The notes: a model not told the origin generated them from the sequence alone. Positions 1 through 42,995 are shown, counted from the first letter of the stretch. The stretch is DNA of 42,995 bases from a virus (IMGVR_UViG_3300037086_000089:1-42995), one strand, 5' to 3'. Translations and numbers: made by a program.

Positions 1-127
1 AGAACCGAGCGTACTTGACTCTGTTCTCGCAGACGATTTTCTGTGCGGCCGCTACTTGCTTCTCACTCGCCGATGAATGCTGGTAGACCGCCCGAAACCC
101 AATGCTCCAGAGTATCGGATGCACGCC
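1..127. repeat. Terminal direct repeat, left copy (circular overlap)
   Basis: These 127 bases are identical to bases 42869-42995. The repeat lies inside a coding sequence on the minus strand, and that gene becomes complete only when the ends are joined. A repeat length of exactly 127, a common largest k-mer in short-read assembly, points to a circular or circularly permuted molecule rather than to true packaged terminal repeats. A real direct terminal repeat cannot be excluded from sequence alone. Confidence 0.95.
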
Positions 128-355
128 CTTGCCTTTCCACGTGTCCTTGTCGCGGATCATGTCGGCGCAAAGCACGTCGATCTTGCTCGCAGTAGGCGCC
201 CCTGTCAGATCCACCGGAGGCCTAATAGCCTTGACAGCCGGCGCTCTCTTGCTGGTAGCTACCAGCTTGCTTTCCAGTACCTTCGTGAGCGCCTGAATCT
301 GTGCCTCAAGTGCCGCCACGTGCTCGCTCAACTCCTTGCTTGTCATAGTGCTCAT
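1..355 (-). CDS. Junction-spanning hypothetical protein, N-terminal part
   Basis: The reading frame opens with ATG at 355 on the minus strand and runs off the left edge. Continued through the circular overlap it ends at a TAG at 42863-42861, giving 120 residues in all. The start is preceded by a strong GGAGGAC ribosome site and overlaps the stop of the upstream 47-aa gene as TAATG, which implies translational coupling. Residues 5-30 look like a short amphipathic helix or coiled coil (KELSEHVAALEAQIQALTKV). The C-terminal half is mixed, contains VDLTGAP and ends KYARFFE. I recognise no family. It is a proximal gene of the long leftward operon. Confidence 0.75.
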   Translation of the reverse strand, partial: MSTMTSKELSEHVAALEAQIQALTKVLESKLVATSKRAPAVKAIRPPVDLTGAPTASKIDVLCADMIRDKDTWKGKGVHPILWSIGFRAVYQHSSASEKQVAAAQKIVCENRVKYARF

Positions 356-498
356 TATGTCCTCCTGCCCACGATCGCTCGTAGCTCACGTACAACGTAC
401 GTATCCGTGTACGAGTCAATCTTGATCGCCGATCCGTATGCTACCAACACCACCGTGTCCCGTGTCTCGTTCGTCCTGTCTGTCGGTTCGGTTTTCAT
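355..498 (-). CDS. Small hypothetical protein, first gene of leftward operon
   Basis: This 47-codon frame starts at ATG 498 (MKTEPTDRTNETRD...) and stops with TAA at 357-355, which overlaps the next start as TAATG. The middle is hydrophobic and beta-like (TVVLVAYGSAIKI), and the end is basic (ELRAIVGRRT). Only a poor ribosome site precedes the start, so the true start could differ. It is the gene closest to the candidate origin and operator region and reads away from it, the usual position of an early or regulatory gene. No family is recognised. The tight overlap with the next gene is the main support. Confidence 0.5.
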   Translation of the reverse strand: MKTEPTDRTNETRDTVVLVAYGSAIKIDSYTDTYVVRELRAIVGRRT

Positions 499-499
499 G

Positions 500-744
500 T
501 TTCAAAATGTCGCATGTTTTTTGGCAAAATGAGCACACAAGTTGTTCATATTTTTTCATGCACATGTTATCCACAGCCTGTGCATAACTTGTGGATAACT
601 CAAAAAGGGCCTGTTTTACAAGGAAAAATGGCATTCGTCAAACAACCGTTCGACGGGAAACATACGCAAATGTCGCCAAAAAATAGTTGTCAGCCCACAG
701 GTTATCCACAACAAACAACCGGAAACGTCAACAGTCTATCCACA
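500..744. other. Candidate replication origin with DnaA-box cluster
   Basis: Four perfect TTATNCACA boxes occur: 567-575 (+), 579-587 (-), 590-598 (-) and 702-710 (+). A fifth site at 736-744 (+) has one mismatch. Such clustering by chance in 180 bp is very unlikely. The flank at about 500-560 is AT-rich with T runs (TTTTTT at 551-556), suitable for strand opening. The cluster lies in the only large divergent intergenic region, about 800 bp before a replication-initiator-like gene. Known: bacterial DnaA binds this 9-mer at chromosomal and some plasmid and phage origins. Inferred: replication starts here and uses host DnaA. Confidence 0.65.
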
Positions 745-766
745 ACGATGGACCCCAAAATACACC

Positions 767-974
767 CTATCACTGTGATAGACCAAACGTGCTAACATTA
801 TATATCACACTGATAGATACCGGGTTTGATCATCGCGCATTTTGATCATACGTGCAGGACATGCACAATTGTGCGTGCGCGTGCGCGCGTGCGTCATTGC
901 ATCACAGCGATAGTATCACAATCACAATCCTGAACTATCCTTATGGCAAGTAGCACAGTGTATCACCATGATAG
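767..974. promoter_or_regulatory. Array of four operator-like palindromes (TATCA-N3-TGATA)
   Basis: Four related inverted repeats are seen. The one at 767-781 is a perfect palindrome, CTATCACTGTGATAG. The others are TATCACACTGATAG at 803-816, CATCACAGCGATAG at 900-913 and TATCACCATGATAG at 961-974. Centres are 35, 97 and 61 bp apart. The array sits between the DnaA boxes and the rightward early genes, as expected for sites bound by a dimeric phage repressor or replication regulator. The cognate protein is not identified. The half-site TATCA resembles those of some TetR-type and lambda-type operators, but the spacing differs from tetO. Confidence 0.6.
825..894. repeat. TTTGATCAT repeats, 12-bp palindrome and alternating purine-pyrimidine tract
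   Basis: TTTGATCAT occurs at 825-833 and 841-849. GCACAATTGTGC at 863-874 is a perfect palindrome. It runs into a strictly alternating purine-pyrimidine tract at 871-894 rich in GC/GT steps, the kind of sequence able to adopt Z-DNA under supercoiling. All lie between the second and third operator palindromes, so they probably belong to the control or origin region. Confidence 0.5.
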
Positions 975-1136
975 TATCGCACAGATGTAATCGAGATCCC
1001 TCCCCCGTCGAATCCAGCAGGAGGACCCGCCCCGCAGCGACGCCCGCCCCCGCCCTGGCCGCGCGCCCCGCTTATCTCTCTCCCCGGTCTTCCTCGATCC
1101 CCTGTGTAGTTGCCGTTATTGGAATGTCGATTTTCC

Positions 1137-1163
1137 TTGACAAAGGGGGAGGAAGGGTATTCA
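1137..1163 (+). promoter_or_regulatory. Candidate early rightward promoter
   Basis: A perfect TTGACA -35 box lies at 1137-1142, with TATTCA at 1158-1163 as a weak -10 box and a short 15-bp spacer. It lies 40 bp before the first rightward gene and downstream of the four operator palindromes. Nothing gene-like was seen between 975 and 1136, a GC-rich stretch. Confidence 0.35.
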
Positions 1164-1202
1164 GTATGCGAGTTCGGATTGAGGTCCGACGAAGGAGTGA
1201 AT

Positions 1203-1367
1203 ATGGCTGTGAATTTGTGGGCTGACTTACTGGTGTTGCAGGCGAGGTTTGAAGAGAGAAAGAATGTTTGTCCAGAGGAACCTGATTCTGTAGACGCTGC
1301 GAAGTCTGTTATCTGGACTGAGGCTTACGAACTTCTGACAGAAGTGATCAAGAAGCACACGAGGTAG
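1203..1367 (+). CDS. Small hypothetical early protein
   Basis: A 54-residue frame begins at ATG 1203 behind a good site (GAAGGAGTGAAT). A longer in-frame version from 1110 would overlap the promoter and lacks a ribosome site. The product, MAVNLWADLLVLQ...EVIKKHTR, is helical and charged and has no motif I recognise. It ends 3 bases before the replication-initiator-like gene, so the two are probably co-transcribed. It may be a small accessory of replication or a regulator; the sequence does not say which. Confidence 0.6.
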   Translation: MAVNLWADLLVLQARFEERKNVCPEEPDSVDAAKSVIWTEAYELLTEVIKKHTR

Positions 1368-1370
1368 GCC

Positions 1371-2162
1371 ATGAATAGGCGAGTCATGGTGGACCCTGTG
1401 TTGTTGACAAAGCCGTGGTTTCGGAAGTTGAGGACTCCGGAGAAGCTGGCCTTTCTGGTGATTCTTTGCGTGTGTGACGAGTTAGGGATTTGGCTTATTG
1501 ACGAGGAATGGGTGGAGATGTTGGTGGGGCAGAGGGTGGATTGGAAGTCGCTGCTCCTGGGTTGCAACGGGAACATCAAGCCCTTCGACGATACGCACCT
1601 ATTGATTCCTGATTACTTTCGGTTTCAGTACCCGAGAGCGAGCAGGAACAACCCTGTCTGGCAGAACATGTATAAGAAAGTAGACAATCTTGGCATTCAT
1701 AGCCTTCTTGGGCTTCCGAATCTCCAATACCTCGATACCGCAAATCTCCATTCTCTCGATACCGACGCGATACCGACGCGATATCAGCTCGATACCGATG
1801 CGGTACATAAGGAGAAGGAGAAGGAAGAGGTCTTATCTTTATCTTCCGGAGTAAGAGAAGATAACCCGGAAGATCTAGGAGAGGAGGAGCCTAAACCTTC
1901 AAAGCCTCTTCCTGAGAAGATCAGGTATGACTTTGAGGAGAGCCTGTGGTACGGGATCACTGATGTGCAGGTGGCTCTCTGGCAGGAAGCGTATCCGGCG
2001 GTGGATGTAGAGCTGGAGTTAAGGCAGATGGGGGAATGGTGCAAGGCCGCGGGAGCGAAGGGGAGGAAGAACAACTGGAGGGCGTTCATCACCAACTGGT
2101 TGAAGCGCCAGCAGGACAAGGGTGGGAGTGCGCAACCGCAGAAGGGATGGGGAAAGCGATGA
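1371..2162 (+). CDS. Replication initiator/helicase-loader-like protein
   Basis: The 263-aa protein has an N-terminal part (about residues 1-90) typical of phage replication proteins with a winged-helix-like fold: an early LLTKPWFRKL segment followed by helices and WLIDEEWVEM. An acidic, Lys/Glu-rich linker (about 145-180) joins a short C-terminal helical domain at about 195-250 with the motif NNWRAFITNWLKRQ. This last motif is common at the end of phage replisome-organiser proteins. Such proteins bind the origin and recruit the host helicase. Its place just after the DnaA-box region fits. It ends ATGA-overlapping the next gene. Weak points: no catalytic motif, and family assignment is by pattern only. 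Confidence 0.6.
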   Translation: MNRRVMVDPVLLTKPWFRKLRTPEKLAFLVILCVCDELGIWLIDEEWVEMLVGQRVDWKSLLLGCNGNIKPFDDTHLLIPDYFRFQYPRASRNNPVWQNMYKKVDNLGIHSLLGLPNLQYLDTANLHSLDTDAIPTRYQLDTDAVHKEKEKEEVLSLSSGVREDNPEDLGEEEPKPSKPLPEKIRYDFEESLWYGITDVQVALWQEAYPAVDVELELRQMGEWCKAAGAKGRKNNWRAFITNWLKRQQDKGGSAQPQKGWGKR

Positions 2163-2515
2163 CAGCCCGGGAGTGTCTGGAGCAGGGGGTGTGCCCGAAT
2201 TGCCTGAGCACGCTGTTTTCGGTTTCAAACGGGATTTGTAAGTGTGAAACGTGCGGCCTCCACGGAGAGTTGGCGAAAATGCGCTGGTGTGACAGGGTGC
2301 CGATATTCCAGATCGTCATTCCAGGCAGCCCCGCGGCGCACGGGCAGAAGCTCTACGAGCACGATGAGAAGCTGATGATCTTTGGCGGCTACGCCCCGGG
2401 GTGCGGCAGGAGGGTAGAGGGGGGGTACTGTGCTTATTGCAGGCAGTACATGCCAGCGGCCACCGATCGGGAGGCGGCAAGGAGCAGGGCAAAGCCAGCG
2501 AGGGCGAGGGTATGA
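2159..2515 (+). CDS. Zinc-ribbon hypothetical protein
   Basis: A 118-aa protein starting at the ATGA overlap at 2159. Residues about 12-33 hold two knuckles, CPNC and CETC, spaced like a zinc ribbon. A second Cys cluster follows near residues 83-98 (CGRR...CAYC). The stretch between is beta-rich (IFQIVIPGSPAAHGQKLYEHD). The C-terminus is Arg/Ala rich. It sits in a run of tightly overlapping early genes between the replication protein and the exonuclease, suggesting nucleic-acid binding. The specific role is unknown. Confidence 0.65.
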   Translation: MTARECLEQGVCPNCLSTLFSVSNGICKCETCGLHGELAKMRWCDRVPIFQIVIPGSPAAHGQKLYEHDEKLMIFGGYAPGCGRRVEGGYCAYCRQYMPAATDREAARSRAKPARARV

Positions 2516-2697
2516 GAGGCCCCTCCCACTTGGCGACCAGGGACATGAGCCCCGAGCAGCGGGTGGAGTGGTGGCGCGCGCTGGGGGTAAGTGCCGGGGG
2601 CAGGCCTAAGAAGGTCGCCCCGATGCCGGCGCACGAGGTACGCGAGGATCTGGACAGGCTGATCAGGCGAGAGATCAGGGGGTGGGGCGATGACTGA
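2512..2697 (+). CDS. Small hypothetical protein
   Basis: A 61-aa frame starting at the ATGA overlap at 2512 and overlapping the next gene by 8 bases. The sequence is basic at the ends and helical (MSPEQRVEWWRALG, VREDLDRLIRREIRG). No recognised family. Overlaps on both sides support translation as part of the early operon. Confidence 0.6.
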   Translation: MRGPSHLATRDMSPEQRVEWWRALGVSAGGRPKKVAPMPAHEVREDLDRLIRREIRGWGDD

Positions 2698-2959
2698 CCT
2701 GTTTGGAAATGAGGCGCCGACCAAGGAGTACACTGGTCGACACCAGCACACCATCCTTGCAAAGAGGCTGGGGCCGCTGCACTACAGAAAGGCGCAGGAC
2801 AGGTCGGTGCGCTGCGCAACCTGCGCTCATCACTTCCTGAGATGCGGCCACCAGAGGATCTATCACAAGTGCGACCTGGTAGGTTGTAGTTTCAGCTCCG
2901 CAACGGATATCCGTGCGGGTCATGTCTGCAATGCGTGGAGAAAGGGGGAAGAGGAGTGA
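2690..2959 (+). CDS. Cys/His-rich small protein
   Basis: An 89-aa product with a probable zinc site: CATCAHH at about residues 42-48, then CGHQ, KCDLVGC and a late HVC. The N-terminus MTDLFGNE resembles the opening of several small phage early proteins, but I cannot assign a family. It overlaps the previous gene by 8 bases and the next by GTGA, so it is part of the same translation unit. A role with DNA or RNA is plausible from the metal site. Confidence 0.6.
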   Translation: MTDLFGNEAPTKEYTGRHQHTILAKRLGPLHYRKAQDRSVRCATCAHHFLRCGHQRIYHKCDLVGCSFSSATDIRAGHVCNAWRKGEEE

Positions 2960-3582
2960 AGGTATTCTGGTTCGATTGCGAAACATCAGGTCTGGATCCT
3001 TCCAGGCACGGCATCATCAGTCTGGCCTACGCCGTGGAGATCGACGGGCAGACGGTGGCCGAGGGCCAACTGTTTTCCAACTGCAAGGGCAAGGACGTGG
3101 AGGATAGCGCCCTGGCCGTCAACCACTTCACCCGCGAGCAGATCGAGCACTTCCCGCTTCCGCAGAAGATGTACCACGACCTTGCCGACCTGTTCGCACA
3201 GTACGTTGACAAGTTCGACAAGCAGGACAAGTTCTACGCCGGCGGGTACAACGTGGACTTCGATATGCGGTTCCTGCGCCAGCTCTGGACGGATTGCCAC
3301 GACAAGTATTTCGGAAGCTGGTTCTACTTCGGCGCCATCGACCCCGCGGCCCTCATGCCGGTGATGAGGTACATGGGGATGGAGTTGTCACCCGCTTCGT
3401 TCAAGCTCACCGATGTCGCGGCCTACCTAAGGCTGGACATAACGGGAGCCCACGATGCACAGGCCGACATTCTGTTAACCCGAAGGGTGACAGCAATGCC
3501 CATCAAGCGGATCAAGGAATCGTGGCGGCTGGAGTTGAATCCCGACACGTTGCATATAGTGACGCCCAATGGCAACACTTAA
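2956..3582 (+). CDS. DnaQ-like 3'-5' exonuclease (DEDDh)
   Basis: A 208-aa protein of the RNase T/DNA polymerase III epsilon superfamily. Exo I is FDCETSG (D7, E9), Exo II is in NVDFDMRFL (D103), and Exo III is GAHDAQAD (H166, D171), so the DEDDh set is complete. I chose the GTG at 2956 because it overlaps the upstream stop as GTGA and is preceded by GGGGGAAGAG; an ATG 21 bases upstream has no site. These enzymes remove 3' nucleotides from DNA or RNA using two metal ions. With no DNA polymerase gene in the genome, it may proofread or process ends for the host replisome, or trim nucleic acids during recombination. Confidence 0.85.
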   Translation: MKVFWFDCETSGLDPSRHGIISLAYAVEIDGQTVAEGQLFSNCKGKDVEDSALAVNHFTREQIEHFPLPQKMYHDLADLFAQYVDKFDKQDKFYAGGYNVDFDMRFLRQLWTDCHDKYFGSWFYFGAIDPAALMPVMRYMGMELSPASFKLTDVAAYLRLDITGAHDAQADILLTRRVTAMPIKRIKESWRLELNPDTLHIVTPNGNT

Positions 3583-3625
3583 CGTCGATCCAATTTGGAT
3601 GAAGTTTTTCACAGGAGGCAAGAGG

Positions 3626-4147
3626 ATGAGATGGCCTAACGTTTGGAATCAGACCGAAGCGAATCGTGAATGGGTTCCCCGTGTTGACGCCGAGGCCGAG
3701 ATCGAGAAGGCGCGCGCTAAGGGAGCCGCAGAAGGACTACGCGCTCAGTACAAGTATGCCATGGATGAGGCCCGCTCCGATGAACGGGAGCAGATAATTG
3801 GCATTCTTGGCTCGACAAAGGGGATGTATCACAAGCTTGAGGACAGACTCACTGACCGCATCCGTTCCCGTGGCACCCCGAGCAAGGAGTCCTGCGATTG
3901 CCCGTGCCACCTGGGGCCGTTTTCAAAGCACGGAGGAGACATTCCCGATCACCGCCCCGGCTCTCCGTGTCGATGCGAGGAACCCAAGCCGCTGGAGCAT
4001 ATCACCAACGGATGCCAGACGTGGCTCGACGCTCCGGCTATCTCAACGATCAACTCCCTCGTTAACAAGGTGAGCCGACTCGATGACGCGATGCGCCGGC
4101 ACTCTGCCGCCGTGGTGGACCTCCAGAACAGGATGAGCATCCGATGA
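3626..4147 (+). CDS. Hypothetical protein before small terminase
   Basis: A 173-aa protein. The ATG at 3626 has a strong ACAGGAGG site, better than an upstream in-frame ATG at 3569 that overlaps the exonuclease gene. The first half is a charged helix (VDAEAEIEKARAKGAAEGLRAQ...). The middle has a Cys/His group (CDCPCHLG...HGG...CRCEE) that could bind a metal. The C-terminus is helical with VNKVSRLDDAMRRH. It ends ATGA-overlapping the small terminase gene. Function unknown. Confidence 0.65.
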   Translation: MRWPNVWNQTEANREWVPRVDAEAEIEKARAKGAAEGLRAQYKYAMDEARSDEREQIIGILGSTKGMYHKLEDRLTDRIRSRGTPSKESCDCPCHLGPFSKHGGDIPDHRPGSPCRCEEPKPLEHITNGCQTWLDAPAISTINSLVNKVSRLDDAMRRHSAAVVDLQNRMSIR

Positions 4148-4866
4148 GCACCCCCTCCCAGCACAAGCGCGCGCCGCAGGCCAGCGTCATCGACACCCAC
4201 GAGCGGCGCCTCGCCATCCTCAAGGACATCGAGAACGACCGCGGAACCAGCGCTCAGATCGCCCGCCGCTACGGCATCAGCGTCCAGGCCATCCGACAGA
4301 AACGCGCCTACATAATCCGCGAGCTTGTCTCCAAGACCAGGAGCGACCGAGACCTGCGCACCGCCGAAGGCATCATGGCGAAGCTGGACACCCAGATCGA
4401 AATCTGCGACCAGATCCAGACCGCCATGAAAGCCTACCTCTCCGACCCCGATGACCCCACCAAAATCTGGATGGGCCTGCAGGCCGAGGAAGTGGTGGCC
4501 CACTACGACGAGGAGACGGGAGAGGAGCGCAAGGACGGAACACCCATCACCAAGCGCAAGAAGTCTATGCTCTCCGAGCTTGTGAAACGCTTCGAGAGCC
4601 AGGGCAAGAGCAGCTTCGAGTTCACGGTGAAACGTGACGACACCCGAAAGCTCTACATGGACTCCGTGAAGATGATCGGGGAAGTCCTCGACCGATTCGC
4701 CAAGATCCAGGGGCTCATCAAAGGCGTGCATGTCAGCATCAGCAGAACCGAGACGTGGAGCTTCGTCATGGCCGACATCATCAAGGCCACCGAGAAGTAC
4801 CCCGAGGCGCGAGAGGCCATCGTCGCCATGTTCGAGGAAAAAGCCAGGGAGTTGCCAACAGAATGA
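4144..4866 (+). CDS. terS: Putative terminase small subunit
   Basis: A 240-aa protein with an N-terminal helix-turn-helix at about residues 35-60 (GTSAQIARRYGISVQAIRQKRAYI), then long helices including a charged oligomerisation-like region and a C-terminal IIKATEKYPEAREAIVAMF helix. Small terminases recognise phage DNA through an HTH and form a ring that hands it to the large subunit. It lies just ahead of the large-terminase ATPase, separated only by a 48-aa gene, with ATGA overlaps throughout. Size and order match; the family call is by HTH and context. Confidence 0.65.
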   Translation: MSTPSQHKRAPQASVIDTHERRLAILKDIENDRGTSAQIARRYGISVQAIRQKRAYIIRELVSKTRSDRDLRTAEGIMAKLDTQIEICDQIQTAMKAYLSDPDDPTKIWMGLQAEEVVAHYDEETGEERKDGTPITKRKKSMLSELVKRFESQGKSSFEFTVKRDDTRKLYMDSVKMIGEVLDRFAKIQGLIKGVHVSISRTETWSFVMADIIKATEKYPEAREAIVAMFEEKARELPTE

Positions 4867-5009
4867 ACGTGGAACACGAGAATTGTTTCAACTCAATTCC
4901 TATTCGCCTAATGACTGCTATCCTGGAAGCTAACGATGAACCCAGAGATGATTGGCGCGACGATCAGTGGCGGGCAGACTATCATCAAGCTCTCAAGGAT
5001 TTGGAATGA
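4863..5009 (+). CDS. Small acidic protein between terminase genes
   Basis: A 48-aa frame that starts in the ATGA overlap with the small terminase and ends in an ATGA overlap with the large terminase. The second half is acidic with aromatic residues (EPRDDWRDDQWRADYHQALKDLE). No family is recognised. Coupling on both sides argues that it is translated and may act with the packaging enzyme. Confidence 0.6.
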   Translation: MNVEHENCFNSIPIRLMTAILEANDEPRDDWRDDQWRADYHQALKDLE

Positions 5010-5917
5010 AGGCTGACCGCCAAACGTATTGGGACGCCGTGTACGCTCTGGATCGCGTGAAGTACGCGGAGATGGTCGCCGGCTTCACCCTGTTCGCGTG
5101 GCAGCGCCGAGTCCTCGCATCCACAGCCAAGCGCAAGGTATTAAACTGCGCGCGCCAAGCAGGCAAGTCCAGCATCGTATCCGTCATCCCCGCGTGGACC
5201 GCCAAGTATAAGCCGCGGTCAGCCTGCTTCGTGCTGGCCGCCACCGAGCAGCAAGCCGTCTACGTCATCAACAAAATCAAGGCGTGCATGGCCCGCGATC
5301 CAACCTACACCGAGATCACGCGCGACAGCGACAGCCTGATCGTGCTGAAAAACGGATCCCGAATCGAGGTTCTGTGCGCCACCGAGAAGTCAAGCCGTGG
5401 ACCTTCCAAGCCCAACGTCATCATCCCCGATGAGGCTTCCCGAATCGAGGACGTAGTTATCACGTCGGGCATCATCCCCATGCTCAACGACAACCCTGAG
5501 TGCGAGCTTATCGTGCCCTCGACTCCGAACGGGCGCACGGGCTTTTTCTACCGCATCTTTCACAACAAAAAATGGGAGCGGTACTTCGTGCGCTCCGCGT
5601 TCTACCCATCCTCTGGAACGACTCTCGAGCGCATGGGGCCGGAGGAGCAGTTCATCGAGGAGCAGCGCAAGATCGGCGTCACCGCCTGCTACTCCCCGCG
5701 GCACATGGATGAAACGGAGCAGCTCGAACAGCTTATGATGATGGGCACCCAGCTCTACCGCCAGGAGGATTGCGGAGAGTTTGTGGAGCCAGAAACCCAG
5801 CTTTTCAGCTACAGCGATATCGCCAAGGCGTTCAACAAGGACGGGGTATCACCTTTGAAGTCAGGTGTGCTCGTGCGCGAGGACATCCATGCATTCACGG
5901 AGGAGGAAGAGGCATGA
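5006..5917 (+). CDS. terL: Terminase large subunit, ATPase half (split gene)
   Basis: A 303-aa protein containing only the packaging ATPase domain. Walker A is ARQAGKSS at residues 49-56, Walker B is NVIIPDEAS with D142 and E143, and the coupling motif STPNG is at 172-176. It ends after a typical linker (EFVEPETQLFSYSDIAKAF...), exactly where a full TerL would enter its RNase H-like nuclease domain. That domain is a separate gene at 7028-7807. Normal TerL proteins run about 430-600 aa in one chain. The start at 5006 overlaps the upstream stop as ATGA. The enzyme powers DNA translocation through the portal; here it must meet the nuclease as a separate subunit. Confidence 0.85.
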   Translation: MKADRQTYWDAVYALDRVKYAEMVAGFTLFAWQRRVLASTAKRKVLNCARQAGKSSIVSVIPAWTAKYKPRSACFVLAATEQQAVYVINKIKACMARDPTYTEITRDSDSLIVLKNGSRIEVLCATEKSSRGPSKPNVIIPDEASRIEDVVITSGIIPMLNDNPECELIVPSTPNGRTGFFYRIFHNKKWERYFVRSAFYPSSGTTLERMGPEEQFIEEQRKIGVTACYSPRHMDETEQLEQLMMMGTQLYRQEDCGEFVEPETQLFSYSDIAKAFNKDGVSPLKSGVLVREDIHAFTEEEEA

Positions 5918-6063
5918 ACACCATCCCATCAGTTTCCGAGGCATTGTGCATTGCCGAAACGTTTGAGGAGTCCTTGAAGCACGGCGTCTCACTTGACTTT
6001 AGAAATCTTGCCCTTATCTCTCTGGCGCGCCAGGTGAGGAAGGATAACGCGGAGAAGGCTTGA
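5914..6063 (+). CDS. Small hypothetical protein inside split terminase
   Basis: A 49-aa frame starting in the ATGA overlap with the ATPase stop, behind a GGAGGAGGAAGAGG site. The product (MNTIPSVSEALCIAETFEE...LISLARQVRKDNAEKA) looks like two or three helices and matches nothing I recognise. It is the first of three small genes that separate the two terminase halves. The 67 bases after it hold only the ribosome site for the next gene. Confidence 0.6.
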   Translation: MNTIPSVSEALCIAETFEESLKHGVSLDFRNLALISLARQVRKDNAEKA

Positions 6064-6130
6064 CGTTGCGCCGCTTTTGCCATCACTATCTCCTTGACAG
6101 TCATTCTTTGACCCGTAGGAGGGTACGATC

Positions 6131-6394
6131 ATGGCGAAAGATTCAAGCTCGATAGCAGGACAGACCCCGGCCCGCGAGGGAGAGGCGATCACCCGCCAGT
6201 GGGGCGAGAGCGTAGGCGGGACTCCCGCGCAGGGCGTTCCCCCCGAGGCTGCCCTCCCTGGACGGAGAAATGCCACGCGCATCGACAGCAACTTCGGCGG
6301 ACAGCCCCCGGCAGGCGGCGAGGGCAATGGTGCCCATGATCGCCCCGTTCCCAACGGGAGAGAGAACCACGGCGTAGTTCCCGGCGAGGAATAG
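6131..6394 (+). CDS. Low-complexity Gly/Pro-rich protein, paralogue A
   Basis: An 87-aa protein with a GTAGGAGGG ribosome site before ATG 6131. It is rich in Gly, Pro, Arg and Glu and probably disordered. Residues about 51-70 (ALPGRRNATRIDSNFGG) resemble DLPGARNATRVSGLNGG in the next gene, and the DNA shares AGAAATGCCACGCGC, so the two look like diverged duplicates. It lies in the same frame as both terminase halves. Bases 6395-6550 after it carry no gene; they include a C9/T7 homopolymer run near 6513-6528 and end in an AAAGGAGA ribosome site. Function unknown. Confidence 0.55.
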   Translation: MAKDSSSIAGQTPAREGEAITRQWGESVGGTPAQGVPPEAALPGRRNATRIDSNFGGQPPAGGEGNGAHDRPVPNGRENHGVVPGEE

Positions 6395-6550
6395 GTTTCA
6401 ACGGGGGCGGAAGTCCACGCGGCAGATCCTCCGAGGAATCCATAGCTTCCTTGTGCTGCCCGCCTAAAAAGCGGTCCTCGCCGTGACAGGTTGCCCATCA
6501 CAATCCGTCCACCCCCCCCCTTTTTTTCTCTCCAGAAAGGAGATTTCGCT

Positions 6551-7024
6551 ATGAAGTCAATCGACAAAGAACCGTCTTTCAACCAGGCTGACCTTCCCGG
6601 AGCAAGAAATGCCACGCGCGTGTCAGGCCTCAACGGGGGGCGCGTCTTCGGTGAAGGCGACGGCCGTGCCAATCACCCGCACAACCTCTCCTCCGCCGAT
6701 CGGCAGATCGGAAACCAGAGCAAGGAAGTGCAGGAGAACCCGACCGCCTTTCACGAGATCATCCAGCTTGGTTCACCGCGTGACCCGTGGACCCCCGGTG
6801 GACGAGAGCCCCTGAGCGTCTGGCCCGGTCCCGGCCGCTACCCCAGGGCGCAGGACGGAACCCCCGCCGAGCGCGGAGTCACCAGGGAGAGAGGAACAAT
6901 CATCTCGGGCTCCTTCCCCGTTAAAAGGAGCGACGACGCATGGGACCCCATGGACGGGAGTTTTGGATCGGAAACGAAAAAGGAGAGCACGGGACCGGGT
7001 TGCGGTACTCGCCAGCCAATATAA
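6551..7024 (+). CDS. Low-complexity protein, paralogue B, between terminase halves
   Basis: A 157-aa protein starting at ATG 6551 after AAAGGAGATTTCGCT. It is rich in Gly, Pro, Arg, Ser and Asn with little predicted order. Residues about 14-35 (DLPGARNATRVSGLNGGR) repeat the core of the preceding paralogue. Later segments include HEIIQLGSPRDPWTPGGREP and GTIISGSFPVKRSDDAWDP. It ends with TAA at 7022-7024, three bases before the GTG of the terminase nuclease and in the same frame. No family is recognised. It could be a virion or packaging accessory, or the remnant of whatever split the terminase. Confidence 0.6.
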   Translation: MKSIDKEPSFNQADLPGARNATRVSGLNGGRVFGEGDGRANHPHNLSSADRQIGNQSKEVQENPTAFHEIIQLGSPRDPWTPGGREPLSVWPGPGRYPRAQDGTPAERGVTRERGTIISGSFPVKRSDDAWDPMDGSFGSETKKESTGPGCGTRQPI

Positions 7025-7027
7025 ACC

Positions 7028-7807
7028 GTGAAGGAATACATCGTCACCGCCGACATTGCCTCCAAGCGAGACAGATACGCCGAGTGCGTGTGGCGGCGAC
7101 ATATCGGATTCGTCGAAGGCAACCAGGAAACAAAGTCCCCCACCCGCATTCTCTCTGAGCTTCAACTTGTCTGGATCAAGCAGGAAGAAAATCTCCGCTA
7201 CGAGGATATGCGAAAGTCCTTCATGCGCCTCGTCGGGCGCCAGGAGTTACACGACAACTGCGACCAGCTCGTGGACGGGACAGGCGTAGGGGATGCCGTG
7301 ATCGAGGATCTGCGCCACGACGGAGCCTTTCCCATCAGTGTGGTGTTCACCAACGGCGGACGAGCGCATCCCGTATACGCGGAGATCGGACAGATTTTCG
7401 GTGAGCAGCGGGCAGGTGAGCTTGCCACGATGCGCACAGTCAAGGAATGGCTCGTGCCGCGGCGCGACCTGGTTGCCGATGGCGCACTCATTCTTGAGCA
7501 GGGACGGCTTGCCGTCGCCAAGGAATTGAAGCACAGAGAGGCACTGGAGGCTCAGCTCACCGGCTTCACCCTCAATCGCAAAAAGATGAAGTATGAGGCG
7601 GAGAGCGAAGACCTGCACGATGACCTTGTGGTCAACTTTCTCATGGCCGCATGGTGGGTCCACTACTTCGAGACGGAAATACCCGAAGGGGAGTTTTTCC
7701 CACACGATGAAGTAGCCAAAGAGTGGGATCCTCTTGCGCAATTCAACATGACAGAGGAGCCATCCCAAGACATGCCTCATCAGGTGAGCGTTCAGTCATG
7801 GAGGTAG
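7028..7807 (+). CDS. terL: Terminase large subunit, nuclease half (split gene)
   Basis: A 259-aa protein matching the C-terminal RNase H-like nuclease of TerL. Acidic residues fall where expected: D9 in YIVTADIAS, D83 in LVDGTGVGD, and D198/D199 in LHDDLVVNFLMAAWW. The first strand starts at residue 4, so the GTG at 7028 must be the start, although it has no clear ribosome site. A TAA lies immediately upstream in frame. In other phages this domain cuts concatemers at the start and end of packaging and is fused to the ATPase, which here sits 1.1 kb upstream. The C-terminal tail (about 215-259) is acidic. The portal gene follows after 4 bases. Confidence 0.8.
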   Translation: MKEYIVTADIASKRDRYAECVWRRHIGFVEGNQETKSPTRILSELQLVWIKQEENLRYEDMRKSFMRLVGRQELHDNCDQLVDGTGVGDAVIEDLRHDGAFPISVVFTNGGRAHPVYAEIGQIFGEQRAGELATMRTVKEWLVPRRDLVADGALILEQGRLAVAKELKHREALEAQLTGFTLNRKKMKYEAESEDLHDDLVVNFLMAAWWVHYFETEIPEGEFFPHDEVAKEWDPLAQFNMTEEPSQDMPHQVSVQSWR

Positions 7808-7811
7808 GTCG

Positions 7812-9539
7812 ATGAGCAAGCCCCTTCCCATCGGGAATTACAGTATCTCCCAGCTCCAGCAAATCTATCAGCAACGCTGGAAAGTCCGCATGTTCAAAGA
7901 CATCGTGATGCGCGAGGTCAGCAATTTCATCAACATGGACATGGATAACTGGTTCCTCCGCAGTGACCCCCTCCTGAGCGGACGATCCCCGAACACGGGC
8001 GTGAGGTTGTACGACTGGACCGCCCCTCAGTCAAGCCTGCTCTGCGCCGAGGGCTTGATCGGATACGGATTCTCAGGGGTGTTTTTCCGACTCGAGTTTG
8101 ACGACGAGAAGATGAACGACGCGGCGGGAAAGTTTCTCCAGAACGCCGAACGCCAGATGTATAAGCAGCTTGCTATCAGTCCGTGGAAGGACGAGCTTCG
8201 CATATTCCTGCGTTCCTTTCTCGACTACGGTACGGCAATCCAATGGCGGCAGGAAAATGCCGCGATCGGGCGCCCGTCCTACAAGACCCTGCATTTGAAC
8301 CGCTGTTACATCGACAACAACGAGTGGGGAGACGTGGATGTTCTGATCAGGGACATCTGGATGAGCGCTCAGAGTGCAGTGGCTGAGTACGGATACGAAG
8401 AGTGCCCTCCGCAGATCCAGGACGCATACGACCACAATAAGGATCATCAGTGGCTCCTTCACTCCTTCTGCTTCCCGCAGGAGAAGTACGATCTTGACTT
8501 CGAGGTTCCCTCCGCGGAGTACGCGGAGATCACCTTACCGTCGTGCGACTGGTATCACCCAATTCGGATTGATCCGCACCAGACAAAGCCCTTCTTCGCC
8601 GCGCGCTACATGCGCTCGTACGACAGCGGACCCTGGGGCGTAGGGGCTCCCGGGACGCTGCAGCTTGGCAACGTGAAAATGCTCAACGCCATGAGCCAGG
8701 ACATGCTCAGGATCTCCCAGCGACTTGGCGACCCCACGATCATCGCCACACTTGGCGCGCGAGGGCGCATCAGCAGAGTCCCCGGTGACATCAACTACAT
8801 GACCCCCGGCAATTCTTACTCGCGCGAGAAGGTCGACGGGGATCCGAGGATGCTTGAGGAGCGGTATCAGTCCGTGCAAAAGATCGTTCGCTCCGCCTAC
8901 CACGAGGACTTCTTCAACGTACTGACACAGAATCTTGAGCAGATCACCAAGTCAACAGCTACCGGCGTCAACGCGCTCCAGGGAGAAAAGGCCGCCATGC
9001 TTGCCGCCTTCTCATCGCGCCTTGAGTACGAGTATTGTGAGCCGAATCTGAAAGACCTTTTCTTCATGGAGCTCCGGTCTGGGAGACTTGGCGAGGCACC
9101 CCGCACCGCCAAGGGAAGACCCTTGAAGCTCAACTTTGTCGGTCCCCTGTGGCAGATGCAGCGCCAGCAGTTGATACTCAACGCGACGATGGCAGCCCTG
9201 CAGCAGATCAACGCACTGGCCCAGATGCAGCTTGCCGCGGGACAGCCCGGGGATGTTCTGGACAACTTCGACCTCTCGGCATACGCTCGGGACATTGCCG
9301 TTTCATACGACGTTGCCAAGGACGTGTTGCGGAACATGATGGACGTGGCGAACATCAGGAAGGGAAGGGCGATGGCCGCGCAGCAGCAGGCGGAGACTCA
9401 GCAAAGAGAAACCGAAAGCCGCATGAATTTGGAAAGAGGAAGGGCCGCGGCGGCAAACGCGAAGGCATCAATCGGCCAGGTCGCATCGCAACCGGTCGCA
9501 CAGCCCCAGCCTTCGACGATGGGAAACGCGCTCGCGTAG
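7812..9539 (+). CDS. Portal / head-to-tail connector protein (podovirus type)
   Basis: A 575-aa protein of the type that forms the dodecameric portal of short-tailed phages. Diagnostic features are an early helical region, LYDWTAPQSSLLCAEGLIGYGFS near residues 65-90, the YDSGPWGVGAPGTLQLGNVKMLNAMSQDMLR stretch near 270-300 (the SxPYGxGPG...LN region of head-tail connecting proteins), and a long Gln/Ala-rich C-terminal helical tail. The size fits T7-like and Bordetella BPP-1-like connectors (500-700 aa). It docks the terminase and later the tail tubular protein A at 13.9 kb. Position right after the terminase nuclease fits. Confidence 0.85.
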   Translation: MSKPLPIGNYSISQLQQIYQQRWKVRMFKDIVMREVSNFINMDMDNWFLRSDPLLSGRSPNTGVRLYDWTAPQSSLLCAEGLIGYGFSGVFFRLEFDDEKMNDAAGKFLQNAERQMYKQLAISPWKDELRIFLRSFLDYGTAIQWRQENAAIGRPSYKTLHLNRCYIDNNEWGDVDVLIRDIWMSAQSAVAEYGYEECPPQIQDAYDHNKDHQWLLHSFCFPQEKYDLDFEVPSAEYAEITLPSCDWYHPIRIDPHQTKPFFAARYMRSYDSGPWGVGAPGTLQLGNVKMLNAMSQDMLRISQRLGDPTIIATLGARGRISRVPGDINYMTPGNSYSREKVDGDPRMLEERYQSVQKIVRSAYHEDFFNVLTQNLEQITKSTATGVNALQGEKAAMLAAFSSRLEYEYCEPNLKDLFFMELRSGRLGEAPRTAKGRPLKLNFVGPLWQMQRQQLILNATMAALQQINALAQMQLAAGQPGDVLDNFDLSAYARDIAVSYDVAKDVLRNMMDVANIRKGRAMAAQQQAETQQRETESRMNLERGRAAAANAKASIGQVASQPVAQPQPSTMGNALA

Positions 9540-9554
9540 CAGGAGGATGATGGG

Positions 9555-9785
9555 ATGACAATCGAGCAGGAGAACGAATCACTCAGGGCTCGCGTGACCG
9601 AGCTTGAGACGGCGTGCAGGAACATGAGGACGGGACTCGCCAACCTCCTGACTATCGTCAAGGAGTACGGCGGGGGATTCTTGAAAACCTACCAGTCCGT
9701 TATGAGCAAACGCGACGCGGAGGACGCTGGGGTGGAGCTGTCCAAGAAGTACGATTTCACCAAAGACCCGGACAAGGACAACTGA
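9555..9785 (+). CDS. Small coiled-coil protein
   Basis: A 76-aa protein behind a GCAGGAGGATGATGGG site. Residues 1-40 form a heptad-like helix (MTIEQENESLRARVTELETACRNMRTGLANLL), and the tail is charged (YDFTKDPDKDN). It is placed between the portal and the scaffold genes. It may be a head-assembly accessory, but no family is recognised. Confidence 0.65.
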   Translation: MTIEQENESLRARVTELETACRNMRTGLANLLTIVKEYGGGFLKTYQSVMSKRDAEDAGVELSKKYDFTKDPDKDN

Positions 9786-9786
9786 C

Positions 9787-10074
9787 ATGCCAGAGAAAAT
9801 CAACCAGATGTGGCCCGCCAGTCCCTCCGTACGTAATGACCCCAAGATGATCGCGCTTGTTGCCGTCGAACAGGCCCTCCGCGACCTGTACGGACCTGAG
9901 AAGATAGCAGGGGTCGTCATCATCCTCGCCTACGCAGACGGCGCGGTGAGCTGCAATACCAACATGCACTCCAAGGCGGAGGCGGAGCGGGCTATCGTAA
10001 TGGCCGCCAAACTTGCCGGCATCCCGCTCATCAACAGGTTCCGCGAGCTGGGGGAGGGGGCGGGCATTCTGTGA
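9787..10074 (+). CDS. Hypothetical protein of head gene cluster
   Basis: A 95-aa protein starting one base after the previous stop. It has alternating helices and strands (MIALVAVEQALRDLY, VVIILAYADGAVSCNTNM, AEAERAIVMAAKLAGI). It ends in a GTGA overlap with the next gene. Its composition is that of a small soluble alpha/beta protein. I do not recognise it. Position suggests a head-assembly or host-interaction role. Confidence 0.6.
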   Translation: MPEKINQMWPASPSVRNDPKMIALVAVEQALRDLYGPEKIAGVVIILAYADGAVSCNTNMHSKAEAERAIVMAAKLAGIPLINRFRELGEGAGIL

Positions 10075-10439
10075 GCGATCAGCAAAGGCTCCTTGAGCTT
10101 CGCATCCAGGACAAGTTCAGATCAGCATTTATCACTACGTTCGTGGGAGCAGGGGAGAGCGGAGCGCTTGTCCTTTCGGCCATTGCCAACCAGTGCGGGG
10201 CCAACGAGTTTGACCCGAATAACATCAAGCCCGAGCTTGTCGCGCTCTGGAATTGGATCCTGTCGATGTTGGGGCTCCGGGGAGACGTGAATGTCAACCT
10301 GACGAGCGCCAAGGCATACCAGGACTATATTCAGGAGATGAAGGCGCTCCTTCCACTCTCGAACATGAATGACGTTACGCAAGAACTATCTCAGATCGGA
10401 GGAACAGATGGCGACGGAACCAGTATCAGCGCCGGTTGA
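10071..10439 (+). CDS. Hypothetical protein, Bbp19-like by pattern
   Basis: A 122-aa protein starting at a GTG in a GTGA overlap. Residues about 14-50 (KFRSAFITTFVGAGESGALVL followed by a Cys-Gly and acidic residues) resemble the small protein found between portal and scaffold in BPP-1-like podoviruses. The tail is Gly/Asp/Ser rich and overlaps the scaffold start by 32 bases. The likeness is a visual pattern only; a profile search would be needed to name it. Confidence 0.55.
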   Translation: MSDQQRLLELRIQDKFRSAFITTFVGAGESGALVLSAIANQCGANEFDPNNIKPELVALWNWILSMLGLRGDVNVNLTSAKAYQDYIQEMKALLPLSNMNDVTQELSQIGGTDGDGTSISAG

Positions 10440-11169
10440 ACCCGTGGTGGCTCCCGCGGAGCCCAAGTTCGCATCCCAGGTGGGCAAGGAGGCGCGAGCA
10501 GAGTATGGGGATACTCTGAAAGAGTTTGCCGGCAAAGACGTGACCGACCTTTTTGTCGAACACGCGAAGCTCTCCAAGAAGGTTCGGGAGAGGGGCATCA
10601 TCATCCCTACGAAGGACTCACCCCCCGAGGAAGTGGACGAGTTTCATGCCCGCATGGGTCTGCCCAAGACGGCCGCGGAGTACAAGTTCACCGTCGAAGA
10701 CGGGGTGCTTCCTCCCGAGGCCATCGCCGAGGCACAGCAATTCGCCCACGCCAACGGCTACACTTCCAAGCAGGCCCAGGCATATGTGGGCAGGCTTGAA
10801 GCAATCGTGAAGTCTGCCAGGGGCTCCGTGGAGTCACGCAAGGCGCAGGGTGAGGCGAAGCTCATGGAGAATCTGACCCGCGAGATGGGCGGGGATGCAA
10901 CGGCCGCGGAAGGCGCGCGCAACCTCGCGGTGAAGTACATTTCCACCAACTTTTCTCCCGCGGTGGCGCAGAAGCTCATCGACTCCGGAATGGCCTATGA
11001 TCCGCAGTACATCAAAGAGGCCGCGGCGGCACAGGCAAAGCTGGAGCCCCGGCATGTCGTGCATGGTGACGGAGGAGAGGTTCGCGGCCCTGGCAAGGAG
11101 AAGTCTCCCGGGCGGCAGGGGAATTACAGTCCGCAGTGGAATGATCTGTACGCAAAGAAGGTGCAGTGA
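10408..11169 (+). CDS. Scaffolding / capsid assembly protein
   Basis: A 253-aa protein with ATG 10408 behind CGGAGGAACAG; an in-frame ATG at 10369 lacks a site. A Pro/Ala/Val-rich N-terminus is followed by helices. It contains the segment GLPKTAAEYKFTVEDG and then a long region ending NGYTSKQAQAYV near residues 85-135, which is typical of podovirus scaffolds. The end is Gly/Lys/Arg rich with QWNDLYAKK. Scaffold directs assembly of the capsid protein and is released before packaging. Order portal-scaffold-capsid is conserved. Confidence 0.75.
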   Translation: MATEPVSAPVEPVVAPAEPKFASQVGKEARAEYGDTLKEFAGKDVTDLFVEHAKLSKKVRERGIIIPTKDSPPEEVDEFHARMGLPKTAAEYKFTVEDGVLPPEAIAEAQQFAHANGYTSKQAQAYVGRLEAIVKSARGSVESRKAQGEAKLMENLTREMGGDATAAEGARNLAVKYISTNFSPAVAQKLIDSGMAYDPQYIKEAAAAQAKLEPRHVVHGDGGEVRGPGKEKSPGRQGNYSPQWNDLYAKKVQ

Positions 11170-11501
11170 TGGGAAAGCTCGAAGACGACATCAAGGCCAA
11201 CATCGCCGCCGTCCAAGGCAACGCGGCGCGGTTTGAACAGCAGAAGGCAAGGCAGCCTCAGTCCGGTCCCCGCGAGATCGGCTACCGTGAAGTCGAGAAG
11301 CTGGACGAGAGGGGAAAGCCCGCGGGAAAGCTCATCGTGGAGCGGGGAGGCATCCATACCGCGGAGTCTTCCGAATCAATTCTGGGCAAGCGCAAGTCTC
11401 CTCCTCGATTCGCCGCGGGAGGGCTCGTGCTTGATTCAGACGGAAACTTTGTCGATCCGCGCGGAGCTTCCGGGGAGAGCGGACTCGTCTCCTCGAAGTA
11501 G
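11169..11501 (+). CDS. Hypothetical protein after scaffold
   Basis: A 110-aa protein whose ATG overlaps the scaffold stop (TGATG). It is charged and likely helical at the start (GKLEDDIKANIAAVQGNAARFEQQKA). A beta-like middle follows (KPAGKLIVERGGIHTA), then a Gly/Ser-rich end. No family is recognised. Position suggests a capsid assembly accessory. Confidence 0.6.
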   Translation: MGKLEDDIKANIAAVQGNAARFEQQKARQPQSGPREIGYREVEKLDERGKPAGKLIVERGGIHTAESSESILGKRKSPPRFAAGGLVLDSDGNFVDPRGASGESGLVSSK

Positions 11502-11504
11502 GGC

Positions 11505-11531
11505 TTGACGCATCGCACAGAAAGCGATACT
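11505..11531 (+). promoter_or_regulatory. Candidate promoter before tRNA and capsid gene
   Basis: TTGACG at 11505-11510 and GATACT at 11526-11531 are separated by 15 bp, and the tRNA begins 10 bp after the -10 box. It could boost transcription of the tRNA and the capsid gene. Spacing is short, so confidence is low. Confidence 0.35.
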
Positions 11532-11540
11532 GATTGACAT

Positions 11541-11614
11541 AGTTGGGTAGAGGAGTGGTCGTCCTCGCGGGGCTCATATCCCCGAGATCGTGGGTCCGAA
11601 TCCCACCCCAGCCA
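11541..11614 (+). tRNA. tRNA-Met (CAU), initiator-like
   Basis: A full cloverleaf of 74 nt can be drawn. The acceptor is AGTTGGG/CCCAGCC, the D stem GAGG/CCTC, the anticodon arm CGGGG-CTCATAT-CCCCG, the variable loop AGATC, the T arm GTGGG-TCCGAAT-CCCAC, and the discriminator is A. No CCA is encoded. Three traits of bacterial initiator tRNAs are present: a non-pairing 1-72 position (A.C), three consecutive G-C pairs next to the anticodon loop, and A11-U24 in the D stem. It is set between the scaffold accessory and capsid genes in the same direction. Elongator Met or tRNA-Ile2 remain possible alternatives. Confidence 0.8.
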
Positions 11615-11621
11615 GTAGCTT

Positions 11622-11652
11622 GTTGCCTTTCTCTTCGGTGAAGAGAAGCAAC
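11622..11652 (+). other. Strong hairpin between tRNA and capsid gene
   Basis: GTTGC and TTCTCTTC pair with GAAGAGAA and GCAAC around a GGT loop: 13 pairs with one 2-nt bulge. There is no U tract, so it is not a standard terminator. Just 3' of the tRNA it may guide tRNA 3' processing or shield the capsid mRNA 5' end after cleavage. Bases 11653-11770 hold no gene. Confidence 0.6.
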
Positions 11653-11781
11653 GAACGCTCGATATGGACCTCGCCCGCCAAGGGAGCGGAGGAACCGTAG
11701 CCAATCGGGACTTCGCCAACCCGCCACGGCCTGGGAACAGAAAGGCGCTGCAAAGCGTAATTCTTTTCTTAGGAGCATACC

Positions 11782-12762
11782 GTGGCAGGTCTTACCGCTT
11801 ATGCACAGATGACGCTCCCGCAGGCGTACCTCCGTCTGGAGTACGATTCGCTGGCCGCGTCCCTCGGTGAACTCGCGCAGATGATTGATCTGCTCGATGT
11901 CATGCCGTGGATGAAGTCAACCAACGGATCCTTCAATCGCCAGTTCCAGGCCAGCGGCCTCGGGACGGGCACCTTCTCCCGCGTCAACCAGCCCGTGCCC
12001 ACCATCGCTTCTCGTGGAGATGTCATCGAGGAGCCCGTGAAGCTCTACGAAGGGCAGTCCATGGTTGACGAGCGCATCCTCCAGGGAGTCGACGACCCGT
12101 GGGTCGTGCGCGACTCCGAGGACGGTCTGAACATGGAAGGAGCGTTCCAGGATTGGGCGTACAACCTTTTGTACGGCAACGACGGGACGAACCCCGACAA
12201 CTTCTTCTCCATGTCGCAGCGGCGCGCGGCGCTGACAAACTACGCCCCGTACGTGTTCGGCGGTGGAGCTGGGTCCAACGTCTCCGATTGCTGGATCATG
12301 GAGCTTTCCCCGAACACTCTGTACCTGGCATACCCTCCCAACAGTGGGACGCCCGGGTTTCACAACGAGGACCGCGGCCGCGTGTGGGCCACGTCTCCCA
12401 CGGGATCGGGGTCGAACTGGTTCTGGGCTCGCCTGTACCAGATATGGGCGGCGATCATCCTGCGCAACCAGAGGGGCCTCCTTCGGTACACCAACCTCGC
12501 AACCTCCGGGTCGAGCAGCACGTTCTCGATCACCGACTTTGTGCGCTTCGGGAAGAATATCCTCCAGGGCATGGGTCGAAACGCCTTCGCGTTCGTCAAC
12601 AGGACGATCAAGGGGCAGGTCGAGGCGCAGGCATACAAGGATACCGCCAACGGCGCTCTGACCGTGCAGGCGATCGAGGGCTACGGGCCTGTGACGTTCG
12701 TGGCGGGGATCCCGCTACGCATGCACGAAGGCATCCCCAACAACCTGACGGCGCTGTCCTAA
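11782..12762 (+). CDS. Major capsid protein
   Basis: A 326-aa protein with a GTG start at 11782 and a clear TTAGGAGC site six bases away. It opens MAGLTAYAQMTLPQAYLRLEYD. The middle has the features of podovirus HK97-fold capsid proteins: EPVKLYEGQSMVDERIL (spine/E-loop region), DWAYNLLYGNDG, and a late GQVEAQAYKDTANGALTVQAIEGYG...IPLRMHEGI beta segment. The length is typical. It lies after the scaffold and before a small protein likely to decorate the shell. Some 415 copies or fewer would build the icosahedral head. Confidence 0.8.
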   Translation: MAGLTAYAQMTLPQAYLRLEYDSLAASLGELAQMIDLLDVMPWMKSTNGSFNRQFQASGLGTGTFSRVNQPVPTIASRGDVIEEPVKLYEGQSMVDERILQGVDDPWVVRDSEDGLNMEGAFQDWAYNLLYGNDGTNPDNFFSMSQRRAALTNYAPYVFGGGAGSNVSDCWIMELSPNTLYLAYPPNSGTPGFHNEDRGRVWATSPTGSGSNWFWARLYQIWAAIILRNQRGLLRYTNLATSGSSSTFSITDFVRFGKNILQGMGRNAFAFVNRTIKGQVEAQAYKDTANGALTVQAIEGYGPVTFVAGIPLRMHEGIPNNLTALS

Positions 12763-12794
12763 GCGAAGGCGGAAAGGAACAGGAGAGACAAAAG

Positions 12795-13259
12795 ATGCGC
12801 GATGCAATCTTCGCTTACGGAACCCTCGCCAACGCGACTCTTTCGCTGGCGACCACGGGTACGATCGTTTACCCTGGCGGAGCCATCGGAACGGCGTACA
12901 TCGACCTCGGCACGATTTCCAGCTCCAGCCGATTCACCATGCACACCCTCGACAAAGACCTCTACGCAGTGTGGAGGAACCTGACGGCGGGCGGTGCGGC
13001 CGGGAGCTTCACCCCTGGCCTGCTGGACTCTTCCACGGCAGCCATGACCGGAACCGCGAGGAGCCACCTGTACCCGACGCCCCCGGTCGGGACCACGGTC
13101 CCCACGGGCGGGACGGGACAGTACAACGAGTTCCGCCACCGCTGCCCCGAGAACGTGCAGGAGTTCATCTGCCACTCGTCCAACCCGACGGGAACGACCA
13201 CGGCCTACACGCAGGAAGCGTGGTTCGAGCACGGTCCTCGCCAGGCATCCGTCCTGTAG
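12795..13259 (+). CDS. Putative capsid decoration/cement protein
   Basis: A 154-aa protein starting at ATG 12795 behind ACAGGAGAGACAAAAG. A longer in-frame opening from 12099 lies inside the capsid gene and is a shadow. Gly/Thr-rich, beta-dominated sequence (GTIVYPGGAIGTAYIDLGTISSSSRF) with TPPVGTTVPTGGTG in the loop region suggests a compact beta protein. In BPP-1-like phages the gene immediately after the capsid protein encodes a cement protein (Bbp16 type), and the size is close. The identification is by position and composition. Confidence 0.5.
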   Translation: MRDAIFAYGTLANATLSLATTGTIVYPGGAIGTAYIDLGTISSSSRFTMHTLDKDLYAVWRNLTAGGAAGSFTPGLLDSSTAAMTGTARSHLYPTPPVGTTVPTGGTGQYNEFRHRCPENVQEFICHSSNPTGTTTAYTQEAWFEHGPRQASVL

Positions 13260-13287
13260 AGTCTGAACCAAGGATTCTGTATACTTG

Positions 13288-13318
13288 GATGGCCCTCTCG
13301 CATGAGGGGGCCATCTTT
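13288..13318 (+). terminator. Probable intrinsic terminator after capsid genes
   Basis: GATGGCCCTC pairs with GAGGGGGCCATC across a TCGCAT loop with one bulged G, followed by TTT. The short U tract suggests partial termination, which would let capsid mRNA be more abundant than the downstream tail mRNA. A TATACT at 13280-13285 just upstream has no matching -35 box. Confidence 0.6.
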
Positions 13319-13338
13319 CAGGCTCTACGGAGGACAGT

Positions 13339-13908
13339 ATGAAGTTTCTTTGCGAGGACTCCTGCATTGACAGTGGATCCCTGGATAACCTTTCCCGTTT
13401 CGGGGTTCCTATCACGCACAACTACCTGCGCGGAAAAGAGTACGAGATCGACGAGAAACAACTTCGGAGACTGACTTCCATCAGTCTGTTTCCTGAGTTT
13501 TTCGCCTACGCCGATGACCTGGCGCGCGTGTGGGTTGACCAGCACAACGATGAGCTGTGCGACATCGTGGATGCCCGCAAGCTCCCCTACCGCAAGCTCA
13601 CGGCAGAGGAAGAGGCGAATGACCGAGCGGTCGCCAAGACCGGACAGGGAGAGTACACCCTTCCGCACGGTCCGGTGAGCATCTACAAGCCGAAACTGGT
13701 CCGCAAAGGCCAGTCCGTCGCGGACGCTTTCTCCAAGGGAATACCGTCCCCGTTGGTGGCGGCCCCGGAGAGTGTCAGCCTGCAGCGAAAAGCTCCCGTC
13801 GAGCCCAAGAAGAACGGGCGCAAGCCCATGAGCGCGGAGGCCCGCAAGGCGGCGGGAGAGCGCTTGGCCGCGGCGCGCGCGAAGAAGCGCGAGAAAGTGA
13901 CGGCGTAG
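13339..13908 (+). CDS. Hypothetical protein between capsid and tail genes
   Basis: A 189-aa protein after ACGGAGGACAGT. The N-terminal half is an ordered alpha/beta region (KFLCEDSCIDSGSLDNLSRFGV...LFPEFFAYADDLARVW). The C-terminal third is a Lys/Arg/Ala-rich tail (PKKNGRKPMSAEARKAAGERLAAARAKKREK) of the type that binds nucleic acid or packs in heads. No family is recognised. The position between decoration protein and tail tubular A suggests a head-completion or head-fibre role. Confidence 0.65.
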   Translation: MKFLCEDSCIDSGSLDNLSRFGVPITHNYLRGKEYEIDEKQLRRLTSISLFPEFFAYADDLARVWVDQHNDELCDIVDARKLPYRKLTAEEEANDRAVAKTGQGEYTLPHGPVSIYKPKLVRKGQSVADAFSKGIPSPLVAAPESVSLQRKAPVEPKKNGRKPMSAEARKAAGERLAAARAKKREKVTA

Positions 13909-13912
13909 CAAA

Positions 13913-14629
13913 ATGCCCGGGACACCTATTCAGGGCATCAGCGCCGGGGTGTCATGGGTTGACGTTTGCAACACGGCCCTGCGCGCTCTTGGCATGGGCC
14001 GTATTGCGAATCTTGCAGAGGGTACACCGAGCGCCCTGGCGTGCGCCGACTTGCTCGGAGATGCAATCACGGCCGTCTGTGCGGCGAGTGATGATTGGGC
14101 TTGCCTGCGTGCACGTGCGCAGCTCCAGGTTGACGGCACCTACACCCCAATCAACGACTACCTCTACGCCTACGTCTTGCCAAACGACTGTGACGATTTC
14201 AGCCAGGACGACGTGGAGGCAATCGACGCTCCAGGAACGGGCGTTGTCATCTCACCACCGGGCCGGCGATCCAACTACCCTTGGTCACGCGAGGACCGAT
14301 GGATCCTGACCAACGCAACCCTTGTCTATCTCAGGTACAACCGAAACGTTGTAGACAGCGATTCGACCACACTTCCCGACTGGTTCAAGCACGCGATCCA
14401 CGACCAGCTCGCCGTCAACCTGTGCATGCCCTTGCGTCAGAACGTGGGGCTGTTGAAGATTCTCGAAGCCGCATCACAGAAGTCGCTTTATGCCGCCATC
14501 GCCAACGACGACAAGATGAAGCAGGTGAAAACGGCCAGCGACTACAGGGGCTACGGGTTCTACGAGGAGACGCGCATGACCGGCGGCGGCCACCCCAACG
14601 AATCTGACCCCACTCGCGGGATCTGGTGA
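13913..14629 (+). CDS. Tail tubular protein A-like (head-tail adaptor)
   Basis: A 238-aa protein with the pattern of T7 gp11-like tail tubular protein A: VDVCNTALRALGMGRIANL at the N-terminus, then ACADLLGDAITAVCAASDDWACLRARAQL (the conserved Trp before the first strand), and a later YLRYNRNVVDSDSTTLPDWFKHAIHDQLAVNLCMPL helix. The size is slightly above T7 gp11 (196 aa). It forms the ring between portal and nozzle. It is followed after 3 bases by the nozzle gene. Confidence 0.75.
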   Translation: MPGTPIQGISAGVSWVDVCNTALRALGMGRIANLAEGTPSALACADLLGDAITAVCAASDDWACLRARAQLQVDGTYTPINDYLYAYVLPNDCDDFSQDDVEAIDAPGTGVVISPPGRRSNYPWSREDRWILTNATLVYLRYNRNVVDSDSTTLPDWFKHAIHDQLAVNLCMPLRQNVGLLKILEAASQKSLYAAIANDDKMKQVKTASDYRGYGFYEETRMTGGGHPNESDPTRGIW

Positions 14630-14632
14630 TCC

Positions 14633-16969
14633 ATGTCGGACCTTGATTACCACGAGGTCACCAAAGAGGATTGGAGCTTTGGAGAGATAGCTCCGTCATT
14701 CCAGGGCAAGGTGTCGAGCAACGAATACAAGCAGGGCTCGGCGCTGCTCTACAATATGCTCCCAAGGAATGGTGGGGGAATCAGGCGCCGCCCCGGGACG
14801 CGCGGAGTTTACGTGATCGGCGCCGACTCTGCTACCGTGCGCTCGATCCCCTTCACGGCGATCTACGGACAGCAATTCAAGCTCTCATTGTGTCGCATCT
14901 CGGGAGTGCCAACTCTCTATATTTTTTCCATGGCTACCCACGCCCTGGTCACGTCAATCACGAGTGGTCTGCCGGCCTACGCCCTGGCGGATTTGAGGGC
15001 CGTTACTTGGGCGCAGACGAACGGGATGACGTGGCTTTTCATGTCGGGCACTGCCTCGGGAACGCCGGGCGGCCTTCCTGTCTGCATTATTCAGAACAGC
15101 TCCAAGGATGGAAGTGGAACGTGGACGGTGACTCAGCCTTCCTTCACCAACTTCCCATCAACCAATATCATATCGGACCCTGACTGTGAAGTCCTCCCGT
15201 CTCCTACGCTGAATAATACCTATACGCCATATCAATGCACCTGGAATCAAAGCCAGGATTTTGCCCATTCACCTTCTTCAAGTTTCAAACTAACAGTGGT
15301 CGCGGGAGGATTAGGATATGTAACATTTGGAACCGCAAGCCTGAACGGAATAACTGTTGGACAAATATACACAATCAACGTTTGGATATATCTCCCCACC
15401 GGATCCACGTACGTTCCAAACAATCTCGTGCTAAGAGTATCAACCAACGCAGGCGTTTTGGCTACAGCCGTCGCTGTCAACACGAGAGATGTTTGGCAAT
15501 TATTGACGCTGACATTCACTGTTGCTGTAACTACAACTTGGATAAACTTTTTCATTGGTTCTCTTGGAGCGGGTCTTTCAGGGGACTATTGCTATGTCGA
15601 TGATCTTGTTATGTTTCCGGCGGGCGCAACAGCAGAAACTTTTTCTTCCTCAGATCACTACCCCGGATGCGGAGAGTTTTATGGCGGCCGCCTCTACATG
15701 GCGGGCATGAACAGCAATCCCTTGGCCCAATTCGCGTGCAAGCTCGTTCCTCCAGGAGTTACGCAATCCTACACGATCTTCACAGTGGACACCACGTCCG
15801 CGGGCGGAATCTATCTGCTCCAGAATGACATGAACGCACCGGCGATCCGTTTTATCTTTGCATCTCAATCGCTCCTGGCGGGCACTGAACGGTCGGTCTG
15901 GATGTACCCTGATGGGGTCACGGGAACGCCACCGACTCCGGCATCCTACTGGATGAAAAAGTCCTCGGAGTTTGGCGTGCTTCCCTATTCTCGGCCACGA
16001 CAAGTTGTGAACGTCGCACTCTATTTGGGGTCAGACGCCAAGAGCTTCCGGAGTCTCATCCTCTCGATGCAGCGCGGATTCTTTGCTGACGGAAACCTCT
16101 CCGATCATGCAGACCATCTTATGTCAAAGAAGGCTGTCGGCTTTACCGTGATGATGAAGCCCGACCCGACTGCCTGGATATGGATGAGCGATGGAACGCT
16201 TGTGAGCGCCACCGTGAAACAGGAGGACTCGGGATTCATCGTCAAGGCTGGGTGTGGATTCGCACAGCATCAACTTGGAGGCGGAGGGCTTGTTGTCGAC
16301 GCCTGCCAGCTCACCAACACCAACTATGATGAGCTTTGGCTGGACGTGAACCGTGGCGGGCAGATCAGCGTCGAGTACCTATACCTGGACGATATCAATT
16401 CAACAGTTCAGGCCGACAGCTTCTACGTGGATTGCGGGATAACAAAGACGGGACCGGCGACGCACTTCACGGGACTTCCCTCTCCACTTGGAAGCCATAG
16501 CGTTGCTGGCCTCGGGGACGGGAAGGTCATGCCAATCGTGACCTGCGATCCTTCTGGATTCGTGGACTACACAATTTCGGTCACAAAGCTCCAGGTTGGG
16601 TTTCCCTACTACTCGGCATGGCAGGATCTCCGTCCACTTATCCCCGCGAAGGGCGCAACGCTGGGGCTTCTGAGAAAGATCGAAAAATCGTGGATGCTCC
16701 TGATGAACTCACTCGGCGGGTGGATCGGTCAGACTGCTCCGGCCGATCCGCTCAATCATCCCGAGACGACGCTGGTGGACTTCTGGCCGGCACTGCAAAT
16801 CTACAACGTCCAGAAGTACGGCGCGGCTCCCGCGTGGGCCAGCGGTATCGTTCCGATTGATGACTCGGGGGCAACGACACCAGACGGACAGATTTACATT
16901 GCTATCGTCGATCCTGTACCCTTCAACCTGGTGGGTATCACAACGCGCTTTGCATTGAGTGAAATATGA
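14633..16969 (+). CDS. Tail tubular protein B-like nozzle protein with inserted domain
   Basis: A 778-aa protein. The N-terminal region with NMLPRNGGGIRRRPGTRGV near residues 41-59 is a hallmark of tail tubular B/nozzle proteins (GGxxRRPGT). FYGGRLYMAGMNSNPLAQF follows near 345, then beta-rich segments to the end. Residues about 182-332 (from PDCEVLPSP to YCYVDDLVMFPAG) look like an inserted jelly-roll carbohydrate-binding domain and are encoded by visibly AT-richer DNA. Nozzle proteins form the lower tail tube and carry fibres. The inserted domain may bind surface sugars. Confidence 0.75.
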   Translation: MSDLDYHEVTKEDWSFGEIAPSFQGKVSSNEYKQGSALLYNMLPRNGGGIRRRPGTRGVYVIGADSATVRSIPFTAIYGQQFKLSLCRISGVPTLYIFSMATHALVTSITSGLPAYALADLRAVTWAQTNGMTWLFMSGTASGTPGGLPVCIIQNSSKDGSGTWTVTQPSFTNFPSTNIISDPDCEVLPSPTLNNTYTPYQCTWNQSQDFAHSPSSSFKLTVVAGGLGYVTFGTASLNGITVGQIYTINVWIYLPTGSTYVPNNLVLRVSTNAGVLATAVAVNTRDVWQLLTLTFTVAVTTTWINFFIGSLGAGLSGDYCYVDDLVMFPAGATAETFSSSDHYPGCGEFYGGRLYMAGMNSNPLAQFACKLVPPGVTQSYTIFTVDTTSAGGIYLLQNDMNAPAIRFIFASQSLLAGTERSVWMYPDGVTGTPPTPASYWMKKSSEFGVLPYSRPRQVVNVALYLGSDAKSFRSLILSMQRGFFADGNLSDHADHLMSKKAVGFTVMMKPDPTAWIWMSDGTLVSATVKQEDSGFIVKAGCGFAQHQLGGGGLVVDACQLTNTNYDELWLDVNRGGQISVEYLYLDDINSTVQADSFYVDCGITKTGPATHFTGLPSPLGSHSVAGLGDGKVMPIVTCDPSGFVDYTISVTKLQVGFPYYSAWQDLRPLIPAKGATLGLLRKIEKSWMLLMNSLGGWIGQTAPADPLNHPETTLVDFWPALQIYNVQKYGAAPAWASGIVPIDDSGATTPDGQIYIAIVDPVPFNLVGITTRFALSEI

Positions 16970-17595
16970 GCGAATACAGCCACAACTACACGGCTCCGGA
17001 TGTAACCCTTCCCTCCGGAGGGATGGAATCAAGCTGGATCGACTCATTTCTCAAGGGCATCCCCGACTTGGCATCAGGTCTCTCTGATTTTACCAAGGGC
17101 CTCACGGAGCAGGCCAGTGGAGCGCTCACCACCGCCGAAGGTGAAGCGGACACCGCCATCTATACGCAGTACCTCCTGGCCTTTCCTCAGTACGAGACGT
17201 ACAAGAAGGGGCAGTACAAGACCCAGGAGAATCAGACCCTCGCTGATCGTTTGGCGAACATGGGAATGCGCGGGCAGTCCACAGGAGAAGCTGGAGATAC
17301 TACCTCTGCAGCGGCAGTCTACACGGGTGAGAAAAGCATGTGGGACGAGGGCTACCAGGTCCTCACGGATGAGCTTGCTCTCCAGAAAACTGAGGCACAG
17401 CAAAAACTCAACGTGGCGCAGGCTACGATAAAGGCAGGGCAGACCGAAGGAGGCGTGGGGGAATGGCAGACCATTCTTGGCGCTGGTGAAACTGGAGCGG
17501 CAATAGGCTCGATGCTTCTGCCGGGCTGGGGAACGGCCATCGGTGCCGGAATAGGCGCATTCGTGGGCTGGGCCGCGAGCGGATTCAAGGTGTGA
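16966..17595 (+). CDS. Internal virion / ejection protein with glycine zipper
   Basis: A 209-aa protein starting in an ATGA overlap with the nozzle gene. The N-terminal and middle parts are helical and rich in Ala, Gln, Thr and Glu. The last 45 residues form a glycine-zipper membrane segment (GAAIGSMLLPGWGTAIGAGIGAFVGW). This is the organisation of T7 gp14-like proteins, which leave the head first and form a pore in the outer membrane. The next two genes are the larger partners. The call rests on order, size and the zipper. Confidence 0.6.
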   Translation: MSEYSHNYTAPDVTLPSGGMESSWIDSFLKGIPDLASGLSDFTKGLTEQASGALTTAEGEADTAIYTQYLLAFPQYETYKKGQYKTQENQTLADRLANMGMRGQSTGEAGDTTSAAAVYTGEKSMWDEGYQVLTDELALQKTEAQQKLNVAQATIKAGQTEGGVGEWQTILGAGETGAAIGSMLLPGWGTAIGAGIGAFVGWAASGFKV

Positions 17596-17607
17596 TGGTG
17601 GTGAGAA

Positions 17608-19518
17608 ATGGCCCAAGGTGATTTCGTAATTCCCCCCAGCGAAGAACTCAGCGTAAGTGGCGCCCCGGGATACGGGACGGCCATCAGCGCGCTTCGATCC
17701 GCCGGCGCGGGGATCCAGGACATGTTCACCCATCTCGGGAAAGCCTCCCAGAAGCTCTACGCCATCCGCAACGACCAGATGGATGCCGCGTCTCAGGGGG
17801 ATCTCCTGCATATCATCAACGACCTGAACGACACCGCGGCGCAGCTCGGATCGGACCCCAAGGGAATGACGGCCATCTATTCAGAGACGGGAAACGTGGA
17901 TTCGGAGGGTAACGCAGAGAAAACGATCTCGGGCTACAACCTCGGCCCGGCGTGGGAAAAGAAGATGGACGACTGGCAGAAGGTTCTGACCGAGAAGTAC
18001 GCAGCCTTCCCCACGATTCAGGCCAAGGTTCTGACGCAATTCAGAGACGCGGCAGTGAACGCGAACAAGTTTGCCATCGACGCGGCAGCCCGCAATTCGC
18101 TTGAACAAGGTAAGACCGAATCACTCAACAACATCCAGCTTGGCATTCAGTCCGCGATCAAAAGCGGAGGCGATACATCTCAGCTCGACGCCACGCTTGC
18201 CAATCCATCGACGATCAACTTTCTCGGAAAGGGTACGGTGGAAGCGCAGAGGAAGCTTGCCTACCAGATGGTCGGGGACAGCGTTCTCCAAAACCAACTT
18301 AACAGGATTGCCTTGGAAAAGGGACCGGACACAGCCATTCTCGCCATCCCTGATTTCGTCAGCGACGCGACGGCAAACAAGTTGAAGACCAGCATTCTTA
18401 TGAACGGAAATGCCTACCAGGGAAAACTGGCATCCCAGGCCGTCCAAGATTACGACAAAATGCGCAAGGACGGAGCGGTAGATTCGGATGCGCAGCAAAG
18501 CGCTCTTGCCAAGGTTCCGGATTGGGCCTACGAGGCGGCGAGCAAACTTGTCAAGACTCACGCAACGCGCATCATCAACGAGGCTGACGATGGAGCAACA
18601 AAGAAATTGGAAACGTCGGCCGCAACTGATGGATTCGCCAAGACCCTCGAGGCTCTAAACAAGGATCCGTCCTACGTTGCCGATCTCAAGCCCGCCAACT
18701 ATAGGTCGTGGTACAACTTCTTGAATGCGCGCGTGCATGAGGAGGACAATGGACCGATCAATCTCAACGATCCCGCATTTCTTCCCTACATGATGGACGC
18801 CTTCGACAAAACCAAAGGAGAGGGCCAGAAGCTCCAGGAATGGCGCGATTTGGTGACAGCAAAAAAGATCACGGGCAAGCAATTTGACTGGCTCAGTGAG
18901 CATCAGAAGTACAATTCAGACACGCTCTACAACGTGCTCACCATGATCCACGATAAGACGGTGACAAATCCAAAAACGGGATTGGTGGACCTCGATCCCA
19001 TTCTCGGCATGCACGTCGCGAATAGCGTGGAAGAGTTTATCACCAATCGAGCGAGGGCAGGGAAGTACCCTGACCCTGGAGAGGTTCAAGCCTACGCCGA
19101 CAAGCTCGTCAAGGACGAGATGACGAAAAACTACCAGAAGTATTTCGATGATTCGCAAGGTTTTTCGGCATCCGGATGGGCTCAGTTCTGGGGCCTCGGT
19201 CCTATCGACGCAAACAAACTTAACGACGTTCAAAGCAGAGTGGAGGCGGGAGACTTCATAGATTACGGAAAAACGACAGAAGGAATGCAGAAGCTCTCCC
19301 TGGTCAGGACGGCCCAACAGACCGAGTTTGAGTCCCTCTATCCGAAAATTAAGTTCGGACCTACTCCAAAAGGGCAGCCCGCCTTGGATGACATGGGACG
19401 CCAGTTTTTCTATTCGGGAGCGAATGTATTCTCGCGCGTGGTCCAGAACGGAAAGGGTGTGTGGGCCACCAAGAAGATTACGGATCCCGCAAGCGCATGG
19501 GCGCCGCTGGTGAAGTAG
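17608..19518 (+). CDS. Internal virion protein, gp15-like
   Basis: A 636-aa, mostly helical and soluble protein rich in Ala, Asp, Lys and Gln. It has many TPR-like helical stretches and no membrane segment. Its size and place between the glycine-zipper protein and the very large protein match T7 gp15 (747 aa), part of the ejection tube. Residues about 15-55 (SGAPGYGTAISALRSAGAGIQDMF) resemble the start of such proteins. The assignment is by position and composition, not motif. Confidence 0.55.
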   Translation: MAQGDFVIPPSEELSVSGAPGYGTAISALRSAGAGIQDMFTHLGKASQKLYAIRNDQMDAASQGDLLHIINDLNDTAAQLGSDPKGMTAIYSETGNVDSEGNAEKTISGYNLGPAWEKKMDDWQKVLTEKYAAFPTIQAKVLTQFRDAAVNANKFAIDAAARNSLEQGKTESLNNIQLGIQSAIKSGGDTSQLDATLANPSTINFLGKGTVEAQRKLAYQMVGDSVLQNQLNRIALEKGPDTAILAIPDFVSDATANKLKTSILMNGNAYQGKLASQAVQDYDKMRKDGAVDSDAQQSALAKVPDWAYEAASKLVKTHATRIINEADDGATKKLETSAATDGFAKTLEALNKDPSYVADLKPANYRSWYNFLNARVHEEDNGPINLNDPAFLPYMMDAFDKTKGEGQKLQEWRDLVTAKKITGKQFDWLSEHQKYNSDTLYNVLTMIHDKTVTNPKTGLVDLDPILGMHVANSVEEFITNRARAGKYPDPGEVQAYADKLVKDEMTKNYQKYFDDSQGFSASGWAQFWGLGPIDANKLNDVQSRVEAGDFIDYGKTTEGMQKLSLVRTAQQTEFESLYPKIKFGPTPKGQPALDDMGRQFFYSGANVFSRVVQNGKGVWATKKITDPASAWAPLVK

Positions 19519-22500
19519 ATGCCGACGCTCCAAGAGCTTGCGACTTCATCCTCTCCGATCCCAGGGGTCGACCCGTCGACGCTTGTCACGTCACAGGAAG
19601 ATCAGGAGAAACAGAAGCCAACCATCAACCCGAAGCTCCCCGTTGTCTCCTCTTCTTCCTTGGCCGCACCTTCTGCTCCACCAACATCTTTCCCCGCCAC
19701 CGGCACGCTTTCCCAGCTCTCCGACAAGCCAGTAAATCCAGACGATATTCTCAAGAAGGCAGTTGCCAATTCCCCCGACCCCGCGGAGACTGACGCGAGG
19801 ATGCAGGTGTCGAAGGCTCTGGGGGAGTATCTCAAGGTTCACCCCAGCCTCATCCACGACAACTTCCCTTCGTTCACGCAGGCGTTGTTCGGGGAGAATT
19901 CGAAAGGTCAAACGGCTATTTCAATCGGGCAACGACTCCAAAACACAGTCAAGCAAGCCAACCTGCAGGGGCAGCTTGGGCAGATAGGCACGCTCCGATT
20001 CTCCAACGACACTCCTGAACTGGAACAGCGCGCGAAAGACATCAAGGCCCAGATGCCACCCCCCGAACAGCAGTTGGCGGGAGCTCCGGCCAGGGTTCTC
20101 AATTTCATCTACAGCCTTGGATACACGGCGGTGAAGTTTGGAGAGGCAACCGCCGATCTTGCCTCCGCAGGAGCAGCGTGGCTCGCCGGCAAGATGACAG
20201 GGAACGCCTTCGGTTTATCCGATACGGCGGGCAAGCTGACCACCCTGGGAGCGGAGGCCGCGGGGGACTTCGAGGGCCAGTGGCTCGGCAATGTCTACCA
20301 GAGCGCACGGGATCGCGGACTCTCCCGTCCGGAGGCTCAGGCTCTCACCTACGGACTCGCCCCATTCAACGCGGCCCTTATGACCGTCCAGGTCGGAAAG
20401 ATTCCAGGGGCGACCAACCTTCTTTCTGGCGCAGTCCAGGAAGGGATAGAGCGCGTCGTTCTGAACGGATCCTTGGATTCGATCGCCGGCAACACCCTTA
20501 AAAGATTGGGCGGAACGGCGGGAACGCAATTCTCCCTTGCCCTCATGTCGAATGTCGCCAATGTTGCAGCTCCAGAGATTATGACCGCAATCAATAATCG
20601 ACTGGAGGGAACAAAGATTCCTCTGCGTTCCATTGGAGACATCCTGGGCGACATAGGACTCAACACAGCTCTCCAGGGAGGAATGTTCACGCTCTTGTCC
20701 GTCCCAGGCGCGATTCGGGAGGGAAGCGCGATTCACAACGCCATCGTAGACGCGGCAGTCAAGATAGACGATGAAGCTGGCCGGACGGCCCGTGCGGAGG
20801 AAGCAGTAAAGGCCCAACAGGAGGTTGCGAAAGCTCCTCCCGAACCCGAGCACCCGATCACGGCAGCGGAGAAGGAAGCGGCCCCGACGCGCACCATCGG
20901 CGACATCCTGGACAACGAGCCCAGCGTCCCGAAGGTGACACCCGAGGCAACCAAGACAACCATGACTCCCGAGGAGGAGATGCTGGCGGCGAACACTGAA
21001 CCGACAGTGGAAGCCCCGCCGTCCGCCGAAAGCTCGCTCCTCGCCAAACAGGAGGCGGATGCAGAAAAGTGGCTCGCGGAGATGAACATTCCGAAGAAGG
21101 AGCCAGAGGCCCCCTCTCCGGAAGTAAAGATCGGGGACATCAAAAGCAGGCTCACACCCTTGAATGAGAAGATGACCGCGGATGAGGCAGCACGAATTGA
21201 CTCCGAAACCAGAAGCGATGAGGGAAGCTCTGAGTACGTGCAGCAGCATCCGGAAGTTGAAGCACTGAGCAAGGAAGTAGAGGATCTCCAGGCCAAAATC
21301 GAAAGGTTGAACGAGGCGGAGAAGGAACTCAAGGCTCAACAAAAACTCGACATTTCTAATCTAAAGGACGCACACGCCGAGAAGATCGGAGAGATCAGGG
21401 ACCAAGCCTCCCAGAAGTTGTCCGACGTGCGCAAGGCAAGGGACGAGGCGAAAGCTGCCGCATGGAAAGAACGCCTCCAGACGATCAAGGACTTGCGTGA
21501 CAACTACACGGCTCGTCTCGATGCGGCAAAGGCAGCCATCCCCGCGGCAAAGAAGGCGCTACGCGCACAGATCAGGACACGCGCGCAGGTCAACAAAGAC
21601 ATCGCCACGATCAAGGACGTGGCGAAGGGCATCAAGACAATGAATCGCGATCTTGGCGAGGCGGCCCGTGCTCTCGTTGAAAAGATCGAATTGAAGGGAA
21701 AAACGGGAAAGGCAGACCAGACCGAAGCCTTCCTCTCTGAAATGACATACGTCCACAAGGCGTTCGCCGACGCTCTGAATGACCCGGACCAGATGAGCCA
21801 CATCTCCCCGTTCATCGACATCGAGAAATTGAGAGACTTGGCATCATTTAGGGCGCGCGACATTTCCCCCGAGGATCTTCACTCCATCGTGAACGCGCTC
21901 AAGAATCTCCAGAAGGCTCAGGCCGAGCGCAACACAATTCGCAACGCAGGTCTTGTCCTGCAAATGAAGGACTTGGAGAAGCAGGCGAAAGAGGGTGGGG
22001 TGCTCGGATTGAAACTAAAACCCGAGGAAGGTGGGGCACCGGAGACGGCGGGAACTGGAATCCGTGACACCGTTGGACTTCGCATCCGAAAGGCATGGAG
22101 GGATACGAAGGGCGCGGTGGCGCAGGTATTCAGCGGGACCTTCAACGCCTTCCTGGCCTTTGCCGAGGAGGGTGATCTCTTCAAGATAATCGAACTGAAT
22201 CCCACTGACGCGAAGCTCCGCGAGGAGCCGCATGCGCAGCGCCTAAAGGCGCCCGTCATGGAAGATTGGGTGAAAGAAAATCTTGGCATTGACCCCAAGA
22301 GGAATACGATCAAGTGGGCCAACTATCTGAATGAAAGATTCGAAGAGGACGGGATAACGCTCACGAAAGACGAAATACTCTTCGCCTACAAGGATTCGTT
22401 GAACGAAAAGAATTGGAAGTCCCGCCTTTCCGGAAGCGGAATAAGCAGTAGCACAACCCCCGAGGTATTCACACGTCCAGATGGGGCTCCTAACATCAAA

Positions 22501-24195
22501 GAGGGGACGTTTTACAAGTTTTTTGCCTACCTCACTCCAAAAGAGAAGGAACTCATCTTTGACCTGTCAGCCAGGGAGCTTGATAAAGCTGGGGACGAGA
22601 GAGGGACGGAATTCGAAACGCGCTTTGGCATTCCAATGACCCGCGAACCCCCTGGAACCTACTGGCCGAAGTACGCCATGAACGTCGGAAAGACGATGGC
22701 GGACTCGGTGGAGGAGTTTCGGAACAACCAGCGACTCGCCAGCGCACAGGTCGGGGATCGTCATAGCATCGAGCGCACCAACTACAGCGGCCCTACCTAC
22801 CTCCGTGGATTTTTCAAAACCTACGAGGAGATTATGAACGACACGGCGCACGTCGTTGAAATGGGTCCGGTGGTCGGACCCGCGGCGAAGGCTCTCAACA
22901 ACCCCGTCATCTCGGACATCATCAAAACCCGGCGCGGGGCATGGGCCTATAAGGAAATGGTCAACGAGTTGAAGGCAAAATCAGGCCAAGATATGCAGGA
23001 GACGGTTTTTGACAAAGCAGCAGGTTACGTCTCTGCTCTCAATACGGCAATGAACCTGACTGTAAAAATCAAGACCCCGATCAAGCAAGCCCTCCTGGGA
23101 AGCCGTTCGGCAAACATGGTACACGAAGGGGCCTTCTTCAAGGCGCTTCTGAATGTCGCATTGCACTACAAAGAAACTGCGAAAATGGACAGGGCAATTT
23201 CCATGATTTCAGACACCGCGCAAAGGCGCGGAGGAACGATTGAGCAATATCAAATGACGGCAGGCGAGGGCTTGGTAGGTACTGGCAACACGATCCTCCA
23301 GAAAGCAGGCGCCGTGCGTTCGGCCATAAAGAAAGCAGGAATGTATCCGGTAAGAAAGGGCACAGCTTTCGCATACACCCTCGACGGTGCGGCCGCTATT
23401 GCCCACACAGAGATTGAGATTGCCAGAGCAAAGGCCGGAAAGCCATTCCTGTCTGACGATTTTAGAAACGCGACGGGGTTGGACGAGGAGCAGGCAAGGA
23501 ACCTCAGCCCAGAAGACGCCCTGAAAGCAGCGGGAAGGTTTGGGGACGCAATCAAGGGCCAGACACACGCAGGTGCGGCTCCAGGATACAGGCTTGGGAT
23601 CCAGAAGAACAAGATCGTTGGCGCGATATTCCAGTACAAAACCGAGCCATTCAAGGGAACGGAAAGCGTGGTCCGTTCGATCATCTCCGCTCACAGAAAC
23701 CCCACTCCTTTCAACGTTCGGAAAGCCATCAAGACGACCCTCTACTACGCCGTAGTGGAAGGGGCAATGATGTACGGCCTCGATTGGACATATAACAAAC
23801 TGTTTGGGGATAAAAGCGGTACGCAAAAGCAGCAAGATGAGAAGGATCCAAAGACAATCGGCGGGGTACTCAAGTCCGCTGGAGCCGAGGTAATCAGGAC
23901 GGATTTCCAGCAGCTCCCAGGCGGAAGCATGGGGACGGCTCTCGTTGATCGAGCCGAGGGAAGAACGGGCGGATTCAGCGGTACGGCCGCGACTCAACTT
24001 CCCGAGAATCTGCTCAAGGTATTCGACGCCATATCTAAAGCAAGCAGGGCTGGAGCCACAGACAAAGACAAGAAGAAGGCAAACCAGCAGATCATCGACT
24101 ACGGATGGGAGACGGGGCTTGCCGCGCTTACCGGAGTCAACGTGAGCGATCCAGTGAAGATATTCCGCGGAATAAAGCAGAGGATGGAGCAGTGA
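19519..24195 (+). CDS. Giant internal virion / ejection protein
   Basis: A 1558-aa protein, the largest in the genome, starting immediately after the previous stop. Regions are: a Ser/Pro-rich N-terminus (1-80); helical and Ala/Gly-rich segments (about 180-420); a Pro/Glu-rich acidic linker (about 430-560); a long coiled coil (about 575-720); and a C-terminal half of mixed helices with Gly/Ala-rich stretches. In length and order it corresponds to T7 gp16 (1318 aa), the ejection protein that spans the inner membrane. No lytic transglycosylase signature was found, so it either lacks that enzyme or has a diverged one. Polyvalent proteins are an alternative. Confidence 0.6.
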   Translation: MPTLQELATSSSPIPGVDPSTLVTSQEDQEKQKPTINPKLPVVSSSSLAAPSAPPTSFPATGTLSQLSDKPVNPDDILKKAVANSPDPAETDARMQVSKALGEYLKVHPSLIHDNFPSFTQALFGENSKGQTAISIGQRLQNTVKQANLQGQLGQIGTLRFSNDTPELEQRAKDIKAQMPPPEQQLAGAPARVLNFIYSLGYTAVKFGEATADLASAGAAWLAGKMTGNAFGLSDTAGKLTTLGAEAAGDFEGQWLGNVYQSARDRGLSRPEAQALTYGLAPFNAALMTVQVGKIPGATNLLSGAVQEGIERVVLNGSLDSIAGNTLKRLGGTAGTQFSLALMSNVANVAAPEIMTAINNRLEGTKIPLRSIGDILGDIGLNTALQGGMFTLLSVPGAIREGSAIHNAIVDAAVKIDDEAGRTARAEEAVKAQQEVAKAPPEPEHPITAAEKEAAPTRTIGDILDNEPSVPKVTPEATKTTMTPEEEMLAANTEPTVEAPPSAESSLLAKQEADAEKWLAEMNIPKKEPEAPSPEVKIGDIKSRLTPLNEKMTADEAARIDSETRSDEGSSEYVQQHPEVEALSKEVEDLQAKIERLNEAEKELKAQQKLDISNLKDAHAEKIGEIRDQASQKLSDVRKARDEAKAAAWKERLQTIKDLRDNYTARLDAAKAAIPAAKKALRAQIRTRAQVNKDIATIKDVAKGIKTMNRDLGEAARALVEKIELKGKTGKADQTEAFLSEMTYVHKAFADALNDPDQMSHISPFIDIEKLRDLASFRARDISPEDLHSIVNALKNLQKAQAERNTIRNAGLVLQMKDLEKQAKEGGVLGLKLKPEEGGAPETAGTGIRDTVGLRIRKAWRDTKGAVAQVFSGTFNAFLAFAEEGDLFKIIELNPTDAKLREEPHAQRLKAPVMEDWVKENLGIDPKRNTIKWANYLNERFEEDGITLTKDEILFAYKDSLNEKNWKSRLSGSGISSSTTPEVFTRPDGAPNIKEGTFYKFFAYLTPKEKELIFDLSARELDKAGDERGTEFETRFGIPMTREPPGTYWPKYAMNVGKTMADSVEEFRNNQRLASAQVGDRHSIERTNYSGPTYLRGFFKTYEEIMNDTAHVVEMGPVVGPAAKALNNPVISDIIKTRRGAWAYKEMVNELKAKSGQDMQETVFDKAAGYVSALNTAMNLTVKIKTPIKQALLGSRSANMVHEGAFFKALLNVALHYKETAKMDRAISMISDTAQRRGGTIEQYQMTAGEGLVGTGNTILQKAGAVRSAIKKAGMYPVRKGTAFAYTLDGAAAIAHTEIEIARAKAGKPFLSDDFRNATGLDEEQARNLSPEDALKAAGRFGDAIKGQTHAGAAPGYRLGIQKNKIVGAIFQYKTEPFKGTESVVRSIISAHRNPTPFNVRKAIKTTLYYAVVEGAMMYGLDWTYNKLFGDKSGTQKQQDEKDPKTIGGVLKSAGAEVIRTDFQQLPGGSMGTALVDRAEGRTGGFSGTAATQLPENLLKVFDAISKASRAGATDKDKKKANQQIIDYGWETGLAALTGVNVSDPVKIFRGIKQRMEQ

Positions 24196-24200
24196 CAGCC

Positions 24201-24229
24201 TTGACGTTACGCTCAATTCCACGCACTAT
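24201..24229 (+). promoter_or_regulatory. Candidate promoter before tail fibre
   Basis: TTGACG at 24201-24206 and CACTAT at 24224-24229 have a 17-bp spacer, in the 52-bp gap before the fibre gene. The -10 box is weak, but the pair resembles the better promoter at 29671. Confidence 0.35.
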
Positions 24230-24247
24230 CGAAAGCGAGAGACGGAC

Positions 24248-25819
24248 ATGATAGCAACGACGCAAACGGTCCAGACTTACTCCTTTACGCCAGGGTCCGT
24301 TCACATTGGGGCGACCTTCAACATCCCCTTCGGCTACCAGCAAACTTCCGAGATAAAAGCATCGTTGGTTCAGCCTGGATATTCCTCTGTCATACTTGTC
24401 CTGGGAGTGGACTTCAACGTCACCGCTCCCTCTCCAAGCGGGGGAACGCTCACCATCGCAACGGACATCGGCGTCAATCATCCCTCATACGGTACACTCG
24501 TACTTTTGCGATCCACTGCAAAGGTGAACGCGACGAGCGTGGTCAACGGTGGAGGCATTGACGCCAACGTCCTTGAGTACGCGCTCGACGAGCTGACGCA
24601 GATGATTCAGGAATCGGCAGTGGTGGGAGGAACGTCCGGCAATCCAATCCTCGCTCCCGTCACTGATCCGGCTGGATTGAATTATGTTCTCCCGGACAAC
24701 GTGACGCGCGCCCTTATGGCGCTAATGTTCGACGCGGCAGGAAATGTTATTGCGGGACTTCCTTCCGGAGTTCCCATCAACGCATATTGGCAGGCAGGGT
24801 TGGCGTCCGCCACCCCACCAATACTTTTGGCAGCCCTGGGTATTCCGACACCAATGTTTTTTGACTTAATTATTGACTCAAATGCGAAGCTGGACCTGTG
24901 GTGCCAAGCAGTAGCCGGGCAATATAAGCGCGTGTACATCAAGGCGGGAGCGTGGACGGCATCAGCCCTGAGCCCCACAGCGGGTGTGCTGGTCAACCTG
25001 GACAGCGCGGGCACCGTCTATGTATTCGCGGAGAAGGGCTCGTCGATCAACTACTCAGCCGCCTACGGCGGAATAATGTATGGTCTGTACCACGCATCGC
25101 TTGCAACCGATATGAGTCTGGAGAGATTTGAAAATGTGAAACTTAACCTTACGAACAGCACTCCGGGGACGGCAGACGCATTCGAGAATTGCACCAATCT
25201 TATAAATTGCACCGCAAACGTAACGGGCACGAACCTCTATGCCTTCCGCTACTGCACCAACCTTGTGAATTGCACCGGAACAGGAACGTCTTCAACGGTC
25301 AGCGTAGGCGTGGGATTTGGTAACTGCACCAATCTTGTGAATTGTGTTGCCACCGGAATATGCAATGCGAGCGGGAACGCTTATGGTATGTCGGCTTGCA
25401 CAAATCTCACAAACTGCACCGCGGTTGCAACGGTGAATGGCGGTGGGGCGGGATATGGTTATGCCTTCTTTGCTTGCACACACCTCACAAACTGCACGGG
25501 GACTGCAACAGGAAGCGCTACTGGCGGAGGGGTTGCTTTTAAAAATTGCAACAGGCTGAACAATTGCGTGGGCGTAGGAAACGGGGGGGCCTCGAGCGGT
25601 CCCGGCTACGGCTTTGATACTTGTATAACCGTACTCGGATGCGCAGGCCAGGGGCTCGCTGCCGGGTCCGGGGTGGGCTACGGATTCTTCGGCTGTACCA
25701 AGATGCAACAGAACAAGCCGTCGGCGGGATCAAAGACGGCAACTTATAACACAAGCTATGCCGACAGCGGATCATCGAATGCCTGCGCGGACACCGCGGC
25801 GGGCGGCTACAATTCATAA
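24248..25819 (+). CDS. Tail fibre/spike with Cys-ladder repeats
   Basis: A 523-aa protein. Residues 1-120 resemble the T7-type fibre N-terminus that attaches to the tail: TYSFTPG...ATFNIPFGYQQTSEIKASL...VDFNVTAP...YGTLVLLRST. A linker and shaft follow. From residue 312 there are seven to eight tandem units of about 24-27 aa, each like CTNLxNCTGxG...GYGF, with two Cys five residues apart per unit. Stacked repeats of this kind suggest a beta-helix with columns of Cys. The last 17 residues are encoded partly by a 39-bp sequence that recurs at 26239. Role: recognising the host surface. Confidence 0.75.
   Translation: MIATTQTVQTYSFTPGSVHIGATFNIPFGYQQTSEIKASLVQPGYSSVILVLGVDFNVTAPSPSGGTLTIATDIGVNHPSYGTLVLLRSTAKVNATSVVNGGGIDANVLEYALDELTQMIQESAVVGGTSGNPILAPVTDPAGLNYVLPDNVTRALMALMFDAAGNVIAGLPSGVPINAYWQAGLASATPPILLAALGIPTPMFFDLIIDSNAKLDLWCQAVAGQYKRVYIKAGAWTASALSPTAGVLVNLDSAGTVYVFAEKGSSINYSAAYGGIMYGLYHASLATDMSLERFENVKLNLTNSTPGTADAFENCTNLINCTANVTGTNLYAFRYCTNLVNCTGTGTSSTVSVGVGFGNCTNLVNCVATGICNASGNAYGMSACTNLTNCTAVATVNGGGAGYGYAFFACTHLTNCTGTATGSATGGGVAFKNCNRLNNCVGVGNGGASSGPGYGFDTCITVLGCAGQGLAAGSGVGYGFFGCTKMQQNKPSAGSKTATYNTSYADSGSSNACADTAAGGYNS
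25765..25803 (+). repeat. 39-bp direct repeat, copy 1
   Basis: Identical for 39 bases to 26239-26277, and TACAATTC follows in both after a few differences. Here it encodes the C-terminus of the tail fibre; in copy 2 it is read in another frame. The two copies flank the gene at 25832-26215. Confidence 0.95.
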
Positions 25820-25831
25820 GGAGCGAACGCC

Positions 25832-26215
25832 ATGATGCCCTGGCTTGTTCTTGCCTTTGCCCTGCAGCTCGGCTACACCCCTGACGCCACTATGCTCATG
25901 TACCAGCCGACCTTCAGCCCTCCCAACGCGATGGAGGAGGAGCTGGTTGATTTCGACTTCGAGGCGCGCCTTTTCAATTTCATCTATGTGGGCGGGAATA
26001 TGGCAGCCCCAATGTGGCACACCGTCGGGCTCTCGTTCTGGCCGAATGAACTACAGTCGGAAGTGAGGGCAGGGATCCGCATCGGAGACATCGAGGTCGG
26101 CTGGTCGCACATCTGCACCCACCCTGTCATTCCGTACGCCGCAAGGACGCAGATCTTGTGGGAAGGATGGTATGACGAGTTTCACATCAAGATTTCAGGG
26201 GAGGTACATCCATGA
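25832..26215 (+). CDS. Hypothetical protein, possible fibre accessory
   Basis: A 127-aa protein after CATAAGGAGCGAACGCC. It has a hydrophobic N-terminus (MMPWLVLAFALQLGYTPDA) that could be a short signal or simply a buried strand. A beta-rich body follows, with several aromatic residues (WHTVGLSFWPNELQSEVRAGIRIGDIEVGW). It is bracketed by 39-bp direct repeats, so it may move as a unit. No family is recognised. Position suggests a fibre partner or chaperone. Confidence 0.6.
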   Translation: MMPWLVLAFALQLGYTPDATMLMYQPTFSPPNAMEEELVDFDFEARLFNFIYVGGNMAAPMWHTVGLSFWPNELQSEVRAGIRIGDIEVGWSHICTHPVIPYAARTQILWEGWYDEFHIKISGEVHP

Positions 26216-26325
26216 GCGAGGACCAGCGTCTCTACAACCAGCGGATCATCGAATGCCTGCGCGGACACCGCGGCGGGAGGGTACAATTCGTGAAATTAGG
26301 AGGGCGCTATGTTCCTGAAAGATAG
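26212..26325 (+). CDS. Very small basic protein (37 aa) carrying repeat copy 2
   Basis: This frame begins in an ATGA overlap at 26212 and overlaps the next gene start by 17 bases. The product opens MSEDQRLYNQRIIECLRGH, is basic and ends GGRYVPER. The 39-bp repeat encodes its middle. The tight stop/start overlap suggests it is translated, but the repeat could also mean it is a remnant. No function is known. Confidence 0.4.
   Translation: MSEDQRLYNQRIIECLRGHRGGRVQFVKLGGRYVPER
26239..26277 (+). repeat. 39-bp direct repeat, copy 2
   Basis: Second exact copy of the 39-base sequence found at 25765-25803. It lies in a 37-aa reading frame just before the next structural gene. The distance between copies is 474 bp. 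Confidence 0.95.
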
Positions 26326-27148
26326 ACTTCTTGGCGAGGACGTAAAAATCCAGGGCTTCTCCGGAGTGTGCGCGGGAGCGCTCTTGTGCATCCTCAACGA
26401 CCTTGCCTCGATCGTGGCGGGGGTCACGGCAATGCCCGTCGTCTCGATGGGCGCCGTTGCCACTGGCGTGCAGCTCGATATCGCCTCATCCAGTGCCGCA
26501 GACACAGCGGCAGGGACCGGAGCTCGCACGATCACCCTCTATGGCCTGGGACCAAACTTCATCCCGAAGGTAGCAACCTACACCCTCAACGGGCAGACGG
26601 TCGTCACTACCCCCGCCACCGACAAGTGGCTCCGCGTGTTCGCGGCCAGTGTAACCACGGTTGGCTCCGGAGGGCAGGCTGCAGGAACCATCGACATCGC
26701 CGTCACGGGAACAGGAACCTTCACGGCTGGAGTCATCGCGACCCCTGCCACGGGCGGGATCCTGCGCATCCCCATTGGGCTCGGGTCTGGCTACAGCGGC
26801 TACTACACGGTGCCCTCCAACATCGCAGCCTCCCAGGGATCCCCGGCGGGCATGAGTGGACAACAACTTCGCAAGCTGAAAATCCAGGGAGTCACGCTGG
26901 GCATCGCCGCGCAGAATGCGCGCTTCCTGATCATGGCACAGCCCAACATCACCGACGGTTCATCCGCATGGGATGGGCTCCTTGTCACGCCGTGGCAGGT
27001 AGAAATGTCGGGCGCAGCGGGAGGGCCGGGCTGGATCGACCTGGCGCGCCATCTCGAGGACTTCGCCCCTGGGACCGACATCATCATGGCAATCATTCCG
27101 ACCGCGGCCTCAATCGTGAGTGCGGTCCTCGACTCTAAGATGGTCTAA
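26309..27148 (+). CDS. Virion structural protein (putative)
   Basis: A 279-aa protein behind AAATTAGGAGGGCGCT. It is beta-rich, with a stretch near residues 55-105 (SSAADTAAGTGARTITLYGLGP...YTLNGQTVVTT) of the STSAxDTxxGTGARxVxxxGLD type. That stretch recurs in virion proteins of marine and other podoviruses. The C-terminal half is also beta-rich with few charges (GWIDLARHLEDFAPGTDIIMAII). Its place after the fibre suggests a tail or head-surface structural role. It is close to the module that ends virion genes. Confidence 0.6.
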   Translation: MFLKDRLLGEDVKIQGFSGVCAGALLCILNDLASIVAGVTAMPVVSMGAVATGVQLDIASSSAADTAAGTGARTITLYGLGPNFIPKVATYTLNGQTVVTTPATDKWLRVFAASVTTVGSGGQAAGTIDIAVTGTGTFTAGVIATPATGGILRIPIGLGSGYSGYYTVPSNIAASQGSPAGMSGQQLRKLKIQGVTLGIAAQNARFLIMAQPNITDGSSAWDGLLVTPWQVEMSGAAGGPGWIDLARHLEDFAPGTDIIMAIIPTAASIVSAVLDSKMV

Positions 27149-27161
27149 GCAGGAGGAGAAA

Positions 27162-27305
27162 ATGCCGAAGAACACGAAAGTCGGACAGATGTACGACGCC
27201 ATGGTCGGGAAAGGCATGGACAAGGGGAAGGCCGCGCGCATCGCGCAGAGCAAGACCGGCAAGAGCCTCGCCACGGGCCGCAAGCCCAAAGCCAAAAGCA
27301 AGTAG
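27162..27305 (+). CDS. Small basic phage protein
   Basis: A 47-aa protein after GCAGGAGGAGAAA. The core VGQMYDAMVGKGMDKGKAARIAQSKTGKSLATG matches a small protein type frequent in environmental phages (helix, KGxxxxKAARIAQxxTGxxLxTG). It has a Lys-rich tail. Basic and helical, it may bind DNA or the virion interior. The function of this family is unknown. Confidence 0.65.
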   Translation: MPKNTKVGQMYDAMVGKGMDKGKAARIAQSKTGKSLATGRKPKAKSK

Positions 27306-27311
27306 TTCACC

Positions 27312-27680
27312 ATGGGAGTAGCCGAAGTATTCGCTCTCGCTGCATCCGCAGTCGCCGTCCTTGGTTTCCTCATCACGCTTTACAAACTCAGTGACGAGCG
27401 AAAGACGCGCCAAGAAGAAGCGAAAGCAAAGGAAATTTCCGACGCTGTGAAAACTGCCGAGACGGCGCGCAAGCAAGATCAGATGGAGAAAGACATCACG
27501 CACGCATACACCAAAATAGTCGCCCTCGAAAGCACCAGCCAGAACACTGCGCTGTCGATTGCGCGAATCGAAGTTGAAATGAGGACCATGCGCGAGTCTA
27601 CGCAGCATATGGAGGCGATGCTCGACGGGCATCTGCGCGAAAGCCGCGATGGCCGCGACGGAAGGGACGGCAGGTCGTGA
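27312..27680 (+). CDS. Membrane-anchored coiled-coil protein of lysis region
   Basis: A 122-aa protein with one N-terminal membrane helix at about residues 6-24 (FALAASAVAVLGFLITLY). A long charged coiled coil follows (about 28-105), then a repetitive RDGRDGRDGRS end. That layout occurs in spanin-like and holin-accessory phage proteins. It is the first gene of a membrane-protein cluster and overlaps the next gene as GTGA. Exact role is unknown. Confidence 0.6.
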   Translation: MGVAEVFALAASAVAVLGFLITLYKLSDERKTRQEEAKAKEISDAVKTAETARKQDQMEKDITHAYTKIVALESTSQNTALSIARIEVEMRTMRESTQHMEAMLDGHLRESRDGRDGRDGRS

Positions 27681-28171
27681 TTGTCACCATGGATCTCGTC
27701 AAGAATCGTGCAGCCCTCTATGCCTTCGGCCGCGTACTCCCGTGCTCGTGCAAGGTTCGCAATGAGCTGACCCCAGGGGGGCGCTCTGACGTGGTTCATT
27801 CTGAGAATGCCGACGGGACTACCGGCGTGCCCTACATGCCGCGCCCCTTTCCCTCCGGCCTCTGGACGGTAGGCAGGCCCGCGGTCATCTTCCCGGAGAA
27901 GGACGTTCATCTCTACATGTGGCCCTTCTTCATTCCCACTGACGCGCACCAGCTCGTCGACGTGTGGGAAGTCTCCCAGGAAGAAGTGCTGCATTACATC
28001 AAGCCGACCGGCCAACAGGTCATGGATTGGGGATACGGAATGCATTTCTCCAGCTCACTTACCACGCTGGGGTGCGAGAAAATTCTGATAGAGTCCGACC
28101 TGCGCTGGCTCGTGGATCAGATCAACGGGGTTCACGCCCAAGGAAACGTCGTGCAGGTGAATGCAGAATGA
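27677..28171 (+). CDS. Candidate cell-wall-active enzyme (L,D-transpeptidase-like pattern)
   Basis: A 164-aa soluble protein with its start at GTG 27677 (GTGA overlap) or ATG 27689. The late motif YGMHFSSSLTTLGCEKI resembles the HxxxS..LGC/SxGC active-site region of the YkuD/Tlde1 class, with the following LRWLVDQIN helix. It sits between a membrane coiled-coil protein and holin-like genes, where an endolysin is expected, and no other endolysin was recognised. The remaining sequence does not give a firm family, so this is a guess from motif and context; it could also be a structural protein. Confidence 0.4.
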   Translation: MIVTMDLVKNRAALYAFGRVLPCSCKVRNELTPGGRSDVVHSENADGTTGVPYMPRPFPSGLWTVGRPAVIFPEKDVHLYMWPFFIPTDAHQLVDVWEVSQEEVLHYIKPTGQQVMDWGYGMHFSSSLTTLGCEKILIESDLRWLVDQINGVHAQGNVVQVNAE

Positions 28172-28272
28172 TGCTCCTTTTCTGGCTCTTGGCAATCGGG
28201 GTGGCGGCTCCGTTCGTAGCGGCAGCTCTCGCCCTGCTCATCATGTACCCTATGAGGAGGATCACGAAATGA
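28168..28272 (+). CDS. Tiny membrane protein
   Basis: A 34-aa frame that starts and ends in ATGA overlaps. Residues 2-28 are one hydrophobic helix (MLLFWLLAIGVAAPFVAAAL...), followed by a basic end (RRITK), giving an N-out/C-in orientation by the positive-inside rule. It may be a small holin, antiholin or lysis accessory. Its short length makes the call depend on overlaps with neighbours. Confidence 0.5.
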   Translation: MMLLFWLLAIGVAAPFVAAALALLIMYPMRRITK

Positions 28273-28502
28273 AAAAGAAGTGGTGGAGAAGCAAAACGCT
28301 CTGGTTCAACTTTGTCACGATCGGCCTGGGAGTGCTTGGCGCGCTGCAGACGGTGATCGACAACAAGATCGCCGAGTATGTCATTGTCGGCCTCGGGGGG
28401 GCGGGCAACGCCATCCTGCGCATCTGGTTTACTGACACCGGCATTGCGAGCGCCTCGGTCACTTCGACTATCGTTCCTCCTGCCGTGAAGCCCCTGCCGT
28501 GA
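28269..28502 (+). CDS. Holin-like protein
   Basis: A 77-aa protein starting in an ATGA overlap with MKKKWWRSKTLWFNFVTIG. This basic-aromatic opening ending in WFN is frequent in small phage holins. Two membrane helices are likely, at about residues 12-28 and 36-56 (YVIVGLGGAGNAILRIWF). The C-terminus is polar and Pro-rich. Holins make holes in the inner membrane at a set time. The neighbouring genes are all membrane or periplasmic, which supports this. Confidence 0.6.
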   Translation: MKKKWWRSKTLWFNFVTIGLGVLGALQTVIDNKIAEYVIVGLGGAGNAILRIWFTDTGIASASVTSTIVPPAVKPLP

Positions 28503-28825
28503 AAGTATTCTGGAAGTGGGTCAAGATCGCCGGGGGGATCCTCCTCGGCCTACTCATCACCGGCCTCGTCATCGCCGTGGAGGTACTCAGTGCGAAAAAT
28601 AAGCGCCTTGCTGGCTCTACTCCTTCTGGCAAGCAGTCTGTCAGCTCAATCAGTAACGATCTCACAGGCAAAGTGGGACGAATTACTGGCGATATTGGCG
28701 ACCTACGGACAGATACCGCCGCAGTTGGACAAGCTGGGGACGCAGCTCACGGACTTGCAGACCAGCTTCGGGCAACGAATCAACGACTTGCAGACTGGAT
28801 TCGATCAGTACAAGCAGGAAGTTGA
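28499..28825 (+). CDS. Inner-membrane spanin-like protein (overlapping frame pair)
   Basis: A 108-aa protein with a GTG start at 28499 (GTGA overlap). An N-terminal membrane helix at about residues 8-31 (IAGGILLGLLITGLVIAVEVL) is followed by a periplasmic, Asp/Gln/Arg-rich helical tail. Its last 236 bases overlap, in a different frame, a gene encoding a secreted protein. That N-in, helix-out architecture with an overlapping partner recalls Rz/Rz1. The helical tail is shorter than in many i-spanins. The assignment is inferential. Confidence 0.55.
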   Translation: MKVFWKWVKIAGGILLGLLITGLVIAVEVLSAKNKRLAGSTPSGKQSVSSISNDLTGKVGRITGDIGDLRTDTAAVGQAGDAAHGLADQLRATNQRLADWIRSVQAGS

Positions 28826-28961
28826 CACCGTACTCATTCCGAAGGCAAAGACCCTTGAGTCTGACGTTTTCTGGATGAAGCTCGGGCTTGGTGGACTTGG
28901 CATCCTCGCCGTTGGCGAAGGGGCATACATAACAGGCCACGCCTTGGGGTGGTGGAAGTAA
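28590..28961 (+). CDS. Exported membrane protein overlapping the spanin-like gene
   Basis: A 123-aa protein with GTG 28590 behind GGAGGTACTCA. Residues 1-20 form a clear signal peptide (RKISALLALLLLASSLSA). A helical and Gln/Asp-rich middle follows (LDKLGTQLTDLQTSFGQ, repeated as RINDLQTGF). A C-terminal membrane helix is at about 94-118 (KLGLGGLGILAVGEGAYITG). There is no lipobox Cys, so it is not a standard Rz1 lipoprotein. A unimolecular-spanin-like or membrane-tethering role is possible. It overlaps the previous gene by 236 bases out of frame; both have good starts. Confidence 0.6.
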   Translation: MRKISALLALLLLASSLSAQSVTISQAKWDELLAILATYGQIPPQLDKLGTQLTDLQTSFGQRINDLQTGFDQYKQEVDTVLIPKAKTLESDVFWMKLGLGGLGILAVGEGAYITGHALGWWK

Positions 28962-28975
28962 CGGAGGACAGAGGC

Positions 28976-29260
28976 ATGGACGAAGAATTGAAGGCCGACG
29001 AGATCAAGATCGGAGAGGACATCAAGGTCGTCGAAGAGGACGTAGCGGCCTACGTGAAAGACTTAGAAGCGAAGGTTGCCGAGAAAGCATCTGACTTCGA
29101 GAACAAGGTGTTCGAGGCTGCGCAGAAGATGAAAGACGAGGGAAGCATCCTGGCCGAAGAGGTCAGGCGAATCGTTCTGGAGATCCGCAACGACATCAAG
29201 CACAGCTTCGCCCACCAGACATTTCTGGACGACATCCTGAGACGCCTTGGCATTCTCTGA
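28976..29260 (+). CDS. Small acidic coiled-coil protein
   Basis: A 94-aa protein starting at ATG 28976 after ACGGAGGACAGAGGC. It is nearly all helix with heptad character (KVVEEDVAAYVKDLEAKVAEKASDFENKVFEAAQKM) and has no membrane segment. It may be a soluble partner in the lysis/membrane cluster, or a small virion protein. No family is recognised. Confidence 0.6.
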   Translation: MDEELKADEIKIGEDIKVVEEDVAAYVKDLEAKVAEKASDFENKVFEAAQKMKDEGSILAEEVRRIVLEIRNDIKHSFAHQTFLDDILRRLGIL

Positions 29261-29302
29261 TATGGGAAACTGCCGGCGGGCTTAAACGCAGGAGGTGCCA
29301 CA

Positions 29303-29611
29303 ATGAAGGGCTCTGGGTTTATCGCGCTGATACTGGCAGCCTTGCTGGTTGCAATGCTGGTACCAGCGTTCGCCTTCGGGGCGAACAACGGGACGGATGC
29401 CGTCTCGATGATGGGAACCAAGATCAACGCACAGGAGGAAGTAGCCGGCATTCGTGCTGGTGAAAACATGACCGCTCTTGCGGTCCCTCCGTGGTCGTTG
29501 GCGCTTATCATCATAACTATGGTATTTCTTGTGGCGTCCACCGTCGCTGTCTACTTTTACAAATCGACGCATAGCGCAGGGGGTGACGGGCTTATTGCCC
29601 GGTTTACTTGA
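29303..29611 (+). CDS. Exported protein with C-terminal membrane helix
   Basis: A 102-aa protein behind GCAGGAGGTGCCACA. A signal peptide is likely at residues 1-26 (SGFIALILAALLVAMLVPAFAFG). A polar middle follows, then a second membrane helix at about 64-86 (LALIIITMVFLVASTVAVYFY). It could be a holin of the two-helix type or a host-envelope protein. It is the last gene before a strong terminator, so it closes the late operon. Confidence 0.6.
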   Translation: MKGSGFIALILAALLVAMLVPAFAFGANNGTDAVSMMGTKINAQEEVAGIRAGENMTALAVPPWSLALIIITMVFLVASTVAVYFYKSTHSAGGDGLIARFT

Positions 29612-29629
29612 CGCGAAGGCGAAGATCGA

Positions 29630-29654
29630 AGCCTCCCAATCGGGGGGCTTTTTT
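29630..29654 (+). terminator. Intrinsic terminator closing late operon
   Basis: AGCCTCCC pairs with GGGGGGCT (one U.G pair) around an AATC loop and is followed by TTTTT. Placed 19 bases after the last late gene and before a new promoter, it separates late genes from the recombination operon. Confidence 0.85.
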
Positions 29655-29670
29655 ATGCAAAAAATAATCC

Positions 29671-29698
29671 TTGACAATCTGTGCCACCCGTGTACTAT
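29671..29698 (+). promoter_or_regulatory. Promoter of recombination operon
   Basis: A perfect TTGACA at 29671-29676 and TACTAT at 29693-29698 are spaced by 16 bp, in an AT-rich stretch directly after the terminator. The predicted transcription start at about 29705 falls on the ATG of the following gene. Confidence 0.6.
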
Positions 29699-29704
29699 GA
29701 CACT

Positions 29705-29893
29705 ATGGCAAAGAAGAAGAGAGAGTTTCAGGATATCCGGATCAGGGAAGTTCCAACGGATCTCGCTCGGCGTTTCAGATCCGCTCTGGTGGCCGATGGA
29801 TACACCTTGAACGAATGGTTTATCCTGGAGGCTGCCAAGACTGCGCGAATCCATGAGGATCGAGTGAAGGAAGGAAGAGGAGGAAGGGGATGA
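29705..29893 (+). CDS. Ribbon-helix-helix (Arc/CopG-like) regulator
   Basis: A 62-aa basic protein. Residues about 9-50 fit the ribbon-helix-helix fold: strand FQDIRIREVP, then helices TDLARRFRSALVADG and TLNEWFILEAAKTARI. RHH dimers insert the beta ribbon into operator DNA and commonly autoregulate. It has no ribosome site and its ATG lies about 7 bases after the -10 box, so its mRNA is likely leaderless. As first gene of the recombination operon it may repress that operon. An in-frame GTG at 29681 falls inside the promoter and is rejected. Confidence 0.7.
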   Translation: MAKKKREFQDIRIREVPTDLARRFRSALVADGYTLNEWFILEAAKTARIHEDRVKEGRGGRG

Positions 29894-30891
29894 GCACCGA
29901 CTTCGAGTTGGTAGAGGACGACGAGGCACCTGAGATCGTTCACCTTCCTACCTTCGAGGCCATGGGCCTTGATCTGGAAAAGACAGCCGTGGGGGTCCCC
30001 GTCATGGAGGACCGTCGTACGTACATCGGAGGATCTGACGCCGCGGCGGCCGTCGGGGAGTCGAAGTGGAAGGACCGCTACACGCTCTGGGAGGAAAAGA
30101 CGGGGCTCGTCCAGCCCGAGGACATCAGCGGGAAGGACGCAGTGTATTGGGGGACCGTCTTGGAATCCATCGTGGCGCAGGAGTACGCTCGGAGGGCGGG
30201 AGTGCAGGTCCGCCGCGTGCCGAGGCTCATCCGCCACCCGAAGTACCCTTTCATGGGCGCCCACCTTGACCGCATCATCATCAACAGCAAGGGCGCTCTT
30301 GAGGTCAAGACGACGGGCCACGAGAATGAGGAGTGGGGAGAAGAGGGAACGGACGAGGTTCCCCGCTCCTACTTCATCCAGGTCCAGCACTACATGGCTT
30401 GCACGTCCCGCGAGTTCTTCAACATCGCATTGCTCGCGGGAGGGCAGCGGTTCAAGCTCTACCACGTCCAGCGGGACGAGGGATTCATCGCCAACCTGGA
30501 GGCCCTTGAGACTGAGTTCTGGGAGTTCGTCGAGACTCGGACGCCCCCGCCGCCCGAGTCTTCTGACGAGGCGAACCGGCGGTGGCCGATCTCGCGGGAA
30601 GGGGAAGTGCAGGCGAGCGCGGAAGTCATTCAGAGCGTTGCCGAGCTTGCCCGCTTCAAGGCCGTGGAGAAGGAGGCCGTGAAAGCGCAAGAGCTTATGG
30701 AGCTGACCATCAAGGCGGCCATCGGCGACAACGGCGACACCCTCATGGCGGGGACGAAGAAGCTCTGCACATGGAAAACACAACCGAATACCCACTTCGA
30801 GGAGAAGCGGTTCAAGCTGGAACATCCGGATTTGGCCGAGAAATACACCCCGAAGGACAAGACGAGCCGGGTTCTCCGGTTGAGCAAGTAA
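29890..30891 (+). CDS. YqaJ/lambda-exonuclease-like recombination nuclease
   Basis: A 333-aa protein starting in an ATGA overlap. The YqaJ-type core is clear: YIGGSDAAAAVGESKW (residues 45-60), WGTVLES with E92, FMGAHLDRII with D127, then ALEVKTTG with E138 and K140, the PD-(D/E)xK set. A helical C-terminus follows. These enzymes chew 5' ends of double-strand breaks to give 3' tails for annealing. The downstream genes are its usual companions, including a probable annealing protein at 31973. Role: phage homologous recombination and concatemer or end repair. Confidence 0.85.
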   Translation: MSTDFELVEDDEAPEIVHLPTFEAMGLDLEKTAVGVPVMEDRRTYIGGSDAAAAVGESKWKDRYTLWEEKTGLVQPEDISGKDAVYWGTVLESIVAQEYARRAGVQVRRVPRLIRHPKYPFMGAHLDRIIINSKGALEVKTTGHENEEWGEEGTDEVPRSYFIQVQHYMACTSREFFNIALLAGGQRFKLYHVQRDEGFIANLEALETEFWEFVETRTPPPPESSDEANRRWPISREGEVQASAEVIQSVAELARFKAVEKEAVKAQELMELTIKAAIGDNGDTLMAGTKKLCTWKTQPNTHFEEKRFKLEHPDLAEKYTPKDKTSRVLRLSK

Positions 30892-30901
30892 AGGAGGAAG
30901 C

Positions 30902-31249
30902 ATGAAAACTGAGGTCAAGAGAGTAGCGCTATCGACTCTCGGATCGGGAGCCGCTTCGGAGCTGTTCGATGCCAAGATGAAGGAAGTCTTGGACAACATC
31001 GCCGACGTGAACACCCCGTACAAATCGGCGCGCACCATCGTCCTCACGGTGAAGGTGTTCCCAAACGAGGCGCGCGACTACGCTACGCTGGAGATCAGCG
31101 CGGACGCGAAGCTCGCCAAGTACAAGGGCTATGAGACGCACGCTCACATCGGCCAGGAAGCCGGGGAGCTTGTCGCTTTCGAGGAGGAAGTGAAGCAGCC
31201 GCAACTTCCCCTTAACGTCACAGAGATGCCGCAGGCAGGGAGGAAGTAG
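30902..31249 (+). CDS. Phage recombination-cluster protein (annotated elsewhere as replication terminator protein)
   Basis: A 115-aa protein after AAGGAGGAAGC. The pattern ALSTLGSGAASELFDAKMKEVLDNIADVNT, then RTIVLTVKVFPNEARDYATLEISA, is shared with small proteins beside phage recombinases that databases often call replication terminator protein without proof. It has a helical N-terminus and a beta-rich middle. The name is historical. It probably works with the exonuclease/annealing pair. Confidence 0.65.
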   Translation: MKTEVKRVALSTLGSGAASELFDAKMKEVLDNIADVNTPYKSARTIVLTVKVFPNEARDYATLEISADAKLAKYKGYETHAHIGQEAGELVAFEEEVKQPQLPLNVTEMPQAGRK

Positions 31250-31250
31250 G

Positions 31251-31976
31251 ATGGAGAAGGGCGTAGCCACAGAAATCGTCGCTCTTGGAGCCCCAACGCT
31301 CCTTGAAGTGGGCGGGGAGAAGTTCTCGCGGGATCACCTGCACGTTGTCGCGCACGATCCGCGACCCGAACCCGTGAAGGCTTTCACGCTGACGGCGATC
31401 AAGGACTATCTCGGCGCGGAGGTTGACATCAGCCTTCTCAATGACACCATGTTGATCCTGCACGTCGAGTCCCCCACAGTCGTCTCAGTCAGAGGATCGG
31501 CGGACGGTCCCTATCTCAAGAGGACGAGCTTCCTCACTGTCACCCCTCCGAGCCGATCCGCGTTCCCCTTCGGACAGTTCATGGACGCCGACAAGTTCAT
31601 CATCTGCTTGCAGACGATGTTCGAGGCAACCGACGACAGCAAGTATCTCCTCAAGCTGTGCAGTCGCATCGTGGCTGGCAAGGAGATCACGCGCGAGGAC
31701 GACGGGGTGACGCAGGTCGTCACCGTGAAGAAGGGCGTGGCGCTCAAGGAATCGGTGGAGATCAAGCCGCGCGTGGACTTGGCGCCCTACCGCAGCTTCA
31801 ACGAGCTTCCCCAGCCCATCAGTTCCTTCCTCTTCCGCGTGGAGGGTGGGGATGAGGACGATCCTCCGAAGTGTGCACTGTTCGAGGCGGACGGAGGGGC
31901 GTGGCAGATCAAGGCAATCATCGCCATCAAGGAATGGCTGAAAGCGGCGATGCCCGAGAAGGCGGTGGTAGCATGA
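31251..31976 (+). CDS. Phage protein of recombination cluster, DUF2303-like by pattern
   Basis: A 241-aa protein starting one base after the previous stop. Conserved segments are LEVGGEKFSRDHLHVV, FTLTAIKDYL, MLILHVESPTVVSV, FPFGQFMDADKFIICLQTMF, DDGVTQVVTVKKGVAL and CALFEADGGAWQIKAIIAIKEWL. This series matches a family found beside YqaJ/RecT-type genes in many phages. The biochemical role is not known; by position it helps recombination or ssDNA handling. It ends ATGA-overlapping the next gene. Confidence 0.65.
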   Translation: MEKGVATEIVALGAPTLLEVGGEKFSRDHLHVVAHDPRPEPVKAFTLTAIKDYLGAEVDISLLNDTMLILHVESPTVVSVRGSADGPYLKRTSFLTVTPPSRSAFPFGQFMDADKFIICLQTMFEATDDSKYLLKLCSRIVAGKEITREDDGVTQVVTVKKGVALKESVEIKPRVDLAPYRSFNELPQPISSFLFRVEGGDEDDPPKCALFEADGGAWQIKAIIAIKEWLKAAMPEKAVVA

Positions 31977-32950
31977 GCAACGAACAGACCGCGCTGGAGA
32001 AGCGCGGAGGGTTTGGAACGGCGGTGGCAAGGCCGCAGTCGGCGCCGGGCAACACGGACGCAGAGCGTGCTATTGCCGAGGTCAAGGGTGCGATCACCAT
32101 TGCCATGGCAAACCCCCGGGACCAGGCTGCGGCAGTGGAGCGGATCCGGGCCGCGTGTCGACGCCCGACACTGGCCGAGGCGGCAATTTACGCCTACCCC
32201 CGCGGCGGGTCGACGGTCACAGGTCCGAGCATCAGGCTCGCAGAGGCCATCGCTCAGAATTGGGGAAATTTCCAGTTCGGGGTACGCGAGCTGTCCAGCG
32301 ACGCGCAGAAGTCCAGCATCCAGGCGTATGCGTGGGATGTGGAGACGAACACAAGGGCGGAAAAGACCTTCGAGGTACCCCACACCCGCTACTCCCGGGA
32401 CAAGGGAAACGTCAGGCTCACGGATCCGCGCGACATCTACGAGATGGTCGCCAATCAGGGCGCGCGCCGTCTTCGCGCTTGCATCCTCTCCATGGTCCCC
32501 GGTGACGTGGTGGAGATGGCCGTCGAGGAGTGCGGAAAGACCCAGGAGGCGGAGCTAGAGAAGGGCGGGGTGTCGAAGCCCGAGCGCATCAAGAAGATGC
32601 TGGCGGCTTTTGCCAAGATGGGTGTGGACCGAAACACCCTGGAGGGATACCTCAAGCACACGGCGGAAGCCATGAGCAACGCGGAGATTCTTGCCATGGG
32701 CCGCATCTACACGGCGATCGAGAGCGAAGGCAGGAAGCCCGAGGAATACTTTCCGAGCAAGAAGCCCCCTGCAGCGAGCGTCAAGGATGCGGTGGAGCAG
32801 AAGGCGCAGGCGGCGCGCGGTGGCGGGATCGCCGGAATATTCGGAGGCGGGAAGAAGCCCGCAGCACCGGCAGGCAAGCTGGACGTGGAGACGGGAGAGA
32901 GGGAGCCCGGCCAGGATGACGAGGGTCCTGGGCTGGAGTTCGATCAGTAG
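31973..32950 (+). CDS. Probable ssDNA-annealing recombination protein
   Basis: A 325-aa protein. The core is RPTLAEAAIYAYPRGGSTVTGPSIRLAEAIAQNWGNFQFGVREL, then YAWDVETNTRAEKTFEVPHTRY and DPRDIYEMVANQGARRLRACILSMVPGDVVEMAV. This series is typical of a phage family placed beside YqaJ exonucleases and thought to act as an annealing protein in the place of RecT. The C-terminus is a low-complexity Gly/Lys/Pro/Ala tail ending in the acidic DDEGPGLEF, like the tails of SSB-type proteins. Annealing activity is inferred from synteny. Confidence 0.6.
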   Translation: MSNEQTALEKRGGFGTAVARPQSAPGNTDAERAIAEVKGAITIAMANPRDQAAAVERIRAACRRPTLAEAAIYAYPRGGSTVTGPSIRLAEAIAQNWGNFQFGVRELSSDAQKSSIQAYAWDVETNTRAEKTFEVPHTRYSRDKGNVRLTDPRDIYEMVANQGARRLRACILSMVPGDVVEMAVEECGKTQEAELEKGGVSKPERIKKMLAAFAKMGVDRNTLEGYLKHTAEAMSNAEILAMGRIYTAIESEGRKPEEYFPSKKPPAASVKDAVEQKAQAARGGGIAGIFGGGKKPAAPAGKLDVETGEREPGQDDEGPGLEFDQ

Positions 32951-33255
32951 AACCCAACGCCGTTTAAGGCATAAGGGTAAAAGCCCTCACCGTGTTTCGG
33001 CCGGGAGGGTGGGAAGCGGAACCAGTAAGCGGTGCTCCCGCGGAAGCCTCCGCTTCCCTTTCATGGGGGCAGGGAGGGCGTGTTCTCGGCCGAACCCCGG
33101 TTCGACTCCGGGTGCCTCCAATCAGGCGGTTCGACTCCGCTCGCTTGCCGAGATCGGGTGAAGAACACCGTTCGAATCGGTGACGTGGCGAAAGCCATTA
33201 GACGGGCCTGCCGTGGGTGGCAGGGGCATGACGGCCCGGAAAGACGGGCAAACAC
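32951..33255 (+). ncRNA. Structured non-coding block with tRNA-like elements
   Basis: There is no credible gene here, but RNA-like structure is dense. GGGAAGCGGA pairs with TCCGCTTCCC, GGAAGC-CTCC-GCTTCC is an alternative hairpin, TGGC-GAAA-GCCA is a GNRA hairpin at about 33186-33197, and CGGGCC pairs with GGCCCG at about 33204-33237. Three tRNA-like T arms occur near 33096-33112 (CCCGG-TTCGACT-CCGGG), 33125-33141 (GGCGG-TTCGACT-CCGCT) and 33166-33182 (CACCG-TTCGAAT-CGGTG). They are too close to be complete separate tRNAs. I could not draw a full standard tRNA here. It may be degraded tRNAs, interrupted tRNAs or a novel RNA. Confidence 0.45.
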
Positions 33256-33327
33256 GCCGGTCGTGGTGCAAGGGTAGCACACTGGTCTGTGGAACCAGAG
33301 ACGGGAGTTCAAATCTCCTCGGCGGGC
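33256..33327 (+). tRNA. tRNA-His (GUG)
   Basis: The cloverleaf has acceptor CCGGTCG/CGGCGGG with one mismatch at 3-70 and the extra 5' G with C73, the hallmark of tRNA-His. The D arm is GTGC-AAGGGTA-GCAC, the anticodon arm CTGGT-CTGTGGA-ACCAG (GTG anticodon), a 4-base variable region follows, and the T arm is GGGAG-TTCAAAT-CTCCT. No CCA is encoded. The next gene starts three bases later. Confidence 0.8.
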
Positions 33328-33329
33328 CT

Positions 33330-33515
33330 ATGAGGACTTTCTACGTGATAAAGCGTTCGGATGGCCGGTACTGGACCTGCTCCAGTGCAAGGCAGGGCTG
33401 GGCCAAGTCGCTTGACAGCGCGGAGCTTTGCTCCAAGGACCGAGCGCGCAGGCTAAAGGGCTCAGACGATCAGATCGTGGCGGTCATCGTCCGAAGAAAG
33501 GTGGTGAGAGGATGA
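33330..33515 (+). CDS. Small phage protein
   Basis: A 61-aa protein starting at ATG 33330, just after the tRNA. The pattern RTFYVIKRSDGRYWTCSSARQGW...SAELCSKDRARRL fits a common type of small phage protein (FYVIxxxxGxYW...A) that may be nucleotide- or host-directed. No ribosome site is visible upstream because the tRNA occupies that space, so translation may depend on tRNA excision. No function is known. Confidence 0.55.
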   Translation: MRTFYVIKRSDGRYWTCSSARQGWAKSLDSAELCSKDRARRLKGSDDQIVAVIVRRKVVRG

Positions 33516-33562
33516 AATAGCGCACCTACAGAGACATTTCCTTTTCCGTTTATTCTACCAAC

Positions 33563-33605
33563 GGGGCGGGTAAAACTGTTGGAAGCCTGTGGCTGCGCCC
33601 GCCCC
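33563..33605 (+). other. Hairpin in 33516-33666 gap
   Basis: GGGGCGGG at 33563-33570 pairs perfectly with CCCGCCCC at 33598-33605 around a 27-base loop. Only ACTTT follows, so it is at most a weak terminator. The rest of the gap before the GGAGGAGG ribosome site at about 33653 holds nothing that I recognise. Confidence 0.5.
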
Positions 33606-33666
33606 ACTTTGAACGGAACGTGTTGGTGCGGAAAGTTGGCGAATCGCCCCGTGGAGGAGGTAGAAC

Positions 33667-33846
33667 ATGGCAAGCAATAGACCCTTTGTGGTGCAACGGA
33701 TAGCGACAGGGAAGTACTATTGTCGCGGGGTCAATAGCACCAATCTGCAGAAAGCGTGGGTTATGCGTATCGGGCGCGGGGGATGGAACCGAAAGTTCTG
33801 GCGCATCCTTGACGTTACCTTGACGATAAAGCTGGTGAAGAAATGA
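33667..33846 (+). CDS. Small basic protein (59 aa)
   Basis: An ATG at 33667 follows a strong GTGGAGGAGGTAGAAC site. The product, opening MASNRPFVVQRIATGKYYC, is basic and beta-like with several aromatic residues and ends TLTIKLVKK. Its pattern FVVQR..TGKYY resembles FYVIKRSDGRYW of the preceding small protein, so the two may be distant relatives. Its stop overlaps the next start codon. Confidence 0.6.
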   Translation: MASNRPFVVQRIATGKYYCRGVNSTNLQKAWVMRIGRGGWNRKFWRILDVTLTIKLVKK

Positions 33847-33917
33847 AGGAGCACCCGATCCTGTTTAGCGGCCCGCTGCCTGACGCATCCCTCGCCGACA
33901 CAAAGGAGACGACATGA
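33843..33917 (+). pseudogene. 24-codon chimeric gene remnant
   Basis: The frame opens MKEHPILFSGP, the well-known start of a larger phage protein family that normally continues with VRAILDGRKTQTRR. Here it switches after a few residues to SLADTKETT, the C-terminus also present at the end of the gene at 34360-34695. It therefore looks like a deletion fusion: the head of one gene joined to the tail of another. It still overlaps both neighbours by ATGA and may serve only to couple translation. Confidence 0.55.
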
Positions 33918-33944
33918 GAGATGAACTGCGGGAGAAGGTGGCGC
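33883..33944 (+). repeat. 62-bp gene-junction repeat, copy 1
   Basis: These 62 bases match 34661-34722 with three differences. They cover the end of one gene (LADTKETT), the ribosome site AAGGAGACGAC and the start of the next (ELREKVA). This is direct evidence of tandem duplication of the gene pair. Confidence 0.9.
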
Positions 33945-34363
33945 AGGAAATTGAGTTCTGGTTAGTCGATGGGAATGACAGGTACATACCTGCCAAGCCC
34001 GACGACGACACGTATATTCTCGCCGACCGCATCTTTGTCCTGTTCAACGATAGGGAGTGGCGTGGATTGGTTGACAAGGCCGTCAGTGTGCTTCAACGGC
34101 ACATAGTACCCGATGGACTGAGCGACCATGATGCCCTGACAGAACTGTATAGGATATTCGACGGACCGGAGTACAGGAACGCCCTCCTCACCCGCACAGA
34201 GACGCAGGGGGAGCAGGAGGAACTGAGGGCTGCGGCAGAAGGAATGATTGATTCTGCTTGCCCCGCGTGTGGTTCGGAGCCGGGCGTGAACATCGACTGT
34301 GCGTATTGTATGGGGCCTATCTCAAAGCTACGTGCAGCTCTATCTAAAGGAGATGATGTATGA
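33914..34363 (+). CDS. Accessory protein, DELREKVA paralogue 1
   Basis: A 149-aa protein. Residues 1-50 (RDELREKVAQEIEFWLVDGNDRYIPAKPDDDTYILADRIF) match the start of the protein at 34692, so they are paralogues. The end has four Cys (CPACGSEPGVNIDCAYC) of a zinc-ribbon kind. An AAGGAGACGAC ribosome site is shared with its paralogue. Function unknown; it belongs to a run of duplicated and shuffled accessory genes. Confidence 0.65.
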   Translation: MRDELREKVAQEIEFWLVDGNDRYIPAKPDDDTYILADRIFVLFNDREWRGLVDKAVSVLQRHIVPDGLSDHDALTELYRIFDGPEYRNALLTRTETQGEQEELRAAAEGMIDSACPACGSEPGVNIDCAYCMGPISKLRAALSKGDDV

Positions 34364-34695
34364 GAGCGGGAGAGTGGACAAATCATCTGGCCCAGCAGGT
34401 TCCCGAATCCCGTGAGCCGTCGGGTGGGCTGAGGGAGTGGGCACTGAAACACGAATCGGTGTGGTTGATTGAAGACCCGCAAAATCATCCTCAACAATAC
34501 TGGCTTCCCAACCTCCGGATGGGGACAGACTGGACATACGACGTACATCAAGCAGTTCGATTCGCTCGGCATAATGATGCCAATGCGGTGATAGCTGCCC
34601 GTCCGAACATTGACGAATTGTGGATAGCGGTACAACACGCATGGGATGATCCTGAACTGGACGCCGCCCTCGCCGACACAAAGGAGACGACATGA
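34360..34695 (+). CDS. Accessory mosaic protein
   Basis: A 111-aa protein starting in an ATGA overlap. It contains the linker SREPSGGLREW, similar to SEPSGGLREKI in the protein at 35524. It also has a central WLIEDPQNHPQQYWLPN segment and the shared tail LADTKETT. Trp and His are abundant. No family is recognised. It appears to be assembled from modules that recur in its neighbours. Confidence 0.6.
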   Translation: MRAGEWTNHLAQQVPESREPSGGLREWALKHESVWLIEDPQNHPQQYWLPNLRMGTDWTYDVHQAVRFARHNDANAVIAARPNIDELWIAVQHAWDDPELDAALADTKETT

Positions 34696-34722
34696 GCGAT
34701 GAACTGCGGGAGAAGGTGGCGC
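34661..34722 (+). repeat. 62-bp gene-junction repeat, copy 2
   Basis: Second copy of the stop-ribosome site-start junction found at 33883-33944, offset by 778 bp. Confidence 0.9.
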
Positions 34723-35225
34723 TAGCCATTGAGGATTGGTTGGTCGATGGCGATGAGGACTACATACCCGCCAAACCTGATGCGGACACCTACAAGCTAA
34801 CCAACATCGTTATCGCCCTGTGCAACGGTAGGGGGTTGCGGGAAAGGGTTATTCAAGATATTGTAAACTTCTGCGACGCCACATGCTCTACCGCTGATAC
34901 TGATGAGTGTGAGGTGTTGGCCGACCGCATCCTCGTCCTCCTGCGTCCCGAGCCGGGGCTAAGGGAGGCGGTTGGTAAATATCTCCGGGCATTTCAACAC
35001 GGCGACCTGATTGACCGCCAAAGAACTATGGGCGAAATGAAGGATGCATACTACGGAGACGGCTGCAAGGCAACAACGGAACGCGCCGCCCTTTCCGCTC
35101 CCCGTGATGAACCGAAACCAACCGACATAGCAGGAGATCACACTGGAATGCACTGGGACGGTCTAGCGGGAGTGTGGCGAAGAGACGTCGCTCCCCGTGA
35201 TGAAAGCAAGGAGGGGGGAAGATGA
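34692..35225 (+). CDS. Accessory protein, DELREKVA paralogue 2
   Basis: A 177-aa protein. The N-terminal 40 residues repeat paralogue 1 (SDELREKVALAIEDWLVDGDEDYIPAKPDADTYKL). A second related block, TDECEVLADRILVLLRPEPGLREAVGKYL, follows. The end contains two APRDE-type linkers (SAPRDEPKP and APRDESKEGGR). The last of these also ends the next protein. No catalytic motif was found. ATGA overlaps on both sides. Confidence 0.65.
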   Translation: MSDELREKVALAIEDWLVDGDEDYIPAKPDADTYKLTNIVIALCNGRGLRERVIQDIVNFCDATCSTADTDECEVLADRILVLLRPEPGLREAVGKYLRAFQHGDLIDRQRTMGEMKDAYYGDGCKATTERAALSAPRDEPKPTDIAGDHTGMHWDGLAGVWRRDVAPRDESKEGGR

Positions 35226-35527
35226 GTGAGTTGAAACCGTGCCCGTTCTGCGGAGAAGAGGCAGAATATCGACCTGACCATTACGTGAGGGTGAAGGCTC
35301 ACGACAATCCTAACAGCGAGTGTGTGTTGGAAGGTTATGACACGTTCGCTGTCACGCCAGAATCATGGAACCGTCGCGCCGACCATCTGGAAAGCGAGCC
35401 GTCATGGAAAGCCGCGAGTGATAGGCAAAAACTCGGACCTTGTTGTGAAGATTGTGGACATGAACTACCCGTCCATTATAACAACTGTTCCGCTCCCCGT
35501 GAGGAAAGCAAGGAGGGGGAAAGATGA
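35222..35527 (+). CDS. Lar-like zinc-ribbon protein
   Basis: A 101-aa protein starting MSELKPCPFCGEEAEY, with WNRRAD near residue 51. The CPFCG...WNRR pair is the signature of the Lar restriction-alleviation-like family, usually 60-70 aa. The longer C-terminus adds a second Cys/His group (CCEDCGHELPVHYNNC) and ends in the shared linker APREESKEGER. Lar of the Rac prophage relieves EcoKI restriction; most family members are untested. The DHLESEPS segment after the core recurs in the next protein. Confidence 0.7.
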   Translation: MSELKPCPFCGEEAEYRPDHYVRVKAHDNPNSECVLEGYDTFAVTPESWNRRADHLESEPSWKAASDRQKLGPCCEDCGHELPVHYNNCSAPREESKEGER

Positions 35528-36147
35528 ACCTACAAGACCGGGTACGGGAGTTGCAGAGTGCGCTTTCTGCCTATATGTCTACCGATCCATCGGACAAAGT
35601 CGGAGTACCCGAAAGTGCAGAAAACGAGATATATAAGAATGCACGTATCGCAATGGACAAGGCATACGACGCCATTCGCCTCGCAGACCATCTGGAAAGC
35701 GAGCCGTCGGGTGGGTTGAGAGAAAAGATCAAGGAGGAAATGGAGTGGGCGGCAGGACAGTTGTCCATCTATCTTCGACACCTTCGTGCAAAGAATGATC
35801 CTATGGCACTCGCTTTCACAAACGCCCTCGCTGAGTTCAACGACACGTGCAAGGCCCTCGCCGCCACCCCGAAGCCACCCGAGAGCGCGGGGGCGGGGAG
35901 CGTACCCCGTGAGATATTCGCATCGGCTATCGATCAGTCAAATGCAAAGGCATTCCGACCATCGGAGCCGGGGAGCGAGGGGGTGTTGAAGGAACTGTGG
36001 GACTTCGTGACCAAGGTGGCTCTGGGGGCGTCAATATCATCGTGCCGATCCCATGCCAGAAAGCTGATGGAAGTGAACATTCTCACCCGCCCCGCCGACT
36101 ACGACCCCGACGGCAGGATAGTGCATGAGGAAGGGGGAGAGAGGTGA
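35524..36147 (+). CDS. Accessory mosaic protein
   Basis: A 207-aa protein with an ATGA overlap. Mostly helical. It carries ADHLESEPSGGLREKIKEEMEWA near residues 54-76, also encoded by a 23-bp DNA identity with the previous gene, and a Pro/Ser/Gly-rich linker (PPESAGAGSVPREI). A C-terminal helical part ends HEEGGER. No family is recognised. It is the last of the shuffled accessory genes. Confidence 0.6.
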   Translation: MNLQDRVRELQSALSAYMSTDPSDKVGVPESAENEIYKNARIAMDKAYDAIRLADHLESEPSGGLREKIKEEMEWAAGQLSIYLRHLRAKNDPMALAFTNALAEFNDTCKALAATPKPPESAGAGSVPREIFASAIDQSNAKAFRPSEPGSEGVLKELWDFVTKVALGASISSCRSHARKLMEVNILTRPADYDPDGRIVHEEGGER

Positions 36148-36455
36148 AGCGAGCAATTGGCAGAATCAAGGGGGACGGCGGTCCCCTGAGCGGCACCATC
36201 TACGACTTCGACGACTGGCGAGAGGCCGCGGACTTCTCCATGTCGCGCAAGGCCGTATCGAAAGACTTGCTGGACGTGGTTGTCCCCCCGTTCAACAGGC
36301 ACCAGGCCATGAGGCTCAAGGCGAATCTGTGCGTAGAGCTTGCGGGAGGGAAGATGAGCTGGCGCTTCCATTCCTCTCCCGGGATCCCCATCGACTACCT
36401 TCCAAAGCCACACGCGCAGGACATCGACAGGGTGAGACGATGGCGAGCATGGTAG
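36144..36455 (+). CDS. Small hypothetical protein
   Basis: A 103-aa protein with a GTG start in a GTGA overlap and an AAGGGGGAGAG site. The sequence is basic at the ends and rich in aromatic residues (IYDFDDWREAADFSMSRKAV, WRFHSSPGIPIDYLP). It overlaps the next gene by 16 bases. No family is recognised. It does not share the linker modules of the preceding genes. Confidence 0.6.
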   Translation: MKRAIGRIKGDGGPLSGTIYDFDDWREAADFSMSRKAVSKDLLDVVVPPFNRHQAMRLKANLCVELAGGKMSWRFHSSPGIPIDYLPKPHAQDIDRVRRWRAW

Positions 36456-36616
36456 TCGAAAGATCCACGAACGATTGGAATGAGGAAATCAACGTGGTCT
36501 ATCCAAGCGGGATGAAATTTCTGATCATCGTATTGAACGGCGACAAGCCAATCAGCGACGAAGAGGCTATCAGGCAGGCAGAAGCGTGGGCGCTTGCCCA
36601 CCCGAAAACAGTATGA
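36440..36616 (+). CDS. Small hypothetical protein
   Basis: A 58-aa protein from ATG 36440 (or 36449). It contains NEEINVVYPSGMKFLIIVLNGDKPISDEEAIRQAEAWAL, a beta-strand pair followed by a helix. It ends ATGA-overlapping the resolvase gene. No function is known; coupling suggests it is co-expressed with the resolvase. Confidence 0.6.
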   Translation: MASMVVERSTNDWNEEINVVYPSGMKFLIIVLNGDKPISDEEAIRQAEAWALAHPKTV

Positions 36617-36978
36617 TCCGGGCCACCTGGACAGGAATCGCCGTCTCTGACAACCGCCGCCTCATGCACACCCGGGGCCGAATGATCGCCAATCCCAAAT
36701 ACAAGGTGTTCAAGGAGTCGATGGCGTGGGCGATCCAGGGCGGGAACCCTCACCAATGCTGCTACCATGGCCGTGTCTCTATGACCCTCCGCGTCTCCCT
36801 ACCCTCGCGCATGGACAGTATGGCGATCATCAAGGCGGCCTGCGATGCCGCTCAGATGGCGCTGGCCTACCTTGACGACAACCAAGTTGATCGCCTCCTG
36901 GTGATTCGGGAGGGCAAGGCCAATAGAAAAACGTCAACGATTGTGTTTGAGATAGCGGAGATGCCCGAAAAAGGATAG
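36613..36978 (+). CDS. RusA-like Holliday junction resolvase (atypical site)
   Basis: A 121-aa protein. The RusA pattern is visible: a variable N-terminus, then GRVSMTLRVSLPSRMDSMAIIKAACDAAQMALAYLDDNQVDRLLVI. In E. coli RusA the site is RDLDNxxK plus a later Asp pair. Here D68, K74 and D88/D89 are kept, but the second Asp and the Asn of the DxDN motif are replaced by Met and Ala. It may therefore be inactive or use other residues. RusA-type enzymes cut four-way junctions in phage recombination. It is the last rightward gene. Confidence 0.6.
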   Translation: MIRATWTGIAVSDNRRLMHTRGRMIANPKYKVFKESMAWAIQGGNPHQCCYHGRVSMTLRVSLPSRMDSMAIIKAACDAAQMALAYLDDNQVDRLLVIREGKANRKTSTIVFEIAEMPEKG

Positions 36979-37047
36979 CTGTCCCTTTGGTGGCTTGGCA
37001 GGGCTGCACGAAACAACGCCTTGCCGTCTCATTCTGTGGCTGAAATG

Positions 37048-37078
37048 AAAAAGGCCCCCAGACGCTCGTGGAGGCCCT
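37048..37078 (-). terminator. Intrinsic terminator for leftward operon
   Basis: On the minus strand GGCCTCCA pairs with TGGGGGCC (one U.G pair) around an 8-base loop and is followed by UUUUU. On the plus strand the same arms contain a C-A mismatch and no U tract, so it acts mainly on leftward transcripts. It lies 28 bases after the integrase stop in the only convergent gap (36979-37105). Confidence 0.8.
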
Positions 37079-37105
37079 TAGAATAAATCCGTATACTTTT
37101 GTAGA

Positions 37106-37963
37106 CTATAAATCCTCTCCTTCCTGCAGCTCCTCGTCCGTCAGCTCGCTTTTCACGTAGAAACGGGCTGTCACTTCGATTGAGCTGTGCCCCAGCATGG
37201 TCGACACCCCCTTGAGGTTCCTGGAGGTTCTGAACAGATCCGTTGCCCGGCTGTGGCGAAGGTCGTGAGCCGTGACGCGGCGCCCGATGGCGATTCTGGC
37301 CGTCCGGTTGATCTCGTGGGTGATCCACTGGCGGCTGTAGGGACGCCCTGGGCTGGATTCAAATAGCCAGACGCGCCGGATGCTGTGAAACTCCTCGTTG
37401 ATGGCCCCCAGCAGCTCCCGGGGGATGGACACCCATCGTTCCTTGTCCCCTTTTCCTCTGAGTCGGACCCTTGCCCTTTGTTCGTCGACCTTCACGTCAG
37501 CCTGCCTGACTGACAAGGCCTCCGAAATGCGCGCGGCGGTGGCGTAGAGGAAGCGTGTCACCAGAGCGAGCCTCGGAGACAGCTCCTTGAGGATCTCGGA
37601 GCGCTCATGGCCGTCGACCACCCGGATCTCCGAATTGGCGGGCTTCGGGGCTTTGATCGAGTCCAGGGCGGCCTTCAATCGGTAGTAGTCCATCATGTCC
37701 ATGCCGGCCTTTTCGGCGGCCTGCAGGATGGCGGACTTTCCTCCGAATATTTCCTGATTGATCTTCGATGCGCTTGCCCCGGCTTTTCGCTCTGCCTTGA
37801 TCCATTCGTCGAACAGACGAGCAGACAGCGGCCTCTTCCCTGCCCACTCGATCCACCTTGCCATGGCGCCGCGGTACGCCGCTTCGGTGAGCGGGCTTTT
37901 TGCCTTCACCTGGAGCAGCGTCTCCGCTTCAATTCCCGGCATCTTAACAACCGACGTTTCCAT
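37106..37963 (-). CDS. int: Tyrosine recombinase / integrase
   Basis: A 285-aa protein with the full catalytic set: R145 in TAARISEAL, K171 in GKGDKER, H233/R236 in HDLRHSRA, H259 in LGHSS, and Y269 in ARFYVKSE. Residues 1-105 form the SAM-like core-binding domain. I chose the ATG at 37963 because GGGGAGG lies seven bases upstream and because it overlaps the stop of the small gene before it (TGATG). A longer opening to 38137 runs through that gene. It would integrate the genome at an att site, which I could not locate. Its presence suggests a temperate life style. Confidence 0.85.
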   Translation of the reverse strand: METSVVKMPGIEAETLLQVKAKSPLTEAAYRGAMARWIEWAGKRPLSARLFDEWIKAERKAGASASKINQEIFGGKSAILQAAEKAGMDMMDYYRLKAALDSIKAPKPANSEIRVVDGHERSEILKELSPRLALVTRFLYATAARISEALSVRQADVKVDEQRARVRLRGKGDKERWVSIPRELLGAINEEFHSIRRVWLFESSPGRPYSRQWITHEINRTARIAIGRRVTAHDLRHSRATDLFRTSRNLKGVSTMLGHSSIEVTARFYVKSELTDEELQEGEDL

Positions 37964-38130
37964 CACCATCCCTCCCCGATTTCTCGCATGAAGCGCTTCA
38001 CGTCCCGCATAAGGCGCCACTCCTTCCACGCCTTGCGGACCAGTGAGCAGAGCTGGAAGAGTCCGCATGCGCACACCGCGGCCAGGATGAAGCCGGCCAG
38101 AACGGTCGTAAAATACTCGGCGCCGCTCAT
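37963..38130 (-). CDS. Small membrane protein upstream of integrase
   Basis: A 55-aa frame, MSGAEYFTTVLAG..., with one membrane helix at about residues 8-28 (TVLAGFILAAVCACGLFQLC) and a basic cytoplasmic tail (KAWKEWRLMRDVKRFMREIG). It starts in an ATGA overlap with the gene before and its stop overlaps the integrase start. The overlaps support translation. No function is known. Confidence 0.6.
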   Translation of the reverse strand: MSGAEYFTTVLAGFILAAVCACGLFQLCSLVRKAWKEWRLMRDVKRFMREIGEGW

Positions 38131-38294
38131 GTCTCACCCACCCTTTTGTGCCACACCGCGAGGGCTATGTAGACCTCCGGCTCCATAAAGATGACGTTGC
38201 TCGGGTCATCCGGGTACCCGTTCTCCGTGGTGAGCTTCACCATTCCATCGACCATTTCGACGTACACGCTGTCCCCCAGATATGTCTTTTCCAT
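38127..38294 (-). CDS. Small conserved phage protein (YLGDSVY type)
   Basis: A 55-aa protein beginning MEKTYLGDSVYVEMVDGM and containing LTTENGYPDDPSN and FMEPEVYIAL. This pattern (KTYLGDSVYxE...LTTENG...LEPEV) is a widely seen small phage protein of unknown role. GGAGG lies six bases before the ATG at 38294. It overlaps the next gene as ATGA. Confidence 0.7.
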   Translation of the reverse strand: MEKTYLGDSVYVEMVDGMVKLTTENGYPDDPSNVIFMEPEVYIALAVWHKRVGET

Positions 38295-38309
38295 CCTCAT
38301 CCTCCATGC

Positions 38310-38495
38310 TCATGCTTTTAGCTCTGGGTATTGTACGTTGCCCATAGAGTCACACTTGACTACCTTTACCCCTCGGCCATGGTATTCTCCATATCTGTTT
38401 TCTTGCCGGGCCCGTTCTTGCGCTTCCGGGCGCGTGTCGAATATCAGCCCTGATAAAATAGGCTGATACGGTGCAATAGCGAGTCTGTATTTCAT
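38310..38495 (-). CDS. Small hypothetical protein
   Basis: A 61-aa protein from ATG 38495, overlapping the previous stop as ATGA and preceded by GGGGAATGGA. The sequence MKYRLAIAPYQPILSGLIFDTRPEAQERARQEN looks like a beta strand followed by a helix, then KVVKCDSMG. Unknown function. Confidence 0.6.
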   Translation of the reverse strand: MKYRLAIAPYQPILSGLIFDTRPEAQERARQENRYGEYHGRGVKVVKCDSMGNVQYPELKA

Positions 38496-38743
38496 TCCAT
38501 TCCCCACTTTCGGAGGATCGCGGCGGTATTCTTCAAGCCCCAATAGTCACTGAGCTTTCGACCGAGCATCGCCACGACAGCTTTCGCTGCCGTTATCTGG
38601 TCGTTGCCCTCTTCGCTGGGCTCGTTGATGATCACGCCGATATGCTTCAAGACGGCGACCCGCTCCTCCAAGCGGGCCGCCTCTACTTCCTGGGTATGAA
38701 TCTGCGCCTGCAATGCCAGCGCTTTCCTTCCGATCCACGGCAT
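38492..38743 (-). CDS. Helical hypothetical protein
   Basis: An 83-aa protein that starts at 38743, overlapping the previous stop by one base. It has a coiled-coil-like first half (LALQAQIHTQEVEAARLEERVAVLKHIG) and a helical second half. Unknown function; part of the leftward operon. Confidence 0.6.
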   Translation of the reverse strand: MPWIGRKALALQAQIHTQEVEAARLEERVAVLKHIGVIINEPSEEGNDQITAAKAVVAMLGRKLSDYWGLKNTAAILRKWGME

Positions 38744-39147
38744 CAGCCTACCCTCCTCATAAGATCCTGGACTTGGCGTGAAAGGTCGAGCACCCGCCTT
38801 ACAAGCAGCTCGTCGACCTCATCGTTTACGGCCTTTTGCCTCTTCTTGCCCCCGACTCGCCTTCCGCAGATGTAGTCAGCCCCGGCATCCTCGGGCTTTC
38901 CGAGGGGGAAGGCGCCGGGGCTCCAACCTCCCCGGCATCCATAAGCCTTCTTGGCTGCCTTCAACCAAGCCGATTCGCTTCGGTCTGCCGGGTGGGCTCG
39001 CTTGCTCTTGGAGAAGAGGCCGTGGCAATCGTCTACGAATTGGCCGTGCTCGGCGCAGAGCTGACCATGATCGGTCATAACGGCCGGCTTGCCACAGTGG
39101 ACGAGCCTTTTCCTCCGGTTGCTCCAATACTCATAGACGCATCTCAT
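38743..39147 (-). CDS. Cys/His-rich hypothetical protein
   Basis: A 134-aa protein from ATG 39147 (GAGGCACAT site; ATGA overlap upstream). Residues 3-40 contain Cys and His in zinc-like spacing (RCVYEYWSNRRKRLVHCGKP...CAEHGQFVDDCHG). A second part has YGCRGGW and YICGRRVGGKKRQK, and the end is helical. It is probably nucleic-acid binding. No family is recognised. Confidence 0.6.
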   Translation of the reverse strand: MRCVYEYWSNRRKRLVHCGKPAVMTDHGQLCAEHGQFVDDCHGLFSKSKRAHPADRSESAWLKAAKKAYGCRGGWSPGAFPLGKPEDAGADYICGRRVGGKKRQKAVNDEVDELLVRRVLDLSRQVQDLMRRVG

Positions 39148-39353
39148 ATGTGCCTCACTTTGATGAGGATGGCTTCGTGGACTCCCAGCTTCACCCAATC
39201 ATGGCCGACGCCGGCCACGTCCCGATCTCCGCGCTCCATCGGATATCCGGTGAGCGCCCTTTTGACGGCGGTATGGACATTTGAAGCACTCCATATCCCG
39301 GCCCGGAAGGGAGCCTGCGCTCCCTCCCGATACATCAGGATTTCAAAGTTCAT
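39144..39353 (-). CDS. Small hypothetical protein
   Basis: A 69-aa protein from ATG 39353 behind AGGAGCCGCCC. It is of alpha/beta character (NFEILMYREGAQAPFRAGIW, HEAILIKVRHI). It overlaps both neighbours as ATGA. Unknown function. Confidence 0.6.
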   Translation of the reverse strand: MNFEILMYREGAQAPFRAGIWSASNVHTAVKRALTGYPMERGDRDVAGVGHDWVKLGVHEAILIKVRHI

Positions 39354-39670
39354 GGGCGGCTCCTGTTTCCACAAGGAGCCGTGGCTTCCATCAGCGTCAT
39401 GGGCTTGGTGGGTCTGATCTCGACATGCTGGGCTATCACCGCATAGAAATCAACCCAGAAGTCCAGCCTCCCGACCACCCTGACTTCCTCACCCTCTTTG
39501 AGCCCCAGAGCCCAGGTTGCCAGTGCCTTGTGGGTGACGACAACCTTCACGAGCAGCTTCATGGTTTCGCCATCGGTCAGAATCTCGAAGCTGGTAAAGT
39601 TCCCCTGTGCGCCCTCCATCTTGGGCGGCTTTGTGATCTGCCCTTCGAGCAGAATGTTATTCAGATACAT
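39350..39670 (-). CDS. ssb: SSB-like OB-fold protein, copy 1
   Basis: A 106-aa protein starting at ATG 39670 behind AGGAGGATCAAG. The opening NNILLEGQITKPPKM is the SSB OB-fold start, and GEEVRVVGRLDFWVDFYAVIAQHVEIRP matches the later strands. It is smaller than bacterial SSB (170-180 aa) and has no acidic tail. It may coat ssDNA or regulate it. A second, more typical SSB is encoded at 41381-41743. Confidence 0.65.
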   Translation of the reverse strand: MYLNNILLEGQITKPPKMEGAQGNFTSFEILTDGETMKLLVKVVVTHKALATWALGLKEGEEVRVVGRLDFWVDFYAVIAQHVEIRPTKPMTLMEATAPCGNRSRP

Positions 39671-40070
39671 CTTGATCCTCCTCTTCGTTGGGGCCATCCT
39701 CCCCGTATCGCTCGCGGTGAAGTTGCCCGGCGGTCTTCTCGCCGGTAGGTACCTCCTCTTCCTCCTCTCTTGCATTACGGGCCATCTGGCCCTCTTTTGT
39801 TTCATACTGCATCGCCCATTCGCAGTATGCCTTGTCAACATCCAGCATGTAGTCCTCGTCGCATCCGGGCTGATATACCTTGGCTTCAAACTCCTTGGCA
39901 AACTTCTCTGCAGCGAAGATCAGGTCGTGGATGAATTGGCGGCTGTCGTTGAAGTCGATATTGCCAACGGCCTTCTGCCATCCTGCGTTGAAGGCGAAGT
40001 CTGCCACGGCTTCCATGATCGACAAGGTATCAATGGCGGCCCGAGCCGTCTCTTTCTTTGGTGCTTTCAT
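39657..40070 (-). CDS. Hypothetical protein with acidic tail
   Basis: A 137-aa protein from ATG 40070 (ATGA overlap; GAGAAGG site). Helical first 90 residues (IMEAVADFAFNAGWQKAVG...DLIFAAEKFAKEFEAKVY) are followed by a strongly acidic tail (REEEEEVPTGE...NEEEDQD). It overlaps the SSB-like gene. Unknown; acidic tails often contact DNA-binding partners. Confidence 0.6.
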   Translation of the reverse strand: MKAPKKETARAAIDTLSIMEAVADFAFNAGWQKAVGNIDFNDSRQFIHDLIFAAEKFAKEFEAKVYQPGCDEDYMLDVDKAYCEWAMQYETKEGQMARNAREEEEEVPTGEKTAGQLHRERYGEDGPNEEEDQDVSE

Positions 40071-40336
40071 CCGTATGCCTTCTCTCCCAGCTTCATCAGC
40101 TCATCGACGCGATGCGGATAGGCGTCATAGATTGCATCCGCAATGGAATCGCAGATCGAAATGAGCCCTTCCAAGACCTCCGCCTCTTCCCCCTTCTTGT
40201 TGGCGGCTTCATTCGTGATGTAAGCCCGCTGCTTACAGAACTCCGGCCAGTCGATGCTGATGTGCATATCAGCTTCAAAGCACTCTTCCCTGATATCGAG
40301 GGCGGCTTTCGCCGCCCTTTTGCTTCTGGTTGCCAT
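40067..40336 (-). CDS. Small hypothetical protein
   Basis: An 89-aa helical protein (ATRSKRAAKAALDIREECF..., GLISICDSIADAIYDAYPHRVDELM). It starts four bases after the DUF932 gene stop with no clear ribosome site, so coupling is likely. Unknown function. Confidence 0.6.
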   Translation of the reverse strand: MATRSKRAAKAALDIREECFEADMHISIDWPEFCKQRAYITNEAANKKGEEAEVLEGLISICDSIADAIYDAYPHRVDELMKLGEKAYG

Positions 40337-40340
40337 AGGG

Positions 40341-41291
40341 CTACACCGCCAGTGCCAGCTTTATGAGCTGGTCCTTCTGGGGAGAAGGCTCGATGGACCG
40401 CTTGAAGTACGTCTCGTCGCTTCTGTAAGCCCTGCCGTGGTCGAGGAACTCTGTGCCTGCACAGAAGAGGCCGTATGCCGTTCGGCGGTGCATGGCGGCC
40501 ACTGTGATGCCGTTGAAAAACTCGATGTAGCGAGCCCGTGCCTCTTCCACGTTATCCATGGCCCTTTCGGTGGGCTCCTCTTCCTGGGGGACTTCGGGGA
40601 TGAACTTCTTGAGGAACTCGTCAATCCCGGAGGGGGTGACTTTGTGGGTGGCAAGCTCAAGTGTCAGCTCTTTGTAGCACTCAAACTGATCCCGGATCCC
40701 GCGGAGTGCGTTCCTTGCCTCTTCCACCCTGTCCATGACGTTTTTGGTGTGCTTGAAGCTGAAATACAGCTTGTCCCTCTTGGCGATTGAGGCGCCCAGC
40801 CTGTAGGTGTTTCGGCACACCGTACGGACCGACGTAAGGTACGCCTCCAGAGGCGTTTCCCCGTCGTGGCCGAGTCCCACGTTGACATAGGGCAAGGTCT
40901 GGCTGTCATCCCCGGGGACCGTCCACGGCTCGTCCAGCTTCGCAAGAGCCCAGAGCAACCGGCCGTTTTTAAGCACGCCGGCTGTCTCATACTTGACGTT
41001 GGGCTCCTTGACGATGGCGTCCAGAACGTCCCAGAGGACCTCATTCTGAATCGGCTGGTAGCTTCCCTTCACGACAGACAGAACGGCGTCGGTATCGCTT
41101 CGGATCAGCGCCTTCCAAGCCTTGATGTCGATATCCTGGGCTGTCGTGAATATCTGTCTCTCGAAGACCTTGAAGCCATGCCCGGCCAGCTTCATCGCCT
41201 CTTCTCTTCCCGGGTACTCGGCAACGACCTTGCCCAGATTGTGCCACGCCGGCTTCCTGACAAAAAACCCTTGTTCGAATTCGTGAGCCAT
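40341..41291 (-). CDS. DUF932 / TIGR03299 phage-plasmid protein
   Basis: A 316-aa protein from ATG 41291 behind TCAGGAGGATCAAG. Diagnostic segments are PAWHNLGKVVAEYPGREEAMKLAG near residues 13-36, SVVKGSYQPIQNEVLWDVLDAIV near 75-97, LDEPWTVPGDDSQTLPYVNVGLGHDG and a later SVRTVCRNTYRLG. This family is abundant on phages and plasmids, often beside SSB, and its function is unproven. A helical C-terminal half follows. Role inferred: ssDNA or replication related. Confidence 0.8.
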   Translation of the reverse strand: MAHEFEQGFFVRKPAWHNLGKVVAEYPGREEAMKLAGHGFKVFERQIFTTAQDIDIKAWKALIRSDTDAVLSVVKGSYQPIQNEVLWDVLDAIVKEPNVKYETAGVLKNGRLLWALAKLDEPWTVPGDDSQTLPYVNVGLGHDGETPLEAYLTSVRTVCRNTYRLGASIAKRDKLYFSFKHTKNVMDRVEEARNALRGIRDQFECYKELTLELATHKVTPSGIDEFLKKFIPEVPQEEEPTERAMDNVEEARARYIEFFNGITVAAMHRRTAYGLFCAGTEFLDHGRAYRSDETYFKRSIEPSPQKDQLIKLALAV

Positions 41292-41380
41292 CTTGATCCT
41301 CCTGAAACGCAGTCTCGATTCACAGAGCAACGCTCTGTTATGGCCGGCAGAGCCTTTGAAAGCCCTGCCGACATGCCCCT
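41292..41380 (-). other. Intergenic hairpins in leftward operon
   Basis: CAGAGC-AAC-GCTCTG, CGGCAG paired with CTGCCG around a 14-base loop, and CCCTT-TAGGC-AAGGG lie in the 89 bases between the SSB and DUF932 genes. There is no U tract. These probably set mRNA stability or partial termination. Confidence 0.5.
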
Positions 41381-41743
41381 TTAGGCAAGGGCTGCCTCTT
41401 CAACCGGCTCGGCCTTCATCTGCGGTTTGAACTCGACGTGCTCTGCGACGATGTGCACACGCGAGTGGGTTTTGCCGTCCGCGTCCGTCCACCGGTCCTG
41501 CTTCAGCCTGCCCACCAAGCGCAACCCGCTACCCTTCTTGAGGTACTCACCGCAGACTTCCGCGAGCCGGCTCCACGCGGAAACATCGAAGAAGGAGACC
41601 TCCTTCTGGAACTCGTCGTCCTGCTTCCAGGAACGATTGCACCCGACGGTGAACTTGCAGACCGCCGCTCCCTTGGGCGTGTAGGCCAGCTCGGGATCCC
41701 TCACCAGGTTGCCTTCGATCAGAATGGAATTGAGATTGTTCAT
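41381..41743 (-). CDS. ssb: Single-stranded DNA-binding protein, copy 2
   Basis: A 120-aa protein with the classical SSB order: NSILIEGNLVRDPELAYTPKGAAVCKFTVGCNRSW at residues 5-39, FFDVSAWSRLAEVCGEYLKKGSGLRLVGRLKQDRW at 51-85, and RVHIVAEHVEFKP near the end. It has a short acidic C-terminus (EPVEEAALA) but lacks the DDDIPF tip. It has a strong TTAGGAGGACTCG site. It likely protects ssDNA in replication or recombination. The gap after it upstream (41744-41842) holds no gene. Confidence 0.85.
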   Translation of the reverse strand: MNNLNSILIEGNLVRDPELAYTPKGAAVCKFTVGCNRSWKQDDEFQKEVSFFDVSAWSRLAEVCGEYLKKGSGLRLVGRLKQDRWTDADGKTHSRVHIVAEHVEFKPQMKAEPVEEAALA

Positions 41744-41842
41744 CGAGTCCTCCTAAAAACCGTACTTGAATACCGGATGGCAACGCCACCCTATAGCCGG
41801 CTCCGTCCAAATCTGATCACGGAGCCCGGCTTTGAAGGCTTT

Positions 41843-42190
41843 TCAGTCTTCCAGAATGCAGGTTTTCGGCCTTGTCCAATTCAAGGCAATCGTGGTGAGC
41901 TTGAGGATCTCGAAGTCGATAGGGTCAAGCACGCTTGCCAGAGTCTTTCCAAGAAGCACGCATTTCGACTCTCCGTAGCGCCTGGCTTCGACGTGGAAGT
42001 AGTTGCCTTCCGAATCTCCCGGCTTCCAGTAGCAAATGACGGTGAAGCCTTCCGGGACATCTTCTGAAAGGTCTGAGGCAGAGGTCTCAAAGTAGTCCCA
42101 ATGTGAGGGCATCATGTCCTTGTAGATTTCAATGCCATTGTCCTTCCAGAGCTTCACGAGCCTGATCTTCAAGACAGCCTTTTTCATCAT
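41843..42190 (-). CDS. Hypothetical protein
   Basis: A 115-aa protein overlapping the previous stop as ATGA. It is basic at the N-terminus (MMKKAVLKIRLVKLWKDNGIEI), with a beta-rich middle and end. It contains GFTVICYWKPGDSEGNYFHVEARRYGESKCVLLG. Unknown; it is part of the same operon as SSB. Confidence 0.6.
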   Translation of the reverse strand: MMKKAVLKIRLVKLWKDNGIEIYKDMMPSHWDYFETSASDLSEDVPEGFTVICYWKPGDSEGNYFHVEARRYGESKCVLLGKTLASVLDPIDFEILKLTTIALNWTRPKTCILED

Positions 42191-42519
42191 AGTCCCGCCG
42201 CCAGCTTCATCAGCTTCTCCAGTGTCCCCTGGAGCTGGGTCACCCGGTCTTCAAGAGACGCCTTGACGGCTTCTACCGGCTTTTCAGGCATGGTGGCAAC
42301 CGCGACGCTTCCCATGCTTTTTCCCGTGAGCGGCTGCTCGATTGTGAAGACGACCGGAACCGCGGCTTCTTGAGCCGGGGCCGGCTTCTCATCCTCCGGC
42401 GGCTTTGGCAAGTGGCCGGTCTTCTGGATCTCGTCAATAACTGTCGAGATCGTCCCCTTGGCGATGTGGCCCTTCACGTACGCCTTCCCGTCGAAATAGC
42501 CCGGAATCCATACTCCCAT
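42187..42519 (-). CDS. Hypothetical protein
   Basis: A 110-aa protein from ATG 42519, with GGAGGACATG upstream. A GTG at 42681 would add 54 residues through a hairpin-rich leader and is less likely. The first 25 residues (GVWIPGYFDGKAYVKGHIAKG) look like a beta domain. A Pro/Glu linker and a helical end (DRVTQLQGTLEKLMKLAAGL) follow. Unknown function. Confidence 0.6.
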   Translation of the reverse strand: MGVWIPGYFDGKAYVKGHIAKGTISTVIDEIQKTGHLPKPPEDEKPAPAQEAAVPVVFTIEQPLTGKSMGSVAVATMPEKPVEAVKASLEDRVTQLQGTLEKLMKLAAGL

Positions 42520-42527
42520 CATGTCCT

Positions 42528-42607
42528 CCGATTGCCGGCTTCTTGATTCTCGAGCCGGCTTTTCAGTATTCGGGCTTTCATACGAAAGCCAGATAGCAAG
42601 CCCGAAT
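42528..42607 (-). promoter_or_regulatory. Leader with competing hairpins before 42519
   Basis: ATTCGGGCTT (42568-42577) pairs perfectly with AAGCCCGAAT (42598-42607). GGCTTTC-ATAC-GAAAGCC (42573-42590) is a shorter hairpin sharing bases with it, so the two are mutually exclusive. A third hairpin, GCCGGC paired with GCCGGC (42534-42559), sits just ahead of the ribosome site. This is the layout of an attenuator or translational switch. No ligand is indicated. Confidence 0.45.
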
Positions 42608-42677
42608 CCCACTAGCGACCGGTAGTGAGACCGCGCACCCTTCCAGACGGGCTTGCCGTCCAGCCTTCGCATACTCT

Positions 42678-42770
42678 TCACGCTCTGCCTATCGCCACAG
42701 CCGAAGCCGGTACATGGCTCTGTCTCCCGGGCTGCCCGGGGACGCTTGTCTCCCGGGCCTGCCCTATCAT
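42678..42770 (-). CDS. Possible tiny ORF in CCCGGG cluster
   Basis: A 30-aa frame, opening MIGQARETSVPGQPGRQS, starts at 42770 after GGGGGGAAGGCC and stops in a GTGA overlap with an alternative upstream start of the next gene. It lies wholly in a GC-rich repeat-like region, so it may be a chance frame. It is reported because the ribosome site and overlap match the operon style. Confidence 0.3.
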   Translation of the reverse strand: MIGQARETSVPGQPGRQSHVPASAVAIGRA

Positions 42771-42843
42771 GGCCTTCCCCCCTTTCTGCCCCGGGCTTGC
42801 CACCGGGACCGCCGCATTACTCCCCCGGGGATTGCTCCCCGGG
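42726..42843. repeat. Cluster of six CCCGGG palindromes
   Basis: CCCGGG occurs at 42726-42731, 42735-42740, 42752-42757, 42790-42795, 42824-42829 and 42838-42843, with a seventh near-match ACCGGGA at 42803. Two are extended palindromes (CTCCCCGGGAG, CCCCCGGGG). The block lies between two leftward genes and could fold into several hairpins in the RNA. Confidence 0.8.
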
Positions 42844-42860
42844 AGTGACTCTGCGATTGC

Positions 42861-42995
42861 CTACTCGAAGAACCGAGCGTACTTGACTCTGTTCTCGCAG
42901 ACGATTTTCTGTGCGGCCGCTACTTGCTTCTCACTCGCCGATGAATGCTGGTAGACCGCCCGAAACCCAATGCTCCAGAGTATCGGATGCACGCC
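42861..42995 (-). CDS. Junction-spanning hypothetical protein, C-terminal part
   Basis: This is the 3' end of the gene that begins at 355. The frame is open from the right edge of the window to the TAG at 42863-42861. The last residues include ILWSIGFRAVYQHSS and end in KYARFFE. No function is recognised. The next leftward coding sequences begin within about 100 bases, so the leftward operon appears continuous through the junction. Confidence 0.75.
   Translation of the reverse strand, partial: GVHPILWSIGFRAVYQHSSASEKQVAAAQKIVCENRVKYARFFE
42869..42995. repeat. Terminal direct repeat, right copy (circular overlap)
   Basis: Second copy of the 127-base terminal identity with bases 1-127. Removing one copy gives a circle of about 42,868 bp. 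It sits within the 3' half of the minus-strand gene that spans the contig junction. Confidence 0.95.

What the first reader, a model, noticed from the sequence alone, without database searches (positions are those of the whole stretch)
5006..7807. Large terminase split into separate ATPase and nuclease genes
The ATPase gene has Walker A, Walker B and STPNG but stops after the linker. The RNase H-like nuclease with its acidic triad begins 1.1 kb later as its own gene, with a GTG start and no clear ribosome site. The usual enzyme is one chain. Both halves and two of the three intervening ORFs are in the same reading frame, separated by TGA, TAG and TAA, so this looks like in-frame insertion at the domain boundary rather than decay. 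All key residues are kept, so the two-subunit packaging motor should work.
Basis: partly seen in the sequence, partly recalled or inferred. Interest (0 to 1): 0.7.

Follow-up and report, generated by a model that had tools for sequence, protein, structure and literature searches.

The report
Phage packaging motor in two genes
In this phage, and in a large family of uncultured relatives, the enzyme that packs DNA into the virus head is made as two separate proteins (an ATPase and a DNA cutter) instead of the usual single chain, so the physical link thought essential in phage T4 is not needed everywhere.

Summary
The ATPase half (5006-5917) and the RNase H-like nuclease half (7028-7807) of the large terminase (TerL) are separate, complete genes between a TerS-like gene and a PF12236 portal gene, in a complete contig (127-bp exact terminal repeat). 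The split was not made by in-frame insertion here. An IMG/VR scan with the ATPase alone gave 80 loci: 69 have a separate downstream nuclease gene, 2 more show it at relaxed threshold, 1 is a single chain, 8 are ATPase-only without a confirmed nuclease. In most relatives the two genes touch (4-nt overlaps, gaps of 0-64 nt) in any relative frame, so they are translated independently. The 1.1 kb between the halves is a later insertion into a pre-existing junction; sister phages share its first small gene and carry HNH-type endonuclease genes there, as do other lineages. Splicing, misassembly and decay are disfavoured. Catalytic residues are kept in both halves. Most likely a two-subunit packaging motor; action of the nuclease in trans is inferred, not shown. 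I found no description of this family. Separated T4 domains lose translocation, so this makes the covalent-linkage question testable.

The parts
4144..4866 (+). Probable small terminase subunit (TerS-like, N-terminal HTH), first gene of the packaging cluster
   Evidence: Weak HTH matches only, below Pfam cut-off; homologues 22-58% identical stand directly upstream of the ATPase gene in many relatives. Assignment by position plus HTH: inferred.
5006..5917 (+). Stand-alone TerL ATPase subunit (303 aa) with Walker A, Walker B and STPNG coupling motif; ends after the ATPase domain with a low-confidence acidic tail
   Evidence: AF2 pLDDT 89.6, Foldseek T4 gp17 ATPase 2o0j 2.3e-12; 26-member alignment
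5914..6063 (+). ORF A49 (49 aa), overlaps the ATPase stop by ATGA; conserved in the sister phages at the same place
   Evidence: 76% identity to L013/L014, 50% to L012; function unknown
6131..6394 (+). ORF B87 (87 aa), good Shine-Dalgarno TAGGAGG; Gly/Pro-rich, probably disordered
   Evidence: Sequence; shares a LPGxRNATR motif with ORF C157 and with a 78-aa ORF in L012/L014; no family hit
6551..7024 (+). ORF C157 (157 aa), Shine-Dalgarno AAAGGAG; low-complexity paralogue of B87; its stop lies 3 nt before the nuclease start
   Evidence: 35-nt direct repeat, 83%; E 2e-9 to L014:4142-4378
7028..7807 (+). Stand-alone TerL nuclease subunit (259 aa), RNase H/RuvC-like, Terminase_6C type, phrog_27743; invariant D9, D83, H197, D198, D199
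7812..9539 (+). Portal protein (PF12236 head-tail connector), next gene after the nuclease
   Evidence: Pfam 6.4e-56, phrog_332 3.5e-58

Best explanation
The phage encodes its large terminase as two polypeptides, a packaging ATPase and a separate RNase H-like endonuclease. The fission at the ATPase/nuclease hinge is an old trait of a large lineage, not an event of this genome [shown: conserved arrangement and tree]. In most relatives the genes abut or overlap by 4 nt, so they are translated as two proteins, probably coupled [start codons and overlaps shown; coupling inferred]. In the window's sub-clade, small ORFs (and, in sisters, homing-type endonuclease genes) later inserted at the junction [shown by comparison]. 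The ATPase most likely forms the ring on the portal, and the nuclease joins in trans to cut the concatemer at the start and end of packaging. The low-confidence ATPase tail, TerS or the portal could provide the docking site [inferred, untested].
For: Both domains identified by profile and fold. Split in every core-family relative with both halves readable. In a scan using the ATPase only, hence blind to fusion, 69 of 80 loci have a separate nuclease gene, 2 more at relaxed threshold, 1 is a single chain; 8 have an ATPase-only ORF (about 278-280 aa) without a confirmed nuclease in the stretch held. Tree: 55 split and 3 single-chain sequences in one superclade (94/92); the 42-sequence core, window included, is all split (100/99). 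Catalytic residues invariant in 27 nucleases and Walker A/B residues in 26 ATPases. ATPase and nuclease distances track each other across 70 loci (Mantel r 0.87, 0 of 2000 permutations). Abutting genes in varying frames: 4-nt overlap in L018, L020, L023, L025, L026, L028, L030, L033, L037, L055; TAATG in L007. Inserts at the junction: HNH in L014 (1.3e-50), L060 (3.8e-60), L139, L130, L035, L186, endonuclease VII-like in L012.
Against: No interaction or packaging data. In T4 the separated domains keep their own activities but lose translocation (PMC9958956), so a two-piece motor must couple differently. The shared gene neighbourhood alone would give correlated distances. The nuclease could have another role. 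Single-chain TerLs nested in the superclade (MMP17, Riverbug, L193) show the linked form also occurs there; whether there was one fission with later refusions or several fissions is unresolved (AU test does not reject a single split clade, p 0.206).
Confidence: 0.8

Rival explanations
1. The two halves are exons joined by a self-splicing intron (or by trans-splicing), so the mature protein is the usual single chain, as in Jug phages whose terL is broken by group I introns.
For: Precedent with read-proved splicing in Jug phages (PMC12363816); homing-type endonuclease genes at this junction in sisters.
Against: No intron family at E<1 in 4100-9600. Relatives have only a 4-nt overlap or 0-64 nt between the genes, in changing frames, which leaves no room for an intron. 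Each half starts and stops where relatives' genes do.
Confidence: 0.03
2. An in-frame insertion at the domain boundary of a formerly intact terL in this phage made the split.
For: Four of the five ORFs share a frame.
Against: Relatives are split without the insert, and the core clade of 42 sequences is entirely split. Sisters L012 and L014 have inserts of other content and the nuclease in another frame.
Confidence: 0.03
3. The ATPase packages alone and the neighbouring nuclease is not a motor subunit, for instance a Holliday-junction or other processing enzyme that merely descends from TerL; cutting is done by another nuclease such as the inserted HNH enzymes.
For: The nuclease fold is RuvC-like. 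HNH genes recur at the junction. Eight scan loci lack a confirmed nuclease next to the ATPase.
Against: The nuclease is nearest to TerL nucleases, not resolvases; it is kept next to ATPase and portal throughout the core family; its distances track the ATPase. HNH genes are absent from the window and from most relatives.
Confidence: 0.12
4. Assembly error, or a decayed terminase in a defective genome.
For: Metagenomic contig; B87 and C157 are low complexity.
Against: Same architecture in independent contigs from many samples. Motifs intact. Complete contig with structural, recombination and tail genes.
Confidence: 0.01

Closest known systems
T4 gp17-type large terminase (Terminase_6N/6C; PDB 3cpe, 2o0h)
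   Same: Both domains homologous, same order, same motifs, beside TerS (Terminase_6C)
   Different: One chain with an essential hinge in T4; two genes here
Thermus phage G20c/P74-26 TerL (PDB 5m1f, 4znk)
   Same: Best structural match of the nuclease (5m1o, Foldseek 7.6e-6) and among the best of the ATPase
   Different: 485-aa single chain
TerL of Meiothermus phage MMP17 and Thermus phage Riverbug
   Same: Closest single-chain relatives: 45-47% to the ATPase of split locus L043; C-terminus matches the split-nuclease profile
   Different: Fused, 415-417 aa; nested among split forms in the tree
Jug phage terL split by group I introns
   Same: terL in 2-3 pieces with endonuclease genes nearby (PMC12363816)
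   Different: Reads show RNA splicing restores one chain; here no intron and complete separate genes
Mic1 TerL with two inteins
   Same: Interrupted TerL coding sequence (PMC7156551)
   Different: Protein splicing restores one chain; no intein expected where two complete genes overlap by 4 nt
HCMV terminase pUL56/pUL89
   Same: Terminase whose ATPase and nuclease roles are assigned to different proteins (PMC6897398 abstract)
   Different: The title of that paper gives pUL89 itself a two-domain structure; homology of pUL56 was not tested here
Stand-alone 'terminase, ATPase domain' and 'terminase, nuclease domain' labels in actinophage annotation
   Same: From memory only: such labels exist in phage annotation practice, so split TerLs are probably not unique to this clade
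   Different: Not verified with these tools; no more than weak sequence hits to this nuclease among 50,697 phage records

Membership tests
Large terminase (TerL) superfamily, Terminase_6/T4 gp17 type | ASCE ATPase with Walker A, Walker B-Glu and coupling motif | tested here: met
Large terminase (TerL) superfamily, Terminase_6/T4 gp17 type | RNase H-like nuclease of the terminase type with conserved acidic residues | tested here: met
   Family level: Terminase_6C, G20c nuclease, invariant D9/D83/D198-D199
Large terminase (TerL) superfamily, Terminase_6/T4 gp17 type | Both domains in one polypeptide | tested here: not met
   Separate genes here and in most relatives; so each product is a TerL-domain homologue, not a canonical TerL
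Large terminase (TerL) superfamily, Terminase_6/T4 gp17 type | Gene next to TerS and portal | tested here: met
   Portal PF12236 at 7812-9539; TerS-like gene upstream (weak)
Large terminase (TerL) superfamily, Terminase_6/T4 gp17 type | Ring on the portal, ATP-driven translocation and DNA cutting | not testable with these tools
   Needs biochemistry
Intron-interrupted terL (Jug type) | Group I or II intron between the coding pieces | tested here: not met
   No Rfam hit at E<1; abutting genes in relatives
Split-TerL phage clade (described here) | ATPase-only ORF followed by nuclease-only ORF, ATPase within the 42-sequence core clade | tested here: met
   Window sits in the core (100/99); nuclease matches phrog_27743 as do all 27 members tested
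Gene split by a homing endonuclease | Endonuclease gene within the inserted stretch | tested here: not met
   Window ORFs A49, B87, C157 have no relevant hit; sisters L012, L014 and L035, L060, L130, L139 do carry one

The most novel reading that the evidence does not exclude
A large lineage of tailed phages packages DNA with an ATPase ring that has no covalently attached nuclease. Translocation is done by the ATPase alone, and the nuclease is a dissociable subunit that joins only to cut, contrary to models in which the tethered C-terminal domain is the DNA-moving part.
Probability: 0.45. Interest if true: 0.8.

Novelty: new variant of a known kind. Interest (0 to 1): 0.62.

Why it matters
A review states that the RNase H-fold nuclease domain associated with the large terminase is a universal feature of tailed phages (PMC7824862), and another that in T4 the hinge linking the domains is essential: separated domains keep ATPase and nuclease activity but lose translocation (PMC9958956). 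A conserved natural two-gene TerL suggests that evolution solved packaging without that link, and gives a ready-made system to ask which domain moves DNA and how cutting is switched on and off. It also gives a function to an unannotated protein family (phrog_27743) and warns that TerL trees and phage callers built on full-length TerL may mishandle this lineage.

Tried and rejected
Intron: Rfam scan found nothing relevant. Misassembly: rejected by independent contigs. Second TerL: none. In-frame insertion as cause: rejected. Isolated phage with this nuclease: none found. Early searches with one to three sequences found only a few loci; the four-sequence alignment opened the family. L187 first looked like a long fused ATPase, but it is only a long open frame. 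L193 was first taken as a refusion; its nuclease part is not hit by the split-nuclease profile, so it may be an ATPase joined to another nuclease. Tree caution: long branches among the single-chain outgroups, root at midpoint, number of fissions and refusions uncertain. C-terminal ATPase tails were inspected for a shared docking motif; no single motif is evident. The literature search for split TerL found only the intron and intein cases; many subscription papers are not held.

Full report
What is there. The window is a virus record of 42,995 bp whose first and last 127 bases are identical, the usual sign of a complete circular assembly. Structural genes fit a short-tailed phage: PF12236 portal, GP7-type major capsid protein, tail proteins, plus a RecE-like exonuclease. 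The gene order is TerS-like (4144-4866), ATPase (5006-5917), ORFs A49, B87 and C157 (5914-7024), nuclease (7028-7807), portal (7812-9539).

Both halves are terminase domains. The ATPase matches Pfam TerL_ATPase and phrog_7579, a 239-column ATPase-sized profile. As a 26-member profile it finds T4 gp17 at 6.8e-17. Its AlphaFold model (pLDDT 89.6) matches the T4 and P74-26 ATPase domains. The nuclease alone has no Pfam match, but 11 of 27 family members match Terminase_6C (best 6.7e-8). The profile finds the G20c TerL nuclease (1.5e-5), and the model (pLDDT 79.5) matches the same nuclease best (7.6e-6). All 27 members match phrog_27743, a family of unknown function. Residues D9, D15, D83, H197, D198 and D199 are invariant; in the ATPase, G53-K54-S55, D142-E143, S172, P174 and G176 are invariant.

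The split is old and common. The first single-sequence and two-sequence searches found L004, L005 and L007; L004 and L007, which hold both genes, have them separate. A four-sequence nuclease alignment found 36 IMG/VR loci and six bacterial contigs, five of them labelled Spirochaetota/Treponema and one Acetobacteraceae. All loci with both halves readable were split. To avoid bias I then searched with the ATPase alone: 265 stretches matched and the best 80 were kept. Of these, 69 have a separate downstream nuclease ORF. Two more (L147, L177) show it at a relaxed threshold. L193 is a single chain with a different nuclease. L188-L192 have an ATPase-only ORF and a nuclease-like start about 2.8 kb further on (E 0.34, weak), and L183, L184 and L186 have an ATPase-only ORF with no nuclease seen in the stretch held. 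These loci include near-copies; after thinning at 85% identity the tree has 55 split rows and 12 single-chain rows.

Tree. The ATPase tree places all split sequences with three single-chain ones (MMP17, Riverbug, L193) in one superclade (94/92); the core of 42, with the window, is all split (100/99). Starred branches force three changes of state. One fission with later rejoining, or more than one fission, both fit; on a smaller set a single split clade is not rejected (p 0.206). Long outgroup branches and a midpoint root limit this.

How the genes are expressed. In relatives the nuclease start overlaps the ATPase stop by 4 nt in ten loci tabulated, by TAATG in L007, or follows within 0-64 nt, in all three relative frames. 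No recoding or splicing scheme fits all of these; separate initiation with translational coupling does (inferred). In the window the nuclease GTG lies 3 nt after the stop of C157, and in L014 its TTG overlaps the stop of the HNH gene, so coupling to the upstream ORF may have moved with the insert.

The insert. A49 is conserved at 76% in L013/L014 and 50% in L012, overlapping the ATPase stop in the same way. B87 and C157 are related low-complexity ORFs, and share motifs with a 78-aa ORF between the halves in L012/L014. In L014 an HNH endonuclease gene, and in L012 an endonuclease VII-like gene, lies directly before the nuclease. HNH genes lie at the same junction in L035, L060, L130 and L139, and after the ATPase in L186. 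The junction is therefore a repeated landing site of homing-type endonuclease genes. Whether such a gene caused the original fission is unknown.

Mechanism. I favour a two-subunit terminase: ATPase ring on the portal, nuclease acting in trans. The two proteins' distances correlate strongly across 70 loci (r 0.87), as expected for partners but also for neighbours. The ATPase C-terminal tail (about residues 270-303) has low model confidence and no shared motif was evident; it is a candidate docking site only by position. In T4 the hinge is reported essential and separated domains lose translocation (PMC9958956), so this lineage must couple, or not need to couple, in another way.

Novelty. The pieces are known domains; the stable two-gene arrangement over a broad lineage I did not find described in the papers searched. 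Known interrupted terL genes are repaired by RNA or protein splicing (PMC12363816, PMC7156551). From memory, some actinophage annotations use separate ATPase-domain and nuclease-domain labels, so other split terminases may exist; this was not verified.

Noticed in passing
window 1-127 and 42869-42995: Exact 127-bp direct terminal repeat, typical of a circularised assembly; two loci from opposite ends of the sister contig 3300037087_000143 also share a 127-nt identical run.
   Followed up: partly
window 6246-6280 and 6585-6619: 35-nt direct repeat (83%) shared by ORFs B87 and C157, with a similar LPG-RNA-R protein motif in L014:4142-4378 and L012:5076-5312: a small low-complexity protein family of unknown function.
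   Followed up: partly
L159 (contig 3300031998_000198:1-4486) and L161 (same contig, 39535-45219): One 45-kb contig carries two different split-TerL ATPase/nuclease pairs, one near each end.
   Followed up: no
L190:4039-6075: Between the ATPase gene and a distant nuclease-like start lies a 678-aa ORF with a phosphoesterase-like part followed by an intein-like start.
   Followed up: no
L019:730-2035: The ATPase open frame is only 228 aa; the N-terminal third is not in frame, so a frameshift or an interruption is likely.
   Followed up: no
L057-L061: Bacterial contigs holding the split TerL are labelled Spirochaetota/Treponema MAGs; 5 of 200 genomes of one family show a strong nuclease match, suggesting spirochaete hosts for part of the clade, unless phage contigs were mis-binned.
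   Followed up: partly
window 2935-3582: RNase_T-type exonuclease (PF00929, 8.5e-8) upstream of the packaging genes.
   Followed up: no
[quoted passage not shown]
   Followed up: partly
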